This document shows positions 1 to 64,000 of a DNA stretch of 64,000 bases, piece after piece; within the stretch, counting starts at the first letter, position 1; the number at the start of each line of letters is the position of its first letter. Source of the stretch: Specibacter cremeus (GTDB lineage Bacteria > Actinomycetota > Actinomycetes > Actinomycetales > Micrococcaceae). The stretch spans positions 1 through 64,000 of the forward strand of contig NZ_RWKQ01000020.1 of the NCBI RefSeq assembly GCF_003946885.1, given 5' to 3'. The position numbers were made by a program, and so were the translations under genes. The notes below the pieces were generated by a model. It did no database searches. It was given only the letters and a program-made list of their open reading frames with translations, and was not told where the DNA came from.

Positions 1-266
1 TGATAACGCCGATTCTGGGCACCCTTGCATCCCGCGTCAACACTCGACGCTCCGCCGGGACCCCTTGGAATTACTCGTCTAGGAAACGTATGGGAGTGGT
101 GCTGGGACCTGCTCGATCCGGCCCGCTACGGGGAATACCATGTATTCCGCGGTGGAGGGTTTGCCGATAAGCAGTGGAGCGTTCGCGCCTCGACGCGTCG
201 GGGTGGCGCCCCTGGGATGAGCCACCCCGACGTCGGCCTCCGTTTGGCGCGCGCCGCATTCGATAC
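1..266 (+). pseudogene. formylglycine-generating enzyme / SUMF1-domain gene, interrupted
   Basis: This is the C-terminal part of a SUMF1-type protein. The family oxidises a cysteine of sulfatases to formylglycine, or acts as a related oxidase. The family core GNVWEWCWD is read at about nt 82-108, followed by VFRGGGFAD and RGGAPGMSHPDVGLRLARA. Upstream of the core the reading frame changes: nt 2-40 read DNADSGHPCIPRQ in frame 2, which fits the family, while the core is in frame 1, which has a TAA at nt 4-6. A frameshift therefore lies at about nt 15-50. The gene continued from the left edge of the window and is cut at 266 by the ISKra4 element. Without the IS it would read on to the TAA at 2450-2452. 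The ORF that runs on to 288 only borrows IS sequence for its stop. Most likely a dead gene. Confidence 0.75.
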
Positions 267-288
267 GGGTGTGGCTCTTCTGGAGTGA
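267..288 (+). repeat. left terminal inverted repeat of the ISKra4 element
   Basis: Pairs with 2325-2346 on the opposite strand with one mismatch (T272 against C). The outer edge is fixed by the adjoining 9-bp duplication at 258-266. Its inner end lies 3 bp from the transposase stop codon at 292-294. Confidence 0.93.
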
Positions 289-291
289 TGC

Positions 292-1800
292 TCACGCTGC
301 TTGTGGGATGGCGTCTTGGGCGTAGCGGTTGGCGTGGACACGCTGATGCTCTTGGCGTTGATGGAACTTCCAGTACTCCTCGAAGTCGCCGTTGCTTCGC
401 AAGGCGCGTAGCTGCAAGACCGATTCAGCGCCGGCCAGCCCCCAACGGGCCCCGGTGATATCCAGCCGGTCCGCGACCAGATGTCGGCAGGCGCCCTCGA
501 TGACACCGGTGGCGATTGGCCACCCTGCGGCCAGGGCCTGGGGATAGTCAAGATACGGTGTCTTGTTGGTGAGGTAGCGGGCCGCGTTGTCTGCTGCCTT
601 GCGTGCGGTGGCGCTCAGCTTTCGGGTGCTGGCGGTACGCCGGATAGTGGTAGCCACGGTTCTGGCCTTGCCTGCCAGGATCTGACGGGCCTTGGCATGA
701 ACCCAGACCTGGGCGGCCGGGTCACCTTCGGTGTGGAAGCACCAGGCGGCCTTCCACAGGTACTCCATGACGTGGATGATGTCGATGAGGACGTGCACGG
801 TGACGTCCCGGGTCGCTGCTTCGGCCCTGATCCGCTCGATCTGGTGGTTGGCGCCATCAACGAGCGCAACCCACGTCCGGGCCTTGTCGGGATCGCGGCG
901 GGTGGCCTCGTCGAACACCGCTGCGATGACACTGGCCGCGTCCTGGGTGACGCTGGCGGTCAGCCACTTGCCGGTGGCCCTGGGACCGTCGGCGGCCGCG
1001 GCCCGTTCGGCATCGGTGGCGGGCAGGATGTCGACGATGGTGCGCACCACCGGGACCGCGTCGTGCACCGCACCGACCTCGGCCATGCGCTTGCGATACC
1101 GCTTCTCGCCTTTGCTCAGCCGGCCCGGCAGCTTCGGGGATGCTTGGCCGGCTGCTTTCGCGGTGGCCGGACGCAGCCCCTCGGACCGCATGACAATGCC
1201 TTTGCCATCGACCTGCAACACCAACAGCTCGCTCTGCGCTGCCGGTGCGGGCTGGCGGTGGGTGGCATAAAAAGCGGCGAAGTCCGTCGCGGCCCGCACC
1301 GTCAGGGCTTCGACCTGGCGCTTGCCGGTGACAACCCCGGTGGTGCGGGTCAGTGCACTGCATGCCTCATCGAACGCGCCGCGGGCCGCTTCGGTGGCGG
1401 CCAGACGCCGCAACCCGTGGGAGTGCTTCTCGGCCGGCAGGTTCAGTGCCGCGTCGGCGGGGTGCAGGTTGCCCTGCCCGGGGGCGCGGTATGCCAGCCG
1501 GTCCACCGTCACCTCCCCAAACACGGTCGCCAGAGTCCGTTGGTGGCCGGCCTCGACCCGGTGATGTGTCACACCGGCGGCGTCGGTGAGCGCGGTGAGG
1601 CGGCGTTCGCGCCGCGCACGCAGGTCCAAGTGGTCCTGGTAGAGCTGGCGCAGCAACTCGCGGCCGCGGCTGCTCAGCTGCTCCTCCAGGTCGGCGTGGT
1701 CCATTGCGGCGGCCGTGTCGCCTGCGGCGAAGTCCACCAGTGCCGTGAATTGGGTTTGGCTGGCGATGAACGCCTCGGTGATCGTTGCGTGTTCCGGCAT
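292..1800 (-). CDS. ISKra4-family DDE transposase
   Basis: Cut-and-paste type DDE transposase of 502 aa, the usual length for actinobacterial ISKra4 proteins. Visible landmarks: N-terminal GRELLRQLYQDHLDLRARRE (about 45-64), FGEVTVDRLAYRAPG (about 94-108), and the presumed catalytic acidic residues in VLQVDGKGIV (about 193-202), WVALVDGANHQ (about 310-320) and GVIEGACRH (about 432-440), followed by DITGARWGLAGAE. The start at 1800 was chosen over an in-frame start 27 nt upstream because GAGGAG lies 7 nt before this ATG. The DUF6788 gene begins about 90 nt away in the opposite direction, so the shared intergenic stretch must hold both promoters. No disabling mutation is seen. Confidence 0.93.
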   Translation of the reverse strand: MPEHATITEAFIASQTQFTALVDFAAGDTAAAMDHADLEEQLSSRGRELLRQLYQDHLDLRARRERRLTALTDAAGVTHHRVEAGHQRTLATVFGEVTVDRLAYRAPGQGNLHPADAALNLPAEKHSHGLRRLAATEAARGAFDEACSALTRTTGVVTGKRQVEALTVRAATDFAAFYATHRQPAPAAQSELLVLQVDGKGIVMRSEGLRPATAKAAGQASPKLPGRLSKGEKRYRKRMAEVGAVHDAVPVVRTIVDILPATDAERAAAADGPRATGKWLTASVTQDAASVIAAVFDEATRRDPDKARTWVALVDGANHQIERIRAEAATRDVTVHVLIDIIHVMEYLWKAAWCFHTEGDPAAQVWVHAKARQILAGKARTVATTIRRTASTRKLSATARKAADNAARYLTNKTPYLDYPQALAAGWPIATGVIEGACRHLVADRLDITGARWGLAGAESVLQLRALRSNGDFEEYWKFHQRQEHQRVHANRYAQDAIPQAA

Positions 1801-1889
1801 GAGCTGCTCCTCACTGACGATGCCCACAGCTTGAGAACTGTAGGATCATAAGAATGATGATTCCCTCATTGCCGCCGCGAAGGAGACAG

Positions 1890-2249
1890 ATGACCCCCGA
1901 CACGCCGAAGCTGTCATTTCAGGCCACCCGCACCGCGCTGGCCGCGCAGCTGGCTGACATTGACGGGGTGCTGCCGGGCAGCATCGTGGTGCGCCAGATG
2001 CGCTGCGGCAAGCGCAACTGCGCGTGCAAGGCCGACCCACCCGTATTGCATGGGCCATACATTCAGTGGACCCATACCGTGGCCGGCAAGACCGTGACCC
2101 GCTACCTCAGTGCAGAGCAGCTCGCCCGCTACCAGCCCTGGTTCGACAACGCCCGTCGCGTGAAGGACCTGGTCGCCAAACTTGAGACCGTTTCACTACA
2201 GGCCCTGGCACAAGAAGAGGACCCGCCCCAGACGGGCAAGACCCGATAG
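1890..2249 (+). CDS. DUF6788 accessory protein of the ISKra4 element
   Basis: Basic protein of 119 aa with the DUF6788 signature GSIVVRQMRCGKRNCACKAD then HGPYIQWTHTVAGKTVTRYL. The clustered cysteines (CGKRNCAC) suggest a small metal-binding or nucleic-acid-binding fold. Proteins of this family ride on insertion sequences; their role is not established, and a part in DNA recognition or transposition control is an inference. ATG 1890 is preferred because AAGGAGA lies just upstream; an in-frame ATG at 1854 has no such site. It lies inside the terminal repeats of the element, so it moves with it. Confidence 0.85.
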   Translation: MTPDTPKLSFQATRTALAAQLADIDGVLPGSIVVRQMRCGKRNCACKADPPVLHGPYIQWTHTVAGKTVTRYLSAEQLARYQPWFDNARRVKDLVAKLETVSLQALAQEEDPPQTGKTR

Positions 2250-2324
2250 CCTGCCACCGCGTCCGAAGGGGTTCCGCCGCGCGCATAGTTCGGATCCTGC
2301 TCCAAAAAATTGGGCACTGTATCG

Positions 2325-2346
2325 TCACTCCAGAAGAGCCGCACCC
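2325..2346 (-). repeat. right terminal inverted repeat of the ISKra4 element
   Basis: Reverse complement matches 267-288 at 21 of 22 positions. It is followed immediately by the second copy of the 9-bp duplication (2347-2355). The 75 bp between the DUF6788 stop and this repeat hold no gene. Confidence 0.93.
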
Positions 2347-2452
2347 ATTCGATACTCGGCAAGCAGCGCAAGGTTGGTCAGCCGAAACTGACATTCAACG
2401 CGGAGCAGTAACCGGAATGCTGCCGTCAGGTTGGACACCCAGACGGTTCTAA
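2347..2452 (+). pseudogene. 3' remnant of the interrupted SUMF1-domain gene
   Basis: When the IS and one copy of the 9-bp repeat are removed, the frame of the 1-266 fragment continues without a break from codon 265-266/2356. It gives a further tail beginning TRQAAQGWSAETD and ending SGWTPRRF at the TAA 2450-2452. That the frame stays open for 32 codons supports the reconstruction. It has no start of its own and is not expected to be translated now. Confidence 0.65.
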
Positions 2453-2552
2453 CATTGACCTTCTCAGATCAGCCCGTGGATCGGCCACACGATAGTGTCC
2501 GTTGAGGGTTCCGCTGTCGGACGCTTCTGGCTTCGCCATAGGAGTTTTCTTT

Positions 2553-3224
2553 GTGGAGAATAGGACGATGCAGACACTTCGTGACGAGCTTCGGATGGTT
2601 CCTTCAATTGTCGGGCAAGCACCGGACTTCGATTGGGCTTCAGTGCCAGCTACACCGGGTGAGCTGTTCCTGCGATGGCTCAGGTTTGCGCTCGATGCCG
2701 ACGTGCCGGAAGTCCACGCAGCCACGCTCTCGACCGTCGATGAGGATGGTGTTCCGGATGCTCGCATGTTGATCGTCAAAGACGTGACCGACGACTGTGG
2801 GTTCAAGATCGCAACCAGCGATGAATCTGCCAAGGGGCGCCAACTGCTTCAAAATCCAAACTGCGCGCTCACGTTTTACTGGAGCCCTCTGGCCCGTTCG
2901 GTGCGTGTCCGTGGCATCGCGCAACGAGCTTCGACAGCCGAGTCAGCTGAGGACTTCCTCGCCCGTCACTCACAGGCCCGGGCAATTGCTTTGGCCGGTC
3001 AGCAGAGTTCCGTCATTGCCGGTGACGCCGTCCGAGATGAAGCACTCACAGAAGCCAAAGCTGCGATAGAGACAGACGGCCTTACAGGTTCTCCACATTG
3101 GGCAGTGTGGACAGTCGTGCCAAGCTCAGTAGAATTTTGGCAGGGCAAACCGAATCGCGATCACCAACGCCTTCGCTATATCCGGACCGGAGCCGCGTGG
3201 GACAGGCAACGCCTGTGGCCCTGA
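2553..3224 (+). CDS. PNPOx-family FMN-dependent oxidase (PdxH/PhzG-like)
   Basis: 223-aa flavoprotein of the pyridoxamine 5'-phosphate oxidase family. PdxH makes pyridoxal phosphate from PNP or PMP; PhzG-type relatives act in phenazine pathways. Family signatures: GVPDARMLIVKDV, a stretch matching the FMN-binding SxKG (SAKGRQLLQNPNCALTFYW), RSVRVRGIAQR, GQQSS, and the C-terminal PSSVEFWQGKPNRDHQR and RLWP. The divergent VRVRG and DHQR residues leave it open whether it is a housekeeping PdxH. The GTG start at 2553 has AGGAG 8 nt upstream; the ATG at 2568 has no well-spaced site. It stands alone, convergent with the toxin-antitoxin pair. Confidence 0.85.
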   Translation: MENRTMQTLRDELRMVPSIVGQAPDFDWASVPATPGELFLRWLRFALDADVPEVHAATLSTVDEDGVPDARMLIVKDVTDDCGFKIATSDESAKGRQLLQNPNCALTFYWSPLARSVRVRGIAQRASTAESAEDFLARHSQARAIALAGQQSSVIAGDAVRDEALTEAKAAIETDGLTGSPHWAVWTVVPSSVEFWQGKPNRDHQRLRYIRTGAAWDRQRLWP

Positions 3225-3327
3225 TGAAGTAAGGGACTGCCCCGAGTTTGCATGACTCAATAATGAAGCAGTCAAACTGTCCCAGTTACCGTTCCGCTTG
3301 CGACACGGCACCGCTGGGCGAGCTGGC

Positions 3328-3657
3328 TCAATCGGCAAGACCGAGAAATACCAGAAGTGCGCGGTCGAGCCGGACAAGATCGGCATCGGCGAGACGGCCG
3401 AGGTGATCGCGCACGTTCACCCGTGGCATCGTCGTGACCTTGTCGACCATGATCTGGCTTGGCTGCCCGATCCCGGTGGCGGTGGTGGGCTTGACGGTGA
3501 TCCGGATCAGTGGCGCCTCGACCGGATTCGTCGTCAGCGGGCACACCGTCACCGAAGCGGTTGAGTCGAACCGATCGTCCTGGACGATGACCACGGGCCT
3601 TGGCTTGCCGGTGTAGGCACCACGCGCGGCAGCGATGTAGATGTCGCCTCGCCTCAC
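3328..3657 (-). CDS. mazF: MazF/PemK-type endoribonuclease toxin
   Basis: 109-aa growth-inhibiting mRNA interferase of a type II toxin-antitoxin system. It shows the MazF opening RRGDIYIAA, then KPRPVVIVQDD, VTVCPLTTN and the C-terminal RLDRALLVFLGLAD; the conserved Arg of KPRP and Thr of PLTTN match the catalytic pair of the family. The GTG at 3657 overlaps the antitoxin TGA as GTGA, so translation is probably coupled. A longer upstream in-frame start would run into the antitoxin gene and disagrees with the usual N-terminus. The target sequence cannot be read from the sequence. Confidence 0.92.
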   Translation of the reverse strand: MRRGDIYIAAARGAYTGKPRPVVIVQDDRFDSTASVTVCPLTTNPVEAPLIRITVKPTTATGIGQPSQIMVDKVTTMPRVNVRDHLGRLADADLVRLDRALLVFLGLAD

Positions 3658-3878
3658 TCGCCGGGCTCCGCCTCGGCGTCCCAATCGACGGAGATGGCAT
3701 CGACGAACGCCTGGTCATCGGCTGCATGCTCGCTGGCGGCGATGGCGGCCGACTGGCGGTGAGCTTGCGCGACGAACTCTGGGGCCCGTACATCGGGCAC
3801 CCAGATCTGAACGGGCCTGAGGCCCTGCTCGCGCAGACGCTGGCGATGTTGGCGTACCCGCTCTCGTGTGCTTGCCAT
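3654..3878 (-). CDS. MazE-family antitoxin (DUF3018 type)
   Basis: 74-aa antitoxin placed directly upstream of the toxin. The basic N-terminus (MASTRERVRQHRQRLREQG) followed by LRPVQIWVPDVRAPEF is the DUF3018-type antitoxin opening, likely the DNA-binding part. The acidic C-terminus (AISVDWDAEAEPGE) is the part expected to wrap the toxin. First gene of a two-gene operon. A perfect 12-bp palindrome lies 9 bp before its start and is the likely autoregulatory operator. Confidence 0.9.
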   Translation of the reverse strand: MASTRERVRQHRQRLREQGLRPVQIWVPDVRAPEFVAQAHRQSAAIAASEHAADDQAFVDAISVDWDAEAEPGE

Positions 3879-3886
3879 ACGACAAT

Positions 3887-3898
3887 GTTACATGTAAC
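3887..3898. promoter_or_regulatory. palindromic operator of the toxin-antitoxin operon
   Basis: GTTACATGTAAC is a perfect 12-bp palindrome, 9-20 bp upstream of the antitoxin start and overlapping the expected promoter. Antitoxins of this class normally bind such sites with or without toxin. Assignment is by position and symmetry only. Confidence 0.65.
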
Positions 3899-3998
3899 GA
3901 TGCCGGTCGACAACCGTTCGTGAGATCCGCTGGCGGATCCTGCGCGGACGTCCCGCAGGCGGTTCCCCAATCGAACAGCCTGGTGTCAGAATGAGGCC

Positions 3999-4235
3999 AT
4001 GCGCATTGAGAACTGGTGGCCATTATTGGACTCGTCAACCCAACAATGGTTGATCAACAACAATGGTGACGTTGTGCCGCTAAGCGTTCTGGATCAGATT
4101 ATGGCTGTGGCGGGCCAACCCACGGCAGATGCTTCTTGGGTTGGGGACAACGTTCGAGAGGGATTTTTCCTCTCGGATGAGGCGATCGACTGGATAGAGA
4201 AAACGGCGAACGATGAGGTTTCTGAGGGCGAGTAG
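3999..4235 (+). CDS. small protein of unknown function
   Basis: 78-aa protein starting MRIENWWPLLDSSTQQWLIN and ending in an acidic tail (KTANDEVSEGE). No signal peptide, membrane segment or cysteine. Aromatic-rich N-terminal half, predicted mostly helical. I recognise it only as resembling short conserved actinobacterial proteins. The start ATG has only a weak TGAGG site. Base composition is lower in G+C than the core genes, in keeping with the surrounding mobile region. It is not part of the toxin operon (opposite strand). Confidence 0.6.
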   Translation: MRIENWWPLLDSSTQQWLINNNGDVVPLSVLDQIMAVAGQPTADASWVGDNVREGFFLSDEAIDWIEKTANDEVSEGE

Positions 4236-4340
4236 CCAATTCGTGTCGGGACCACCAATCGCCTGACTGCAAATGGGCACACGATCCCGTGGCGGGTTCG
4301 CCAAACGGGACGGATAACGTTCAGGGCAATGTTGCTTGGT

Positions 4341-7305
4341 TCAGGTCTCTCGGTCTTCGTCGGGGTTCCGAAAGGGCCGAAGCTGCGTTCCCGTGGAGTC
4401 TGCGGTGAAGGTGTAGCGGCCCAGCATGTTGATGTGTTTTGAGACCAGCGGGACAGGCGTTGCACGTCTTCATCGGTGACACTGGCGCCATGGCCGCGGA
4501 GTTCGGTGAGCGCGGCGTCCAGGTAGCGGGTGTTCCACAGGATGACGGCGTTCAGGACCAGGCCCAGGGCTCCGGGTTGGTCTTCCTGGCCTTCCCGGTA
4601 GGACTGGCGTATCTGGCCCCGGCGGCCGTGGAAGATGAGTCTGGCCAGGGCGTGCCGGGATTCCTGCAGCGTCAATTGGGTATGAATTTGCCGGCGGTAG
4701 CCCTCGTCAACATCGATGAAGTCCAGTAGATGCTCGGTTTTGGCTATTCTGTCGTACTCCGCCAACGCTTTGCCGAGCAGGGTTGGTGTCCCGCCGCCCT
4801 GGGTGACGCGCAGAATTTCCGAGGCGCGCACGGTCCCGGCCGTCAAGGTCCCGGCGAGGCGGAGCATGTCCGGTCAGTTGGCCGTGATGAGGTCCAGGTT
4901 GATCCGGTTGCGGCCGGCTACCGCGTTCAACTGTCCGTAGTCCGCTGTGGTACCGATGCGCCAGAACCGTTGGTTCGGCAGCCCGGCCAGGCGGGGCGAG
5001 AACCGGTATCCGAGCAGGGTGAAGAGCCCAAAAACCTGGTCCGAGTAGGAGGCCGTGTCGGTGGCGACCATCTCGGGGCGTTGGCCGCCGTCAAGATCGA
5101 GCAGCCCGTCCAAAATGTGTAGGGAATCGCGGACCGTTCCCGGGACGACGACGGCGCCCAGGCCGGCCACCTGGTCGTTGAGATAGTTCAGCCAGGTCGG
5201 GCCGCGGCCCTGGCCGAAGGAGCGCGGATCCGCCCCGGCGTTGACGGTGGGCACCGGCACCACGAACCGCATCCCATCAACGGACGCCAGCAGGCCGGCA
5301 CCCCGGCGCTGGGCAAGACCAAGAGCGGACTGAGCCTGGACCAGCCGGGAGTTGGCCGCGTGCAGCGTGTCGGCACGCACATAGTGTTGATCGACGTGGG
5401 CAAGGCGTCCACGGGTCAGGGCGGGGTGGCCGTCCTTGGCCACCGGTGTCAGGCCGACGTTGCACGCCTCGGCCACCAGGATGGCGGCGACGGAAACACC
5501 GAGCTGGCCCATCCATGCCGAACCTTCCGAAACGTGGCTGAATTCCGAGAGGAACCCCGTCCAGGAATTCACTTCCAACAGCACATCGGGCAGGTCTACC
5601 CGCGGCAGCATCGTCGACACGAGCCCCCGCAGCTGCGTCACGGACTCGGGTATCGTCTTGGCTTCCAGGGGAGTGAGGTGAACCTTGCCGGCATCGCCAA
5701 TCCGCACCGCAGTGTTACTGGCCAGTTGATCGGCCGCAGCCCGGTAGCGGGCGTCCAGGCTGTGGCGGACACTGGCAAGGTGGGTCGCGGGCTCTTCAAG
5801 AAGTTGGAGTGAGGTCAGGGTCTCGTTCTTGGTCGCTTCCCATGCCGGGTCGGTCAGCAGCCGTGCCCGGGGGTCTCCCCAGCGGCGCCCGCCCACAACG
5901 AAAATGTCCCTGCGCCGCAGCGCCTTGTGGACGGCGTCCATCACGGCCACCGTGTACGCCCTGCGGTCGATCTCGCCCTCCGTGCCGATCAGGCGTTGCC
6001 AGGCCGGTGACAGATTGGTCAGATCAACCTGGCCCGGATCGGTTGTACGGCCGTCCAAAACGGCCGGCAACGCTGCCAGCGCCGGCAGGAAGGACCGCAC
6101 CGTGGTGAACCGGCGCATCATCTCGGCCGCGGTGTCGCCCTCGCTGCCGTCCGGATTCACCAATTCAGTCACCACGTCTACCGCGGCGCGCAACTCGGGC
6201 AAGGAGACCTGTTCGGCCAGCACCGAGACGGCCTGCGCCCGGACAATTCCGTGTTGCCCAGGACCTCAACCAGGGTCTTGGCAGCCTTTGCCAGCTGCAT
6301 CGATGCCCTCGACAGGCGGGGCAGGGACTTCAACCGGGCCGCCGTGGATTCCCGGCCCGCCTTGCGGACCACCCGTTCAGCGACGATCGCATCCAGGGCG
6401 TCGCACAGATCATCGGCGACCTCGGCCGTCAACGCCCGCACCGCGCACAGCAGGGTGGCGCCCCGGCGCTGGCCCGACAACCCCTGCAGCGCCGATGCCT
6501 TACCCCCCAACCCGTAACGGGCCAGGGCATTCATCCGGCCCGCGGGGACCGTCTCCACGTCCACGGTCCCCGCGCCCAGGGCCCGCAGGCGTGTCAGCCG
6601 GTCCAGCTGCCGCAGCAACTCCGGCACCGAGACCCTCGCAGGCCCCGTCCTCAGCCTTTCCCACGCGGTCAGCCTCAAACCGTCCTCGACACGAAGCAGG
6701 CCCTCCAACTCCCGGATCATCGCGGGTCCGGCCGCGTCAACCAGCACGGCATAGAGTCGGTCATTCGCGCCGGCAAGGACCTCTGAAACCAGGCCCGTCA
6801 ACGTGGAGACGCCAGGAAGGAGGACCTTCCGCTCACGCAACCAGCCCGTCGCCCGTTCGAACAGGCGCACCGGCCCCTCCGACGACGTCCAGGCCCGGGC
6901 CGACTGGAACAGTCTCAGTTCCTCGTGCTTGACCGGATCAGTAAAGTCCACGTACCCGTAAACGGCGGAAATCTCCGCAGCATGCTCGTAACCGGTCTGT
7001 CCCCGTTGCGCGTACAGCCTGAGAACGGAGGCATCCGCAATGCCCAGCTGCCCGGCCACGGATTCCACCGCCGGCCAGGGAACGGGCAGCGGATCCGTCA
7101 GAAACCGGCCCACGACCCGCACCGTGGCCAGTTGAACAGCGAATCCCAGACGGTTGCGCATCCCCCGACGGCGACCCGCCACCGACAGATCGGCATCGTC
7201 CACCCAACAAAAGCGCTCCAGGTCCTCCCGCGATACCTCATCGGGGAATCGGCCGAACCCGGCGGCCTGCCCATCACTGAGAAAATCGACCGCCATGCCA
7301 CCCAT
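4341..7305 (-). pseudogene. tnpA: Tn3-family transposase, decayed (two frameshifts, one stop)
   Basis: A full-length Tn3-type TnpA can be followed in three frames. N-terminal part 7305-6240: FLSDGQAAGFGRFPDEVSRE. Middle 6223-4874: DIFVVGGRRWGDPRARLL, MVATDTASYSDQVFGLFTLLGYRFSPRL, NLDLITAN. C-terminal part 4867-4341: MLRLAGTLTAGTVRASEI, ILWNTRYLDAALTELRG. Defects: a 1-nt deletion near 6240 (after NTELSG); TGA at 4874-4876 where the family has Trp (N-W-P-D-M-L); a 1-nt deletion near 4447, after which HINMLGRYTF and LRPFRNPDED are read in another frame, to the TGA at 4341-4343. No resolvase gene is seen. The piece from 4867 downwards could be a start artefact rather than a second gene. Confidence 0.9.
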
Positions 7306-7322
7306 GCAACAGGCACCGGACC

Positions 7323-7359
7323 CTTAGCGTGAATTTCCGTACCGATCCTCCTCAGGCCC
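7323..7359 (-). repeat. Tn3-like terminal inverted repeat
   Basis: Read on the minus strand from 7359, the 37 bp begin GGGCCTGAGG and end TTCACGCTAAG, next to the tnpA start. This matches the layout of Tn3-family ends (GGGG-type outer end, CACGTTAAG-type inner end, 37-38 bp). The other end, expected below 4341, was not found with confidence; only an inner-end-like stretch near 4315-4323 resembles it. Confidence 0.55.
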
Positions 7360-7406
7360 TAGGGTCTGTCCTGTGAATCCGTTGCCGGTTGTGTTAGTCC
7401 TGAAAT

Positions 7407-8272
7407 GTGGTGGGACGAGGAGAACTGACGGACAAGGCGTGGGTACGGATCGAGCCGCTTCTGCCGGTTTCGGGCCGGGGCGGGCAGTGGCGTGACCACC
7501 GGCAGGTGATCAATGCGATCTTGTTCAAGCTGCGCACCGGTGCCCCGTGGCGGGACCTGCCCGACCGCTACGGGCCATGGAAGACCGCACACGAACGGCT
7601 TCGGAAGTGGACGCTGGATGGGACCTGGCAGCGGATCCTGGACGAGGCGGTCGTCAAGGACGACGCCGTCGGAGAGGTCGAGTGGATCCTCAGCATCGAC
7701 TCCACGATCGTGCGGGCCCACCAGCATGCCGCCGGGGCCCGAAAAAAGGGGGCTGCCAGCCCGGAAACGAGGCCATCGCAGTGGACGGGGACGGGAGTGG
7801 GCGTTCCCGGGGCGGGCTGAGCAGCACAATCCACCTGGCCGTGGACGGGCGGGGCCTGCCGCTGGGCGTGATCCTGACCCCCGGCCAGGACGGGGACAAC
7901 CCGCAGCTGCTGCCCCTGCTGGACGGGATCCGGGTCCGCCGCCCCGGGCCCGGCTGGCCTCGGTCCCGGCCCGAGGCGGTCCTGGCGGACAAGGCGTATT
8001 CGCATCCCTCTACCCGGGCGGCCCTGCGGGCACGGCACATCCGGTTCACCAGCCCCGAACGGTCCGACCAGGTGGCCCGCCGGGCCGCCAAGGGACGCGC
8101 GGGAGGCCGGCCCCCGGACTTCGACAAGGAGGAATACAAGCGCCGCAACGTCGTCGAGCGCTGCTTCAACCGGCTCAAGCAGTTTCGCGACCTCGCCACC
8201 CGCTACGCCAAGCGCGCCGCGTACCACTGCTCCGAAATCCTCCTCGCAGCCACCATCCTCTGGCTCCGATGA
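7407..8272 (+). CDS. IS5-family transposase made by programmed -1 frameshift
   Basis: The first frame (7407-7820) encodes ELTDKAWVRIEPLLPVSGRG, LRTGAPWRDLPDRYGPWKTA and the first catalytic Asp in ILSIDSTIVRAHQH. The second frame (from about 7745 to 8272) continues GRSRGGLSSTIHLAVDGRGL, the second Asp in AVLADKAYSHP and the Glu in NVVERCFNRLKQF. The switch occurs at the heptamer A-AAA-AAG (7742-7748), correctly phased for a -1 shift. The fused protein would be about 288 aa, the normal size for the group. Without slippage a 137-aa product is made. The stop overlaps the right terminal repeat. No other disabling change is visible. Confidence 0.9.
7742..7748 (+). other. slippery heptamer for -1 ribosomal frameshift
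   Basis: AAAAAAG in the phase A-AAA-AAG relative to the first frame, followed by a run of five G. It joins the two halves of the IS5-type transposase between GAR and GGCQPGNEA. Confidence 0.8.
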
Positions 8273-8318
8273 TTCACAGGACAGACCCTAGTCACCCCCT
8301 CGCCCTCCCAACTGTGAC

Positions 8319-8356
8319 GGGTCCAGGCTCGACCACCGGTGGTTGAGCCTGGACCC
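8319..8356. repeat. 38-bp palindrome, REP-like family member
   Basis: Near-perfect inverted repeat without loop (centre CCACC|GGTGG at 8337/8338, one mismatched pair). It contains GGCTCGACCACC, the core of the dispersed repeat seen also at about 8369, 36961, 40546 and 42231. It lies in a 234-bp gap with no gene. Confidence 0.75.
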
Positions 8357-8368
8357 ACGGCCGCGAGG

Positions 8369-8427
8369 GGTCTCGACAGGCTCGACCACCGGTGGGGAGC
8401 GGCTGGGGAGCGAGACCCGTTGGCTTG
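8369..8427. repeat. dispersed GGTCTCGACAGGCTCGACCACC repeat copy
   Basis: GGTCTCGACAGGCTCGACCA starts at 8369, and CGAGACC near 8421 gives an outer inverted repeat. Same family as the copies in 36.96, 40.5 and 42.2 kb. Non-coding here. Confidence 0.7.
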
Positions 8428-8462
8428 AAGTGAGCGGGGTGTGACACATCTCGCCAGGTAGT

Positions 8463-8509
8463 TAGTTGCCCTAATCAACCAATGGGTATATGGTTGACAC
8501 AAGCAACTA
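8463..8509. promoter_or_regulatory. twin MarR operators upstream of the MarR/efflux operon
   Basis: Two inverted repeats, TAGTTG-N7-CAACCA (8463-8481) and TGGTTG-N7-CAACTA (8491-8509), are mirror images about 8486. They cover the region just upstream of the MarR start, where the promoter must lie (TTGACA at 8494-8499 is a possible -35). The TWGTTG/CAACYA half-site is typical of MarR-family operators, so negative autoregulation of the operon is likely. Confidence 0.75.
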
Positions 8510-8525
8510 TATGGGAGGTGGCAGG

Positions 8526-9008
8526 GTGATCAGTGACGAGACGGCGCATGAGCTGGTGCATGAGATGTTCGTCCTCCAGCGCACGGTGCACATCGCCCTG
8601 GCCCACGCGGCGGCCGACTCGGACCTGGGCTTCGCCCACGAGGCGGTCCTGCGCATGGTCAGCCAACACGAGGGCTGCCGGGCCATCGACATGGCCACCG
8701 AACTCGGCGTCGGCCCGTCCTCGTTGAGCCGGCAGATCGGCGAGCTGGAATACCAGGGCATGGTCCGCCGTCGTACCAGCGAAACGGACAAGCGCGCCCA
8801 CCTGCTGACGATCACCGAGAAGGGGACGCGGGCGCTCGCCGCCATCGCCGCCAGGCGGTCCGAGACGCTCAGCGCCACAATCGGGCACTGGAGTGATGAG
8901 GAGGCGGCCACGGCGTTGACCGTGCTGGTCAACCTGACCGACGCCATGCGCAGCCTGCACCCCTCCCGCAACCACTCGATCGACCATCGCACAGGAGCAC
9001 ATTCTTGA
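8526..9008 (+). CDS. MarR-family transcriptional regulator
   Basis: 160-aa winged-helix repressor. The helical N-terminus (ETAHELVHEMFVLQRTVHIA) forms the dimer part. The DNA-binding core is CRAIDMATELGVGPSSLSRQIGELEYQGMVRRR (about 58-90) with the wing RRRTSETDKRAHLLTITEKG. GTG 8526 is chosen because GGAGG lies 8 nt upstream; in-frame ATG 8511 lacks a site. Its stop overlaps the start of the efflux gene (TTGA), so the two are co-translated. Twin inverted repeats just upstream suggest it represses its own operon and is released by a substrate of the pump. The ligand is unknown. Confidence 0.9.
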   Translation: MISDETAHELVHEMFVLQRTVHIALAHAAADSDLGFAHEAVLRMVSQHEGCRAIDMATELGVGPSSLSRQIGELEYQGMVRRRTSETDKRAHLLTITEKGTRALAAIAARRSETLSATIGHWSDEEAATALTVLVNLTDAMRSLHPSRNHSIDHRTGAHS

Positions 9009-10600
9009 CACAGAGACCAACCACGGACGCACCGGCGCGGGCCACGGCAGGGCACGTGGAGGAGGGCGCCATGACGCACCGGCAGGTGCTCGAGGCCCTC
9101 ACCGGCCTGCTCGCCGCGTTCTTCACCGCCATCCTGTCCTCGACCATCGTGGCCAATGCGCTGCCGACCATCATGGACCAGCTGCACGGCACGCAGACGG
9201 ACTTCGCCTGGGTCATCACGGCGGCGCTGCTGGCCAATGCGGCGACGACGCCCATCTGGGGCAAACTCTCCGACCTGTTCAACAAGAAGTTGCTTGTCCA
9301 GCTGAGCATCGTCATCTTCGTGGCCGGCTCCGTCATGGCCGGTTTCGCCACGAGCATCCCGTTCCTGCTGACCGCGCGCGTGATCCAGGGCATCGCCATG
9401 GGCGGGTTGACCGCGCTGGCGCAGGCGATCATCGGCACCATCATCCCGCCGCGTGAGCGCGGCCGGTACTCCGGCTACATGGGCGCCGTCATGGCCGTCG
9501 GCACCGCCGGCGGCCCGCTGCTCGGCGGTTACATCGTGGACAGCCCGCTGGGCTGGCGCTGGACGTTCTTCGTTTGCGTGCCGCTGGCCGTCATCTCGCT
9601 GATCCTGCTGCAGGTCACGCTGAAGATCAAGCACGTCCGCCGCCCGGCGAAGATCGACTGGGCCGGTTCCGTGCTGCTCACCTCCGGCGTGAGCCTGCTG
9701 CTCATCTGGGTGTCGTTCGCTGGCCAGGCAGGCTACTACGACTGGATCTCGGCCGAGTCCGCGCTCATGGTCGGTGGCAGCATCCTGCTCCTGGCCGCGC
9801 TGCTCTTCGTCGAGACCAAGGTGTCCCAGCCGATCATCCCGCTGAAGATCGTCCGCCAGCGCACCACGGCCCTGGCCATCATCGCCTCGGTCTCCGTGGG
9901 CATCGCCATGTTCGCGTCCTCCACGTTCCTGGGCCAGTACTACCAGGTGTCCCGCGGCGCCACCCCCACCGAGGCGGGCCTGCTGACCCTGCCCATGATC
10001 GCCGGCAACCTGGCCGGCGCCGTCATCTCCGGGCAACTGGTCACGCGCTACGGCAAGTGGAAGCGGTTCCTCGTGGCCGGCGCCGCCCTGCTGATCATCG
10101 GCCTGGGCCTGTCCGGCACCCTCAGCCACGACACGTCGCTGACGCTCGTGGGCGTGTACACGTTCGTGTTCGGCCTGGGCCTGGGCATGATGATGCAGAA
10201 CCTGGTCCTGGCCGTGCAGAACACCGTGGCCGCGAAGGACATCGGTGCCGCGTCCGGTTCCGTCGCATTCTTCCGTACCGTCGGTGGCGCGGCCGGTGTC
10301 GCCGTGCTCGGCGCCATGATGGGCACCAGGGTCACCACCCTCGTCACCGAGGGGCTGGCCGCGATAGGGATCCACGCCCCCGCCGGCGGGGGCGGCGCGC
10401 AGCTGGACCTGTCCACCATGCCGGAACCGGTCAAGATCATCGTCCGGGCCGCCTACGGTGACGGCGCCGCCATGATCTTCGCGATCAGCGCCGTCATCGC
10501 CGTCGTGGCCCTCATCGCCGTGCTGTTCATCAAGGAGATCCCGCTGCGGCGCACCATCGACGTGGTGGACATGAAGCAGCCGGGTGCGCGCGGCCGGTGA
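9005..10600 (+). CDS. MFS drug transporter, DHA2 (EmrB/QacA-like) family
   Basis: Proton-driven efflux protein of 531 aa with about 14 membrane spans, the DHA2 pattern. Seen: ILSSTIVANALPTIMDQL in the first span, the loop motif WGKLSDLFNKK, GLTALAQAIIGTIIPPRERG, the antiporter motif GAVMAVGTAGGPLLGGYI, and a hydrophilic stretch before the last span. TTG 9005 overlaps the marR stop and has AGGAG about 9 nt upstream. ATG 9071, with GGAGGG before it, is an equally good start and would remove a hydrophilic 22-aa leader. Probably exports toxic amphiphiles that MarR senses; substrate cannot be named. Confidence 0.9.
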   Translation: MTQRPTTDAPARATAGHVEEGAMTHRQVLEALTGLLAAFFTAILSSTIVANALPTIMDQLHGTQTDFAWVITAALLANAATTPIWGKLSDLFNKKLLVQLSIVIFVAGSVMAGFATSIPFLLTARVIQGIAMGGLTALAQAIIGTIIPPRERGRYSGYMGAVMAVGTAGGPLLGGYIVDSPLGWRWTFFVCVPLAVISLILLQVTLKIKHVRRPAKIDWAGSVLLTSGVSLLLIWVSFAGQAGYYDWISAESALMVGGSILLLAALLFVETKVSQPIIPLKIVRQRTTALAIIASVSVGIAMFASSTFLGQYYQVSRGATPTEAGLLTLPMIAGNLAGAVISGQLVTRYGKWKRFLVAGAALLIIGLGLSGTLSHDTSLTLVGVYTFVFGLGLGMMMQNLVLAVQNTVAAKDIGAASGSVAFFRTVGGAAGVAVLGAMMGTRVTTLVTEGLAAIGIHAPAGGGGAQLDLSTMPEPVKIIVRAAYGDGAAMIFAISAVIAVVALIAVLFIKEIPLRRTIDVVDMKQPGARGR

Positions 10601-10680
10601 ACCCGTGCGGCACCCGCCTCGTCTAGTCCATAGCGGATGGCCACGCAGGCGTGCCGCATGGAAGACGGGAAACACGGGTC

Positions 10681-11280
10681 ATGACCACACACACGGGAAC
10701 AAGGTGGGGCGCCGGGCGCCTTTTGCAGCTTGCGGCCGGGGCCGCGGTCCTCATTGCGGCAGCGGCGGGATGCTCGCAGGGCCAGCCGTCGGGTCCGGGC
10801 ACCAGTTCGGCGCCCCCGAGCCAGTCGGCATCGCCGGGCATGACGACGCCGGAGACCGGCATGTCGACACCGCCGGCCACCGGGGCCGCGGTACTGTCGA
10901 CCCGGCAGACCTCGCTCGGCACGATCGTCGTGAATTCGGCCGGAATGACCGTCTACGTCTTCGACAATGACAAGGCCGGGGCCGGCACCAGCGCCTGCAC
11001 CGGCCCGTGCGCGGCGCTGTGGCCGGCGGTCACGACGACGGCGACCGGCACGCCCGCGGTCATGGACGTCACCGGGACGGTGGGAACATTCATGCGCAGC
11101 GACGGCACCCGGCAGGTCACGCTGAACGGGTTGCCGCTGTACACGTACGTACCGGATACCAATCCCGGCGACGTGAAGGGGCAGGGTTTCACCGGGATCT
11201 GGTGGGTCGTCGGACCCGACGGTGCCAAGATCGGTGCGACCAGCACCTCGACGTCGGCGCCGGCCAACAACGGGTACTGA
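10681..11280 (+). CDS. secreted lipoprotein with Yx(F/W/Y)xxD repeat (COG4315)
   Basis: 199-aa exported lipoprotein. A signal peptide with hydrophobic stretch GRLLQLAAGAAVLIAAAAGC ends in a lipobox Cys at about 31. A Ser/Thr/Pro/Gly-rich linker follows, then two copies of the secreted-repeat domain: LGTIVVNSAGMTVYVFDND with CTGPCAALWPAV, and RQVTLNGLPLYTYVPDTNPG with GQGFTGIWWVV. Domains of this kind occur on cell-surface lipoproteins of unknown function, often beside redox or heme-related genes. ATG 10681 is selected because the signal peptide begins there. It faces the anti-sigma gene and shares a terminator with it; it may be a target of the neighbouring sigma factor (inference). Confidence 0.85.
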   Translation: MTTHTGTRWGAGRLLQLAAGAAVLIAAAAGCSQGQPSGPGTSSAPPSQSASPGMTTPETGMSTPPATGAAVLSTRQTSLGTIVVNSAGMTVYVFDNDKAGAGTSACTGPCAALWPAVTTTATGTPAVMDVTGTVGTFMRSDGTRQVTLNGLPLYTYVPDTNPGDVKGQGFTGIWWVVGPDGAKIGATSTSTSAPANNGY

Positions 11281-11299
11281 CACCGGCCGTTTCGTGACG

Positions 11300-11329
11300 G
11301 GAACCCGCGGCGCTCACGCCGCGGGTTCC
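11300..11329. terminator. bidirectional hairpin between lipoprotein and anti-sigma genes
   Basis: GGAACCCGCGGC / GCCGCGGGTTCC with a 6-nt loop, 12-bp perfect stem. There is no clear T-run on either side. The anti-sigma stop codon lies in the loop. Confidence 0.65.
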
Positions 11330-12024
11330 GCCATGAGCAGTGGGGTAACCGAGCCGGCCGCCGTGATCTCCACCCGGGAGATGTCCCGGGCGGGGATCGA
11401 CGTGGCGGCCCGCGGGCTGACGGTGGCGCCGGGGCCGGCCCACCAGCTGGCCACGGTCGTGCGCGCCCCGGTGCGGTCGATCACCACGAGCTCGTAGGCG
11501 GCCGCGTCGGACGTCCTGTCGGCATAACCGGCCGGGTCGGTGGCCGCATTCGCATACGTGCACGTCCACTCGATCGTGGTGCCCCACGCTTCGGGCACCA
11601 GCCGGCCGGTCGCGGTCAACAGCCCGGGCAGAGGTGCGCCGGCGGGCGCCGCGAAGTGCAGCACGGTACCGGCCCTGGCCACGGTTGCCGACGGGGCCGT
11701 GCCCGGCACCAGCGACGCGGTGACGACGGCCGTGCCGCCCGAGACGGCGAGTACGGCGGCGGCCGCCGCAACGACGAAACGGGCGCGCCGGCGTCGCACC
11801 TTCAGGGCGAACACAGTGTAGGCCGGGGCCGCCCGGGGCACGGTGGCCCGCTCGGGAACCGGAGCGGCGGCGAGCGCCAGCAGGCCGGGCAGCCCGGACA
11901 GGGCGGCCAGCCGGTCCCGGCAGGCCCGGCAGGTGGACAGGTGCGATTCGAACTCGCGCCGTTCCTGCAGGGACAGCGCGCCCAAGACGTAGGCGCCGTC
12001 CCACAGCTCATAGGCATCGGTCAT
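11314..12024 (-). CDS. zinc-finger anti-sigma factor, membrane-anchored
   Basis: 236-aa partner of the ECF sigma factor. The N-terminal cytoplasmic part has the anti-sigma zinc motif H-x3-C-x2-C in FESHLSTCRACRDRL (about 26-40). One membrane segment follows (ARFVVAAAAAVLAVSGGTAVV, about 79-99), and then a C-terminal extracytoplasmic domain of about 135 aa ending in a beta-rich anti-sigma-K-like region (WGTTIEWTCTY, YELVVIDRTG). The ATG overlaps the sigma stop (ATGA), which keeps the two proteins in balance. The layout matches the RskA/RslA group: the sigma factor is held until the outer domain or the zinc site receives a signal. Confidence 0.88.
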   Translation of the reverse strand: MTDAYELWDGAYVLGALSLQERREFESHLSTCRACRDRLAALSGLPGLLALAAAPVPERATVPRAAPAYTVFALKVRRRRARFVVAAAAAVLAVSGGTAVVTASLVPGTAPSATVARAGTVLHFAAPAGAPLPGLLTATGRLVPEAWGTTIEWTCTYANAATDPAGYADRTSDAAAYELVVIDRTGARTTVASWWAGPGATVSPRAATSIPARDISRVEITAAGSVTPLLMAEPAA

Positions 12025-12548
12025 GACTGGCTCACCCCCCGCTCCTCCAGGGCCAGGCGAAGTGCCCGCAAGCCATAGTGCAGGCGCGACTTCACCGTAC
12101 CCGCCGGGATGTCGAGGTCGTCGGCGATGGCCGCCGCGCCCTGCCCCCCGTAGTAGGCACGGACAATGACGTCCCGGTGCTCGACGGACAGGGCCGCCAG
12201 CGCATCCTCGATCAACCATGCGTCCAAGGCCCTGTCCAATTCATCCGGCATGGCCGCCTCGGGCACCTCGGCGGCGCCACGTTCGTGGCGGTGCCGGGCG
12301 CTACGGCTCTCATCGATAACGAGGTTGCGGGCCACCGTGAACAGCCACGCGCGCAGGGCGGGTGCCGGACGCGACAGCACCGCCGGGTGCCGCCACGCGC
12401 GCACCAGCGTCTCCTGCACGATGTCCTCCGCCAGCGCGTCGTCGCGGGTCAGGCGCACCACGAAGCGCCACAGCACGCCGGCATAGTCTCGATGCAGGGC
12501 GCGCATGGCGTCCTGCACCTCTGCGTCACGCGTTCCGGGTTCCTTCAC
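12021..12548 (-). CDS. ECF sigma factor (SigK/SigL-like)
   Basis: 175-aa sigma-70 family factor with region 2 (VLWRFVVRLTRDDALAEDIVQETLVRAWRH, about 25-54; LRAWLFTVARNLVIDESRS) and region 4 (ALAALSVEHRDVIVRAYYGG then AAAIADDLDIPAGTVKSRLH, about 118-160). No extra domain. GTG 12548 has GGAGG 6 nt upstream. It forms a two-gene operon with the zinc anti-sigma factor. A promoter of the type TGAACC-N16-CGT lies upstream and a similar one points the other way, so it is probably autoregulated and also drives the DUF2231 gene. Confidence 0.9.
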   Translation of the reverse strand: MKEPGTRDAEVQDAMRALHRDYAGVLWRFVVRLTRDDALAEDIVQETLVRAWRHPAVLSRPAPALRAWLFTVARNLVIDESRSARHRHERGAAEVPEAAMPDELDRALDAWLIEDALAALSVEHRDVIVRAYYGGQGAAAIADDLDIPAGTVKSRLHYGLRALRLALEERGVSQS

Positions 12549-12565
12549 GACATCCTCCCGCCGGT

Positions 12566-12593
12566 AAGACGTAGAAGCGGCCGCACGGGTTCA
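12566..12593 (-). promoter_or_regulatory. ECF-type promoter of the sigma/anti-sigma operon
   Basis: On the minus strand TGAACC (12593-12588), 16 nt, then CGTCTT (12571-12566). This resembles the published SigL consensus TGAACC / CGTgtr. It lies 18 nt above the GTG start. Confidence 0.6.
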
Positions 12594-12617
12594 CCGCCAG
12601 GCAATTGCCATGGCCGG

Positions 12618-12646
12618 TGAACTACAGTGACCCTGCATTACGTGTT
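12618..12646 (+). promoter_or_regulatory. divergent ECF-type promoter for the DUF2231 gene
   Basis: TGAACT (12618-12623), 17 nt, CGTGTT (12641-12646). It shares GGTGAAC and TACGT with the opposite promoter, which argues for the same sigma factor. Confidence 0.55.
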
Positions 12647-12761
12647 TCCGACGGGCCGTGTGGCCGCCCGCCCGAAACACCTACCACCATGGTGGCACCG
12701 ACGGCGTGCCGGCGCACGCCTGGCATCGCACAAGTGAAGACCAACCCGAGGGAGCTGCGGC

Positions 12762-13265
12762 ATGGACTACGAACTCAACGGACTGCCGCTGCACATCCTG
12801 CTGGTGCACGCCGTGGCCGTCTTCATCCCTCTCACCGCCCTGTGCATCCTGTTGCACATGTTCTGGCCCGCCGCGCGCCGCCGGCTCGGCATCGTCACGC
12901 CCGGGCTGGGGCTCGTCACGCTCGTTTTCGTCTTCCTGGCCCAGCAGGCGGGGGAGTGGCTGTTGTTGCGCGTCGGCACGACGCCGGCCATCACCACGCA
13001 TGCCGTGCTCGGCCGGGGTCTGCTGCCGTGGGCCTGGGCGCTGTTCGGGGCCTCGGTGGCCGTCTGGCTGTGGCACCGGGTCGGAGCCGGCGCCCGCCTG
13101 CGCCGCGGCGCCGGTGCGGTCGCCGCGCGCGTGGTGGGCGTCGTCGTCGTCCTGGGCATGGCGGCGATCTGCGCGCTCGCGGTCGTCCAGGTGTTCAACA
13201 TCGGCGAATCCGGGTCGCGGGCCGTGTGGGGGGGCAGCTTCAGCAACACGCCGGTCCAGCGCTGA
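12762..13265 (+). CDS. DUF2231-family membrane protein
   Basis: 167-aa integral membrane protein with four predicted spans (about 7-31, 42-65, 84-105, 122-142). The DUF2231 opening GLPLHILLVHAVAVFIPLTA with HILLVH is a possible metal or heme ligand site; further His lies at THAVLG and LWHR. GAGGGAG stands just before the ATG. Function of the family is not settled. A divergent ECF-like promoter places it in the regulon of the neighbouring sigma factor, and the secreted-repeat lipoprotein on the other side suggests a shared envelope or redox role (inference). Confidence 0.82.
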   Translation: MDYELNGLPLHILLVHAVAVFIPLTALCILLHMFWPAARRRLGIVTPGLGLVTLVFVFLAQQAGEWLLLRVGTTPAITTHAVLGRGLLPWAWALFGASVAVWLWHRVGAGARLRRGAGAVAARVVGVVVVLGMAAICALAVVQVFNIGESGSRAVWGGSFSNTPVQR

Positions 13266-13283
13266 CGCGGGATTCCGACCGGC

Positions 13284-14039
13284 TCAGCCCTTGACTTGCC
13301 CGAACGCGTGCCCGCCGACCCGCTCGTTGACCGTGGCGCGGGACCCGGCCGCCGACCCGGCCGCGTGCGCCGAGTGGGTCCCGGCCAGCAGCCCGCGCGG
13401 GCGCACGATCCGGACCCGCGGGTGCAGCGTCCGCACGTGCTCCTCCGCCCGTTCCCGGCGCCCGACGAGCACGAGTGCCCGGCCCGGCTCGCCGGCGGCC
13501 GCCTCCGATGCGTGGAGGGCGGTGATGCGCTCCGCCACCCGGTGGAGGAAGCTCAGCTGGAATTGCCGACGCTCCAGGGTCCGGTCGTTGGCGCTCAAGG
13601 CGTCCCGGTAGGGCACGGCCGCCCACCAGGCGTGCATGGCCCCGTCCATCTGGACGAGCAGCGAATGGAACAACCGCATGACCTGGTCCACATCCGATTC
13701 GGCACCGATCAGGTACAGCGTCTTGGCCGTCCGGCCGGTGGATTCGAGGACCTGGACGGAGTTGAACGCGCGCGCGATCGCGGTGAAGCCCTGGCTGCGC
13801 CCCACCCGGTACGTGCCGGTGACGGGGAAATGCCGTTCGACCATCGCCTCCCGGGGCTTTCCCAGCCGCCCGGCCTCGGCGTCGACGGTGGCCTGCTCAA
13901 TGCCGTACCGGACCATGAGCCGTTCGGCGTGTTCCTGGAAGGCCTGCGCCTCGTCCGGAAACCCGGTGGCCTCCGCCTTGGCGAGCAGCCGGGTGATGAG
14001 GGTGAGGGTCTTTGCGGCCTTCTTCGCGGTGGTGTGCAT
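13284..14039 (-). CDS. DUF2786-domain protein
   Basis: 251-aa soluble protein. The N-terminal DUF2786 helix pair is KKAAKTLTLITRLLAKAEATGFPDEAQAFQEHAERLMVRYGIEQA, here about 6-50. A basic domain follows with YLIGAESDVDQVMRLFHSLL and RRQFQLSFLHRVAERITAL. Its role is unknown; relatives occur in phages and actinobacterial chromosomes and have been suggested to act on nucleic acids. AAGGA lies 8 nt before the ATG. It has no operon partner: it faces the DUF2231 gene and lies downstream of the tRNA-Leu terminator. Confidence 0.8.
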   Translation of the reverse strand: MHTTAKKAAKTLTLITRLLAKAEATGFPDEAQAFQEHAERLMVRYGIEQATVDAEAGRLGKPREAMVERHFPVTGTYRVGRSQGFTAIARAFNSVQVLESTGRTAKTLYLIGAESDVDQVMRLFHSLLVQMDGAMHAWWAAVPYRDALSANDRTLERRQFQLSFLHRVAERITALHASEAAAGEPGRALVLVGRRERAEEHVRTLHPRVRIVRPRGLLAGTHSAHAAGSAAGSRATVNERVGGHAFGQVKG

Positions 14040-14138
14040 GGGCTGGTCCTTGATCGAGGCGGGGTCCGGGGCGATTCGTCGCTCCCCGCATGGGCCGGAT
14101 TCTTGCAGCGGGGTCCGACAGGGCTGGAAAAGGGCATG

Positions 14139-14163
14139 AAAAAACCCCCGGTTTCCCGGGGGT
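14139..14163 (-). terminator. intrinsic terminator of tRNA-Leu
   Basis: On the minus strand ACCCCCGG / CCGGGGGT (8-bp stem, 4-nt loop; 14163-14144) followed by six T. It lies 8 nt beyond the 3' end of the tRNA. Confidence 0.88.
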
Positions 14164-14170
14164 CTCTCTG

Positions 14171-14253
14171 TGCGCGGAGGGGGACTTGAACCCCCACCCC
14201 GTTTCCAGGACTAGCACCTCAAGCTAGCGCGTCTGCCATTCCGCCACCCGCGC
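14171..14253 (-). tRNA. tRNA-Leu (anticodon GAG)
   Basis: 83-nt cloverleaf read on the minus strand. The acceptor stem GCGCGGG pairs with TCCGCGC (one G-T); discriminator A at 14171. The anticodon stem CTAGC/GCTAG has loop TTGAGGT, anticodon GAG for CUC/CUU. There is the long variable arm of class II tRNAs, and the T arm GGGGGTTCAAGTCCCCC. CCA is not encoded. Confidence 0.95.
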
Positions 14254-14432
14254 AGGTGAATAGGGAGAATCCGCGCGCCGGTTGCCCGTTCCGCAAACTC
14301 TCCTTGCAGCGAGAAATACGATAGCACGACTCTTCGCGGAAACAGGAATCGACGGCCCGGGCGGGCGCGGGCCGGTCCCGAAAAGCGGCGCGGTAGGCTG
14401 AAGCTGACGCACCGACCCACCGAGGAGCCCCC

Positions 14433-15737
14433 GTGAACACGCCCGCGGCGCAGGATGAAGTTGTCCGCATCTGCCAGGAATTGATCCGCTTCGACACCAC
14501 GAACTTCGGGGACAACAGCGGTCCCGGGGAACGGGCCGCCGCCGAGTACACGGCCGGCCTGATCGAGGAGGCCGGCCTGGCGGCCACCGTGTTCGAGTCC
14601 GCCCCGGGCCGGGCCAGCGTCGTCACCCGGATGGAGGGCACGGACCCGTCGCGCGGCGCCCTCGTGGTGCACGGGCACCTGGACGTGGTCCCGGCGCTCA
14701 AGCATGAATGGAGCGTGGACCCGTTCGGCGCCGAGGAACGGGACGGGCTCATCTGGGGCCGGGGCGCCGTCGACATGAAGGACATGGACGCCATGATCCT
14801 GTCGGTGCTGCGGTCCATGGCCCGGGACGGGCGCAAGCCGCGCCGCGACATCGTCTTTGCGTTCTTCGCCGACGAGGAGGCGGGCGGAACCTACGGCGCC
14901 CGCTGGGCGGTGGACAACAAGCCGGAGCTGTTCGACGGCGCCACGGAGGCGATCTCCGAGGTCGGCGGGTTCTCCACGGAGATCAACGGCCGGCGCGCCT
15001 ACCTGCTGCAGACGGCCGAGAAAGGCCTGGCCTGGCTGCGCCTGACCGCCCACGGCCGGGCCGGCCACGGGTCGCAGATCAACACCGACAACGCCGTGAC
15101 CCGGTTGGCGGCCGCGGTGACCCGCATCGGTGGCCACGAGTGGCCCATCGAGTACACGGCCACGACCCGCCAGTTCCTCGAGGGCGTCTCGGAGCTGACC
15201 GGCATCGCCTTTGACGAAGCCGACCCGCAGGTCCTGCTCGACCAGTTGGGCACCGTGGCCCGGTTCGTCGGCGCCACGCTGCAGAACACGGCCAACCCGA
15301 CGCTGCTCTCCGGCGGCTACAAGGCCAATGTGATCCCGGCCCAGGCCGAGGCCGTGGTCGACGTGCGCACGCTGCCGGGACGGCACGAGGAGGTCCTGGC
15401 GACGGTGCGCGAGCTGGCCGGCGCCGGCGTCGACGTCGCCAGCATCCACGACGACGTGTCCCTGGAAACCCCGTTCACCGGCAACCTCGTGGACGCCATG
15501 GTGGATGCCCTGCACGCCGAGGACCCGGACGCGACCGTGCTGCCGTACACGCTCTCCGGCGGCACCGACAACAAGTCGCTCAGCAGGCTGGGCATCACCG
15601 GCTACGGGTTCGCCCCGCTGCGCCTGCCCGCCGGCCTCGACTTCGCCGGCATGTTCCACGGCGTCGACGAACGCGTGCCCGTCGACTCGCTGAAGTTCGG
15701 CGCCCGCGTGCTCGACCGCCTGCTGTCCACCTACTAG
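14433..15737 (+). CDS. M20-family metallopeptidase (ArgE/DapE-like)
   Basis: 434-aa dinuclear-zinc hydrolase that removes acyl groups or cleaves small peptides in the cytoplasm. Metal-binding and catalytic motifs: LVVHGHLDVVPA (His/Asp, about 78-89), GRGAVDMKDMDAM (bridging Asp), FFADEEAGGTYGA (catalytic Glu pair), SGGTDNKS, and the late FAGMFHGVDERV (C-terminal His). The dimerisation domain, about 195-330, has GRAGHGSQ. The GTG start follows GAGGAG; TAGGCT about 30 nt further up may be its -10. The acyl-CoA dehydrogenase gene follows after 11 nt and its ribosome site uses the stop codon region, so they form an operon. The exact substrate cannot be told. Confidence 0.88.
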   Translation: MNTPAAQDEVVRICQELIRFDTTNFGDNSGPGERAAAEYTAGLIEEAGLAATVFESAPGRASVVTRMEGTDPSRGALVVHGHLDVVPALKHEWSVDPFGAEERDGLIWGRGAVDMKDMDAMILSVLRSMARDGRKPRRDIVFAFFADEEAGGTYGARWAVDNKPELFDGATEAISEVGGFSTEINGRRAYLLQTAEKGLAWLRLTAHGRAGHGSQINTDNAVTRLAAAVTRIGGHEWPIEYTATTRQFLEGVSELTGIAFDEADPQVLLDQLGTVARFVGATLQNTANPTLLSGGYKANVIPAQAEAVVDVRTLPGRHEEVLATVRELAGAGVDVASIHDDVSLETPFTGNLVDAMVDALHAEDPDATVLPYTLSGGTDNKSLSRLGITGYGFAPLRLPAGLDFAGMFHGVDERVPVDSLKFGARVLDRLLSTY

Positions 15738-15748
15738 GAGCGACGGAC

Positions 15749-16918
15749 ATGACGCCGGAGAAGAAGGCAATCGAGGAACTGCTGCCCGATGAGTTGTTGG
15801 CGCGCATCCGCGCCCGCGCCGCCGGCTACGACGAACGCAACGAGTTCTTCCACGACGATCTCGTCGACTTGAGGGACGCCGGTTACCTTCGCCTGTTCGC
15901 CTCGGCGGACGACGGCGGCCTCGGCTTCGGTTTGCGGCTCGCCGCCGCGGCGCAGCGGCGGCTCGCCACCGCGGCCCCGGCCACCGCATTGGCGATCAAC
16001 ATGCATTTGGTGTGGACCGGCGTCGCCCATGTCCTGGCCGCGCGCGGGGACGACTCGCTGCACTACGTGCTTGAGGAGGCAGTGGCGGGGGAGCTGTTCG
16101 CGTTCGGCAACTCCGAGGCCGGCAACGATGAGGTCCTGTTCGACTCCAACACGGTGGCCGAACCGCTGCCGGACGGCTCCTACCGGTTCACCGGCACGAA
16201 GATCTTCACGTCGCTCTCGCCCGCATGGACGCGGCTGGGCATCTTCGGCAAGGACGACTCCGGCGCCGAACCACAGCTGGTGCACGCGTTCATCACCCGC
16301 GACACGCCCGGCTACACCATCAGGGACGACTGGAACACGCTGGGCATGCGCGCCAGCCAGTCGAACACCACGGTGCTGGACGGCGTCGTCGCCCCGGCGG
16401 AGCGCGTGTTCCGCAAGCTGCCCGTCGGTCCGAACGCCGACCCGCTGATCTTCGCCATCTTCGCCTGCTTCGAGACGCTGCTGGCCGCCGTGTACACCGG
16501 GCTGGGGGAGCGGGCCCTGCAGCTGGGCGTGGCCGCGGTGCAGCGGCGCACGTCCAAGAAGTTCGACGGCAGGACGTACGCCCAGGATCCGGACATCCGC
16601 TGGAAGATCGCCGATGCCGCCATGGCCATGGACGGGTTGTACCCGCAGCTGGACGCCGTGGCCCGGGACGTCGACGAACTCGTCGACCACGGCGGGCAGT
16701 GGTTCCCGCAATTGGTGGGCCTGAAGATCCGCGCCACCGAGACGGCGCGCGAGGTGGTTGACCTGATGCTGCGCGTCTCCGGCGGCGGCAGCTATTTTGC
16801 CGGCAACGAACTGGGCCGGCTGTACCGGGACGTGCTGGCCGGCATCTTCCACCCGTCCGACGGCGAATCGGCGCACGGCACGATCGCGAATGCGTGGCTG
16901 GGCCCGCTGGACGACTAG
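15749..16918 (+). CDS. acyl-CoA dehydrogenase-family flavoprotein
   Basis: 389-aa protein with the full three-part fold: helical N-domain (DLVDLRDAGYLRLFASADDGGLGFGLRLA), beta middle domain (FAFGNSEAGNDEVLFDSNTV; YRFTGTKIFTSLSPAWTRLG), helical C-domain (CFETLLAAVYTGLGERALQLG; RETAREVVDLMLRVSGGGS). The family oxidises acyl-CoA with FAD or, in the DszC-like branch, works as a flavin-dependent monooxygenase; the sequence alone does not settle which. Its AGGAG overlaps the stop of the M20 gene. Its own stop overlaps that of the next, convergent gene in a shared CTAG. Confidence 0.85.
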   Translation: MTPEKKAIEELLPDELLARIRARAAGYDERNEFFHDDLVDLRDAGYLRLFASADDGGLGFGLRLAAAAQRRLATAAPATALAINMHLVWTGVAHVLAARGDDSLHYVLEEAVAGELFAFGNSEAGNDEVLFDSNTVAEPLPDGSYRFTGTKIFTSLSPAWTRLGIFGKDDSGAEPQLVHAFITRDTPGYTIRDDWNTLGMRASQSNTTVLDGVVAPAERVFRKLPVGPNADPLIFAIFACFETLLAAVYTGLGERALQLGVAAVQRRTSKKFDGRTYAQDPDIRWKIADAAMAMDGLYPQLDAVARDVDELVDHGGQWFPQLVGLKIRATETAREVVDLMLRVSGGGSYFAGNELGRLYRDVLAGIFHPSDGESAHGTIANAWLGPLDD

Positions 16919-17142
16919 ATTGTCCGTTCGACGCGCAGCACCCGCCGGCGCATCCAGTACTTGCGTCCTCCGCCGATGTACAGGCGGCTGCGTTCAAGCT
17001 CCCACTTGCCGTACTCGGCGTGTTCGCGCAGGCGCTGGTAGGCGTCCGGCACCGATTCGCCGGGGCGCACGGTGAGCACCAGGTACTCGTAGCGGCGGTC
17101 CGCCGTTGCGACGGGCCTGGGGGACTGGAATGTTTCCTTCAT
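16915..17142 (-). CDS. DUF5703-family small protein
   Basis: 75-aa protein: RRYEYLVLTVRPGESVPDAY, HAEYGKWELERSRLYIGGGRKYWMRRRVLRVERTI. The order of motifs and the basic end fit the actinobacterial DUF5703 family, for which no function is known. No membrane segment. The ATG at 17142 starts the conserved part. It ends tail-to-tail with the acyl-CoA dehydrogenase gene, sharing the four bases CTAG as stop for both. Confidence 0.8.
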   Translation of the reverse strand: MKETFQSPRPVATADRRYEYLVLTVRPGESVPDAYQRLREHAEYGKWELERSRLYIGGGRKYWMRRRVLRVERTI

Positions 17143-17274
17143 TGCGCTCCATTCTGCCCCGTTTTCGCCGTCCGTCCAGTCCCCTGCGCAGCAATCCGCA
17201 GCCATTTCCCAGACTCCGGGCACGGTCCCGGGCAGGGGTATCGCCGCGGCCCCGGCGCTGGTAGCGTCGATCCC

Positions 17275-17562
17275 ATGAGCATTGACCCGCGCGCAGCGTT
17301 GAACGCCTTGACGACGGCCCTTGAGGAACACCTGGTGGCAGCCGCAGCACGCCGCGGGGAGGACGATCCTGCCGTGGAATCGGCATTCCTGGCCTTGGCC
17401 GACGCCTTCGAGGTCTACGAGGAGGCGTTGTTCGACGCCTACGACGAGGTCACGCCCCTCGTGATCTTCGACGGCGAACCCGCCGGCGATTTCGACGAGG
17501 ATGACGAGGACGACGACGAGCTTGACGACGACGGGGATGAACTGGATCCCGTCGATGATTGA
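17275..17562 (+). CDS. small acidic protein of unknown function
   Basis: 95-aa protein. A helical part (about 1-70: RAALNALTTALEEHLVAAAARRGEDD, ALADAFEVYEEALFDAYDEV) is followed by PLVIFDGEPAGDFDEDDEDD and a tail made almost only of Asp and Glu. I recognise it only as a conserved-hypothetical type found beside housekeeping genes in Micrococcaceae. TAGCGT 8 nt before the ATG is a candidate -10, so it may be leaderless. Its last 124 nt overlap the LysR gene on the other strand. Confidence 0.7.
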   Translation: MSIDPRAALNALTTALEEHLVAAAARRGEDDPAVESAFLALADAFEVYEEALFDAYDEVTPLVIFDGEPAGDFDEDDEDDDELDDDGDELDPVDD

Positions 17563-18482
17563 GGTCGACCACTGACGCCGGCGGCCAACTCGGCCACGGC
17601 GAATTCCACCATGGCGGCCGCGCGGTCGCTCGGCCGCATGGTCCGCGGCCAGACGAGCTTGACCGCGACCCCCGGCACCGGCGCGGCCAAGGGAACGGCG
17701 GCCAGCGGACGGCCCTCGTAGGTGGTGTCGAGGGCCGGGCGCTGCACGAGGATCGAATAACCGACCCCGCGGCCCACCAGTGACCGTGCGACCTCGAAGT
17801 CGTTCGTCCGGGTGCCGATCCGCGGCGCCAATCCCTGCAGTTCGAACAGGTGCAGCGTGTGGTGGCTGCTGGGCGGGGCATCGAGCAGCACCAGGGGCTC
17901 GGCCGCCAGTTCGGCCAACCCGACCTCGGCCCGGCCCGCCAGGGCGTGGCCGGGCGGAAGGATGGCATACGGGCGGATGGTGAACAGGTCCCGGCCGGCC
18001 AGGCCGGGCGGCAGGTCCATGTCGTACACCACGGCCAGGTCCAGCAGGCCGCCGGACAGCTGCCGCGCCAACCCGTCCTGCGTCCCCTCCACGAACGACA
18101 TGTCCACCAACGGGTGCGCCGCGCCGAACCCCGTCAGCAGCGCCGGGATGACCGTCGGGGCCAGCGTCTGGTAACAGCCGAGCACGAGCGGGCCGGCCAG
18201 CTCCGCCCCGCCGCTCGAGGTGCTGTACTCGAGCTCGGCGGCGTCGGCCAGCAGCCGGGAGGCCTTGGCGTACAGGTGTTGGCCGGCCGGCGTCAGGGTC
18301 ACGCCGTGGGCCTTGCGCCGGACCGTGAGCTGGACCCGGAACACCCGCTCCAACTCCGTGACGGACGCGGATACGGCCCCCTGGGACAAGTGCAGGCGCT
18401 CGGCGGCGGCGGAGATCGTTCCCGTTTCGGCCACGGCCATGAACTGGTCCAGCTGGCGCAGCGTGTACCGTGTCACACCCAC
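17439..18482 (-). CDS. LysR-family transcriptional regulator
   Basis: 347-aa regulator. The N-terminal winged helix is YTLRQLDQFMAVAETGTISAAAERLHLSQGAVSASVTELERVF (about 6-48). The effector domain begins at GPLVLGCYQTLAPTVIPALL (about 97). The usual family length is near 300; here about 40 extra residues (PQSSTGSSSSPSSSS and beyond) come from reading the reverse strand of the Asp/Glu-rich tail of the neighbouring gene. GTG 18482 has GAGGA 8 nt upstream. It is divergent from the P450 operon with a 120-bp AT-rich gap holding a dyad, the standard arrangement for a LysR activator of the P450-ferredoxin-reductase genes with a substrate-related inducer. Confidence 0.88.
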   Translation of the reverse strand: MGVTRYTLRQLDQFMAVAETGTISAAAERLHLSQGAVSASVTELERVFRVQLTVRRKAHGVTLTPAGQHLYAKASRLLADAAELEYSTSSGGAELAGPLVLGCYQTLAPTVIPALLTGFGAAHPLVDMSFVEGTQDGLARQLSGGLLDLAVVYDMDLPPGLAGRDLFTIRPYAILPPGHALAGRAEVGLAELAAEPLVLLDAPPSSHHTLHLFELQGLAPRIGTRTNDFEVARSLVGRGVGYSILVQRPALDTTYEGRPLAAVPLAAPVPGVAVKLVWPRTMRPSDRAAAMVEFAVAELAAGVSGRPQSSTGSSSSPSSSSSSSSSSSSSKSPAGSPSKITRGVTSS

Positions 18483-18510
18483 CCCTATTCCTCAAAATAA
18501 TCATGGATAT

Positions 18511-18545
18511 ATGCCAATATTTTACACTTTACCTGAATATATGGC
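18511..18545. promoter_or_regulatory. AT-rich LysR/P450 control region with inverted repeat
   Basis: Imperfect dyad GCCA-ATATT ... AATAT-a-TGGC centred near 18528, in an unusually AT-rich stretch of 18485-18545. Likely site for the LysR protein and for both promoters. No single -10/-35 pair stands out. Confidence 0.55.
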
Positions 18546-18602
18546 GCGTGGCACATTGGGATGAGATTTCCCGCACACGCCGTCCCCAGGAGCGATACTT
18601 CG

Positions 18603-19826
18603 ATGACCGATTCGACACTGGCCAATTCGACACCGGCCGAACAGACGCCCCCGCCCCGCGCCGTCCCCGTCGCCGACTGGGTAACCATCGACGACCTGTT
18701 CCGTGACCCGTTCCCCATTTACCGGCGCATGCGCGAGGAGGCGCCCGTGCACTGGGTGCCGGCCGTCAACAGGTACATGGTCACCAGCTACGACGCGTGC
18801 CACACCATCGAGAACGACCAGGACGTGTTCTCCGCGAACGAGGACGGCTCGCTCATGAAGCGGGCCATGGGCCATTCGATGCTGCGCAAGGACGACCCCG
18901 AGCACATGGTGGACCGGCAGTCCTACGGCACGGTGCTGCGTCCCAAGGCCATCAAGGAGACGTGGCTGCGGATCTTCCAGCAAAACAGCGAGACGTACCT
19001 GGCGCGGTTGAAGGCCGCCGGCCCGGGCGCGGACCTCGTCTGGGACTACGCCGCTCCGTACGCCGCGGAGAACCTGCGCATCATTATGGGGTTCCACAAC
19101 GCCAGCCAGGAGGACATGCAGCGCTGGTCGCAGACCATGATCAACGGCACCGGCAACTACGCCGATGACCCCGCCGTGTGGGCGGCCTCCGAGCAGTCCT
19201 TCCGGGAGGTCGATGACGCCATCGACGAGATGCTGCCGCGCCTGCGCGCCAATCCGGACGCCAGCCTCCTGTCCGGGCTGGCCGCCATGCCGATCCCGTT
19301 GGAGGCCATCCGCGCCAACATGAAGATGACGATCGGCGGCGGCCTGAACGAACCGCGGGACGTGCTGGGCGTCGCCGTGTGGGCGCTCCTGGACCACCCG
19401 GGGCAGCGCGACCAGGTGCTGGCGGACACGTCCCTGTTCCCGCGCGCGTTCGAGGAGGCCGTCCGCTGGGTCGCCCCCATCGGCATGTACCCGCGGCAGA
19501 CGACCCGTGACACGGTGCTGGAGGGCGTGTTCCTGCCCAAGGGCGCCCGGCTTGGCGTCGTCATCGGCGCGGCGAACCGCGACCCGGCGAAGTTCGCCGA
19601 CCCGGAGGCGTTCGACATCAACCGGGAGAAGGTGCCGCACCTGGCGTTCGGCGGCGGCAACCACTTCTGCGCCGGCACGTGGGTGGCCCGCTCGTCGGTG
19701 GCCGACGTCGCGCTGCCACAGCTGTTCGCCCAGCTGCCCAACCTGCGCCTGGACCCGGACAATCCGGCCGTCGACGCCGGCTGGGTGTTCCGCGGCATGA
19801 CGGCGCTGCCCGTGCTGTGGGACTGA
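18603..19826 (+). CDS. cytochrome P450 of a three-component (class I) system
   Basis: 407-aa soluble P450. The heme-binding loop FGGGNHFCAGTWVAR gives the Cys ligand at about 361. The K-helix ExxR pair is in EEAVRWVAP; the following RQTTRDTVLEGVFLPKGARL is the usual beta region. The I-helix reads MTIGGGLNEPRDVLGVA: the conserved acid is Glu, and the following Thr that normally helps O-O cleavage is Pro. ATG 18603 has AGGAG about 9 nt upstream. Ferredoxin and reductase genes follow directly, so electrons run NAD(P)H-reductase-ferredoxin-P450. With an MHS transporter beside it and a LysR regulator, hydroxylation or O-demethylation of an imported small acid is plausible; substrate unknown. Confidence 0.93.
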   Translation: MTDSTLANSTPAEQTPPPRAVPVADWVTIDDLFRDPFPIYRRMREEAPVHWVPAVNRYMVTSYDACHTIENDQDVFSANEDGSLMKRAMGHSMLRKDDPEHMVDRQSYGTVLRPKAIKETWLRIFQQNSETYLARLKAAGPGADLVWDYAAPYAAENLRIIMGFHNASQEDMQRWSQTMINGTGNYADDPAVWAASEQSFREVDDAIDEMLPRLRANPDASLLSGLAAMPIPLEAIRANMKMTIGGGLNEPRDVLGVAVWALLDHPGQRDQVLADTSLFPRAFEEAVRWVAPIGMYPRQTTRDTVLEGVFLPKGARLGVVIGAANRDPAKFADPEAFDINREKVPHLAFGGGNHFCAGTWVARSSVADVALPQLFAQLPNLRLDPDNPAVDAGWVFRGMTALPVLWD

Positions 19827-19890
19827 CCCCACCGCCCAACCACACGCCCACTCCAACCCAACAAGCACTCGAACCCAACAGGGGGATTCC

Positions 19891-20217
19891 ATGTCCACCA
19901 TCACGTTCCACCACGGCGACGGCGCCGTCGACACGCTTGACGTCGCCCCCGGCACCTCGGTGATGCGCGCCGCCGTCAGCAACGGCGTCCGCGGCATCGT
20001 CGGCGAGTGCGGCGGCCAGGCCATGTGCGCCACCTGCCACGTCTACGTCCGCCCCGGCTACCTGGCCGTCCTGCCCGAAATCGGCGACGACGAGGACGAG
20101 ATGCTCGATTGCACGGCGGACCCGCGCGACCCGCGGCGCAGCCGGCTCGGCTGTCAGGTGACGCTTGGCGAGGGCCTGGACACGCTCGAGGTCGACGTGC
20201 CCGGAAGCCAGGTCTAG
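19891..20217 (+). CDS. [2Fe-2S] ferredoxin, adrenodoxin/putidaredoxin type
   Basis: 108-aa electron carrier for the P450. The cluster ligands are four Cys: the C-x5-C-x2-C of GECGGQAMCATCHVYV (about 39-48) and the later LGCQV (about 88). The acidic stretch EIGDDEDEMLD (about 66-76) is the partner-docking helix of this group. AGGGGG precedes the ATG. It is the second gene of the operon, 3 bp before the reductase gene. Confidence 0.93.
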   Translation: MSTITFHHGDGAVDTLDVAPGTSVMRAAVSNGVRGIVGECGGQAMCATCHVYVRPGYLAVLPEIGDDEDEMLDCTADPRDPRRSRLGCQVTLGEGLDTLEVDVPGSQV

Positions 20218-20220
20218 GCC

Positions 20221-21495
20221 ATGCCCACGCCAGCGCACCCCGCACCCGGGCACCCGGGCGGGCACGTCGTCGTCGTCGGCAACGGCCAGGCCGGCATGCA
20301 ACTCATCGACTCGCTCCGCGCCGGCGGCTACGCGGGGGCCATCACGGTCTTCGGCGAGGAGCCGCACGCCCCCTACCAGCGGCCGCCGCTGTCCAAGGAC
20401 TACCTGGCCGCGGGTGCTGACCCGGAACCGCTGCCGTTGCGGGCCGCGAGGTTCTTCCTGGAGCACGACGTCGATGCCCGCCACGGCGTGGCCGTCACCG
20501 CCGTCGACCGGCACGCCCGCACCGTCGCCGCGGCCGACGGCACGACGCTTCGCTACACGACGCTGGTGCTCGCGACCGGCGCACGGAACCGGCCCCTGGC
20601 TGTGCCCGGCAGTGGCCTGGCGGGCATCCACGGGCTGCGCACGCTCGACGATGCGGAACGGGTCCATGCGCACCTCGGCCGCGCCGCCAACGTCGTGGTG
20701 ATCGGGGCCGGGTTCATCGGACTCGAATTCGCGGCCGCCGCGGCCGCGCGCGGGGCCAACGTGACGGTGCTCGAATACGGCCCCCGGCCGCTCGGGCGGG
20801 CCGTCAGCGCCACGATGTCGGGCCACATCGCCGCGGCCCATGTCCGCGACGGCATCGACCTGCGCCTGGGCGATGGCATCGCCGCATTCGTCGGCACCGA
20901 CGGTCACGTGACGGCGGCCGTGGCCGGCAGCGGGGCCGAGTACCCGGCCGACCTGGTCATGGTCGGCGTCGGCGTGCTGCCGCGCACCGAACTGGCGCTG
21001 GCGGCCGGGCTCGAGGTGGACAACGGCATCGTCGTCGACGGTGCGTTGCGCACCAGCGACCCAAACATCTTCGCGCTCGGCGACTGCGCGAACTTCCCGC
21101 AGCCCCGGCTCGGTGCCAGGGCCCGGCTGGAGTCGGTGCAGAACGCCACCGACCAGGCTCGCCACGCCGCCGCCGCCATCCTGGGCGAGACGGGTGAGTA
21201 CGACGAACTGCCGTGGTTCTGGAGCCACCAGGGCACGCTGAAACTGCAGATCGCCGGGCTGTCCCAACCGGGGGACGGCACGGTCCTGCGAGGGGACCCC
21301 GCCACCGGGAAGTTCTCCGTTTTCTGTTTCCGGGACGGCCGGCTCGCCGCCGTGGAGAGCGTGAACGCCCCTGCCGACCACATGGCCGCCCGGCGCGCCC
21401 TGGCCGCGGGCCGCACGCTGGACCCGGACCAGGCCGCCGACCCGACCTTCGATTTCAAGGCGTGGTCCCGGGATCCGGCCCCGGCCGCCGTCTAG
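20221..21495 (+). CDS. FAD-dependent ferredoxin reductase
   Basis: 424-aa NAD(P)H:ferredoxin reductase of the putidaredoxin-reductase type. FAD-binding GxGxxG in HVVVVGNGQAGMQLIDSLR (about 15-33), APYQRPPLSKDYL, TLVLATGARNRPL, the NAD-binding VVVIGAGFIGLEFAAAAAAR (about 159-178), and the second FAD site IFALGDCANF (about 281-290). The C-terminal domain carries WFWSHQGTLKLQIAGL, typical of the family. It starts 3 nt after the ferredoxin stop and is clearly co-transcribed. NADH against NADPH preference cannot be read with certainty; EYGPR after the second beta strand suggests NADH. Confidence 0.93.
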   Translation: MPTPAHPAPGHPGGHVVVVGNGQAGMQLIDSLRAGGYAGAITVFGEEPHAPYQRPPLSKDYLAAGADPEPLPLRAARFFLEHDVDARHGVAVTAVDRHARTVAAADGTTLRYTTLVLATGARNRPLAVPGSGLAGIHGLRTLDDAERVHAHLGRAANVVVIGAGFIGLEFAAAAAARGANVTVLEYGPRPLGRAVSATMSGHIAAAHVRDGIDLRLGDGIAAFVGTDGHVTAAVAGSGAEYPADLVMVGVGVLPRTELALAAGLEVDNGIVVDGALRTSDPNIFALGDCANFPQPRLGARARLESVQNATDQARHAAAAILGETGEYDELPWFWSHQGTLKLQIAGLSQPGDGTVLRGDPATGKFSVFCFRDGRLAAVESVNAPADHMAARRALAAGRTLDPDQAADPTFDFKAWSRDPAPAAV

Positions 21496-21560
21496 CACTC
21501 CGCCCGGATATGTCCAACGCCATAGACCCGTGTGACGCACGCGACCAAGACCCGTAGAAT

Positions 21561-21580
21561 CAGATACGATTTACTATCTG
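21561..21580. promoter_or_regulatory. dyad upstream of the MHS transporter gene
   Basis: CAGATA-N8-TATCTG, a perfect 6-bp inverted repeat in an AT-rich stretch, 79 bp before the transporter start. TAGAAT (21555-21560) just before it could be a -10. It suggests that the transporter has its own regulated promoter. Confidence 0.45.
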
Positions 21581-21658
21581 ACGGCCGGGTTTCATCACCA
21601 CCCGCCGCAGTCGCACCCATGAAACGGCCACATCGAAGCGGCCAGAACAAGGATTTCC

Positions 21659-23053
21659 ATGAGCACCACACCACACAGCAGCTCGGCCGGGGACCAGCGC
21701 CGGGTTGCCTTCGCCACCATCGTCGGCACGACGGTCGAGTGGTATGACTTCTTCATCTACGCCAACGCCGCCGGCCTGGTCTTTGCGCACCTGTTCTTCG
21801 AGCCGGCCGGTGCGCAGGTCGGCATCCTGCTCTCCTTCGCGACCGTCGGGCTCAGCTTCCTGTTCCGCCCGCTCGGCGCGTTCCTGGCCGGCCACTTCGG
21901 CGACCGGATCGGCCGCCGCGCCATGCTCGTGGCCACGCTCATCCTCATGGGCGCCTCGACGACGCTCGTCGGCGTGCTGCCCACGTACGAGTCGGTCGGC
22001 CTGGTCGCCCCGATCCTGCTGCTCCTGCTGCGCATCATGCAGGGCATCTCGGCCGGCGGCGAATGGGGCGGCGCCGTGCTGATGGCCGTGGAACACGCAC
22101 CCGCCGGCCGCCGCGGCCTGTTCGGTGCGTTCCCGCAGGTCGGTGTGCCGCTGGGCATGGTGCTGGCCTCCGGCGTGCTCGCCCTGATGTCCGGGGTCAT
22201 CTCGCCCGGGGAGGCGTTCACCCAGTGGGGCTGGCGCGTGCCGTTCCTGCTCAGCTTCGTGCTGATCATCATCGGCTACATCGTCCGCCGCTCGGTCGAG
22301 GAGAGCCCGGTGTTCGAGGAGATCGCGGCCACGAAGAAGCAGACCCGGGTGCCCGTCGTCGAGCTCTTCAAGAAGCACTGGCTGCTCGTCATCGTCGCCG
22401 CGCTCGTGTTCGCCGGCAACAACGCCGCCGGCTACATGACCACGGGCGGGTACGTGCTCAACTACTCGACGAACCCGCACGGGCTCGCCATGGACCGCAC
22501 AGAGGTGCTGCTGGCCGTCACCTGCAGTGCCGTCGTCTGGCTCGTCACGACCCTGCTCGGCGGGCACCTGGCCGACATCTGGGGCCGCAAGAAGACGTAC
22601 GTGGCCGGCTACATCATCCAGATCCTCACGGTGTTCCCGCTGTTCTGGCTCGTGAACACGGGCAACATCTGGGCGCTGTTCACGGGCCTGGCGTTGCTGA
22701 CGCTCGGCCTGGGCCTGACCTATGGCCCGCAGGCGGTCGTGTACAGCGAGCTGTTCCCGGCCTCGGTGCGCTTCTCCGGCGTGGCCATCTCCTACGCGAT
22801 CGGCGCGATCCTGGGCGGCGCGTTCGCCCCCATGATCGCCACGGCGCTGGTGCAGGCCACGGGCTCGACGACGGCGGTGTCGATCTACCTGCTGCTCATG
22901 GCGCTCGTGTCGACGGCGGCCGTGCTGGTCATCCGGGAGCGCAAGGGCATCGACCTGGGCATCGGAAACCAGGCCGAACAGGAGGTTGGCGCCACGATCT
23001 TCGACAAGCGCCGCCACGCCCCCGAGCTGGCCGGGCAGGTCGCCGGAAACTAG
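21659..23053 (+). CDS. MFS transporter, metabolite:H+ symporter (MHS) family
   Basis: 464-aa protein with 12 predicted spans. MHS signatures: TIVGTTVEWYDFFIYANAAGLVF in span 1, FLAGHFGDRIGRRAML in the first loop, LRIMQGISAGGEWGGAVLM, and RRSVEESPVFEE in the central loop. Family members import small organic acids with protons: shikimate, citrate, proline/betaine, aromatic acids. AAGGA lies before the ATG. It follows the P450 operon after a 163-bp gap with its own dyad. The shared context suggests that it takes up the P450 substrate. Confidence 0.9.
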   Translation: MSTTPHSSSAGDQRRVAFATIVGTTVEWYDFFIYANAAGLVFAHLFFEPAGAQVGILLSFATVGLSFLFRPLGAFLAGHFGDRIGRRAMLVATLILMGASTTLVGVLPTYESVGLVAPILLLLLRIMQGISAGGEWGGAVLMAVEHAPAGRRGLFGAFPQVGVPLGMVLASGVLALMSGVISPGEAFTQWGWRVPFLLSFVLIIIGYIVRRSVEESPVFEEIAATKKQTRVPVVELFKKHWLLVIVAALVFAGNNAAGYMTTGGYVLNYSTNPHGLAMDRTEVLLAVTCSAVVWLVTTLLGGHLADIWGRKKTYVAGYIIQILTVFPLFWLVNTGNIWALFTGLALLTLGLGLTYGPQAVVYSELFPASVRFSGVAISYAIGAILGGAFAPMIATALVQATGSTTAVSIYLLLMALVSTAAVLVIRERKGIDLGIGNQAEQEVGATIFDKRRHAPELAGQVAGN

Positions 23054-23060
23054 ACCCCGC

Positions 23061-23124
23061 CCAACTATGACGCAGCAGGTGCTGGAAATCCGCGGATTTC
23101 CAGCACCTGCTGCGTCATAGTTGG
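23061..23124. repeat. 64-bp perfect palindrome between convergent genes
   Basis: The two 32-nt arms (23061-23092 and 23093-23124) are exact reverse complements with no loop; the outer end is CCAACTATGACGCAGCAGGT and the centre CCGCGG. It lies 8 nt after the MHS transporter stop and 31 nt from the aldo/keto reductase stop. It may end transcription from both sides, though there is no T-run, and its perfection suggests a repeat or mini-element. Confidence 0.9.
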
Positions 23125-23154
23125 GTTCGTCACCGTTGGGGTCAAGGGCGGCGG

Positions 23155-24084
23155 CTAGCGGGAGACCTCGTCCAGCACGTCGGTGATCTGCGCGGGCAGC
23201 TCGTCCAGCGTCGCCGCGAGCACCTGCTCCAGCTGCTCCACGGTGCGCGGCCCGACGACGGCGCCGCACACCCCGTCCCGTCCCAACAGCCAGCTGAGCG
23301 CCACATCCAGCGGCGACCGGTCGAGACCCTTGGCGGCCGTGACCACGGCTTCCGTGATCCGTGCGGGCTTGCCCAACAGGTACGGTGACACATAGTCCGC
23401 AAAGGCGTCCGAGGCGCCGCGGGAATCGGCGGGGATCTGTCCGCGGTACTTGCCTGTCAGCACGCCCCGGCCCAGCGGGCCCCAGCACATGATGCCGGTG
23501 CCCAGATGGTCGGCCGCCGGCACGACCTCGCACTCGGCCGCGCGCGTCAACAGCGAATACTCGACCTGGTTGGCCACCAGGGGGGCATCGGACAGGGTGG
23601 CCGCCCGGGCCAGCTGCCAGCCGCTGTAGTTGGACACGCCGGCGTAGCGCACGCGCCCCGTCGACACGGCGAGCTCCAAGGCGCTGAGCGTTTCCTCCAG
23701 CGGGACGTTCTCATCCCACAGCTGGGCCAGCCACAAATCCAGGTGATCGGTGCCCAGCCGGGCCAGGGTCGCGTCGAGGCTGGCCAGCATGGCCCGGCGC
23801 GACGTGTCCACCATGCGCCGGCCGCGGCGCCGGTCCACGCCCGCCTTGGACACGAGCACCAGTTCGTGCCGTGGCACGACGTCGCCCACCATGGCGCCGA
23901 GGATGGCCTCGCTGCTGCCCTCGGCATATTCGGCCGCCGTGTCGACAGTCGTGCCACCGGCCGCGAGAAAGGCCTCAAGCTGTGCGCGGGCGGCGTCCTC
24001 GTCCGTGACGCGGCCCCACGTCATGGTGCCCAGCGCCAGGGCGGAAACGCGCAGGCCGCTGGTGCCGACAAATCGTTGCTGCAT
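23155..24084 (-). CDS. aldo/keto reductase
   Basis: 309-aa NADPH-dependent oxidoreductase with the TIM-barrel order of the family: [15 protein letters not shown], catalytic Asp/Tyr in [15 protein letters not shown] (about 42-56), Lys in [25 protein letters not shown], and the coenzyme site [12 protein letters not shown]. At the place of the catalytic His (usually xxHxWD) the sequence is [10 protein letters not shown], so Gln replaces His; this may lower or change activity. ATG 24084 is preceded by TAGGAT 7 nt away, consistent with a leaderless transcript. No linked pathway. Confidence 0.88.
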
Positions 24085-24091
24085 ACCTAGA

Positions 24092-24097
24092 ATCCTA
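24092..24097 (-). promoter_or_regulatory. leaderless -10 box, aldo/keto reductase
   Basis: TAGGAT on the minus strand, 7 nt before the ATG; the transcript would begin at or next to the start codon. Confidence 0.6.
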
Positions 24098-24133
24098 CGG
24101 TGCGCCGGGAGGCCCGCCGACACGATCGTGGCC

Positions 24134-24139
24134 TACGCT
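24134..24139 (+). promoter_or_regulatory. leaderless -10 box, uppP
   Basis: TACGCT followed by 7 nt and the GTG start. No ribosome-binding site lies in between. Confidence 0.55.
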
Positions 24140-24146
24140 GAAACCC

Positions 24147-24983
24147 GTGAACTGGATAGAAGCGGCCCTGCTGGGCCTTGTGCAAGGCCTGACCGAATTC
24201 CTCCCCGTTTCCTCCAGTGCCCACCTGTTCGTGGTGGGCAAGTTCCTGCCCTCGGGCGCCGACCCCGGCGCCGCGTTCACCGCGGTGTCGCAGCTGGGCA
24301 CGGAAGCCGCCGTCGTCGTCTTCTTCTGGCGTGACATCGTCCGCATCGTCAAGGCCTGGTTCGGCTCGTTGCGCGGCGCCGTGCCCCGCAACGACCCCGA
24401 CGCCCGCATGGGCTGGCTGGTGATCGTCGGGTCCGTGCCGATCGTCGTCCTGGGGCTGCTGTTCCAGAACGCCATCGAATCAACGCTGCGCAACCTGTGG
24501 ATCGTCGCGACCACCCTGATCGTGTTCGGCCTCATCCTGGCCGTGGCCGACGCCATCGGCACGCAACAACGCAAGCTCGCGGACCTCACCGTCAGGCACG
24601 GCATCCTCTATGGCCTGGCCCAGTCGCTGGCGCTCATCCCGGGCGTCTCCCGGTCCGGCGGCACGATCACGGCCGGCCTGCTCATGGGCTACACGCGCGA
24701 GGCCGCCGCCCGGTACTCCTTCCTGCTGGCCATCCCCGCGGTGGTGGGCTCGGGCCTGTACGAGCTGTACAAGGTGCTGGCCAAGCACGAGGGGGCGCAC
24801 GGGCCATTCAACATCGGCCAGACGGCGTTGGCCACGATCATTGCGTTCGTCGTCGGCTACCTGATCATCGGCTGGTTCCTGAGGTATATCTCCACCAGGA
24901 GCTACCGGGTGTTCGTCTGGTACCGGATCGCCCTCGGCCTGCTGCTGTACATCCTGCTCGGTTTCGGGGTCATCACCGCCTGA
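24147..24983 (+). CDS. uppP: undecaprenyl-diphosphatase UppP (BacA)
   Basis: 278-aa integral membrane phosphatase that recycles undecaprenyl diphosphate to the monophosphate carrier for cell-wall synthesis; its overproduction gives bacitracin resistance. Both signature loops are present: [18 protein letters not shown] (about 10-27) with the conserved E and SSSAH, and [19 protein letters not shown] (about 163-181) with the catalytic SRSGG. About eight membrane helices. GTG 24147 is used because the N-terminus [10 protein letters not shown] fits the family. mshC follows after 15 nt but has its own -10 box. Confidence 0.95.
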
Positions 24984-24986
24984 CAC

Positions 24987-24992
24987 TAGGCT
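24987..24992 (+). promoter_or_regulatory. leaderless -10 box, mshC
   Basis: TAGGCT, 6 nt spacer, GTG. It lies only 3 nt after the uppP stop, so mshC can be transcribed independently. Confidence 0.6.
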
Positions 24993-24998
24993 GGGGTA

Positions 24999-26282
24999 GT
25001 GAAAACCTGGAAGTCGCGCCCTGTCCCGGAGTTGCCGGGCTCCATGCCTGCCCTGCAGTTGCACGAAACGACGCAACGGCGCATCATCGCCCTGCCCGCC
25101 GGAGACCCGGTCAGCATGTACGTCTGCGGCATCACCCCCTACGACGCCACGCACATGGGCCATGCCGCCACCTACGTGGCGTTCGACCTGCTCAACAGGG
25201 CCTGGCGGGACGCCGGCCGGTCCGTCACCTACGTGCAGAACGTGACCGACGTCGACGACCCGCTGCTGGAACGGGCGGCGCGCGACGGGGTGGATTGGCG
25301 CCAGCTGGCCCTGGAGCAGACGGAACTGTTCCACGAGGACATGGAGGCGCTGAACGTGCTGGCACCTGACAAGTACATCGGCGCCGTCGAGGCGATCGAC
25401 TGGATCGTGCCCGACATCGAACGGCTCGTGGCCGACGGCCTCGCCTACGCCGTCCCCGGCGCCGGGGGAGAGCCCGACGGCGATATCTACTTCTCCGTCG
25501 ACGCCGCCTCCGCGTCGGGCCGGGGCGGCCTCGACGGGCCGTGGTGGCTGGGCCAGGTCTCCGGGCTGAGCGAGCGCGAGATGGTGCCGGTCTTCGGCGA
25601 ACGCGGCGGCGACCCCGAGCGCCCGGGCAAGCGCAACGCGCTCGACGCCCTGTTGTGGCGGGTCGCCCGGGACGGCGAACCGAGCTGGGACGGGGGGTCG
25701 CTGGGCGCCGGCCGGCCGGGCTGGCATATCGAGTGCACGGTCATCGCCCAACGCTTCCTGCCCCGGCCGTTCACGGTCCAGGGCGGCGGCTCCGACCTGG
25801 TGTTCCCGCACCACGAAATGGGGGCCGGGCACGCCTACGCGCTCGGCCGGGTGCCGTTGGCCCGGCACTACACGCACGCCGGCATGGTGGGCCTGGACGG
25901 CGAGAAGATGAGCAAATCCCGTGGCAACTTGGTGCTGGTCTCGAAACTGCGCGCCGACGGAGTCGAGCCGGACGCCATCCGGCTGGCCATCCTGGCCAAC
26001 CACTACCGGTCCGATTGGTTCTGGACGGACAAGCTGCTGGTCACCGCCACCGCCCGGCTGGACACGTGGCGCCGCGCCGCCGTTCACTCCGGCCAGGGGT
26101 CGGCCGGTCCGTTGCTGGCGCACCTGCGCGCCGCCCTGGCCAACGACCTGGACGCCCCGGCCGCACTGGCCGCCGTCGACGCGTGGGCCGCGGCCGCGTT
26201 GGCCGGATCCGGCGCGCCGAGCGCCCTCGACGAGGCCCTCGTCACCGATGCGTTGGAGGCGCTCCTGGGCATCAGGCTCTAG
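24999..26282 (+). CDS. mshC: mycothiol ligase MshC
   Basis: 427-aa L-cysteine:1D-myo-inosityl 2-amino-2-deoxy-alpha-D-glucopyranoside ligase, the ATP-dependent step that joins cysteine to GlcN-Ins in mycothiol synthesis. It derives from cysteinyl-tRNA synthetase: zinc Cys in [10 protein letters not shown] (about 41-50), the HIGH-like ATHMGHA, the substrate/zinc region [14 protein letters not shown] and [19 protein letters not shown], and KMSKS in [12 protein letters not shown]. The tRNA-binding end of CysRS is missing, as it should be. Its presence means that the organism uses mycothiol. Stop codons of this gene and of the PAC2 gene overlap in CTAG. Confidence 0.97.
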
Positions 26283-27169
26283 GGCTGGTCCTTGCCGCGC
26301 CGGCGCAGGTAGCGTTCGAACTCCTTGGCGATCGACTCACCGCTTGCCTCGGGCAGGTCGGCGGTGTCCTTGGCCTCCTCGAGCTGGCGCACGTAGGCGG
26401 CGATCTCGGGGTCCTCACCGGCCAGGTCGTTCACGCCGCGCTCCCACGCCTGGGCGTCGTCGGCGAGTTCCGCCGTCGTGAACGGGGTCGCCAGCATGTC
26501 CTCGATGCGGTGCAGCAGCGCCAGCTCCGCCTTCGGGGAGGGGGCCTGGGCCACATAGTGTGGCACGGCCGCCCACAACGCCACCGTCGGCAGGCCGGCC
26601 AGCTGCGCCATCTCATTGAGCACCCCGACGATGCCGATGGGGCCCTCGTATTCGGATGGTTCCAGATTCAGCCGTTCGCGCAGCTCGTTGTCCTCGCACG
26701 TGGCCGTGACGGGGATGGGCCGGGTGTGCGGCACGTCGGCCAGCAACGCGCCCACCAGCACCACGTAGTTGACGTCGAACTCGGCCGCCTTGGCCAACAG
26801 TTCCATCGTGTAGGCCCGCCACCGGTAGGACGGCTCCACGCCGTGCACGAACACGATGTCGATGGGCGTGCCGGGGATGGACGCCCTCGCGATCTTCGTC
26901 ACGGGCCAGCGGATCTTCCGCGATCCGTCGCCGGCGCGGTGGATGGCCGGCCGGGTGAACTGGAAGTCGTAATAGTCGTCCGGCTCCAGCGTGGCGATGC
27001 GCTTCGCCCCCCACAACCGGTGCAGGTATTTCAACGAGTCGCTGGCCGCGTCGCCGGCGTCGTTCCAGCCCTCGAAGGCAGCCAACATCACGGTCACACG
27101 CTCACCGTCCGGTATGGTCCCGAACAGCGCATGGGCCGGATTCTGGTCCCCACCGTTGAAACTCATCAC
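26279..27169 (-). CDS. PAC2-family protein
   Basis: 296-aa protein of the PAC2 (proteasome-assembly-chaperone-like) family, usually found beside mshC in actinobacteria. Seen: [20 protein letters not shown] (about 27-46), [56 protein letters not shown]-terminal helical extension ends [14 protein letters not shown]. Bacterial function is not established. TAGGGT lies 6 nt before the GTG at 27169, which is followed by ATG 27166; either may start a leaderless message. A link to the Pup proteasome a few genes away is only suggested by the family name. Confidence 0.88.
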
Positions 27170-27175
27170 ACCACC

Positions 27176-27181
27176 ACCCTA
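27176..27181 (-). promoter_or_regulatory. leaderless -10 box, PAC2 gene
   Basis: TAGGGT on the minus strand, 6 nt before GTG 27169. Confidence 0.5.
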
Positions 27182-27252
27182 CGACGCCGGAGGTCCCGGA
27201 CGGCCGCATTGCGCCGTCGGATGAAGAACAATCTTCCCCCCGGCGCGCCCCG

Positions 27253-27258
27253 TAGACT
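27253..27258 (+). promoter_or_regulatory. leaderless -10 box, HAD gene
   Basis: TAGACT, 6 nt, ATG 27265. Confidence 0.6.
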
Positions 27259-27264
27259 AGGCCC

Positions 27265-27999
27265 ATGCGATCCCCCTCTTCTTCGCCTGCTTCCGCCGCG
27301 CCCGCCCCGTCCAGTGGATTGGACACCGTGTTGAAGGCGGTCCTGTGGGACATGGACGGCACGCTCGTGGACACCGAACCGTATTGGATCGCCGCCGAAA
27401 CCGAGCTGGTGACGTCCCACGGCGGGCACTGGGGCCATGAGCAGGCGCTGTCCCTGGTGGGCAAGGCCCTTGAGGATTCGGCCGTCGTGTTGCAGGAGGC
27501 GGGCGTCCCTTGGGGGATCCGGGAGATCGTCGACCACCTCACGGAACGGGTGATCGCCCAGGTGCGCCGGGAGCTGCCGTGGCGCCCGGGCGCGCGCGAG
27601 TTGCTGGCCGACCTGCACGGCGCCGGGGTCCGCTGCGCCCTGGTGACCATGAGCGAGGGCCCGCTGGCCGGCGAGATCGCCGCGTCGCTGCCCGGCCCGT
27701 ACTTCGAGTTCCTTGTCACCGGCGACCAGGTGTCGCGGGGCAAGCCCCACCCGGAACCGTACCTGCGCGCCATCGAGCGGTTGCGGGCCACCGATCCCTC
27801 CCTCGGCGCCGGCAATTGCGTGGCCCTGGAGGACTCGGTGCCCGGCGTGGCCTCGGCCGTGGCCGCCGGCCTGCTGACCGTGGGCATCGCGCACCACGTG
27901 CCGCTGGACGACGACGGCGGGCACGTGGCGTGGCCGACGCTGGCGGGCCGGACGACGGCGGACCTGCGGGCGCTGTTGTCCGTGGAGGGCGGCCGATGA
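27265..27999 (+). CDS. HAD-superfamily phosphatase (beta-PGM/Gph-like)
   Basis: 244-aa haloacid-dehalogenase hydrolase. After a Ser/Pro/Ala leader the four motifs are plain: LWDMDGTLVDTEPYW (nucleophile Asp and acid Asp, about 29-43), CALVTMSEG (motif II Thr/Ser), SRGKPHPEPYLRAI (Lys), and VALEDSVPGVASAVAAGL (acidic motif IV). The cap between motif I and II is helical as in subfamily IA. Substrate unknown; sugar phosphates or phosphoglycolate are common for the group. The stop overlaps the start of the M50 protease (ATGA), so the two genes are one unit. Confidence 0.9.
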   Translation: MRSPSSSPASAAPAPSSGLDTVLKAVLWDMDGTLVDTEPYWIAAETELVTSHGGHWGHEQALSLVGKALEDSAVVLQEAGVPWGIREIVDHLTERVIAQVRRELPWRPGARELLADLHGAGVRCALVTMSEGPLAGEIAASLPGPYFEFLVTGDQVSRGKPHPEPYLRAIERLRATDPSLGAGNCVALEDSVPGVASAVAAGLLTVGIAHHVPLDDDGGHVAWPTLAGRTTADLRALLSVEGGR

Positions 28000-29147
28000 C
28001 GGACCAGCCCGCACGCGGCGGCCGGTTCCGCGAGGGCATCCCGCTCGGGCACATTGCCGGGGTGCCGATTGTGCTGGCGCAGTCATGGTTCGTCATCGCC
28101 GCGTTCACGGTGATCGTGTTCGGCCCGCAACTCCAACGCATCCACCCGGACATGGGCATCTGGGGCTACGTCATCGCCTTCTGCTACGCCCTGCTGCTCC
28201 TGTTCTCCGTGCTGGTCCATGAACTCGCCCACGCGTTGAGCGCGAAGATGTACGGCTGGCCCATCCACAAGATCGTGTTGAACCTGTGGGGCGGCCACAC
28301 CGAGTTCGACGGCGGGAAGTCCCGCCCGGGTGCCGCCGTCGTCGTCGCCTTCGCCGGGCCCGTCGCCAACTTCGTGCTCGCCGGCATCGCCTACCTGGTG
28401 TACCTCGCCGCGCCGGCGGGAACCGGGCTGGCCGGCGCCGTCCTGCTCCTGCTGGGCAACATCTTCATCTGGGCGAACCTGCTCATCGGCGGGTTCAACA
28501 TCCTGCCCGGGCTGCCACTTGACGGCGGCCGCCTGGTCGAATCCATCGTCTGGAAGGCGACCGGCAGCCAGGAGAAGGGCACGATCGCGGCGGGTTGGGC
28601 CGGGCGCATCGTCACGATCCTCATCGTCATCGTCGGCCTGGGCTGGCCGGTGTGGCTGGGTGGCGGACCGGACCTGACCACGATCGTGGTGACCTTGTTC
28701 CTGGCCGGGTTCCTGTGGATGGGGGCGTCCGCGTCCATCGCGAACGCGAGGCTGCGCCTGCGCCTGCCGACCGTCACGGCGGGGTCGCTGGCCGTGCCCG
28801 CGGTGGGTGCGCCGGCCACCTGCAGCGTGGCCCAGCTGTGGGCCATGCGCGCCGCGCATCCGTCCGCGCCCATCATCCTGTGCTCGGCCGAGGGCCGCCC
28901 GTCGGCCGTCGTGGACGAACCGTCCCTGGCCAACGTGCCGCCCGCCATCGCCGGCCACACGCCGGCCACGTCGGTCGCCCGCACCCTCGCACCGGGCGCC
29001 TACGTGCCGCAGCAGGCGGCCGGTGCCGAGCTGGTCCAGTACCTGGCCCAGCTGGCAGGCAGCGAGTATGCCGTCATCGACGCCGAGGGTCGGGTCACGG
29101 GCCTGCTGCAACAGGCCGTCGTCGTTGCCGCCCTGCAGGGAAAATGA
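27996..29147 (+). CDS. M50 site-2-protease-type membrane metalloprotease
   Basis: 383-aa membrane protein. The zinc-binding HExxH is in SVLVHELAHALSAKMYG (about 75) and the third ligand Asp in NILPGLPLDGGRLVES (about 175). About six membrane spans. A C-terminal soluble part of about 120 aa begins after IANARLRLRLP and ends GLLQQAVVVAALQ; it resembles a degraded CBS pair. S2P-type enzymes cut membrane-bound regulators; this group has no known substrate. It is coupled to the HAD gene by a 4-nt overlap and lies upstream of trmI, as in related actinobacteria. Confidence 0.88.
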   Translation: MTDQPARGGRFREGIPLGHIAGVPIVLAQSWFVIAAFTVIVFGPQLQRIHPDMGIWGYVIAFCYALLLLFSVLVHELAHALSAKMYGWPIHKIVLNLWGGHTEFDGGKSRPGAAVVVAFAGPVANFVLAGIAYLVYLAAPAGTGLAGAVLLLLGNIFIWANLLIGGFNILPGLPLDGGRLVESIVWKATGSQEKGTIAAGWAGRIVTILIVIVGLGWPVWLGGGPDLTTIVVTLFLAGFLWMGASASIANARLRLRLPTVTAGSLAVPAVGAPATCSVAQLWAMRAAHPSAPIILCSAEGRPSAVVDEPSLANVPPAIAGHTPATSVARTLAPGAYVPQQAAGAELVQYLAQLAGSEYAVIDAEGRVTGLLQQAVVVAALQGK

Positions 29148-29228
29148 CAGGCAACCGGCACGGAAGCCGGGCCGCACCGCCCCGCCTCCGCCACCACGTT
29201 TCGAGCCACACATCCGAAGGACACCCCC

Positions 29229-30314
29229 ATGAGCCACATTGACCCCACCGAGACCGTCCCGGGGCCGGCGGCCCAGCCCGCCGGCCTGCCCCATGGTGCC
29301 GCGATCCGGCGCGGGCCGTTCCGTGCCGGCGAGCGCGTCCAGCTCACCGACGAGCGCGGGCGCATGAACACCATCATGCTGACCCCGGGGACCGCGTACC
29401 ACACGCACAAGGGGTTCCTGAACCACGACGTGATCATCGGCGCGCCCGAGGGGTCCATCGTGGCGAACAACATCGGCCAGCAGTACCAGGCGCTGCGGCC
29501 GCTGCTCTCCGACTTCGTGCTGTCCATGCCGCGTGGTGCGGCCGTCGTCTACCCCAAGGACGCCGGCCAGATCATCACGATGGCCGACATCTACCCGGGC
29601 GCCCGCGTCGTCGAGGCCGGCGTCGGCTCCGGCGCCCTGTCCATCTCGCTGCTGCGTGCCGTGGGCGACGGCGGGTACCTGCACTCGTTCGAACGGCGCG
29701 AGGAGTTCGCGGACATCGCCCGCGGCAACGTCGAGACGATCTTCGGCGGCCCGCACCCGGCCTGGCGGGTCTCGCTGGGCGACTTCCAGGAACAGGTCGT
29801 CGCGCAGGAGGAGCCGGGCAGTGTCGACCGCGTCGTCCTCGACATGCTCGCCCCGTGGGAATGCCTTGACGCGGTCGCCACCGTGCTCGCGCCCGGGGGC
29901 GTGTGGATCAACTACGTCGCCACCGTCACCCAGCTCTCGCGCACGGCCGAGGCCATCCGCGCCGATGGCCGCTTCACCGAGCCGGATGCCTGGGAGTCGA
30001 TGGTCCGCGGCTGGCACCTGGAGGGCCTGGCGGTGCGCCCGGACCACCGGATGGTGGCGCACACCGGCTTCCTGCTGGTGACCCGCCGGCTCGCCGACGG
30101 CGTCACCGGCCTGGCGTTGAAGAAGCGCAACAAGACGGAGTTCACCGACGAGGACCTCAACGCGTGGACGCCGGAGTCCGTGGGGGAGCGGGCCGTCTCG
30201 GACCGCAAGCTGCGCCGGGCCGCCCGCGACGCCGTGTCCACCGTCCAGACGAAGGGCACCCGGCCCAAGGCGTCGCGCGGCGCAACGAACGGCACACCCC
30301 CAGCGGCGTCCTAG
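29229..30314 (+). CDS. trmI: tRNA (adenine-58-N1)-methyltransferase TrmI
   Basis: 361-aa SAM-dependent enzyme that methylates A58 in the T loop of tRNAs. The N-terminal beta domain is RRGPFRAGERVQLTDERGR; the nucleotide fold is ARVVEAGVGSGALSISLLR (SAM loop, about 122-140), HSFERREEF, VDRVVLDMLAPWE (catalytic-site Asp) and GGVWINYVATVTQL. The C-terminal basic tail of about 70 aa (ALKKRNKTEFTDEDLNAWTP) is longer than in thermophile homologues but usual in actinobacteria. AAGGA precedes the ATG. It stands next to mpa in nearly all actinobacterial proteasome loci. Confidence 0.93.
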   Translation: MSHIDPTETVPGPAAQPAGLPHGAAIRRGPFRAGERVQLTDERGRMNTIMLTPGTAYHTHKGFLNHDVIIGAPEGSIVANNIGQQYQALRPLLSDFVLSMPRGAAVVYPKDAGQIITMADIYPGARVVEAGVGSGALSISLLRAVGDGGYLHSFERREEFADIARGNVETIFGGPHPAWRVSLGDFQEQVVAQEEPGSVDRVVLDMLAPWECLDAVATVLAPGGVWINYVATVTQLSRTAEAIRADGRFTEPDAWESMVRGWHLEGLAVRPDHRMVAHTGFLLVTRRLADGVTGLALKKRNKTEFTDEDLNAWTPESVGERAVSDRKLRRAARDAVSTVQTKGTRPKASRGATNGTPPAAS

Positions 30315-30372
30315 CCGGACGCGCTAGGCTCGATAGTGGAACGGCAGCAATGAGCGAAGGGACGGTGGACTC

Positions 30373-32136
30373 ATGAATGATCCAACGACTGGCATACCCA
30401 CAGCAGGCGAGCCGGCACCGCTCCCGGCCCAGCACGCCGCCCTGGAGCGCCAACTGAACGTTCTTCGCGAGAAGGCCCGCAACCTGGACCGCCAACTTGC
30501 CGCCGCCACGACGAACAACACCCGCCTGGTCACCACGCTGGAGGCGGCCAAGACCGAGATCCTGAAGCTGCGCACGGCACTGGAGAACGACGGCCAGCCG
30601 CCGTATTCGTTCGGCACGCTCGTGTCCGTCAACCCGCGGGCGGCCGCCTCGGCCACGGTGCCGGGAACCGCGGCCGGCATCGCCGTCACCGAGGAGACCG
30701 TCGACATCTACGCGGCCGGCCGCAAGATGCGCGTGGGACTGAGCCCGCTGGTCAATGTGAAGTCGCTCAGCGTCGGCCAGGAGGTGCTGCTCAACGAGGC
30801 CTACACCGTCATCGCGGCGCTCGGATTCGAACGCGTCGGCGAGCTGGTCACCGTCAAGGAACTGCTCGGCCGCGACCGCGTGCTGGTGACGGGGCGCGCC
30901 GACGAGGAACGCGTGGTGCGCGTCGCCGGCGCGTTGGCCGCCGCCGGGGTGCGCGTCGGTGACGCGCTCACCATGGACGGGCGCACCGGCTACGCCCTGG
31001 AGAAGATCCCCCGCTCCGAGGTGGAGAACCTGATCCTCGAAGAGGTGCCGGACATCTCCTACGCGGACATCGGCGGGCTGTCGTCGCAGATCGAACAGAT
31101 CCGCGACGCCGTGGAGCTGCCGTTCCTGCACCCGGACCTGTACCGCGAACACGGGTTGAAAGCGCCCAAGGGCATCCTGCTGTACGGCCCGCCCGGGTGC
31201 GGCAAGACGCTCATCGCCAAGGCGGTGGCGAACTCGCTGGCCAAGCGCGCGCGCGAACGCTCCGGCGTCAAGGACCAGAAGAGCTACTTCCTGAACATCA
31301 AGGGCCCGGAGTTGCTCGACAAATATGTCGGCGAGACGGAACGCCAGATCCGGCTGATCTTCTCCCGCGCCCGGGAGAAGGCATCGGACGGCAGCGCCGT
31401 CGTCGTCTTCTTCGACGAGATGGACTCGCTGTTCCGCACGCGCGGCACCGGCGTGTCCTCCGATGTGGAGACGACGATCGTGCCGCAGCTGCTCAGCGAG
31501 ATCGACGGCGTCGAACGGCTCGACAACGTCATCGTCATCGGCGCCTCCAACCGTGAGGACATGATCGACCCGGCCATCCTGCGCCCGGGCCGGCTGGATG
31601 TGAAGGTGAAGATCCTGCGCCCGGACGCGGAGGCCGCCGCGGACATCTTCGCCAAGTACATCACCACGGGCCTGCCCTTCCACCGGGACGACCTGGAGGC
31701 CAACAACGGCAGCCTGCAGGAGACCGTCGACGCCATGATCCAGCGCACCGTGGAGGCCATGTACTCGACCGACAAGTCGAACGAGTACCTCGAAGTCACC
31801 TACGCCAACGGCGACACGGAGATGCTGTACTTCAAGGACTTCAACTCCGGCGCCGTCATCCAGAACGTGGTGGACCGGGCCAAGAAGTACGCCATCAAGG
31901 AACTTCTCACCAGCGGCGAGAAGGGGCTTCGCATCGAACACCTGCTGCGGGCCGTCGTCGACGAATTCCGCGAACACGAGGACATGCCCAACACGACGAA
32001 CCCCGACGACTGGGCACGGATCTCGGGCAAGAAGGGTGAACGCATCACCTACATCCGCACCATCGTCCAGAGCAAGGAAGGCCAGGAGCCGGGCAAGACC
32101 CTGGAGACGGTGACCAACACGGGGCAGTACCTGTGA
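30373..32136 (+). CDS. mpa: proteasomal ATPase Mpa/ARC
   Basis: 587-aa hexameric AAA unfoldase that binds pupylated proteins and feeds them to the 20S proteasome. In order: N-terminal coiled coil ([20 protein letters not shown], about 23-75, the Pup-binding part), double OB region (FGTLVSVNP, then [19 protein letters not shown]), AAA module with Walker [13 protein letters not shown] (about 272), Walker [12 protein letters not shown] and sensor [19 protein letters not shown]. It ends GQYL, the C-terminal penultimate-Tyr motif that opens the proteasome gate. The GTGA overlap with dop shows coupling. Confidence 0.97.
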
Positions 32137-33740
32137 GCGCCGTGCGCGTCATGGGCGCGGAGACCGAGTTCGGCATCCACACCCCCGGGCACTCGTCGTT
32201 CAACGCCACCTGGCTGTCCACCCAGGTGGTGCACGCCTATTCGCTGGAGACCGGCCACCGCGCGGCCGCCGGCGGGGAGACGCGGTGGGACTACACGGAC
32301 GAGGACCCGTTGGCGGACGCGCGCGGCTGGGTGGTGCCCCGCAACGAGGCCCACGCCAGCCAGCTCACGGACGAGGAGCAGGAGGTCACGGCCGCCCAGA
32401 TCGCGCTCGAGGGCGGGCTGGCCGAGGCCGCCGACGGCACGATGGGCCCCCTCATGATGAACATGGTGCTGGGCAACGGCGCGCGGCTGTACGTTGACCA
32501 CGCCCACCCCGAATACTCCTCGCCCGAGGTCACCAACCCGTTGGACGCCGTGACGTGGGACGCGGCGGGGGACGTCGTGGCATTGGCCGCGGTCCGGCGC
32601 ATCGCCGCCACGCCCGGGCTGCCGCCCATCACGCTGTACAAGAACAACACGGACAACAAGTCGGCCTCGTACGGCAGCCACGAGAACTACCTGGTGCCGC
32701 GGCACGTGCCGTTCCCGCACCTGGTGACCGGCCTGACGCCGTTCTTCACCACCCGGCAGCTCATCTGCGGCGCCGGGCGCATCGGGCTGGGGCAGGACGG
32801 CTCCCGGGCCGGGTTCCAGGTCAGCGCCCGGGCGGACTTCTTCGAGGCGGAGGTCGGGCTGGAGACCACCATCCGCCGGCCCATCATCAACACCCGCGAC
32901 GAACCCCACGCCACGGCGGACAAGTACCGCCGCCTGCACGTGATCATCGGCGACGCCAACCTGTCCCAGGTGTCGGCGTACCTGAAGTTCGGCACGACGG
33001 CGCTGGTGCTGGACCTGATCGAGAACAACGCCGTCCCCGACGTGGAGATCATGGCCCCGGTCGGCACCCTGCATGCCGTCAGCCACGACTGGCAGCTGCG
33101 GGACAAGTACCGGCTCGCCGACGGCCGCCGCGTGACGGCACTCGATGTGCAGTGGATGTACCTGGAGGCCGCCCGGGCCCTGGCCGAACGCACCGGTGCC
33201 GCCGACCCGGTCACCGGGGACGGCCACACAGCCACCGTGCTGCGGCTCTGGGAGGAGGTTCTGGCCGGGCTCTCCGGCGACGTCTCGAGCGTTGCCGGCA
33301 AGGTCGAGTGGGTGGCGAAACTGGAACTCCTTCAGCAGTTCAGGGACCGGGACGGGCTGGCCTGGACGGACCCCCGGCTGGCGCTGATCGACCTGCAATG
33401 GTCCGACGTCCGGCCGGAGAAGGGCCTGTACCATCGCCTGCTGCAGCGCGGGCGGATGGAGCGGCTGGTTGCGGACGAGGCGATCGGCGCCGCGGCCCTG
33501 AACCCGCCCACGGACACGCGCGCGTACTTCCGTGGCCGATGCATCCGGCAATTCGGCGCCCAGGTGGTGGGCGCGAGCTGGGATTCGGTCATCTTCGAGC
33601 TGCCGCACCAGCGACGCCTGCAACGCGTTCCCACGAAGGAGCCGCTGCGCGGCACGGAGGCGCTGACACGGGAGCTTTTCGACGCCCATCCGGACGCCGC
33701 ATCTTTTTTGGCCGCGTTGCTGGGCACGCCGCGTCGCTGA
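32133..33740 (+). CDS. dop: Pup deamidase/depupylase Dop
   Basis: 535-aa enzyme that turns the C-terminal Gln of Pup into Glu and also removes Pup from substrates. It belongs to the carboxylate-amine ligase fold: [13 protein letters not shown] (metal/ATP site Glu), [20 protein letters not shown] with the catalytic Asp of [36 protein letters not shown] and [10 protein letters not shown]. The insert after GRRVTAL (Dop loop region [20 protein letters not shown], about 64-83) separates it from PafA. GTG 32133 overlaps the mpa stop. Required here because Pup ends in Gln. Confidence 0.96.
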
Positions 33741-33795
33741 GTTGTTTTCCGTGGCAGGATGGCAGTAGGAAGCGAGCGACGAAGGAGGAACGGCC

Positions 33796-34002
33796 ATGCC
33801 GGCACAGGAGCAGAGGAACACATCCGGGCGTGACGAGGAAGTGGAGGCCGACGCCGTACCCACTCCCGAACCGGCGCCGGCAGGCGCGGCCGGCAACGCC
33901 CAGACCGCCGGCGTCGACGACCTGCTGGACGAGATCGATGGCGTGCTCGAGGCCAACGCGGAGGAATTCGTGCGCGGCTTCGTCCAAAAGGGCGGCCAGT
34001 AG
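33796..34002 (+). CDS. pup: prokaryotic ubiquitin-like protein Pup
   Basis: 68-aa intrinsically disordered tag. The C-terminal half holds the helix that binds Mpa (GVDDLLDEIDGVLEANAEEF, about 39-58) and the end FVQKGGQ. The last residue is Gln, so deamidation by Dop is needed before PafA can link it to lysines. The N-terminal half is Glu/Pro/Ala-rich. AAGGAGGAA right before the ATG is the strongest ribosome site of the cluster, fitting the need for many copies. The 55-nt gap after dop may contain its own promoter. Confidence 0.97.
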   Translation: MPAQEQRNTSGRDEEVEADAVPTPEPAPAGAAGNAQTAGVDDLLDEIDGVLEANAEEFVRGFVQKGGQ

Positions 34003-34011
34003 GGGGCCGGC

Positions 34012-34827
34012 GTGGACGCGAACCCCGGCCTGCCGGCCGCCATCGCCGCGGCGGCGACGTCGTCGTTCACCGACTTCGTCGCCCGGACCACCCCCGACTT
34101 GCTGCCGTTCGGCCGCACCCTGCCGGCAGGTGACATGCCGGCCACCCCGCACGGCACCACCATCGTGGCCGCCACGTTCGCCGGCGGCGTCCTCATGGCC
34201 GGCGACCGGCGCGCCACCATGGGCTCCACGATCGCCAGCCGCCGGATCGAGAAGGTGTTCGCCGCCGACCGGTTCTCCGTGCTCGGCGTCGCCGGCACGG
34301 CCGGGGTCGCCATCGACATCGTCAAGCTGTTCCAGGTGGAGCTCGAGCACTACGAGAAGATCGAGGACACGCTGCTCAGCCTCGACGGCAAGGCCAACCG
34401 GCTCGGCGCCATGATCCGCGCGAACCTGCCCATGGCCCTGCAGGGCCTGGCCGTGGTGCCGCTGTTCGCCGGCTACGACGACGCCGAGGGCACCGGCCGG
34501 TTGTTCTCCTACGACGTCACAGGCGGCCGTTATGAGGAGCTCGAGCACCACAGCGTCGGTTCCGGCTCCATGTTCGCCCGCGGCGCGCTGAAGAAACTGT
34601 GGACACCCGGGATGACGGAGCCGCAGGCGCTGGCCGTGGCCACCGAGTCCCTCATCGACGCGGCCGACGACGATTCCGCCACCGGCGGCCCGGACCTGGT
34701 CCGGCAGTTGTGGCCGGTCGTGTATTCGGTGACGGCCGACGGCGCCCGCCGGGTCGACGACGACGAGCTCGCCGTCGTCGTGCAGGCCATCCTTGACCGA
34801 CGCACCGCCGAACGCCGGGAGGCCTAG
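34012..34827 (+). CDS. prcB: 20S proteasome beta subunit PrcB
   Basis: 271-aa precursor of the catalytic subunit. A propeptide of 48 residues ends at TPHG; the mature chain starts [21 protein letters not shown] with the N-terminal nucleophile Thr49, Asp (GDRRAT) and Lys (IEKVFAAD) of the Ntn active site. The rest is the usual alpha-beta-beta-alpha sandwich ([52 protein letters not shown]). GTG 34012 lies 9 nt after pup, and prcA begins with the very next base after its stop. Confidence 0.97.
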
Positions 34828-35580
34828 ATGACCCAGCAGTTCTACGTCTCACCCGAACAGGTCATGAAGGACCGGGCCGATTTCGCCCGCAAGGGCATCG
34901 CCCGGGGCAAGTCCGTCGTCGTCGTCACCTGCGAGGACGGCATTGCGCTTGTGGCCGAGAACCTGTCCCGGTCGCTGCACAAGATCGGTGAGATCTACGA
35001 CAAGATCGGCTTCGCCGCCGTGGGCAAGTACAACGAGTTCGAGAGCCTGCGCCAGGCCGGGGTCAGGTACGCCGACGTGCGCGGATACTCATACGACCGC
35101 GACGACGTCACGGCCCGCGGACTGGCCAGTGTGTACGCGCAGAGCCTCGGGGCGGTGTTCACGGCCGAGCAGAAGCCGTTCGAGGTGGAACTGGCCGTCG
35201 CCGAGGTGGGTGCAACCCAGGCGGGGGACCACATCTACCGGCTCACGTTCGACGGCTCCATCGCCGACGAGCACGGTTTCCTGGCCATGGGCGGGCAGGC
35301 CGACGCCGTCCAGGCGCGCCTGTTGGAGCACTGGCGCCCCGGTGCGCCGCTGGCCGTGGCCCTGTCATGGGCGGTGGTGGCGCTGGACGCGCCCCGGCAG
35401 GCCGGCGGCCTGGCCGGTGCGCTGGCGCCCGAAATGTTGGAGGTGGCGGTGCTGGAACGTGACACCCCGGCACGCCGCGGCACGCACCGGGCGTTCCGGC
35501 GGCTGGCCGACGACGAGGTGGCCGCGCTGCTGGCAACGGGCGCCGGCACGGACACCGCCGTCGGACAGGGCGGGGAGTAG
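34828..35580 (+). CDS. prcA: 20S proteasome alpha subunit PrcA
   Basis: 250-aa subunit of the outer rings. The N-terminus [20 protein letters not shown] forms the gate; [25 protein letters not shown] and [21 protein letters not shown] are characteristic of actinobacterial alpha subunits. It lacks the catalytic Thr. The C-terminal third ([25 protein letters not shown] to [11 protein letters not shown]) is more variable. Its ribosome site GGGAGG lies inside the end of prcB, so the two subunits are produced together in 1:1 ratio. Confidence 0.97.
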
Positions 35581-35582
35581 CG

Positions 35583-36953
35583 GTGGACCGGCGCATCTTC
35601 GGCATCGAGACGGAATTCGGGATCGCCTATTCCGCGCCCGGCGGGCGGCCGCTGTCCCCGGAGGAGGTGGCCCGCTACCTGTTCCGCAAGGTCGTCAGCT
35701 GGGGGCGGTCCTCCAACGTGTTCCTCACCAACGGCGCCCGGCTGTACCTGGACGTCGGCTCGCACCCGGAGTACGCCAGTGCCGAGTGCGACAGTGTTGG
35801 GCAGCTGATCACCCACGACGCCGCCGGGTCGTTGGTCCTGGGCGACCTGGTGGCCGAGGCGCAGCAGCGGCTCATACTCGAGGGATTCGACGGGCAGATC
35901 TTCCTGTTCAAGAACAACACCGATTCGGCCGGCAACTCGTACGGCAGCCATGAGAACTACCTGATCAGCCGGCGCGGCGAGTTCACCCGGCTGGCCGACA
36001 TCCTGATCCCGTTCCTGGTCACCCGCCAGCTGATCGCCGGGGCCGGCAAGGTGCTGTCCGCCCAGCAGGGCGGGCTGTACGCGTTCTCCCAGCGCGCCGA
36101 CCACATCTGGGAGGGCGTCTCCTCGGCGACCACGCGTTCCCGGCCCATCATCAACACCCGGGACGAACCGCACGCCGACGCCGAATTCTACCGCCGGCTG
36201 CACGTCATCGTGGGCGACTCGACCATGAGCGAGACCACCACCATGCTCAAGGTCGGCACCGTGGACCTGATCCTGCGCATGGTCGAGGCCGGCACGATCA
36301 TGCGCGACCTGCGCATGGAGAACCCCATCCGCAGCATCCGGGAGATCTCGCACGACCTGACCGGCCGGCACCCGGTGAAGATGGCCACCGGCAAGACCAT
36401 GACGGCCATCGACATCCAGCGTGAATACCTGTCCCGGGCCGTCGGCTTCGTGGCCGCCAACGGCGCCCACACGCCACTGGTGCCGCGCATCCTGGACCTG
36501 TGGGAGCGCACCCTCGACGCGGTCGAATCCGGCGACCATTCCGGCATCGACACGGAAATCGACTGGGCCATCAAGAAGAAGCTGCTCGACGGCTATGCGG
36601 CGAAGCATTCGCTGGCGCTCGGAACGCCGCGCATCCAGCAACTGGACCTGACGTACCATGACATCTCCCCGACGCGCGGGCTGTTCAACCTGTTGCAGGC
36701 CAGGGGCCGCACCGCGAGGGTCACGACCGATGCGGCCATCGCCGAGGCCGTCGACGTCCCGCCGGCCACGACGCGGGCCCGGCTGCGCGGCGATTTCGTC
36801 CGCCAGGCCCGCGACGCCGGACGCGACTACACGGTCGACTGGGTGCATCTGAAGCTCAATGACCGTTCGCACCAGACGGTGCTGTGCAAGGACCCGTTCG
36901 CCAGCGAGGACGAGCGGGTCGACGAGCTCATCGCCTCCCTGCACCTGCCGTAA
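35583..36953 (+). CDS. pafA: Pup ligase PafA
   Basis: 456-aa ligase that uses ATP to join the C-terminal Glu of Pup to lysines of target proteins. It is homologous to Dop: [36 protein letters not shown] with the catalytic Asp in [46 protein letters not shown]. The C-terminal domain is [32 protein letters not shown] 35583 lies 2 nt after the prcA stop, preceded by GGGGAG. It completes the set mpa-dop-pup-prcB-prcA-pafA. Confidence 0.97.
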
Positions 36954-36960
36954 CGGCCCC

Positions 36961-37033
36961 CGGTGGTCGAGCGTGTCGAGACTCCCGGTGGTCGAGCCTG
37001 ACCAGGGATTTCGACAAGCTCAATCACCGGTGG
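36961..37033. repeat. dispersed GGTGGTCGAGC(C)TGTCGAGAC repeat copies
   Basis: Two direct copies (36962 and about 36987) and an inverted variant (TTTCGACAAGCTCAATCACC, from about 37009) follow the pafA stop. Non-coding. They may act as a transcription barrier before the FKBP gene. Confidence 0.75.
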
Positions 37034-37137
37034 TCCAGCCTGGTACAGCAAGCGTCCAGACTTTGCCGCTAAGCTGGTCGGGCCCGCCGGGACCGCCACG
37101 CCGGGCCTGACCCCACGTCTCCAACGAAAGTGATTCC

Positions 37138-38106
37138 GTGCGCCGACTTCTTGCGCTGTTGCTACCCGTCCTGCTGTTGCTGACCGCCTGCGGTGGCGGC
37201 CAGGCCACGCCGTCGGCGTCGCCCACCGCCACGACGACCGTGCCTGCGGCCAATGCCCAGGCGTTGGCCTCGGTGCAGGTGGTCGACGGCGGCAAGGGCA
37301 AGGCACCGAAGGTCACCTTCGACAAGCCGCTGGCCATCAAGGCCGAAGCGATCCGCGTCATCACCAAGGGCACCGGCGCCGTCGTCAAGGACGGCCAGTC
37401 CGTCGTGCTGCGCCAGGTCGCCTACAACGCCGACACGGCCGCGCTGGAGGGCGAGAACTTCACGAAGCCGGCCGGCCAGGACTTCGTGTTCAACGCCAAC
37501 TTCAAGGAGACCTTCCCGCTGGTGTACGGCGCCTTCGTCGGCGCCACCGTCGGATCCTACGTCGCCTACGCCACCCCGGCCACCCCGGCCGTCGCCGGCA
37601 GCACCGCCGCGCCCAACCAGCCCGCCCAGCCGGCGTCCGTGAGCGTGTTCTACATCGAGTCGGCCAAGAACCCGCCGGCCGTCATGGGCCAGGATGACGT
37701 GAAGAAGCTGGACGCGGCCGGCGGCCTGCCGACGGTGACGTTCGACGCCAAGGGCGTCCCGGGCGTCACCATCCCCAAGAAGACCGCCCCCGCCGACCTG
37801 GTCGTGAAGGTGCTCTCCGAGGGCACCGGTGCGGTCGTCGCCGAATCAGACACCATCACGGCCAACTACACCGGCTGGCAGTGGGCCAACGGCACCAAGT
37901 TCGATTCGTCCTGGGACCGCGGCCAGCCCGCAAGCTTCAGCCTGAAGCAGGTCATCTCCGGCTGGACCAAAGGCCTGGCCGGGCAGAAGGTCGGCTCGAA
38001 GGTGCTGCTCGTCATCCCGGCCGCCATGGCCTACGGCGACAGCCCGTCCTCCGGCCAGCCCGGCGGTCCCCTCGTGTTCGTCGTCCAGATCGTGTCCAAG
38101 AAGTAG
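37138..38106 (+). CDS. exported FKBP-type peptidyl-prolyl isomerase lipoprotein
   Basis: 322-aa lipoprotein. The signal peptide RRLLALLLPVLLLLTAC has lipobox Cys at 18. Two FKBP-like domains: the first (about 60-180) has lost most conserved residues, while the second (about 215-322) is well preserved (TITANYTGWQWANGTKFDSSWDRGQP, LKQVISGWTKGLAGQKVGSKVLLVIPAAMAYGD, GGPLVFVVQIVSKK). It assists folding of proteins outside the membrane. The GTG start follows AACGAAAG. The partner cytosolic FKBP follows after 32 nt. Confidence 0.92.
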   Translation: MRRLLALLLPVLLLLTACGGGQATPSASPTATTTVPAANAQALASVQVVDGGKGKAPKVTFDKPLAIKAEAIRVITKGTGAVVKDGQSVVLRQVAYNADTAALEGENFTKPAGQDFVFNANFKETFPLVYGAFVGATVGSYVAYATPATPAVAGSTAAPNQPAQPASVSVFYIESAKNPPAVMGQDDVKKLDAAGGLPTVTFDAKGVPGVTIPKKTAPADLVVKVLSEGTGAVVAESDTITANYTGWQWANGTKFDSSWDRGQPASFSLKQVISGWTKGLAGQKVGSKVLLVIPAAMAYGDSPSSGQPGGPLVFVVQIVSKK

Positions 38107-38138
38107 TACCGCAACCCCACCAACCATTGAGGAGCATC

Positions 38139-38537
38139 ATGTCCTTCGGAACCCGCAACTTTGACCGCCAGAAGCCGGAGATCGACTTCCCGGACCACGA
38201 CGTCCCCACCGAACTGGTCATCGAGGACCTGATCGAGGGCACCGGCACCGAGGTCGTCGCCGGCAGCACCGTGTCCACCCACTACGTGGGGGTCGCCTTC
38301 TCCACGGGCGAGGAGTTCGACTCGTCCTGGAACCGCGGCACGCCGCTGGAGTTCCGTGCGGGCATCGGCCAGGTCATCCAGGGCTGGGACCAGGGCCTGC
38401 TCGGCATGAAGGTCGGCGGCCGCCGCCGGCTCGAGATCCCCTCGGAGCTGGCGTACGGTTCCCGTGGCGCCGGCGGAGCCATCGGCCCGAACGAGGCGCT
38501 CATCTTCGTCGTCGACCTGGTCGGCGTGCGCAACTGA
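38139..38537 (+). CDS. cytosolic FKBP-type peptidyl-prolyl isomerase
   Basis: 132-aa single-domain FKBP. It has no signal peptide. Conserved binding-pocket residues are visible: THYVGVAFSTGEEFDSSWNR, VIQGWDQGLLGMKVGGRRRLEIPSELAYG, EALIFVVDLVGV. GAGGAG is well placed before the ATG. With the lipoprotein FKBP it makes a pair for the two sides of the membrane, and the two genes are probably one operon. Confidence 0.94.
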   Translation: MSFGTRNFDRQKPEIDFPDHDVPTELVIEDLIEGTGTEVVAGSTVSTHYVGVAFSTGEEFDSSWNRGTPLEFRAGIGQVIQGWDQGLLGMKVGGRRRLEIPSELAYGSRGAGGAIGPNEALIFVVDLVGVRN

Positions 38538-38552
38538 GCCGTCCCGGCCAAG

Positions 38553-38558
38553 TAGGCT
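38553..38558 (+). promoter_or_regulatory. leaderless -10 box, pafBC
   Basis: TAGGCT, 6 nt, GTG 38565. No ribosome site between. Confidence 0.6.
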
Positions 38559-38564
38559 GAGGGC

Positions 38565-40670
38565 GTGCCCGAAAGAATCCCCGCCGCCGAACGCCTGCTG
38601 AACCTGGTCATCGCCCTGCTCGGGTCCCGGTATGGGCGCAGCAAGGCGTTCATCCGGGGGCGGGTCAACGGATACGCGCCCGACCCGCGCGGGCTGGACC
38701 CCGTGGGCGCGTTCGACCGCGCCCTGGAGCGCGACAAGGACACGCTGCGCTCGCTCGGCATCCCGATCATCACCGAACGGCACAGCGAGTTCGACGACGA
38801 GGACTCGTACACGTACCGGATCGACCCGGCGCAGTACGCCGTGCCCGACGTCCGCCTGGACGGGGAAGGGCTGGCGCTGCTCACCGTCGCCGCCCGCGTC
38901 TGGGGCCAGGCCTCGTTCGGGCCGGCCGCGCGCGGTGCCCTGCGCAAGTTGGCGTTGCGCTCCGGCGTTGCCCTGCACGACGACGACACGAGCGTCCGGT
39001 CCCGGATCCGCACCCGGGAACCCGCTTTCGACCCGTTGTGGACCGCCCTGGCCGGTGGGCACCGCGTCACGTTCGACTACCGCCGCTCCGGCGACGCGAC
39101 CGTCACGGAGCGCACCGTGGAACCGTGGGGCCTGGGCAACAAGTACGGCCAGTGGTACCTGAGCGGCCGCGACGTGGCCGCGGGTGGGGAGCGGCTGTTC
39201 CGGCTCTCCCGCATCGTGGCCGGCGTCACCATCGACACCCGCGCCGCGTTCGAGCGGGACCCCGGATTCCGGATGGCCGACGTGCTGGCCCGCCTGGGCA
39301 CCGGCACCCCCCACACCGCCCTGGTCGACGTGCCGGCCGGGACGAACCAACGCCTGCGCCACGAGCCCCGGACCGTGGCCGTTGACGGCGCCCCGGACGG
39401 CTGGGACCGGCTCGAGGTGACGTACCGCGACGTCGAGTTGATGGCGGACGAGTTCGCCTCCCTCGGCGCCGCGGCCCTCGTGCGCGAACCCGACGACCTG
39501 CGCCGCCTCGTCGCCGGGAAACTGCACGCCGCCGCGGCCGCGTCCGCGGTGGACGCGACGGCCGTGGAGCTCACGGGCCGGCCGCGTCCGCGTGCCGTCC
39601 ACACCGCGGACTCCAGGGACAGGCTCGTGCGGCTGCTGGCCATGGTGCCGTTCCTGCTGGCCAACCCCGGCATCAGCGTGGCAGCCGTCGCCGCCGAGTT
39701 CGACCTCGGCGAGGCCCAGCTGAAGAAGGACCTGGACCTGCTCATCATGTGCGGGCTGCCGGGCTACTATCCGGGCGACCTGATCGACATCACCTGGGAC
39801 GACGGTGTCGTGTTCATCCGGGACGCGGACGTGCTGGCCAGGCCGCTGCGCCTGTCCCAGGATGAGGCCTGTGCCCTGCTTGTGGGCCTGGCCGCGCTTG
39901 CCGCGCTGCCCGGCGGCGACGCCGCCCTGCTGGAGCGGGTGCGCGGGGAGGTGCACGCTGTGGCCGGCGACCTGGCCTGGTTGGGCGACGCGGTGGCCGT
40001 CGAACTTGTCCCGGACACCACGGCGGACACCCTGCGCCGGTTCCAGTCCCTCGTCGACTCGGGGCACGCCGTGGAGCTGGGATACATGGCGGCAGGCCGC
40101 GAGACGGTCGGCGTGCGCGTCGTCGAGCCCCTGGCCCTGTTCTCCATGGATTCGGCCTGGTACCTGCACGCGTGGTGCCGGGATGCCGACGGCTGGCGCA
40201 ATTTCCGGCTCGATCGCGTCATCTCGCACCGCGAGCTGGACGAGCCGGCGACGAGCCGGCACGCCACCGTGGGTCCACCCGAGGGATCCCTGTACGCTCC
40301 GGGCCCGACGGACACCGAGGTCGTGCTCCTCACGGATCCGCGTACCGCCGACGCCGTGACCGACGCGTTCGGCGGCCGGCAGACCAAGGCCGGGGCCGGC
40401 GTCGTCGGCGTCAACCTCCTCGTCGGCAGCACGGCGATCGTGCCGCCGCTCATCGCCCGGCTCGGCGGCGCGGCCCGTGTCGGGGGACCGGCCGACGTCG
40501 TCGCCACCACGCGCCGTTGGCTCGCCGACGCCGTGGCCGCCTACCCGGTGGTCGAGCCCGCGGTGGTCGAGCCTGTCGAGACCCCGGTGGTCGAGCCTGT
40601 CGAGCCCGCGGTGGTCGAGCCTGTCGAGACCCCGGTGGTCGAGCCTGTCGAGACCCCGGAAGGGGAGTGA
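38565..40670 (+). CDS. pafBC: fused PafB-PafC DNA-damage regulator (two WYL domains)
   Basis: 701-aa natural fusion of PafB and PafC, which in mycobacteria are two proteins forming a heterodimer that activates the RecA/LexA-independent damage response. First half: winged helix (RIPAAERLLNLVIALLGSRYG), WYL domain with KYGQWYLSGRDVAAGGERLFRLSRI (about 190-214), then a WCX part. Second half: HTH with VAAVAAEFDLGEAQLKKDLDLLI (about 366-388), WYL with AWYLHAWCRDADGWRNFRLDRV (about 527-548), WCX. Fusion is known from Arthrobacter. The last 40 residues (VVEPAVVEPVETPVVEP and on) are translated from tandem copies of the dispersed repeat. GTG 38565 fits a leaderless message. Confidence 0.95.
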   Translation: MPERIPAAERLLNLVIALLGSRYGRSKAFIRGRVNGYAPDPRGLDPVGAFDRALERDKDTLRSLGIPIITERHSEFDDEDSYTYRIDPAQYAVPDVRLDGEGLALLTVAARVWGQASFGPAARGALRKLALRSGVALHDDDTSVRSRIRTREPAFDPLWTALAGGHRVTFDYRRSGDATVTERTVEPWGLGNKYGQWYLSGRDVAAGGERLFRLSRIVAGVTIDTRAAFERDPGFRMADVLARLGTGTPHTALVDVPAGTNQRLRHEPRTVAVDGAPDGWDRLEVTYRDVELMADEFASLGAAALVREPDDLRRLVAGKLHAAAAASAVDATAVELTGRPRPRAVHTADSRDRLVRLLAMVPFLLANPGISVAAVAAEFDLGEAQLKKDLDLLIMCGLPGYYPGDLIDITWDDGVVFIRDADVLARPLRLSQDEACALLVGLAALAALPGGDAALLERVRGEVHAVAGDLAWLGDAVAVELVPDTTADTLRRFQSLVDSGHAVELGYMAAGRETVGVRVVEPLALFSMDSAWYLHAWCRDADGWRNFRLDRVISHRELDEPATSRHATVGPPEGSLYAPGPTDTEVVLLTDPRTADAVTDAFGGRQTKAGAGVVGVNLLVGSTAIVPPLIARLGGAARVGGPADVVATTRRWLADAVAAYPVVEPAVVEPVETPVVEPVEPAVVEPVETPVVEPVETPEGE
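40546..40662 (+). repeat. tandem dispersed-repeat copies inside the pafBC coding region
   Basis: Five copies of GGTGGTCGAGCC, with units of 24 nt (reading VVEPVETP) or 15 nt (reading VVEPA). All are multiples of three, so the frame is kept to the TGA at 40668. The same unit is non-coding at 36961 and 42231. Confidence 0.92.
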
Positions 40671-40674
40671 CGCC

Positions 40675-41061
40675 ATGCCGTGGTGGTCGTGGATAGTCAT
40701 ATGGGTTGCGCTCGTGGCGCTGGCCGCGCTGTATGTGGTGCTGCTGGGCATCAAGGTCTGGCGGGATGCCGCCAAGACGATGCGTGCCTTCGACGCCGCG
40801 GGCGAGCGGCTGGGTGACTACCAGCGCGCCCGCGCCGCCCGGCTCGCCGAGGACGCGGCCGCAGCCACCCGCATCAACGCGCCGGCGCGCGACGCACCGG
40901 GGTCGGCGGTTTTTGCAACCCCCGAGGATATGAAGGATGATTACACGGCCGGCAAGGCGGCCCGGAAGCTCGGGCGGATCGGCCGGCGCGTCGCCCGCAG
41001 GACCAAACGCGGACAGCTCCAATCCTTGCGCGACATCGATGCCTTGAAAGACGTAGGATGA
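40675..41061 (+). CDS. small membrane-anchored protein of unknown function
   Basis: 128-aa protein. One N-terminal membrane helix (WSWIVIWVALVALAALYVVLLGI, about 4-26) is followed by a charged helix with KVWRDAAKTMRAFDAAGERLGDYQRARAARLAED and a basic C-terminus (KLGRIGRRVARRTKRGQL). No known domain recognised. GGGGAGT lies before the ATG at 40675. It is placed 4 nt after pafBC and 21 nt before tatA, the same place where other Micrococcaceae carry a small conserved protein, so it probably belongs to the pafBC-tat transcription unit. Confidence 0.72.
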   Translation: MPWWSWIVIWVALVALAALYVVLLGIKVWRDAAKTMRAFDAAGERLGDYQRARAARLAEDAAAATRINAPARDAPGSAVFATPEDMKDDYTAGKAARKLGRIGRRVARRTKRGQLQSLRDIDALKDVG

Positions 41062-41082
41062 ACCAAAAGGAAAGGACTTCTC

Positions 41083-41382
41083 GTGGGAAGACTGTTTGAT
41101 AGCCCGTGGGCGATCGCGATCATTGTCATCGTGGTTGTTTTGTTGTTCGCTGCACCGAAGCTTCCCGGTATGGCCCGCAGTCTGGGCCAGTCGATGCGGA
41201 TCATCAAGTCCGAGGTCAAGGAAATGAAGAACGATGGAAAGGCCGACACCGCCGCACCGGCGGCGTCGAACCCGCCGGCCGCCGAACCGCCCGTCGAGGG
41301 CCGCATCGTGAACAATCCGTCGCAGCCGGGGAATGCTGCCAGCGGTGAGGGTACCGGCACCGGTACCACTAACCAGCAATAG
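41083..41382 (+). CDS. tatA: twin-arginine translocase subunit TatA
   Basis: 99-aa pore-forming subunit of the Tat system, which exports folded proteins. A single membrane helix (AIAIIVIVVVLLFAAPKLPG) runs into the family hinge and amphipathic helix GMARSLGQSMRIIKSEVKEMKND. A Pro/Ala-rich tail ends GTGTTNQQ. GTG 41083 follows AAAGGAAAGGAC. tatC starts 6 nt after the stop. No tatB is seen in the cluster; in many actinobacteria tatB lies elsewhere. Confidence 0.94.
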   Translation: MGRLFDSPWAIAIIVIVVVLLFAAPKLPGMARSLGQSMRIIKSEVKEMKNDGKADTAAPAASNPPAAEPPVEGRIVNNPSQPGNAASGEGTGTGTTNQQ

Positions 41383-41388
41383 TCCACC

Positions 41389-42225
41389 GTGAGTGCACCG
41401 AAGGGCCGCAAGGCCAATCCAGAGGGACGCATGTCCCTCAAGGAACACCTTGTTGAACTGCGTAACCGGCTGTTCAAGAGTGCCCTGGCGCTGCTCGCCG
41501 GCGCCATCGCCGGATGGATCCTGTACGATCAGCTGTTCGCCGACATCTCCGAGCCCATTCGGAAGATCAGCCGCGATCGCGGCGTCGTGGCAACGCTGAA
41601 CTTCGACGGCGTCTCGACGTCCTTCGACCTGAAGATCCAGATGTCGCTGTTCCTCGGCGTACTCATCTCCTCGCCGGTCTGGATCTACCAGATCTGGGCG
41701 TTCGTCACGCCCGGGCTGACCCGGAAGGAACGCAAGTACACGCTTGCGTACATGTTCTCGGCGATCCCGCTGTTCCTGGCCGGCGTGTACGCCGGCTGGT
41801 TGATCCTGCCGAACATCGTGTTCGCCCTGACGTCGTTCACGCCCAGCGGCGGCTCGAACATCATCCACGCCACCGACTACCTGCAGTTCGTGACGCAGCT
41901 GATGCTGTTCATGGGTATCGCCTTCCTGGTGCCGGTGGTGCTCGTCGCGCTGAACTCGGCCCGGCTGGTGCGTGGCAAGACCATGTTGAAGGGCTGGCGG
42001 GTCACCATCCTGGCCGTCACCATCGTTTCGGCCATGGCCGCGCCGGGCGCAGACGCGTTCTCTATGTTCTTCCTGGCCGTGCCCCTGCTGGCGCTCTACT
42101 TCGGTTCCATCGGGTTGTGCATCCTCAACGACAAGCGTCGCGACCTGCGCGAGGCGAAGCGGGTCGAGGAGACGGATGCCACGGCGGACACCGGTACGCC
42201 GTTGAACGAGCTGGGCAACCTCTAG
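41389..42225 (+). CDS. tatC: twin-arginine translocase subunit TatC
   Basis: 278-aa receptor subunit with six membrane helices. The N-terminal cytoplasmic segment MSLKEHLVELRNRLFKSALA contains the conserved Glu that reads the RR signal. Later: SLFLGVLISSPVWIYQIWAFVTPGLTRKERKY, FTPSGGSNIIHATDYLQFVTQLMLFMGIAF, PGADAFSMFFLAVPLLALYFG. The C-terminal tail is charged. It forms an operon with tatA, upstream of helY as in Mycobacterium and Streptomyces. Confidence 0.95.
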   Translation: MSAPKGRKANPEGRMSLKEHLVELRNRLFKSALALLAGAIAGWILYDQLFADISEPIRKISRDRGVVATLNFDGVSTSFDLKIQMSLFLGVLISSPVWIYQIWAFVTPGLTRKERKYTLAYMFSAIPLFLAGVYAGWLILPNIVFALTSFTPSGGSNIIHATDYLQFVTQLMLFMGIAFLVPVVLVALNSARLVRGKTMLKGWRVTILAVTIVSAMAAPGADAFSMFFLAVPLLALYFGSIGLCILNDKRRDLREAKRVEETDATADTGTPLNELGNL

Positions 42226-42230
42226 CCAGT

Positions 42231-42366
42231 GGTCGAGCTTGGGCCCCCGGTGGTCGAGCTTGTCGAGACCCGGGAGCGGGCCCCCGGTGATTTCGACAAG
42301 CTCAATCACCGCCGCGGGGACAAGCCCAATCACCGCCGCGGGGACAAGCTCAATCACCGCCGCGGG
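42231..42366. repeat. dispersed repeat copies and a 24-bp tandem triplet before helY
   Basis: GTGGTCGAGCTT copies at about 42231 and 42249 are followed by three tandem 24-bp units (ACAAGCTCAATCACCGCCGC GGGG type, about 42295-42366), the middle one with a single C/T change. These are the inverted variant of the same family. The last unit ends 2 bp before the -10 box of helY. Confidence 0.85.
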
Positions 42367-42367
42367 A

Positions 42368-42373
42368 TAGGCT
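42368..42373 (+). promoter_or_regulatory. leaderless -10 box, helY
   Basis: TAGGCT, 6 nt, ATG 42380. Confidence 0.6.
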
Positions 42374-42379
42374 AGAGGC

Positions 42380-45241
42380 ATGTCATCGCCGGAAACACCC
42401 CCCGCGGCAGAGCGTTATCTGGCAGCCAAGGAACGTGCCGCGGAGGCGAGGACCCGTTTCGGCGCGTTCCGGGCAACGTTCGACTTCCCGCTCGACGACT
42501 TCCAACGCGACGCCTGCAAAGCGCTCGAGGCCGGCCGGGGCGTGCTTGTCGCGGCGCCGACGGGGGCGGGCAAGACGATCGTCGGGGAATTCGCCGTCCA
42601 CCTGGCCTTGGCCCAGGGCCGGAAGGCGTTCTACACGACGCCCATCAAGGCCCTGAGCAACCAGAAGTACCAGGAACTGGCGCACAAGTACGGGGCGGAT
42701 GTCGTCGGCCTGCTCACCGGCGACACGAGCATCAACCCGGACGCCCCGGTCATTGTGATGACCACCGAGGTGTTGCGCAACATGTTGTATGCCGACTCCG
42801 ACGCCCTCGAGTCCCTCGCCTACGTCGTCATGGACGAGGTGCACTACCTGGCCGACCGGTTCCGCGGCGCCGTGTGGGAGGAGGTGATCATCCACCTGCC
42901 CGCCGAGGTGCGGATCGTCTCGCTCAGCGCCACGGTGTCCAACGCGGAGGAATTCGGCGCCTGGCTGGACACCGTGCGTGGCGACACCGCCGTCATCGTT
43001 TCCGAGCACCGCCCCGTGCCGCTGTGGCAGCACGTCATGGCGGGGCGGCAGATCGTGGACCTGTTCGCGTCCGGGACAAGCTTCGACGACGCCGCGGCCG
43101 AACCCGCGCCCGCGCCCGGTGACGGGCCGAAGTTCGAGGTCAACCCGGAGCTGCTGCGCCTGGCCCGGCACGAATCGTCCGGCGCGTTCCGGGGGTGGTA
43201 CGGCCACGGTGCCCGGCCCACCCGCCGGGACAGGAGCTCGCGCAACGGCCGCCCGGCATACCGGACCGAAGACCATCCGGGTGCCGTGCGGCGCGCGACC
43301 CGGCCGCAGGTCATCGCCGCGCTGGACCGGGCCGACCTGCTGCCGGCCATCACGTTCATCTTCTCCCGCGCCGGCTGTGACGCCGCCGTCAAGCAATGCG
43401 CGGACGCCGGTCTGTCGCTCACCAGCGTGGCCGAACGCGACGAGATCGCCCGGCGCGTCGACGCCGCCTGCCGGGACCTGCCCGACTCCGACCGCGAGGT
43501 CCTGGGCTATTGGGGTTGGCGGGACGGGCTGCTGCGCGGCCTGGCCGCCCACCACGCCGGCATGCTTCCCGCCTTCAAGGAGGTGGTGGAGGACCTGTTC
43601 GCCGACGGGCTCGTGCGCGCCGTGTTCGCCACCGAGACCCTGGCGCTGGGCGTCAACATGCCCGCCCGCACCGTCGTGCTCGAGAAGCTGGAGAAGTTCA
43701 ACGGCGACGCGCATGTGGGCATCTCGGCGGGGGAGTACACGCAGTTGACCGGCCGGGCCGGGCGGCGCGGCATCGACGTGGAGGGGCACGCCGTCGTGCT
43801 GTGGCAGCCGGGCACCGACCCGGCCGCCGTGGCCGGGCTGGCCTCCCGCCGAACCTATCCGCTGACCTCCAGTTTCCGCCCCACCTACAACATGAGCATC
43901 AACCTGATCGCCCAGTTCGGCCGGGAGCGGGCACGCGGCATCCTTGAATCGTCGTTCGCCCAGTTCCAGGCGGATCGGTCCGTCGTCGGGCTGGCCCGGC
44001 AGGTGCGCTCCCGGGAAGAGTCGCTGGCCGGCTACGCGGAGGCCATGACCTGCCACCTCGGCGACTTCGGCGAGTACGCGCAATTGCGCCGGCGGCTCGC
44101 CGACCTCGAATCCGGCGCCGCCCGCGACCAGTCCAAGCGGCACCGCGGCGCCCTCGTCGACTCACTGGCCAGCCTGCGACCGGGCGACGTGATCAACGTA
44201 CCGGCCGGGCGCGCGCCCGGCCACGCCGTCGTTGTTTTCGGTGACGCCCACGCGCACGAGCCACGCCCCACCATCCTCACGGTGGACAAGGAGGTGCGGC
44301 GGCTGGGCGTGCACGACCTGGAGGGACCCATCGGGCCGCAGACGCGTGTGCGCGTGCCCAAGGGGTTCAATGTCAAGGTGGCCCGGGACCGCAAGGCGCT
44401 GGTCGCCGCCGTGCTGGACCGCCTGGCCGCCCCGGCCGGCGGCGGCTCCCGGCAGGGCGGCTTCACGCTGCGCCCGGCCGCCGCCGGGCAGGAGGCGGCC
44501 ATCAACGCGCTGCGCCGGCAATTGCGCGCGCACCCCTGCCACGGCTGCAGCGACCGCGAGGCGCACGCACGCTGGGGTGAGCGGTGGTGGACCCTGCGGC
44601 GCGAGACCGATGCGCTGGTGCGCCAGATCCAGGGCCGCACCAACACCATCGCCAAGACGTTCGACCGGGTCTGTGAATTGCTGGCCGGGTACGGCTTCCT
44701 CGAGACGGGCGACGACGGACGGCTGGCTCCCAGCGCCGACGGGCAACGCCTGCGCCGGGTCTACGGCGAGAAGGACCTGCTGATCGCCCTGTGCCTGCGC
44801 GAGGGCGCGTTCGAGGACCTGGACGCCGCCGAGCTGGCCACGCTCGCCGGCGCGCTCGTGTACCAGGCCAAGCGCGAGGAACAGGGGCTGCGCCCGAAGA
44901 TGCCCTCCGTCGCCTTGGAGGGCGCGGTCGAGACGCTGGTGCGCCAGTGGTCGGCGCTGGAGGACGTCGAGGAGGCCCATAAGCTGCCGCTGACGGGCGA
45001 GCCCGAACTGGGGCTGGTCTGGCCCCTGTACAAGTGGGCGCACGGACGCGACCTGCAGGCCGTGCTGCAGGGCACGGAACTCGCCGCCGGCGACTTCGTG
45101 CGCTGGACGAAGCAGGTCATCGACCTGCTCGACCAGTTCGCCAAGGTCCCCGGCATGCCCGCCGGCTTCCCGAGGCTGTGCGTTGACGCGATCAGGCTTC
45201 TCCGGCGCGGCGTCGTCGAATATTCCTCCGTTATCGAATAG
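42380..45241 (+). CDS. helY: SKI2/Mtr4-like DEAD-box helicase HelY
   Basis: 953-aa ATP-dependent RNA helicase. Motifs in order: FQRDACKALEAGRGVLVAAP, Walker A APTGAGKTIVGEF (about 59-71), TTPIKALSNQKY (Ia), MTTEVLRNMLY, DEVH box VVMDEVHYLADRFRG (about 151-165), SATVSNAEEFG (III), ITFIFSRAGCDAAV (IV), ETLALGVNMPARTVV (V), QLTGRAGRRGID (VI, about 455). The C-terminal half is the SKI2-type domain (PTYNMSINLIAQFGRERARGI; helical end DFVRWTKQVIDLLDQFA). Likely works in RNA turnover. It follows tatC, as in other actinobacteria, but seems to start from its own leaderless promoter. Confidence 0.95.
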   Translation: MSSPETPPAAERYLAAKERAAEARTRFGAFRATFDFPLDDFQRDACKALEAGRGVLVAAPTGAGKTIVGEFAVHLALAQGRKAFYTTPIKALSNQKYQELAHKYGADVVGLLTGDTSINPDAPVIVMTTEVLRNMLYADSDALESLAYVVMDEVHYLADRFRGAVWEEVIIHLPAEVRIVSLSATVSNAEEFGAWLDTVRGDTAVIVSEHRPVPLWQHVMAGRQIVDLFASGTSFDDAAAEPAPAPGDGPKFEVNPELLRLARHESSGAFRGWYGHGARPTRRDRSSRNGRPAYRTEDHPGAVRRATRPQVIAALDRADLLPAITFIFSRAGCDAAVKQCADAGLSLTSVAERDEIARRVDAACRDLPDSDREVLGYWGWRDGLLRGLAAHHAGMLPAFKEVVEDLFADGLVRAVFATETLALGVNMPARTVVLEKLEKFNGDAHVGISAGEYTQLTGRAGRRGIDVEGHAVVLWQPGTDPAAVAGLASRRTYPLTSSFRPTYNMSINLIAQFGRERARGILESSFAQFQADRSVVGLARQVRSREESLAGYAEAMTCHLGDFGEYAQLRRRLADLESGAARDQSKRHRGALVDSLASLRPGDVINVPAGRAPGHAVVVFGDAHAHEPRPTILTVDKEVRRLGVHDLEGPIGPQTRVRVPKGFNVKVARDRKALVAAVLDRLAAPAGGGSRQGGFTLRPAAAGQEAAINALRRQLRAHPCHGCSDREAHARWGERWWTLRRETDALVRQIQGRTNTIAKTFDRVCELLAGYGFLETGDDGRLAPSADGQRLRRVYGEKDLLIALCLREGAFEDLDAAELATLAGALVYQAKREEQGLRPKMPSVALEGAVETLVRQWSALEDVEEAHKLPLTGEPELGLVWPLYKWAHGRDLQAVLQGTELAAGDFVRWTKQVIDLLDQFAKVPGMPAGFPRLCVDAIRLLRRGVVEYSSVIE

Positions 45242-45297
45242 CCGGATGTGCCATGCACCGGCGCATCCGGACCCCCTTCCCGAAAGGATCCTTCCCC

Positions 45298-46923
45298 ATG
45301 TCCTTGACGCTGTACCGCAACGGCTCCGTCTACAGCACGGCCGACCCGCTGGCCACCGCCATGCTCGTCGACGGCGACACGGTGGCCTGGGTCGGTTCGG
45401 AGCATGCGGCCGCGTTGCTGCTCGACGACCGGATGACGCTCGTTGACCTGGACGGCGCCCTTGTCACGCCCGGGTTCGTCGACTCCCACGCGCACGTGAC
45501 GGAGACTGGCCTGGCGCTGGCGTCCGTGGACCTGTCCGGTGCGCCGACGCTGGCCGCGGCGCTGGACCTGATGGCGGCGGCCGCCGGCGCCATCGTGCTC
45601 GGCCATGGCTGGGACGAGACGCGCTGGCCGGAGCAGCGCCCGTTCACGGCGGCCGAACTGGACCGCGCCGTGAACGGGCGCGAGGCGTACGCGGCCCGAG
45701 TGGACCTCCACTCCGCCGTCGTGTCGCCGGCCCTGGCTTCGGCCCACGGGCTGGCCGCACGGGCGGGTTGGACGGTCGACGGCCTGGTCACCGGAGACGC
45801 GCACGCGACGGCCCGGGACGCCGCCCGGAACCTGACCGGCGAGGGCCGGGACGCCGCACGGCGGCACGCGTTGCGGCATGCGGCGGCCGCCGGATACGTG
45901 GCACTGGCGGAAATGGCGGCCCCGCATGGCGGATCGCCGGCAGACCTGGCCGCACTGGCCGCCCTGACGGCGCCGGACGCGGAGGAGGCACTGCCCGAGG
46001 TCCTGCCCTACTGGGGCCAGGCCGTGGCCAGCGCCGAGGAGGCCCGCGCCGTGCTGGCCGGGCTCGGCACACCCGTGCTCGGGCTGGCCGGCGACCTGTT
46101 CATCGACGGCTCCCTCGGCTCGCATACGGCGCTGCTGCGCGAGCCCTACGCGGACGCGCCGGGGCACAGGGGCCAGCAGTACCTGACGGTGGAACAGGTC
46201 ACCGACCACCTGGCCGCCGCGTCCGAGCTGGGGTTGACGGCCGGCTTCCACGTGATCGGCGACGCGGCCATGGACATCGCCGTGGAGGGCCTGCGCCGTG
46301 CGGCGGAGCGTGTGGGCATCGACAAGGTGCGTGCCGCCGGCCACCGGTTCGAGCACGCCGAGATGGCCGATGCGGGCGCCATCGAGGCGCTGGCCCGGCA
46401 CGCCGTGACGGTGTCCGTCCAACCCGTCTTCGACGCGCGGTGGGGCGGGGGAGCGGAGCTGTATGCGAAACGGCTCGGCGCCAACCGTGCGGCCACGCTG
46501 AACCCGATCGCCGACTACTTTGGCGCCGGCGTGCCGGTCTGCTTCGGGTCCGACTCGCCGGTCACGCCGCTCGACCCGTGGGCGAGCGTCCGGGCTGCCC
46601 TGGAGCATCGCCAGGAGCGTCAGCGCATCTCCGCCAGGGCCGCGTTCATCGGCCACAGCCGGGCGGGCTGGCGTGCGGCCAAGGCCGCGAACCCGCTGCT
46701 GGGCCAGCTGGGCCCGGGCGCGCCGGCCAGTTTCGCCGTCTGGGAGGTTGAGGAACTGATGGTGCAGGTGGCCGACGAACGCGTCCAGTCGTGGTCCACG
46801 GATCCGCGCTCCCGGACACCGCTATTGCCGGCCGTTGACACCCCGGTGGCGCCGAAGTGCCTGCAGACTGTGCACCACGGCCGGGTGCTCCACGCCGCGG
46901 ACGGGCTGCCCGCGACACTGTGA
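45298..46923 (+). CDS. amidohydrolase (YtcJ-like, amidohydro_3)
   Basis: 541-aa metal-dependent hydrolase. VTPGFVDSHAHVTETG supplies the HxH ligands (about 62-64), and there are GHGWDETRWPEQRPFTAAELD, LGLAGDLFIDGSLGSHTALLREPY with the carboxylated-residue region, GFHVIGDAAMD, AGHRFEHAEM (His ligand) and CFGSDSPVTPLDPW (Asp ligand). Family substrates are amides or formamides of small molecules; this one cannot be assigned. AAAGGA is 12 nt before ATG 45298. In relatives this gene lies next to the lipoprotein-acyltransferase/ppm1 genes; here a 5.7-kb block intervenes. Confidence 0.88.
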   Translation: MSLTLYRNGSVYSTADPLATAMLVDGDTVAWVGSEHAAALLLDDRMTLVDLDGALVTPGFVDSHAHVTETGLALASVDLSGAPTLAAALDLMAAAAGAIVLGHGWDETRWPEQRPFTAAELDRAVNGREAYAARVDLHSAVVSPALASAHGLAARAGWTVDGLVTGDAHATARDAARNLTGEGRDAARRHALRHAAAAGYVALAEMAAPHGGSPADLAALAALTAPDAEEALPEVLPYWGQAVASAEEARAVLAGLGTPVLGLAGDLFIDGSLGSHTALLREPYADAPGHRGQQYLTVEQVTDHLAAASELGLTAGFHVIGDAAMDIAVEGLRRAAERVGIDKVRAAGHRFEHAEMADAGAIEALARHAVTVSVQPVFDARWGGGAELYAKRLGANRAATLNPIADYFGAGVPVCFGSDSPVTPLDPWASVRAALEHRQERQRISARAAFIGHSRAGWRAAKAANPLLGQLGPGAPASFAVWEVEELMVQVADERVQSWSTDPRSRTPLLPAVDTPVAPKCLQTVHHGRVLHAADGLPATL

Positions 46924-47068
46924 ACCACAGGTGACCTGGCCCCCACTGGAGGACGGCGAAGAAGGCGATCACTGTGCGCCCCCATCGGCGCTGCGGACCA
47001 GCGTCGCGGCGAAGACGTATCGCGCCGGCGCCCCGATCCGGCGTTCCGTCCCGCATGGAACCCCGGTG

Positions 47069-47971
47069 TCAGAGCTGCCGGTTGAGGCCGAGTTCATTCA
47101 CAACGCCGGCTACACGGGCGCGCTGGCCCTCGTTCAGCCCTTGGATGGGAAGAGGCAGGCACGATTTTGATGCCAATCCCAGCTGTTCCGCTATTGCCGC
47201 AATGACCCTGATGCTGCCGCCAAGCTCGGCGAACAGCTGCCACAACGGTGCGAGCCGTTCGGACTCGGCCATCGCGTCAGAGAGCCGCCCTTCCAGGGCA
47301 GCCCGGGTGATCCGCATGGCCGGGGCCGGCAGTGTGCCTGCGATGACCGAGTACCAGGCATCGCATCCGGCGGCCAGGCCGGTGGCGGCCTTGGCGTCAC
47401 CGGAAACTCCGATGGTCACGTGCGCAGGGACAGCCGCGCGGATTTCCTGGACCCGGGCTCGTGCTTGCTTCGGGTCGGCCGGTACGCTCGGGATTTTGAT
47501 GGAAGCGATACCGGGCAGTTCCGCGATGCGTCCGTAGAGCCCGGTCGTGAACGTGAAGTGGGTGGTGGCCGGGTTGTCATAGACGATGACGGGCAGCGAC
47601 GAGCCCGCAGTGACGGTCCGGAACAGTTCGAACACGTCATCACCGGTGAGGGGCTGATAGGTCATCGGAGCCAGCAGGAGCCCGGAAGCCCCCGCCTGCT
47701 CTGCCTTCTCAGCGTTGGCGAGTACTTGTGAGGTCCGCAGCGCCCCGACACCAATGAACACGGGTGTCTCACCGGCATGCTCGACTGCCAGACGGGCGAC
47801 GCGGCTTCGTTCCTCACTGCTCAGGTACGCGTACGAGCCGGTGGATCCGAGCGCAGTAATGGAATCAACATTCGCCTCGGCGAGCCGTTCTATCAGGCGA
47901 ACGAAAGCACTCTCGTCAACCGCATCATTTACCAGAGGGGTCAGGGGGAAGGCACTCAAGCCGGTGAACAT
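47069..47971 (-). CDS. DapA-like class I lyase/synthase
   Basis: 300-aa TIM barrel of the dihydrodipicolinate synthase/N-acetylneuraminate lyase family. These enzymes form a Schiff base with a keto acid. Seen: SAFPLTPLVNDAVDE, the site loop GSTGSYAYLSSEER (in place of GTTGE, about 42-55), catalytic Tyr in LPVIVYDNPATTHF (about 131-144), Schiff-base Lys in IASIKIPSV (about 159-167). The IP after the Lys and SYAYL differ from true DapA, so lysine synthesis is unlikely. AAAGGAG precedes the ATG. It is the last gene of the four-gene minus-strand set with EamA, B3/B4 and XRE-cupin; it could split or build an unusual amino- or keto-acid (inference). Confidence 0.85.
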   Translation of the reverse strand: MFTGLSAFPLTPLVNDAVDESAFVRLIERLAEANVDSITALGSTGSYAYLSSEERSRVARLAVEHAGETPVFIGVGALRTSQVLANAEKAEQAGASGLLLAPMTYQPLTGDDVFELFRTVTAGSSLPVIVYDNPATTHFTFTTGLYGRIAELPGIASIKIPSVPADPKQARARVQEIRAAVPAHVTIGVSGDAKAATGLAAGCDAWYSVIAGTLPAPAMRITRAALEGRLSDAMAESERLAPLWQLFAELGGSIRVIAAIAEQLGLASKSCLPLPIQGLNEGQRARVAGVVNELGLNRQL

Positions 47972-48120
47972 CGTTTAACTCCTTTGTTTGAATCACGGTG
48001 GAAGCAAAGTGTGCGGCATGTGCCGTTGCCCCGGGCGGGCTGAGCTACGTGTGCACCTGTAAGCAGGGAAATCTCGCGTGGCGACAGTCTGACGGACTCA
48101 CTTACCTGGATGCCTGTCGC

Positions 48121-49038
48121 CTACTTCATCCCCTGGCCGATGAGGTCGGGGTCGGTGCGGGGGCCGGCGTGTTCGCGGGAGCGCGGTTGCCGTCGGCCAC
48201 CGCGTTGCGCGGCGGCGCCGGCGAGGACGACGAGCGTGATGCCACCGAATTGGGTGAGCGAGGGTTGCTGGTGCAGCACGAGCAGGCCGAGGAGCACGCC
48301 GATGGCGGGTTCGAGGGCCATCAGGGTACCGAATGCGGTGGGCGTCATCCGGCGCAGGGCGAACATCTCGAGCGCGAACGGCAGCACCGGCATCAGGACG
48401 GCCAGTCCGAAGGCGGCAGCGAGGATACCGAGGTTGAGGTGTCCGGCGGACTGCGGAATGCCAACGACCGCTGCCGTGGCAGCGGCGATGGGGACGGTGA
48501 GTGAGAGTGCGCCGATGCCCGTGAAGCGATTGCCGATCCGTTGGGTCAGCAAGATGTAGGCGGCCCACCCGATGGCCGCGAGCCCTGCGAACCCGATACC
48601 GGCGAGGTTGATGTCGCCATCCCAGGGTTCTGTCAGCAGGACGACTCCGAGCAGTGCCAAGGCTGGCCAGATAAGTGCCCGCGCGCTGTGGCTACGCACC
48701 GCGGCGACCGCCAACGGACCGAGGAACTCGATCGCGACGGCGGTGCCGAGCGGAATACGCTCGATTGAGGCGAGGAAAGCGATGGTCATCAGTCCCGTGG
48801 CGACGCCCAGCCCCAGAAGCACGGGGACGTCGTGGCGGCGTAGCGCGCGCAATGGAGGACGGGCGATGGCCAGGAAGATGAGTGCTCCCACGCTGAGTCT
48901 GAGCCAGGCGGTTCCGGCCGGCCCCACCGCCGCAATCAGATCTACTGATAGGGCCGAGCTGAGCTGGACCGAGAGCATCGCCGCCACGGCCAGTCCCCAC
49001 GGCGGCACGGGAACACTTTTTAGGACGCGTTTGCTCAC
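48121..49038 (-). CDS. EamA-family (DMT) exporter, RhtA-like
   Basis: 305-aa membrane protein with ten spans in two EamA halves (PPWGLAVAAMLSVQLSSALSVDLI; RLSVGALIFLAIARPPL; SIERIPLGTAVAIEFLGPLAV; second half GIGFAGLAAIGWAAYILLTQRIG; MTPTAFGTLMALEPAIGVLLGLLVL). The sequence AVAIEFLGPLAVA and LMALEPAIGVLLG is of the RhtA type, which exports threonine, homoserine and amino-acid analogues. GTG 49038 follows a GGGG site. It lies 60 nt after the B3/B4 gene and in the same direction, so likely in one operon. Confidence 0.88.
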   Translation of the reverse strand: MSKRVLKSVPVPPWGLAVAAMLSVQLSSALSVDLIAAVGPAGTAWLRLSVGALIFLAIARPPLRALRRHDVPVLLGLGVATGLMTIAFLASIERIPLGTAVAIEFLGPLAVAAVRSHSARALIWPALALLGVVLLTEPWDGDINLAGIGFAGLAAIGWAAYILLTQRIGNRFTGIGALSLTVPIAAATAAVVGIPQSAGHLNLGILAAAFGLAVLMPVLPFALEMFALRRMTPTAFGTLMALEPAIGVLLGLLVLHQQPSLTQFGGITLVVLAGAAAQRGGRRQPRSREHAGPRTDPDLIGQGMK

Positions 49039-49098
49039 GGCTGGCCCCTTCGGGTCTGCCAGTCGCCGAACGCGCTTATCCGGGAATGGAAAAGCATG

Positions 49099-49701
49099 TC
49101 AGTCTCTCTCATTGACTGTCGTGCCGGCGGCTATCAGGCGGCGGGCGACCCTGACGTCGGGACCGAGCCGGGCGACCAGGTCCTCGGCTGCGGTGTGGAG
49201 CGCCTCGTCGGTCATGGGTTCGAGCGCGTCGAGGATGAACAGTGCGGTGGTGGTGTGCTCGCCGAGCTGGGTGCGGCGTGCCTGGCGCCAGTTCCAGCGC
49301 CGGCAGGTCACTCCGGCGTCATCGCACCACACCACCTCGCCGGATTCCGGGTGTTCGATCACCGCGACGCCGTCGGCGGCGGTATCGAAGGGTTCCTTGC
49401 CGGTGGCGCGGACCAGCCGGGGCGCACCGCTGTAGCGAGTCAGATCCTCCCCGCCCAGCGGGACCTGGTGGAGCACTGAGACCGCGTTATAGAGGTCGGT
49501 GAGACCGTTCACCCGAGGCAACCCGGACACCGCACGGCGCAGGAGCGCCTCCAGGCTGTTGCGCGTGCGGTTCGGTTTGGCTCCGAAGCCATGGTAAGCC
49601 TCGCGCCACGCAGCCACGTGCGGGAGCTGCTCGACCGGCCGGTCGCCGAGCAGCTCGCGGGCCGCGGACTCCGCCGCCTGGAGCATGCTCAGCTCAGGCA
49701 T
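49099..49701 (-). CDS. stand-alone B3/B4 domain protein (tRNA-editing-domain-like)
   Basis: 200-aa protein of the B3/B4 fold, which is the editing domain of phenylalanyl-tRNA synthetase beta subunits where it removes tyrosine from tRNA-Phe. Seen: VAAWREAYHGFGAKPNRTRNSLEALLRR, the hallmark VNGLTDLYNAVSVLHQVPLGGEDL (about 72-95), VIEHPESGEVVWCDDAGVTCRRWNWRQARRTQL, TTALFILDALEPM. Free-standing members are thought to clear mis-charged tRNA or bind free amino acids, but are little studied. ATG 49701 is preferred: it begins 8 nt before the end of the XRE-cupin gene, typical of coupled genes. EamA exporter follows. Confidence 0.88.
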   Translation of the reverse strand: MPELSMLQAAESAARELLGDRPVEQLPHVAAWREAYHGFGAKPNRTRNSLEALLRRAVSGLPRVNGLTDLYNAVSVLHQVPLGGEDLTRYSGAPRLVRATGKEPFDTAADGVAVIEHPESGEVVWCDDAGVTCRRWNWRQARRTQLGEHTTTALFILDALEPMTDEALHTAAEDLVARLGPDVRVARRLIAAGTTVNERD

Positions 49702-50299
49702 CGGACGCCTCCGGCCGGTGTCTTGTTCCCACACCCGGCTCGAAGACGGCCAGGGAGAACCTTGCCGGCTCCGTGCCCGGATTGGCGTAAGAGTGTGCCA
49801 CGTCGCCCGGGAACGTCACTGCATCGCCTACATCGAGGGTGACCGATTGGCCTGCGACCTCTACCGTGACAGTGCCCTGCTGGACCTGCAAGAGCTCCTT
49901 GGTGCCCGATGTGTGGGCCTCGCTCACGTGACGGTCGCCGGAACCCAGCGTCCAGTCCCATAGTTCAACCACGTCCGGCGGCTCGGTGCCGGCAACCAAT
50001 ACCCCGCGGCCGCCGGACTCACCGATCCACAAAGCGGCGCCCTCACCACTGCGGGTGACATTTACCGGCTTCGGCCGAGGTGGCTCGACCAACGCCGGCA
50101 GCCCCACACCGAGCGCGTCGCTGATCCTCAGGAGTGTTCCCACGCTGGGATTCGCGGCACCCTGCTCCACGTTGACTACCATCCTGCGGCTTACCCCTGC
50201 AGACTCGGCCAGCTGATCAAGCGTCCAGCCCCGCAACTGCCTCTCCTGCTTAACCCGGGCGCCGATTGCCAGCGCCAAGGTCGTTGTACTCTGATCCAT
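49694..50299 (-). CDS. XRE-family regulator with cupin domain
   Basis: 201-aa regulator. The N-terminal helix-turn-helix is ALAIGARVKQERQLRGWTLDQLAESAGVSRRMVVNVEQGAANPSVGTLLRISDALGV (about 8-64). The C-terminal cupin sensor is LWDWTLGSGDRHVSEAHTSGTKELLQVQQGTVTVEVAGQ and GDAVTFPGDVAHSYANPG, with His at about 131 and 178 as possible metal or ligand residues. ATG 50299 has TATGAT 6 nt upstream, so it is probably leaderless; an in-frame GTG at 50317 lies inside the operator. It heads the minus-strand set and overlaps the B3/B4 gene by 8 nt. This class commonly represses its own operon and releases on binding a small amine or amino acid. Confidence 0.9.
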   Translation of the reverse strand: MDQSTTTLALAIGARVKQERQLRGWTLDQLAESAGVSRRMVVNVEQGAANPSVGTLLRISDALGVGLPALVEPPRPKPVNVTRSGEGAALWIGESGGRGVLVAGTEPPDVVELWDWTLGSGDRHVSEAHTSGTKELLQVQQGTVTVEVAGQSVTLDVGDAVTFPGDVAHSYANPGTEPARFSLAVFEPGVGTRHRPEASDA

Positions 50300-50300
50300 A

Positions 50301-50329
50301 AGTGCATCATACTGCACTCTCAGTGCACT
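50301..50329 (-). promoter_or_regulatory. operator and leaderless promoter of the XRE-B3/B4-EamA set
   Basis: Half-sites AGTGCA (50301-50306), TGCACT (50313-50318) and the palindrome AGTGCACT (50322-50329) surround the -10 box TATGAT (minus strand, 50311-50306), which is 6 nt before ATG 50299. Binding there would block transcription directly. Confidence 0.7.
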
Positions 50330-50634
50330 AGGCTACAGCCCTCGTTCGGCCGCCCGTCAATAGGGTGACCCAAAGACCCTCTTGAGCTTCGATGTCGCAC
50401 CTCGTACCGCCAATCAGGACCGAACCATGCATGACTCGTGCAGACGACCGTCCATGGAACACTCTGCACAGACCCCTTGGAGTGTCTTGTGAACGACCCT
50501 TTCCCGAGCGTTGGTCCTCAAGCCTCCAAAATCCGCCGGTACAACACTGATTTGATCCACGAGCGCCAATCGCTGCACGGATCCCGCTCAACCCCTAGAT
50601 GGCAAGACGGTTCGACGTTGCCATCGGCCACTAT
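50330..50634. other. intergenic stretch without recognised gene
   Basis: 305 bp between the divergent XRE and GntR promoters. An 87-codon minus-strand frame here has no homology-like pattern and no ribosome site. I see no hairpin followed by T-run and no RNA motif. Confidence 0.5.
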
Positions 50635-50657
50635 TTGTTCTATAACTTATAGAACAA
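50635..50657. promoter_or_regulatory. GntR operator: perfect 11-bp inverted repeat
   Basis: Arms TTGTTCTATAA (50635-50645) and TTATAGAACAA (50647-50657) about a single C. It ends 4 nt before the AGGAGG of the GntR gene, so it must overlap the promoter or the early transcript. Likely autoregulatory. Confidence 0.85.
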
Positions 50658-50675
50658 AGGTAGGAGGTGGGAGTG

Positions 50676-51068
50676 ATGATCCTCAACGTCGACCTGGCCA
50701 GCGAGGTGCCGATCTACCAGCAGCTTCGGGACCAGATCGTGGAGGCGATCGCCGAGGGCGTGCTGGCCGAGGGCAGCTCGTTGCCGGCCACCAGGACGCT
50801 CGCTGCGGACTTTGGGATCAACTTCCACACCGTGAACAAGGCCTACGACCTCCTGCGACAGCAGGGCTTGATCCGGCTCAACCGCAAGACCGGTGCAGTG
50901 GTGACCTCGACGGTCGCGGACCCGCCGTTCCCCGCGGAGTGGACCGCGAGGGCACGGACCCTGTTGGCCGAGGCCGTCGCCAGGGGAGTACCGGCTCACG
51001 AGGTTCTCAAGACCTGTCGGTCCGTGCTCGATTCATTCGGTACCACGCATCCAGAGGACATGCCATGA
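50676..51068 (+). CDS. GntR-family regulator, YtrA subfamily
   Basis: 130-aa repressor. Winged helix of the GntR type: ASEVPIYQQLRDQIVEAIAEGVLAEGSSLPATRTLAADFGINFHTVNKAYDLLRQQGLIRL (about 7-66). A short C-terminal part of about 55 aa with two helices replaces the large effector domain; this is the YtrA layout, often controlling ABC transporters or membrane proteins. ATG 50676 follows AGGAGG. The stop overlaps the next start (ATGA), so regulator and membrane protein are co-translated. It presumably binds the perfect inverted repeat upstream. Confidence 0.92.
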   Translation: MILNVDLASEVPIYQQLRDQIVEAIAEGVLAEGSSLPATRTLAADFGINFHTVNKAYDLLRQQGLIRLNRKTGAVVTSTVADPPFPAEWTARARTLLAEAVARGVPAHEVLKTCRSVLDSFGTTHPEDMP

Positions 51069-52150
51069 CCGTTGCCATCGTCCTGAGTTCCGTGTTGTTG
51101 GCACTGGTGCTCGTACTCGCCCTGGCGCTGCCCTCGATCAACAGTCCGACCGTGCCCTTCGGGGTTCGGGTACCGGCCCAGCGTGCCGAGGACCCGACGG
51201 TGGTCAGGCAGACCCGCATCTACCGATGGCGGGTACTCGTCAGTGGGATCGTCGCCGCCGGGGTCGGCGTCGTCATCTACGGCGTGACAGGCGAGACGTT
51301 GCTGCTGCCGTTGTCGGTGCTGGTGCTCGTCGGTGTCTGGTACGGCTGCTTCTTCCTGGCCAACCACGAGATCCGGGCCGCCAAGACCGCCGGGGGCTGG
51401 TACCAGGGCCTGCACCAAGGCATCGCGGTGGACACCGCGCTGCGGACCGATCCACCGCGGTTTCCCTGGCTCTGGCTGGCACCGGCGCTGATCGTCACGG
51501 TCGCTACGGTGGTGATCGGCGTGATCAGCTACCCGTCGATGCCCGAGATCCTCGCGGTGCACTACGGCGCCAAGGGCGTGCCCAACCGGTTGGTTGCCAA
51601 GTCGGTCGGCACCGCCTTCTCATTGGTGTTCGTGCAGATCGGCGTGACTGCACTGCTCGTGGGTATCGCGGCGGCCATCTTCTTCCGCAGCCGGCCCGAC
51701 ATCGACCCGGCACACCCGGCCGGCTCCGCGCACTGGCACCGCCGGTACATGTCACTGGGCGCCAAGGCGCTGCTCGGGCTGGTCGCGATGATCGACTTGG
51801 GGATGCTGGGATCATCGCTGCTGATGTGGACCGGGACGGTCACTTCGTGGGCGCCGTTGGTGATCGTGCTCCCGATCCTGGCCGCCGTCGTGGTGGCAGT
51901 CGTGGTCCTGGCCAGGAACAACCGTGAGCAGGATGAGGGCGAGGAGGACACCGGCCTGACCCACCGGGAGGACGACAAGTACTGGCGCGGTGGCCTGTTC
52001 TACATCAACCGCGAAGACCACACGCTGCTGGTTCCGCGCCGGTTCGGTCTGGGATGGACGCTCAACTTCGGCAATCCCAGGGCAGCGATGCTTCTGGCCG
52101 GCGTCGTGGCACTGATCGGCCTGCTGATCACCCTCCGTTTCGGCGGCTGA
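51065..52150 (+). CDS. DUF1648/DUF5808 multi-span membrane protein
   Basis: 361-aa membrane protein with about eight spans. The N-terminal segment LPSINSPTVPFGVRVPAQRAEDPTVVRQTRIYRWRV is the DUF5808-containing family opening. DUF1648 is seen at YPSMPEILAVHYGAKGVPNRLVAKSVGTAF (about 160-189). The end has DDKYWRGGLFYINREDHTLLVPRRFGLGWTLNFG, the DUF5808 motif, then a last membrane helix. No transport or enzyme motif. Homologues stand beside YtrA-type regulators in many Gram-positives, and some relatives (SdpI-like) give immunity to toxic peptides; an immunity role here is a guess from that. Confidence 0.85.
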   Translation: MTVAIVLSSVLLALVLVLALALPSINSPTVPFGVRVPAQRAEDPTVVRQTRIYRWRVLVSGIVAAGVGVVIYGVTGETLLLPLSVLVLVGVWYGCFFLANHEIRAAKTAGGWYQGLHQGIAVDTALRTDPPRFPWLWLAPALIVTVATVVIGVISYPSMPEILAVHYGAKGVPNRLVAKSVGTAFSLVFVQIGVTALLVGIAAAIFFRSRPDIDPAHPAGSAHWHRRYMSLGAKALLGLVAMIDLGMLGSSLLMWTGTVTSWAPLVIVLPILAAVVVAVVVLARNNREQDEGEEDTGLTHREDDKYWRGGLFYINREDHTLLVPRRFGLGWTLNFGNPRAAMLLAGVVALIGLLITLRFGG

Positions 52151-52745
52151 TCCCCCCAGCGGTGGCGTCGCGAGTGCCGCCCAAAGCCGAAATTCGCACC
52201 GCCCCCCAATGCGACGATCAGCCAAACCATAGCGTCGGATATTTCACTTATTCACAAGCCACCCCTACTAGTGCACAAACTGTCGGATGATTCCCCGCCC
52301 GGGATCCTAACGGTTCCGACCCGCATGTTGACGGCGTTGGCGCTGGTCTTGCGCTTGTTGACACACGCCGCTGAGGCAATAGGATTTAGGACAACGGCTT
52401 ACCGAATGGTGCTGGCCTTTGGGCCAGTCATCCTCGTGGCCCCGCCGGCAACGCAGGAATGCGGGCCGGCTTCTTCAGGGGGGACAAGTCCACGCGTCAT
52501 CAGAAAACAGCTTGGCCGTGATCTTTGAAAATCCGGCCCATGCTGGCCCGAAGGCGCGTGGATTTGTCTTTGCCCGCCCTGATGCGCGTGACCCGTGACG
52601 CTGGCGGCGGCGCATTCCACCTATAATGGACTCTTGGCGCGCTGACATGGGCGGTTCGCCGACACGCCCGCCGGTGCACCCCGCCAAGCATTCCCCGGGG
52701 TGGGCCCGGCGCCTCCCTTGCGGCCACACGAAAGGCACCCGTTAC
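52151..52745. other. 595-bp intergenic stretch, probable island edge
   Basis: No supported gene. An 85-codon plus-strand frame (52271-52528) has no ribosome site or family resemblance. Lower G+C around 52200-52340. Near its right end is a TATAAT box (52622) that serves ppm1. No tRNA, direct repeat or integrase trace was found to mark the junction. Confidence 0.5.
52622..52627 (+). promoter_or_regulatory. -10 box TATAAT upstream of ppm1
   Basis: Exact consensus -10, 119 nt before the ppm1 start; TGACGC about 20 nt upstream is a weak -35 candidate. Confidence 0.5.
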
Positions 52746-53477
52746 TTGCGCGTCCTCACGATCATCCCCACCTACAACGAGCTCGAATCGCTGCCGAAGA
52801 CGCTGACCCGGCTACGCGCCGCGGCCCCCCAGGTGGATGTGCTCGTCGCCGACGACAACAGCCCGGACGGCACGGGCGCGCTGGCCGACGAGTTCGCCGC
52901 CGCCGACCCCCAGGTCCATGTCCTGCACCGCGCCGGCAAGGCGGGGCTCGGCGCCGCCTACCTGGCCGGCTTCGCCTGGGGTCTGGAGGCCGGCTACGAC
53001 GTGCTGGTCGAAATGGACGCCGACGGCTCGCACCAGCCCGAACAGCTTCCGCTGCTGCTGGACGCCGTGGAGCAGGGCGCGGACCTGGCGCTCGGGTCCC
53101 GTTGGGTGCCCGGGGGGAAGGTCGTGAACTGGCCACTGCACCGCAAGCTGATCTCCCGTGGCGGCAGTTTCTACTCGCGCCTGCTGCTGGGCCTGTCGGT
53201 GCGCGACATCACCGGCGGCTACCGCGCGTTCCGGCGCAGCACCCTGGAGGCCGTCGACCTTGGCACGGTCGATTCGGTCGGCTACGGCTTCCAGGTCGAC
53301 ATGTTGTGGCGCGTGGCGCTCAAGGGGTTGCGCATCGTGGAAGTGCCCATCACGTTCGTCGAGCGCGAGTTTGGCGCCTCGAAGATGAGCGGCGGCATTT
53401 TCCAGGAGGCCGTGGTCAACGTGACGCGGTGGGGCCTGGCGGCCCGCTGGGCGAAGCTCACCGGTCGGGGCAAGTAG
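52746..53477 (+). CDS. ppm1: polyprenol-phosphate mannosyltransferase (Ppm1/DPMS type)
   Basis: 243-aa GT2 glycosyltransferase that moves mannose from GDP-mannose to polyprenyl phosphate, donor for lipomannan and protein mannosylation. Seen: [17 protein letters not shown] (about 4-20), [13 protein letters not shown] (nucleotide-binding Asp), [30 protein letters not shown] (DxD), [49 protein letters not shown] 52746 is chosen because the conserved part starts there and GAAAGG lies 10 nt before. The lipoprotein N-acyltransferase that often precedes or is fused to Ppm1 is absent here. Confidence 0.93.
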
Positions 53478-53502
53478 CGTTCGCCCCGGGCCGCCCGCAC
53501 GA

Positions 53503-53547
53503 AAGGGGCCGGGCCGGGATCCTGCACGGATTCCGGCCCGGCCCCTT
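53503..53547. terminator. hairpin between ppm1 and rbpA
   Basis: 15-bp perfect stem AAGGGGCCGGGCCGG / CCGGCCCGGCCCCTT with a 15-nt loop, between the two convergent genes. Ends with TTCGCGTTTG, so a weak T-run on the plus side. Likely works in both directions. Confidence 0.75.
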
Positions 53548-53588
53548 CGCGTTTGCGGGTGATTGCGGTTGTTTGCGCCGAGCGGCCG

Positions 53589-53930
53589 TCAGGCGCTTTC
53601 GCCGCGCCGTTCACGCAATGCCGTCAGGCGGTCGGCCAGGATCTGCTCCAGCTCGGCCTCGGTGCGGCGCTCCAGCAGCATGTCCCAGTGCGTGCGCACG
53701 GGCTTCGCGTTGGCGTCCACGGGCTTCTCGCCGTCGACCAGGATCGCCTCCTTGCCGGTCTTGGACACCCAGACCGGGGGAATCTCCGCCTCCATGGAGA
53801 ATGTCACGAACACCTGCTCGCCGTCGGCGCACCGGTACTCCACCCGCTGGCGGGGGGCCGGTTCGACTCCGGACTCGGTTTCCATGCTCTGGGCACCCAG
53901 GCGCATGCCCCGCAGGCTGCGATCGCTCAT
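53589..53930 (-). CDS. rbpA: RNA polymerase-binding protein RbpA
   Basis: 113-aa actinobacterial transcription factor that binds the principal sigma factor and stabilises open complexes. MSDRSLRGMRLGAQSMETESG is the disordered N-terminal tail, RQRVEYRCADGEQVFVTFSMEAEIPPVWVSKTGKEAIL is the RbpA core domain, and RTHWDMLLERRTEAELEQILADRLTALRE is the sigma-interaction helix. The second zinc Cys of some homologues is absent. A promoter with GGAAC-N18-GTT about 105 nt upstream suggests control by a SigR/SigH-type stress sigma factor. Confidence 0.95.
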   Translation of the reverse strand: MSDRSLRGMRLGAQSMETESGVEPAPRQRVEYRCADGEQVFVTFSMEAEIPPVWVSKTGKEAILVDGEKPVDANAKPVRTHWDMLLERRTEAELEQILADRLTALRERRGESA

Positions 53931-54035
53931 GACTTCTCCTCAAGTAGGCGCCTGCCGGCAGGTCGTCCGTGGCAGGCGGGATGCCCGCACGCCACCGTGT
54001 CGGGTGGTGTGCAGGCTTGTAACGTCTACAGTTTC

Positions 54036-54061
54036 AACGCGGAAACATGGACGGATGTTCC
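54036..54061 (-). promoter_or_regulatory. SigR/SigH-type promoter of rbpA
   Basis: On the minus strand GGAAC (54061-54057), exactly 18 nt, GTT (54038-54036). This fits the disulfide-stress consensus GGAAY-N18-GTT known from Streptomyces SigR and mycobacterial SigH. Confidence 0.65.
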
Positions 54062-54109
54062 CCGCGTCCGGGCCGGCGGCTTTCGATGCGCCGCCCGGCC
54101 GAACATCCA

Positions 54110-55039
54110 TTATACGTGCTCGCCGGCGCTCTCCCCGGGGACGGCGAGATCGGGCGTCGTGGCGCCGAGCACGTTGCCGATGCCCTTTAGCGCCTCGCCC
54201 ACCTCACTGGGGATGATCCACAGCTTGTTCGACGATCCGGTGGCGATCTTCGGCAGCGTCTGCAGGTACTGGTACGCCAGCAGTTTCTGCGTCGGGTTGC
54301 CCTTGTGGATGGCGTCGAACACCTTCTGGATGGCCTGCGACTCACCGTCCGCGCGCAGGATGGCCGCCTTCGCGTCACCTTCGGCCTTCAGGATTGCGGA
54401 CTGCCGTTCACCCTCGGCGGTGAGGATGGCCGACTGCTTGGTGCCCTCGGCCGTCAGGATGGCGGCGCGGCGGTCACGTTCGGCGCGCATCTGCTTCTCC
54501 ATGGAGTCCTGGATGGACAGTGGCGGGTCGATGGCCTTCAGCTCGACGCGGCTGACGCGGATGCCCCAGCGGCCGGTCGCCTCGTCGAGGACGCCGCGCA
54601 GCTGGCCGTTGATCTGGTCGCGCGAGGTCAGCGCCTCCTCGAGGTTCAGCCCGCCGACCACGTTACGCAGCGTGGTCGTGGTCAGCTGCTCCACGGCCTG
54701 GATGTAGTTCGCGATCTCGTACGTGGCCGCGCGCGGGTCGGTGACCTGGAAGTACACCACCGTGTCGATGGACACGACCAGGTTGTCCTCGGTGATCACC
54801 GGCTGCGGCGGGAAGGAGACAACCTGTTCGCGCAGGTCCAGCAGCGGCAGCAACCGGTCGACGAAGGGGATCAGGATGGTCAGCCCGGGGTTGAGCGTGC
54901 GCTGGTACTTGCCGAGGCGCTCGACGACGCCGGCGCGCGCCTGCGGGATGATCCGTACCGACCTCACCAGGACGACCACCACAAAGATGATCAGGATGAT
55001 GAGTACGACGGTCAACGCCGCACCTCCGAAACCTAACAT
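54110..55039 (-). CDS. SPFH/Band-7 membrane protein (stomatin/QmcA-like)
   Basis: 309-aa protein anchored by one N-terminal helix (LGFGGAALTVVLIILIIFVVVVLV, about 2-25). SPFH core: VRIIPQARAGVVERLGKYQRTLNPGLTILIPFVDRLL, SIDTVVYFQVTDPRAATYEI, TTTLRNVVGGLNLEEALTSRDQIN. The coiled part has the repeated block AAILTAEGTKQSAILTAEGERQSAILKAEGDAKAAIL (about 195-231), typical of stomatins. Such proteins form rings and microdomains in the membrane. The NfeD gene 81 nt upstream on the same strand is the usual partner. Confidence 0.92.
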   Translation of the reverse strand: MLGFGGAALTVVLIILIIFVVVVLVRSVRIIPQARAGVVERLGKYQRTLNPGLTILIPFVDRLLPLLDLREQVVSFPPQPVITEDNLVVSIDTVVYFQVTDPRAATYEIANYIQAVEQLTTTTLRNVVGGLNLEEALTSRDQINGQLRGVLDEATGRWGIRVSRVELKAIDPPLSIQDSMEKQMRAERDRRAAILTAEGTKQSAILTAEGERQSAILKAEGDAKAAILRADGESQAIQKVFDAIHKGNPTQKLLAYQYLQTLPKIATGSSNKLWIIPSEVGEALKGIGNVLGATTPDLAVPGESAGEHV

Positions 55040-55120
55040 TGCGTTCCCCTCTTTCGTTGCTGTCGGGCATGAGTGACAAGTTCTTCGGCGGCTGCCGGAT
55101 GGCCCGGTGCGCGGGTGGGC

Positions 55121-55591
55121 CTAGGCGCCCGCGGTTGGCGCCGCCGTCGTGCTGGTGACGACGGCGGTGGCGCCGTCAATCGCGGACACGACGACGGGGG
55201 TCCCGGCCGCCAGTTCGGTGCCGGATGCGGCCCGGGCGGACCAGACGTCGCCGCCGATCTTCACGCGCCCGCCCGCGGCGCCGATGGTCTCGACGACGAC
55301 GGCGTCGCGCCCGATCAGGCGGTCCACGTTCGTCAGCAGGTCGGCGGGGCCGCGGCGCAGGTGGACCATCGCGACGGGCCGGATGAAGATGGTCATGGCG
55401 GCCGCGACGACGCAGAACACCACTACCTGGAGCGTGAAGTCGGCGTGCAGGAAGTAGGCGACCATGGCCGCCAGGGCGCCGACGGACATGAGGATGAAAT
55501 AGAGGCCGAGGGTCAGCATTTCGACCACGGCCAAACCAAGAAACACGACCAGCCATATCAGCCAACCGTTGTCGACCAACCATGCAAACAT
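55121..55591 (-). CDS. NfeD-family membrane protein
   Basis: 156-aa protein. Three or four N-terminal membrane helices (NGWLIWLVVFLGLAVVEMLT; YFILMSVGALAAMVAYFL; LQVVVFCVVAAAMTIFIRP) are followed by the soluble OB-fold of NfeD1b (NVDRLIGRDAVVVETIGAAGGRVKIGGDVWSARAASGTELAAGTPVVV, about 90-137). No protease domain. It precedes the SPFH gene on the minus strand, as in most bacteria, so both should work together in membrane organisation. Confidence 0.92.
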   Translation of the reverse strand: MFAWLVDNGWLIWLVVFLGLAVVEMLTLGLYFILMSVGALAAMVAYFLHADFTLQVVVFCVVAAAMTIFIRPVAMVHLRRGPADLLTNVDRLIGRDAVVVETIGAAGGRVKIGGDVWSARAASGTELAAGTPVVVSAIDGATAVVTSTTAAPTAGA

Positions 55592-55668
55592 CGAGTCCCC
55601 CTCGTCACTTGTCCTTCCAATGAGCCTACTACGTATGCCACGTCACGGCGCCGCCAGTTGGCTGGGTG

Positions 55669-57087
55669 TTAGATGACAGCCTGCAACGGCACCCGCAGCG
55701 GCGTGCCGCCGACGTGGTCGCGCAGCTCGGCCAGGATGGCGACGGCCTCGGCCAGCTGGTCCTGCGGGTAGAAGAACGGCAGGCGCAGGAACCGCTCGAA
55801 CGCGCCGTCCAGGCCGAACCGTGGTCCGGGCACCAGGCCCAGCCCGCGGGGGCGGGCGGCCAGCGCCAGTGCCGAACTGGACGCGTCCTGCGTGTTGACC
55901 CACAGGGTCAGGCCGCCGTCGGGCACGACGACGTCCCAGTCGGGCAATGTCTCGGCGAGCCTGCCGACCAGGAAGTCGCGGCCGCGGCGCAACCCGGCGG
56001 CGCGGTTGGCCGTCATGGCGGGCAGGTCGGCCAGCAGGATGGTCGCGACGAGCTGCTCGAACAGGGGCGTGCCCAAATCGCCGGCCGGCCGGTTCCGCAG
56101 GATCTGCCCCAGCAGGGCCTGTGGGGCGCGAATCCAGCCGATGCGCAGCCCGCCCCACGCGATCTTGCCCAACGAGCCGAGGGTGACAATATTGGCGGAG
56201 TTGGGGGAGAAGGCGCACAACGGCGGCATCGGGCCCCGGTCGATGTCCAGCAGGGCGGTAGTCTCGTCGGCCACAAGCACGGTGCCCTCGCGCTGGGCGA
56301 CGGCGACGATCTCCTCCCGGTCCGCCACCGGCATGCTCAGCCCGGTCGGGTTGTGGAAGTCGGGCATGAGGAACGCCATGCTGGGGGCCGCGCGGCGGAA
56401 CTGCAGGCGGGCCTGGGCCAGGTCCCACCCGGTGTGCTGCTGGACGGGCAGCGCCACGAGGCGGGCGCCGGCCGCCGCGAATGTGTCGAGCGCGTGCGGG
56501 TAGGTGGGCTGTTCGACCAGGATGCGCTCCCCGGTGGAGTGTAATGTCCGGGTGACCAGGCTCAGCGCATGCTGGGCGCCGATGGTGACCATGACCTGGT
56601 CCGGGTCGGTCGGCACCCCGCGGTCGCGGTAGTGCCCGGCGATCGCTTCGCGCAGGTCGGGCAGGCCGACCATGTCGAAGCCGTCGTGGCCCAGGTAGCC
56701 GGTGATCTGATCGGCCGCCCGGGCGAACGCTGCGGCCAGTCCGGGGAAGGCCGGCGCCGTGGCCTTGGTGAAATCCAGTGGCAGCCGGCCGGCCGGTTCG
56801 TGTTCGCCGCGCCGCCCGCCGGGCAGGGCCAGGGTGCTGCCGGAGCCGCGGACGCTGACCAGGTAGCCGTCGTCGCGCAGCTTCGCGTAGGCTGCCGCGA
56901 CGGTGGTGCGGCTCAGGTCAAGGGCACCACTGAGGTCGCGTTCGGCCGGGATGCGGGTGCCGGTGGCCAGCCGCCCGTCCAGCAGCAGGAGGCGGATCCG
57001 GTCCGCCAGGGCCCGGTAGGCGGGGGCGTCGGTGCGCCATTCGCCCAGGTCCCGGGCGAGGCGCCGGCCCGTGATGATGGAGGTCAT
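55669..57087 (-). CDS. MocR-type regulator (GntR HTH plus aminotransferase fold)
   Basis: 472-aa protein. The N-terminal GntR winged helix is ALADRIRLLLLDGRLATGTRIPAERDLSGALDLSRTTVAAAYAKLRDDGYLVS (about 25-77). The fold-type I aminotransferase domain follows, with GAQHALSLVTRTL, ERILVEQPTYPHALD, FLMPDFHNPTGLSMP, VADETTALLD and the PLP Lys in SLGKIAWGGLRIGW (about 290-303). MocR proteins use PLP or its amine adduct as signal. Divergent from the YczE-like gene; direct repeats overlap both promoters, fitting the YczR-YczE pairs known in other genomes. TATTGT 6 nt before the ATG suggests a leaderless message. Confidence 0.93.
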   Translation of the reverse strand: MTSIITGRRLARDLGEWRTDAPAYRALADRIRLLLLDGRLATGTRIPAERDLSGALDLSRTTVAAAYAKLRDDGYLVSVRGSGSTLALPGGRRGEHEPAGRLPLDFTKATAPAFPGLAAAFARAADQITGYLGHDGFDMVGLPDLREAIAGHYRDRGVPTDPDQVMVTIGAQHALSLVTRTLHSTGERILVEQPTYPHALDTFAAAGARLVALPVQQHTGWDLAQARLQFRRAAPSMAFLMPDFHNPTGLSMPVADREEIVAVAQREGTVLVADETTALLDIDRGPMPPLCAFSPNSANIVTLGSLGKIAWGGLRIGWIRAPQALLGQILRNRPAGDLGTPLFEQLVATILLADLPAMTANRAAGLRRGRDFLVGRLAETLPDWDVVVPDGGLTLWVNTQDASSSALALAARPRGLGLVPGPRFGLDGAFERFLRLPFFYPQDQLAEAVAILAELRDHVGGTPLRVPLQAVI

Positions 57088-57147
57088 AAGGCCACAATAG
57101 TCGAATTGGACCTATTGCATAAGGCCACTTTGACTAGGATTGGAACC
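57085..57147. promoter_or_regulatory. direct-repeat operators and leaderless promoters, mocR/yczE
   Basis: CATAAGGCCAC at 57085-57095 and again at 57118-57128, each followed at 20-21 nt by ATTGGA (57105, 57139). The first copy covers the mocR start and its -10 (TATTGT, minus strand 57099-57094). The second leads to the yczE -10 (TAGGAT, 57135-57140, 7 nt before ATG). MocR proteins are known to bind direct repeats. Confidence 0.75.
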
Positions 57148-57867
57148 ATGTTGCGCTTCCTCACCACGGATCTCCTCGCCGCCCGCCTCGTCCGCCTGTT
57201 CGTCGGATTGGCCGCCTACGGCCTGGCCATCGCGCTCATGATCCAGGGTGGGGTGGGCGCGTCGCCATGGGATGTTTTCGGCCAAGGCGCGGCCAGGACG
57301 ACCGGGCTGTCCTTCGGGGTGGCCACCATCATGATCAGTGTCGGCGTGCTGTTGCTGTGGATCCCGTTGCGCCAATGGCCGGGCTTCGGCACTGTCGCCA
57401 ACACGTTCCTCGTTGGGGCGTTCGCCGACGTGGGCCTCGCCATCGTGCCCCGGTTCGACCAGCTGGCCCTGCAGTGCGTGTCCTTCGCGGCCGGTCTCGT
57501 GCTGCTGGCGTTCGCCACGGCGTTGTACATCGGGGCCGGTTTGGGACCGGGCCCGCGCGACGGCCTGATGACCGGGCTGGTGCGTGTCACCGGCCGCCCG
57601 GTGTGGCTCATCCGGACCGGCATCGAGCTGATCGTGGTCGTCGCCGGCTTCTTCCTGGGCGGCACGGTGGGCCTGGGCACCCTGGTGTTCGCCATCGGCG
57701 TGGGCCCGCTGACGCAGGTCATGTTGCGCTGGCTGCGCGTCAACCTGCATGCCGGGAAGCCGGGCGCAACCGCACCGGAACCTGCCACGGCCGTCGTGCC
57801 GGCCCTGCCTGGGCCGGGGGTTCTTGGTTCGGGGGTTCTTGGGCCGGGAGTGGACGGAATTCGCTGA
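57148..57867 (+). CDS. yczE: YczE/YyaS/YitT-family membrane protein
   Basis: 239-aa membrane protein with about five to six spans: LVRLFVGLAAYGLAIALMIQ, GASPWDVFGQGAARTTGLSFGVATIMISVGVLLLW, GFGTVANTFLVGAFADVGLA, ALYIGAGLGPGPRDGLMTGL and GTLVFAIGVGPLTQVMLRWL. The GxGxGPRDGLM part is the YczE hallmark. In Bacillus YczE is needed for surfactin or similar peptide synthesis activation; the biochemical role is unknown. It is transcribed divergently from the MocR gene, probably under its control. The Pro/Gly-rich end (from GKPGATAPEPA) overlaps the methyltransferase gene tail to tail. Confidence 0.9.
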   Translation: MLRFLTTDLLAARLVRLFVGLAAYGLAIALMIQGGVGASPWDVFGQGAARTTGLSFGVATIMISVGVLLLWIPLRQWPGFGTVANTFLVGAFADVGLAIVPRFDQLALQCVSFAAGLVLLAFATALYIGAGLGPGPRDGLMTGLVRVTGRPVWLIRTGIELIVVVAGFFLGGTVGLGTLVFAIGVGPLTQVMLRWLRVNLHAGKPGATAPEPATAVVPALPGPGVLGSGVLGPGVDGIR

Positions 57868-58702
57868 TCCGGAATGCCGCGGACACGCTGACGGGCCCCT
57901 CGTGCGGGGCGCCCCGGCGTTCGTGGTGGCCGGCCGGGCCCATGCGCGTGACGTTGGCGGCATCGTCCGGGCCGAGGTGGAGGGTGTACCGGAGCTCGGA
58001 TTGGCTCTCGAGCAGGAAATGCCCGGCCAGCGACTCGTGCAGGGCTGCCTCCTTGTCCTGCTGGATGCCGAGCAGGCCGTCGGCCAGCTCGGCCAGGTGG
58101 CCCGGCAGGGGAGTGACCACCAGCAGGAGACCGCCCGGGCGCAGGATGCGCGCAAACTCGCCCGGGTTGCGGGGGGCGAAGACGACGACGACGGCGTCCG
58201 CGGCCCGCGCCGCGATGGGCAGCGGGTGCCACACATCGCAGGACAGGTTGGCTGTGCCCGGGTTGCGGCGGGCCGCGCGGCGCAACGCGAACTTGGAGAT
58301 GTCCAGGCCGATGCTGGCCGCTTCATGGCCTTCATTGGCCAGCCCGGCCAGGATGCGGTGCAGGTAGAAGCCGGTGCCGGTGCCGGCGTCGACCACGAGG
58401 GGGGTGCGCCCCGTGGCCTCGGCGGTGTTCCCGGCCAGGTGTGTCGCGACGCTTTCGGCCAGGGTGTCCGCCAGACGGTCGTAGTGGCCGGCGTCGAGGA
58501 AGGCGTCGCGTGCCTCGACCATGTCCGGGGTGTCCTGCTGGAAGCGGGTGCCTTGGCCGGCCATCAGGTTCACATAACCCTGCCGGGCGATGTCGAAGTG
58601 GTGCCCGTCGAGGCAGGCGAGTTCCCGGTCGTCCGTTGCCGGGGGCCGGAAGTCAAGGCCGCACACGGGGCAGAGGAGTGCCTGGACGGCCTGGGCGCGC
58701 AT
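57740..58702 (-). CDS. RlmA/TlrB-type 23S rRNA guanine methyltransferase
   Basis: 320-aa SAM-dependent enzyme. The N-terminal zinc site is LLCPVCGLDFR with CLDGHHFDIARQGYVNLM (Cys11, Cys14, Cys30, His34). The SAM domain has LVVDAGTGTGFYLHRIL (about 100-116), LDISKFALRRAARR, PIAARAADAVVVVFAPRN and LRPGGLLLVVTPLPGHLAEL. The family methylates G745 or G748; the second class gives tylosin resistance in TlrB. Which position is hit here cannot be read. The C-terminal 40 residues are Pro-rich and overlap the yczE gene by 128 bp on the opposite strand. Confidence 0.88.
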   Translation of the reverse strand: MRAQAVQALLCPVCGLDFRPPATDDRELACLDGHHFDIARQGYVNLMAGQGTRFQQDTPDMVEARDAFLDAGHYDRLADTLAESVATHLAGNTAEATGRTPLVVDAGTGTGFYLHRILAGLANEGHEAASIGLDISKFALRRAARRNPGTANLSCDVWHPLPIAARAADAVVVVFAPRNPGEFARILRPGGLLLVVTPLPGHLAELADGLLGIQQDKEAALHESLAGHFLLESQSELRYTLHLGPDDAANVTRMGPAGHHERRGAPHEGPVSVSAAFRISEFRPLPAQEPPNQEPPAQAGPARRPWQVPVRLRPASRHAG

Positions 58703-58755
58703 GCGTCAATCCTAGTCAGTTGGCCTGGCCCTGTCGGGGACGCCTCGCAGAAAAC

Positions 58756-59403
58756 CTAGAACTGCAGGCCCGCCCGGGCCTCGGCGATGCCCGGCTGCGC
58801 CCAGTGCCCGGCGTACTCGGCGTTGGAGGTGAACGACCTGGAGATTGCCTTGTCCAGGTACAGCGTGCCGGCCAGGTGGTCGGTCTCGTGCGCGACGATG
58901 CGCGCCTGCCAACCGGTGAAGTCGCGCGAGAGGTGCGTGCCGGCGTCGTTCATGTAGGCCAGCCGAACCGCCGCGGGCCGGTCGACGACGGCCTGCCAGC
59001 CGGTCACCGACAGGCAGCCCTCGTAGAACAGCGCACGCGTGGTGCCGAGGGGTTCATAGCGTGGATTGAGCATGGCGAAAAACGGCAGCGGGCGCCGGTC
59101 TCGTTCTGCGGCGATGTCGTCGGCGACGTCGTACAGGTCCTCCAACACGGCGAGCTGCAGCGGGACGCCGATCTGCGGCGCGGCCAGGCCGACGCCGGGC
59201 GCCTCGCACATGACGCTACGCATGAGGTCGATGAGGCCGGCGAGTTCCTCCGGTTCCAACTGGCCGTCGACGGGCAGCGCCCGGGCGCGCAGCACGGGGT
59301 GGCCGGCCTGGACGATCGGTGGCAGCGCTTCCCGGTCCAGGATGTCGCGGACCAGACCCCGGATTTGGGCCGGCGTGTGCGGTGCGTTGGCCGGATCAGT
59401 CAT
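58756..59403 (-). CDS. def: peptide deformylase
   Basis: 215-aa metalloenzyme that removes formyl from nascent proteins. All three motifs are present: GVGLAAPQIGVPLQ (motif 1, about 70-83), EGCLSVTGW (motif 2, metal Cys), HETDHLAGTLYLD (motif 3, two His and catalytic Glu; T in place of the more common Y/F). N-terminal extension of about 25 aa. The start overlaps the previous small gene by 8 nt, so the pair is translated together. A second PDF elsewhere is common in actinobacteria. Confidence 0.95.
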   Translation of the reverse strand: MTDPANAPHTPAQIRGLVRDILDREALPPIVQAGHPVLRARALPVDGQLEPEELAGLIDLMRSVMCEAPGVGLAAPQIGVPLQLAVLEDLYDVADDIAAERDRRPLPFFAMLNPRYEPLGTTRALFYEGCLSVTGWQAVVDRPAAVRLAYMNDAGTHLSRDFTGWQARIVAHETDHLAGTLYLDKAISRSFTSNAEYAGHWAQPGIAEARAGLQF

Positions 59404-59590
59404 TGGCGGCCGTAACCCGCCACGTGCCGACGGGGGAGTAGGTGTTGTCCATAATGGTCTCCGAGGTGCCGTCGATGAGGTCGTGGTACTTGAGGTTGCC
59501 GACCCGGCAGCGCAGTATGCGGCCCAGCTCGGCGGCGGGTGCCGCGCCGACTGCCGCCCCGTCCAGCTCGATCTCCAGGACGAATTTCAT
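59396..59590 (-). CDS. small conserved-type protein upstream of def
   Basis: 64-aa protein MKFVLEIELDGAAVGAAPAAELGRILRCRVGNLKYHDLIDGTSETIMDNTYSPVGTWRV. Beta-alpha-beta pattern, no signal or membrane segment. The opening MKFVLEIELDGA followed by ELGRILR recalls a widespread family of small actinobacterial proteins of unknown function. GGAGG lies near its ATG (GAGGCCGGGCC region). Overlaps the peptide deformylase start by 8 nt; likely one operon. Confidence 0.7.
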   Translation of the reverse strand: MKFVLEIELDGAAVGAAPAAELGRILRCRVGNLKYHDLIDGTSETIMDNTYSPVGTWRVTAAND

Positions 59591-59647
59591 GGCCCGGCCT
59601 CCGTGGGTTTCTCGACAAGTATTCGTGGCAGGTGGTGCCCGATGAGC

Positions 59648-60457
59648 CTATCGAGTGCGGCGCCCACGGTCGAGCGGCGTGGTCAGGGCGCTGCGTCGCG
59701 TGTCGGCGGGGGATTCACCCAGGACCTGCTTGTACTGGCGGGAGAAATGGGCGTAGTCGGTGTACCCCAGCTCGACGGCCAGCCCTGACAGGTCGGTATC
59801 GGGCTGCGTGAACACGGTGCTGGCGGCGTGCTGCAGGCGCCGGCACTCGATGAGCCACTTGGGCGTCACACCCACGTATCGCTGGACAAGCCGCTCAAGG
59901 GTCCGCGGCGCGAGGTCGAGGCGGGCGGCCAGGTCGGCCGCGCGGGTGATCGACCCGTCCTGTTCCGCAAGGCGACAGGCGGTATTGACCAGCCTGCCGT
60001 CGTCGTCCATCCCCTCCGCAATGGGCGCCAGCCAGGCACGGAGCACACCGACCAGTGCGCTGCGTTCAAAGGTGCCGGCGGTCATGATGCGTGTGACGTC
60101 GCGCCCGGGCGCGTGTGTGAGGTCCTCGGTGGCGCCGACCAACGCCCGTGGATTTGTGCCTGTCAGGAACGGCGCGGCGACCGGGCGGAACAGCACCCCG
60201 ACGGTCCATGACTCGCCTGCGAGTTCTGCGACGCTCACGCGCGGGTCGGGTCCGAACAGGTAGGTGGCGCCGGGGGAGAGGATGGCGTTGCAGGCCGGGT
60301 AGGTCAGCACGCGTTGGGGTCGGACGACGCCGATGGGCAGGTTCCAGCGCACGATCCAGATGTGCCGGACAAGTTCCGACGTGCCCGGGCCCAGCTCGAA
60401 CCGGTCCAGGCTCACTCCGGCCGTGCCGGGGTTGAGATGGCCTCGGGATTCCGGCAT
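59648..60457 (-). CDS. AraC-family transcriptional regulator
   Basis: 269-aa regulator. The N-terminal sensor (FELGPGTSELVRHIWIVRWNL; LTYPACNAILSPGATYLFGPDPR) has the DUF6597-type layout. The C-terminal double helix-turn-helix is ITRAADLAARLDLAPRTLERLVQRYVGVTPKWLIECRRLQHA and SGLAVELGYTDYAHFSRQYKQVLGESPADTRR (about 180-260). ATG 60457 has AGGAG before it; a further in-frame start 21 nt up is less likely. Divergent from the VOC gene with a 62-bp gap, so that gene is the likely target. Confidence 0.9.
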   Translation of the reverse strand: MPESRGHLNPGTAGVSLDRFELGPGTSELVRHIWIVRWNLPIGVVRPQRVLTYPACNAILSPGATYLFGPDPRVSVAELAGESWTVGVLFRPVAAPFLTGTNPRALVGATEDLTHAPGRDVTRIMTAGTFERSALVGVLRAWLAPIAEGMDDDGRLVNTACRLAEQDGSITRAADLAARLDLAPRTLERLVQRYVGVTPKWLIECRRLQHAASTVFTQPDTDLSGLAVELGYTDYAHFSRQYKQVLGESPADTRRSALTTPLDRGRRTR

Positions 60458-60507
60458 GGCACTCCTGGTGTGTCGCAAAAGTACAAGACGGGGGCGGCCC
60501 GTCCACC

Positions 60508-60513
60508 TATCGT
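60508..60513 (+). promoter_or_regulatory. leaderless -10 box, VOC gene
   Basis: TATCGT, 6 nt, ATG 60520. Confidence 0.5.
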
Positions 60514-60519
60514 AGGGGC

Positions 60520-61026
60520 ATGACTACGGAACAGACCTCGGCAGCAACGGGTGAACACACCACGAACGGGATGCCGCACGGCAGCACATCACTCACGCCC
60601 CACCTTGTTGTGACACCGGCGACGGACGCCCTGGAGTTCTATGCCAAGGTCTTCGGGGCCCGGCTCCTGGACCAGACCGGCGGGCCGGACGGGTCGATCG
60701 CCCACGCGGTGCTCGACTTCGGCACGGGCATGCTGACGCTGAGCGATCCCATCGAGGGTTACGGACTGGTGGCGCCATCCCTTTCCGGCGGATCCTCGTT
60801 TTCACTGGCCGTCTATGTGACGAACGTGGATGCGGTGGCCGCCGCGGCTGCCGCCGCCGGAGCCACGATCCGGGAGCCGGCGGCCACGTTCGTCAGCGGC
60901 GACAGGTATGCCTCGGTGCTGGATCCCTTCGGCGTACGGTGGACCATCATGACCCGGGTCGAGGACCTCTCGCCCGAGGAGAGCGCCCGGCGCGTGGCCG
61001 AATGGGCCAAGTCGTTTCAGGGATGA
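60520..61026 (+). CDS. VOC-family (glyoxalase/bleomycin-resistance-like) protein
   Basis: 168-aa protein of the vicinal-oxygen-chelate fold, PhnB-like: LTPHLVVTPATDALEFYAKVFGARLLDQTGGPDG, HAVLDFGTGMLTLSDPIEGYGLV, AVYVTNVDAVAAAAAAAGATIREPAATFVSGDRYASVLDPFGVRWTIMTRVEDLSPEE. Few of the metal-binding residues of true glyoxalases can be fixed. The family binds or modifies small toxic molecules. Divergent neighbour of the AraC regulator, which probably controls it. Confidence 0.85.
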   Translation: MTTEQTSAATGEHTTNGMPHGSTSLTPHLVVTPATDALEFYAKVFGARLLDQTGGPDGSIAHAVLDFGTGMLTLSDPIEGYGLVAPSLSGGSSFSLAVYVTNVDAVAAAAAAAGATIREPAATFVSGDRYASVLDPFGVRWTIMTRVEDLSPEESARRVAEWAKSFQG

Positions 61027-61084
61027 CCTGACACGCGTGGGGCCACTTGCCCCGGTACCCGCCACAGACGTTGGACAATGAGAC

Positions 61085-61600
61085 ATGGCTGAAACGCTCA
61101 TTCTCGTGAATGGTCTGCCTGGATCCGGGAAGACGACGCTGAGCCGTCAGCTCGGGTCAGAACTGGGGGTCCCCGTCGTGTCCAAGGACGATCTGAAGGA
61201 AGCATTTGCTGACATCACGGGGGAGTTGGTGCCCTCGGGACGGCTTGGCCAGATCGCATCGGAAACCATGTGGGAACTCGCCGCCGCCATGCCCGGGTGG
61301 GTCATTGTGGAGTCGTGGTGGTTTCGACCCCGCGACTTGGCGTACGTGCTGGCCGGCATCGCCAAGTCCGGACAACCTGCTGTCATGGAGATCTGGTGCG
61401 ACGTGCCCCCGGATCTTGCGTGGCAACGGTACGCGGCACGGGTCCGGCATCCCATACACCCCGACGGTCAGGCGGCCCGTGCGCCGTGGGCGGAGTGGAT
61501 GGCCAATCCGATTCCCTTGTCGATCGGTCACGTCACGTCGGTCGATACGTCAGGTCCGGTGAACGTTGCTCTGCTCGCCGAACGCGTGCGGACGTCATAG
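61085..61600 (+). CDS. P-loop kinase-like AAA protein
   Basis: 171-aa nucleotide-binding protein. Walker A LVNGLPGSGKTTLSRQLG (about 7-24), then PVVSKDDLKEAFAD (phosphate acceptor region), VIVESWWFRPRDLAYVL (Walker B-like), IWCDVPPDLAWQRYAARVRHP (lid with Arg) and VDTSGPVN. It resembles zeta-toxin/chloramphenicol-phosphotransferase-like kinases of the AAA_33 group. Substrate unknown. No antitoxin gene adjoins. GACAAT 5 nt before the ATG might serve a leaderless start. Confidence 0.82.
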   Translation: MAETLILVNGLPGSGKTTLSRQLGSELGVPVVSKDDLKEAFADITGELVPSGRLGQIASETMWELAAAMPGWVIVESWWFRPRDLAYVLAGIAKSGQPAVMEIWCDVPPDLAWQRYAARVRHPIHPDGQAARAPWAEWMANPIPLSIGHVTSVDTSGPVNVALLAERVRTS

Positions 61601-61897
61601 GGCCGACCACGACTGCTTGCGTAGGCCGTCGCCCAGATCGGACTCCCAAGATCCGCTGGCCCAGATGTTGGGCGCCACGTGGCCGGGGCCCAACAGAGGC
61701 TCCTCGGGCCGAAGAGGCGCTGCTGCCTTGGTTCTTGCGCCACCCCGGCCGGCACTGCCGATCAGGTAAACTGCGGACCGTTGCCGCGACCGCGCTGCCG
61801 GAGGAGAACCAGAGGTATTGCTCGAAGGCGGTTGGATCGAACCAGGGAACGCCGACGTCGACCGCGAAGCCGGCCCCCCGTAGCAGAGGGAGACACG
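61601..61897. other. intergenic stretch with possible decayed coding remnant
   Basis: 297 bp before the UvrA-like gene. On the minus strand two short peptides in different frames look protein-like: VGVPWFDPTAFEQYLWFSSG near 61800-61860 and NIWASGSWESDLGDGLRKQS near 61610-61670. This could be a frameshifted gene remnant. No terminator or RNA motif recognised. Confidence 0.3.

Positions 61898-64000
<2,103 letters not shown>

Follow-up and report, generated by a model that had tools for sequence, protein, structure and literature searches.

A CtdA-Family Gene in a Recurrent Actinobacterial Cluster with a Probable Role in Canavanine Tolerance

Introduction

Why would an XRE-cupin regulator, a stand-alone B3/4 protein, an EamA transporter and a DapA-like protein be encoded side by side in Specibacter cremeus? 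A sequence-only reading of the locus proposed that the four sense, edit, export and split an unusual amino acid, forming a system with no described counterpart. The window considered here is the whole stretch of 64,000 nt analysed (NZ_RWKQ01000020.1 of GCF_003946885.1, forward-strand positions 1-64,000).

Results and Discussion

Locus Layout

Open reading frames and domain matches confirmed the claimed minus-strand set, in which the XRE-cupin and B3/4 genes do overlap by 8 nt (49694-49701). The features are as follows.

50301..50330, minus strand: operator-promoter of the XRE-cupin gene, by pattern match; ends directly before the ATG at 50299
49694..50299, minus strand: XRE-cupin regulator, 201 aa, starting at ATG 50299 (HTH_3 2.2e-13, Cupin_2 1.1e-12)
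49099..49701, minus strand: CtdA homologue, stand-alone B3/4 protein of 200 aa, without 43 N-terminal residues of its homologues (B3_4 3.8e-20)
49677..49686, minus strand: lone remaining copy of the repeat ATGCTCCAGG, marking the ctdA deletion point by comparison with locus L033
48121..49038, minus strand: EamA (DMT) transporter, RhtA-like, presumed exporter (PF00892 1.5e-13)
47069..47971, minus strand: DapA-like class I lyase/aldolase family protein, an optional member (PF00701 4e-32)

Identity of the B3/4 Protein

The B3_4 domain stands alone in the window protein, as had been claimed, and a separate full pheT elsewhere in the genome ruled out a PheRS fragment or replacement. The protein is nevertheless no orphan, since it is a CtdA homologue: 82 of 184 aligned residues (45%) are identical to those of PDB 9f7e (E 6.6e-45), which together with 9mkl represents CtdA in the PDB. 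This match displaced Phe/meta-Tyr editing, a first guess taken from the B3/4 name. Canavanine is a toxic arginine mimic made by legumes. CtdA was described in 2023 as a canavanyl-tRNA(Arg) deacylase, and that work (PMC10018355) reports canavanyl-tRNA(Arg) deacylation and in vivo protection by CtdA homologues, including activity of a C. perfringens homologue of 35% identity. Because the editing step is thus already on record (PMC10018355), calling the locus a new system was too strong.

The conserved motif GVTCRRWNWRQ is also present in 9f7e, and in the N-terminal motif LRPDY the L, R, D and Y were invariant in a 47-row alignment. The predicted fold of the window protein matched residues 35-231 of 9f7e (Z 22.5, 188 residues, rmsd 2.1). 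Residues 1-34 had no counterpart, so the window copy falls short of the complete fold, whereas the intact homologue L033, from Arthrobacter oryzae DSM 25586, matched residues 1-231. L033 scored Z 28-29 against CtdA versus about 16 against PheRS B3/4.

The window gene belongs to the CtdA family, as a deletion allele. An in-frame deletion between 10-nt repeats has removed 43 conserved residues and with them a conserved strand; in L033, two near-copies of ATGCTCCAGG, 129 nt apart, flank the segment missing from the window. The sequence-only reading had missed this deletion, a new observation here. CtdA may be impaired by it, and editing may be reduced or absent in this S. cremeus strain. Within the genus, the B3/4 gene occurred in 2 of 23 genomes, and both copies are abnormal, the one in G012 stopping about 36 residues early. 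Slightly short of an even chance, in our estimate, is that the cluster is decaying in the window strain, with a dead CtdA allele and only sensing and export left. The loss of a conserved strand and the shortened copy in G012 favor decay. Against it, the deletion is in frame, the remainder is predicted with a mean pLDDT of 89 and keeps its fold match to 9f7e, the operator and the three remaining genes are intact, and the apparent deletion could be an assembly error.

Recurrence of the Cluster

The best 80 of at least 522 confirmed ctdA relatives were surveyed, with counts referring to loci rather than independent events; L037 and L078 come from one contig, and several of the 80 loci end at contig ends. 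Among these best 80 of at least 522, an XRE-cupin gene was present at 54 loci, an RhtA-like EamA exporter at 29, a DapA-like protein at 22, a PaiB-like FMN protein at 14 and a PLP gamma-lyase-like enzyme at 7, while 20 loci, some at contig ends, had no such partner within 4 kb. The full order XRE-ctdA-EamA-DapA recurred at 10 of the same best 80 of at least 522, which contradicts the possibility that the genes occur together only here and argues that the four-gene set is more than chance. The cluster recurs in several actinobacterial families. Of 100 downstream ORFs at ctdA loci without EamA, DapA-like and PLP genes, 73 were scanned: a Pfam survey of 63 gave no family of more than three members among the 25 of 66 families listed, and ten others, scanned directly, gave FMN_bind_2 in seven.

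A Conserved Operator-Promoter

The operator-promoter TGCACnnnnAGTGCAnTATnnTGCAC lies directly before the XRE-cupin start codon at 52 of the 54 XRE-cupin loci (best 80 of at least 522), compared with 3 of 2070 control windows; at L103 an adjacent XRE-cupin gene has the operator, and the 54-locus count scored a distant second XRE-cupin gene there. The window site reads TAGTGCACTGAG-AGTGCA-G-TAT-GA-TGCA-CT, and it is the sole exact site in its genome. Judging from the sequence, the transcript may be leaderless, with TATGAT as its -10 box. Exact sites occurred in 9 of 394 class genomes, 8 of the 10 sites lying at XRE-cupin genes. The element, overlooked in the sequence-only reading, is new here. 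A search of open-licence literature returned, among the matches listed, no paper on an EamA canavanine exporter, the cluster or the operator.

Strong XRE-cupin matches adjoin a ctdA or EamA gene in 12 of 13 cases. Seven of the 13 have an EamA gene without ctdA, so the signal may extend beyond canavanine. Likewise new here, XRE-cupin orthologues without CtdA mostly adjoin an EamA gene.

The Exporter and the DapA-like Protein

RhtA-type exporters are known for threonine and homoserine. The earlier label "RhtA-like exporter" holds as a resemblance, since the RhtA model NF007823 matches along the EamA protein at 143.9 bits, but this score is far under the equivalog cut-off of 354. Transport by the EamA protein, and the substrate it would carry, are predicted.

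Membership in the cluster is least certain for the DapA-like protein, whose lyase role and substrate are likewise predicted. It scored 109.8 bits against the dapA model TIGR00674, under the equivalog cut-off of 206.15, and its closest solved relative is PDB 2r8w (AGR_C_1641p, E 1.8e-60), for which we know of no function. In a DHDPS-family motif comparison that leaves out five DHDPS paralogues of the same genome, the protein shares with 2r8w the Lys (SIKIP), the Tyr (VYDNP) and the GSTGxYxYL loop, which reads GSTGIYMYL in 2r8w; the Arg that follows the Tyr in 2rfg is absent, a further difference from DHDPS/DapA. The loop GSTGSYAYL, described as altered, is indeed present but not peculiar to this copy. 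Most related proteins compared carry GSTGxYxYL, which is close to a subfamily signature.

The DapA-like gene could be a bystander with its own promoter and job, leaving the XRE-cupin, CtdA and EamA proteins as the functional unit; this is possible, but we rather doubt it. A gap of 149 nt precedes the gene in the window. Orthologues at E <= 1e-60 occurred in 19 of 394 class genomes, only two of which also had a B3/4 match, leaving 17 without. The neighbors in 18 genome regions included no family present in three or more, except the gene itself and its antisense frames, so the neighbors did not indicate its function; parts of the cluster appeared in two of these regions (L141 and L145). On the other hand, at 18 of 70 loci the gene follows ctdA in the same orientation and no more than 3.5 kb away, at six of them by 21-69 nt. 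It was also found at 5 of 7 loci with the PLP enzyme versus 16 of the 61 lacking that enzyme (Fisher p 0.025), a co-occurrence that is only suggestive, as the loci are related.

Canavanine as the Probable Substrate

On rhizobial plasmids (A. pusense, R. leguminosarum and Mesorhizobium), ctdA has an XRE-cupin gene adjacent or near, surrounded by metabolic genes fitting canavanine use. Relatives of the PLP enzyme of the Agrobacterium cluster, a putative canavanine gamma-lyase, are encoded near ctdA at 7 of the best 80 of at least 522 loci. The S. cremeus genome has no close PLP lyase, its best match to this enzyme being at 39% identity (226 bits).

The cluster is probably an actinobacterial canavanine-tolerance operon that senses, edits and exports. 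In the proposed mechanism, the XRE-cupin would bind the operator over its own promoter and repress; canavanine, a close arginine analogue or a breakdown product would bind the cupin, opening the operon. CtdA would then hydrolyze the canavanyl-tRNA(Arg) that ArgRS forms and so prevent incorporation of canavanine into proteins, and the EamA protein would export either the analogue or one of its products. As an optional helper, the DapA-like protein may use a keto acid formed from the analogue. A protein regulator would thus stand in place of the guanidine riboswitch of other bacteria.

The canavanine assignment draws on the 45% match to CtdA, which lies inside the tested range (35% homologue active, PMC10018355), and on the GVTCRRWNWRQ motif common with 9f7e. 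Further evidence comes from the recurrence in several families, the operator in 52 of 54 loci (best 80 of at least 522) and its exact matches in 9 of the 394 class genomes, and the proximity of 12 of 13 strong XRE-cupin matches to ctdA or EamA genes. The XRE-cupin genes beside ctdA on rhizobial plasmids and the PLP-enzyme relatives near ctdA point the same way. Counted against it are the rhizobial XRE-cupins, which lie outside the actinobacterial operon clade, the seven of 13 strong XRE-cupin matches with an EamA gene but no ctdA, the 20 of the best 80 of at least 522 loci without partners within 4 kb, the missing close PLP lyase, and the rarity and abnormal copies of the B3/4 gene in the genus.

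The same architecture could serve against another toxin, with a different non-protein amino acid mis-charged on tRNA and canavanine not the natural substrate. The seven strong XRE-cupin/EamA sites without ctdA would fit this, as would an exporter type known for threonine and homoserine rather than canavanine; many of the organisms hosting the listed ctdA relatives are not known to be legume-associated. We consider it unlikely, because sequence and fold match two CtdA-named proteins far above PheRS, motif residues are common with the tested enzyme, and the PLP and XRE-cupin genes link to canavanine-type clusters. Under canavanine tolerance, the earlier idea of sensing, editing and exporting an unusual amino acid fits the evidence, canavanine being among the compounds it proposed for testing; the splitting lyase is its weakest member.

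Tentatively, and with somewhat less confidence than an even bet would call for, we extend canavanine tolerance to a dedicated actinobacterial regulon. Here the XRE-cupin would sense canavanine or a breakdown product directly, and one operator would control CtdA, an EamA canavanine exporter, the PaiB-like FMN protein, the PLP gamma-lyase-like enzyme and the DapA-like lyase. The PaiB-like and DapA-like proteins would carry out steps in canavanine metabolism that are so far undescribed. If true, the XRE-cupin would be a protein canavanine sensor, the counterpart of the guanidine riboswitch.

Earlier descriptions of CtdA concern legume-associated Proteobacteria and bacteria that have guanidine riboswitches; in the present survey it appears widely in Actinobacteria, within a modular regulated cluster. 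How often soil bacteria, and oral bacteria such as Actinomyces, meet canavanine or similar analogues is a question that these results raise. The operator offers a way to trace the entire regulon by sequence, and the genes for the exporter and for the PaiB-like and DapA-like proteins become candidates, open to experiment, for undescribed steps.

Comparison with Known Systems

The window protein resembles CtdA in its stand-alone B3/4 domain, identity over 184 residues and common motifs, with the full fold retained in L033, and differs in lacking 43 N-terminal residues. The B3/B4 editing domain of the PheRS beta chain has the same fold but is part of a larger chain, and L033 is far closer to CtdA. 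The XRE-cupin, EamA and DapA-like context here also differs from a canavanine utilisation operon. A guanidine riboswitch, as in riboswitch-controlled ctdA, was absent from the Rfam matches (E <= 1) of window positions 46500-51500 and, at the Rfam gathering score, from the nine related loci scanned of the best 80 of at least 522.

The three rhizobial stretches have no annotated EamA or DapA-like gene, and the A. pusense cluster differs in its ABC transporter, homoserine dehydrogenase and aldehyde dehydrogenase. Their XRE-cupins fall in a clade other than that of the actinobacterial operon, so common descent of the ctdA-linked XRE-cupins was not supported. The rhizobial clusters nonetheless share with the actinobacterial loci the pairing of ctdA with an XRE-cupin gene, together with a PLP enzyme that is also near ctdA in some Actinobacteria, and the Mesorhizobium cluster has a PaiB-like gene, as found near ctdA in some Actinobacteria.

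Gene Cluster and Its Recurrence

The sequence-only reading had described four adjacent genes as a candidate new system against an unusual amino acid. All four were confirmed, with ATG 50299 as the best start codon for the XRE-cupin gene. The end of this gene and the start of the B3/4 gene share 8 nt, 60 nt separate the B3/4 gene from the EamA gene, and 149 nt then lead to the DapA-like gene.

Features in and around the cluster
47069-50299, minus strand: four genes with Pfam domains HTH_3 + Cupin_2 (XRE-cupin), B3_4 (ctdA homologue), EamA and DHDPS (DapA-like)
49677-49686: remaining single copy of a 10-nt repeat; the same repeat flanks, in Arthrobacter oryzae DSM 25586 (L033), the segment missing here
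45253-46923, plus strand: Amidohydro_3 amidohydrolase, convergent with the DapA-like gene
50667-52150: GntR-type regulator frame (50667-51068), then one for a DUF1648/DUF5808 membrane protein; divergent orientation to the XRE-cupin gene

Scanning of genome contigs gave at least 522 confirmed relatives of ctdA, and the best 80 were used for neighborhood counts, with fixed score limits for calling partner genes. Among these 80 loci, only L044 (Chloroflexi) and L045 (Sphaerobacter) have titles other than Actinobacteria. An XRE-cupin gene was found in 54 of them, an EamA gene in 29 and a gene for a PLP enzyme in 7. A PaiB-like FMN_bind_2 gene lies directly 3' of ctdA in 14 (L034:8566-9261 and 13 further loci), and its product is possibly a further step in the same pathway. 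A B3/4 protein match at E <= 1e-3 occurred in 87/394 class genomes, the weakest in far longer frames. The gene is patchy within the genus, as it was present in 2 of 23 genomes.

Gene orders around ctdA (best 80 of at least 522 loci)
XRE-ctdA-EamA-DapA, complete: 10/80 (Arthrobacter, Leucobacter, Acidipropionibacterium, Zhihengliuella)
XRE-ctdA-EamA: 12/80
XRE-ctdA-PaiB-like: 8/80
XRE-ctdA alone: 8/80
XRE-ctdA-PaiB-like-EamA: 5/80 (PaiB-like between ctdA and the EamA gene)
XRE-ctdA-DapA: 5/80
XRE-ctdA-PLP: 3/80
XRE-ctdA-PLP-DapA: 2/80
ctdA without any of these partners within 4 kb: 20/80 (some cut by contig ends)

The B3/4 Protein and Its Shortened Allele

The best solved relative of the window B3/4 protein is 9f7e ("CtdA Canavanyl tRNA Deacylase", E 6.6e-45), with 82/184 aligned residues identical, followed by 9mkl (E 4.1e-41). 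GVTCRRWNWRQ and other positions, at least 95% conserved in an 87-row alignment, are common to 9f7e. For an AlphaFold2 model of the intact A. oryzae homologue, the top fold matches were 9f7e and 9mkl, with Z 29.0 and 28.1, respectively. PheRS beta chains ranked after them at Z about 16; they share the fold type, but the CtdA structures are far nearer. These sequence and fold matches, with PheRS lower, point to a PheRS-type editing fold and make canavanyl-tRNA(Arg) the likely substrate. The window protein is a CtdA family member, here as a deletion allele.

The PheRS-type editing domain proposed earlier was thus, by the predicted model, correct as to fold, but the editing part is not undescribed. 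According to PMC10018355, Pseudomonas canavaninivorans has a stand-alone B3/4 protein that deacylates canavanyl-tRNA(Arg), and losing it results in more canavanine in proteins and slower growth on canavanine. The paper also reports activity for a C. perfringens homologue at 35% identity, and guanidine riboswitches that control many such B3/4 genes. A text find in it gave no occurrence of Actinobacteria, DapA, dihydrodipicolinate, cupin, exporter or EamA. No guanidine riboswitch was found with Rfam around the window cluster or in the other ctdA loci checked (9 of the best 80 of at least 522).

Relative to L033 and to all homologues compared, the window ctdA has an in-frame deletion of 129 nt. 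In L033, the missing segment starts at ATGCTTCAGG, with ATGCTCCAGG after it, 129 nt apart. The segment carries an LRPDY motif, a pattern found in 78/80 homologues anywhere in the protein, with RSDY in the other 2 (best 80 of at least 522); in a 47-row alignment, its L, R, D and Y never vary. Confident strands at 28-35 and 230-237 of the intact model have no counterpart in the window model, and the 9f7e match covers residues 1-231 for the intact model (Z 29.0) but 35-231 for the window model (Z 22.5). The remainder of the fold was well predicted (mean pLDDT 89.2). Judged from these models, the deletion probably weakens the fold. It may be an assembly error, a laboratory change or a natural change. 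The only other ctdA found in the genus (L182:1374-2117, G012) is accompanied by XRE-cupin, EamA and DapA-like genes, and its frame ends about 36 residues early.

Putative XRE-Cupin Operator

The pattern TGCACnnnnAGTGCAnTATnnTGCACT lies 5' of the XRE-cupin gene in 54 loci, ending a few nt ahead of the start codon. At least 10 of its 13 fixed positions were matched in 52/54 loci versus 3/2070 random windows of the same loci. In the window's own genome, the exact site occurs only upstream of the window XRE-cupin gene. Across the 394 class genomes, it occurred 10 times in 9 genomes, and the reversed-pattern control gave 0 among the matches listed. Eight of the 10 exact sites are at XRE-cupin genes, and that in G045 is at a contig end. 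The exact match at L174:3765 (G376), with no XRE-cupin, EamA or ctdA relatives nearby, is probably due to chance. At L037, the operator precedes ctdA without its own XRE-cupin, and the same contig carries one elsewhere (L078). A TATGAT box at the operator position suggests a leaderless transcript, which the XRE-cupin would block there as a repressor.

Strong XRE-cupin matches (at least 163 bits) numbered 13 in 12 class genomes. Five adjoin ctdA, seven adjoin an EamA gene without ctdA, and one (G104), at a contig start, has neither in the 8 kb examined. These counts make the regulator and the presumed EamA exporter the steadiest pair, with ctdA as the commonest addition. At L177, L178 and L179, which lack ctdA, XRE-cupin and EamA genes flank the operator back to back; G288 has two such pairs.

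DapA-like Lyase

The lyase was not borne out as a fixed cluster member. It is present in 22/80 loci (best 80 of at least 522), and 17 of the 19 class genomes (of 394) with an orthologue at E <= 1e-60 have no B3/4 match. Members with and without a ctdA link share the GSTGSYAYL loop. Among solved structures, 2r8w (AGR_C_1641p, E 1.8e-60) is the nearest. The Schiff-base Lys in SIKIP and the Tyr in VYDNP are kept. The Arg following this Tyr in 2rfg is absent, which makes dihydrodipicolinate synthase activity unlikely from sequence. DapA-like genes occurred in 5/7 loci with a PLP enzyme versus 16/61 without (Fisher p 0.025; 68 adequately flanked loci, which are related). This is a hint of a step after a gamma-lyase, speculatively on the keto acid of homoserine, for example. 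L231:2907-5838 (G243) holds, one after another, an XRE-cupin gene, ctdA broken into two frames and a close relative of the PLP gamma-lyase-like genes.

Comparison with Known Systems

On an Agrobacterium pusense plasmid, ctdA adjoins an XRE-cupin gene and is surrounded by genes for an ABC transporter, two PLP enzymes, an SMR transporter, homoserine dehydrogenase and aldehyde dehydrogenase. Rhizobium leguminosarum and Mesorhizobium plasmids are partly like this canavanine-type cluster. The second Agrobacterium PLP enzyme is methionine gamma-lyase-like, yet falls below the cut-off in all 25 NCBIfam models among the matches listed, and we infer that it is a canavanine gamma-lyase. Its relatives (266-636 bits) are those found near ctdA in 7/80 loci; the window's own genome has no close PLP lyase (39% identity at best). 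The Mesorhizobium cluster also has a PaiB-like gene immediately 3' of ctdA, as in the 14 loci, and its product is a different branch by sequence, matching only L056 among the best 80 of at least 522 loci. The rhizobial XRE-cupins did not join the actinobacterial operon group; they fall on long branches in a wider general XRE-cupin clade (99/95).

The overall idea of the sequence-only reading came close; its only errors were to treat the editing part as undescribed and to count the lyase as a fixed member. The combination of CtdA, XRE-cupin, conserved operator and exporter was not found described in the open-licence papers searched. As read from sequence, CtdA is here predicted to be controlled by an XRE-cupin whose operator is highly conserved, and it is accompanied by a presumed exporter and optional enzymes.
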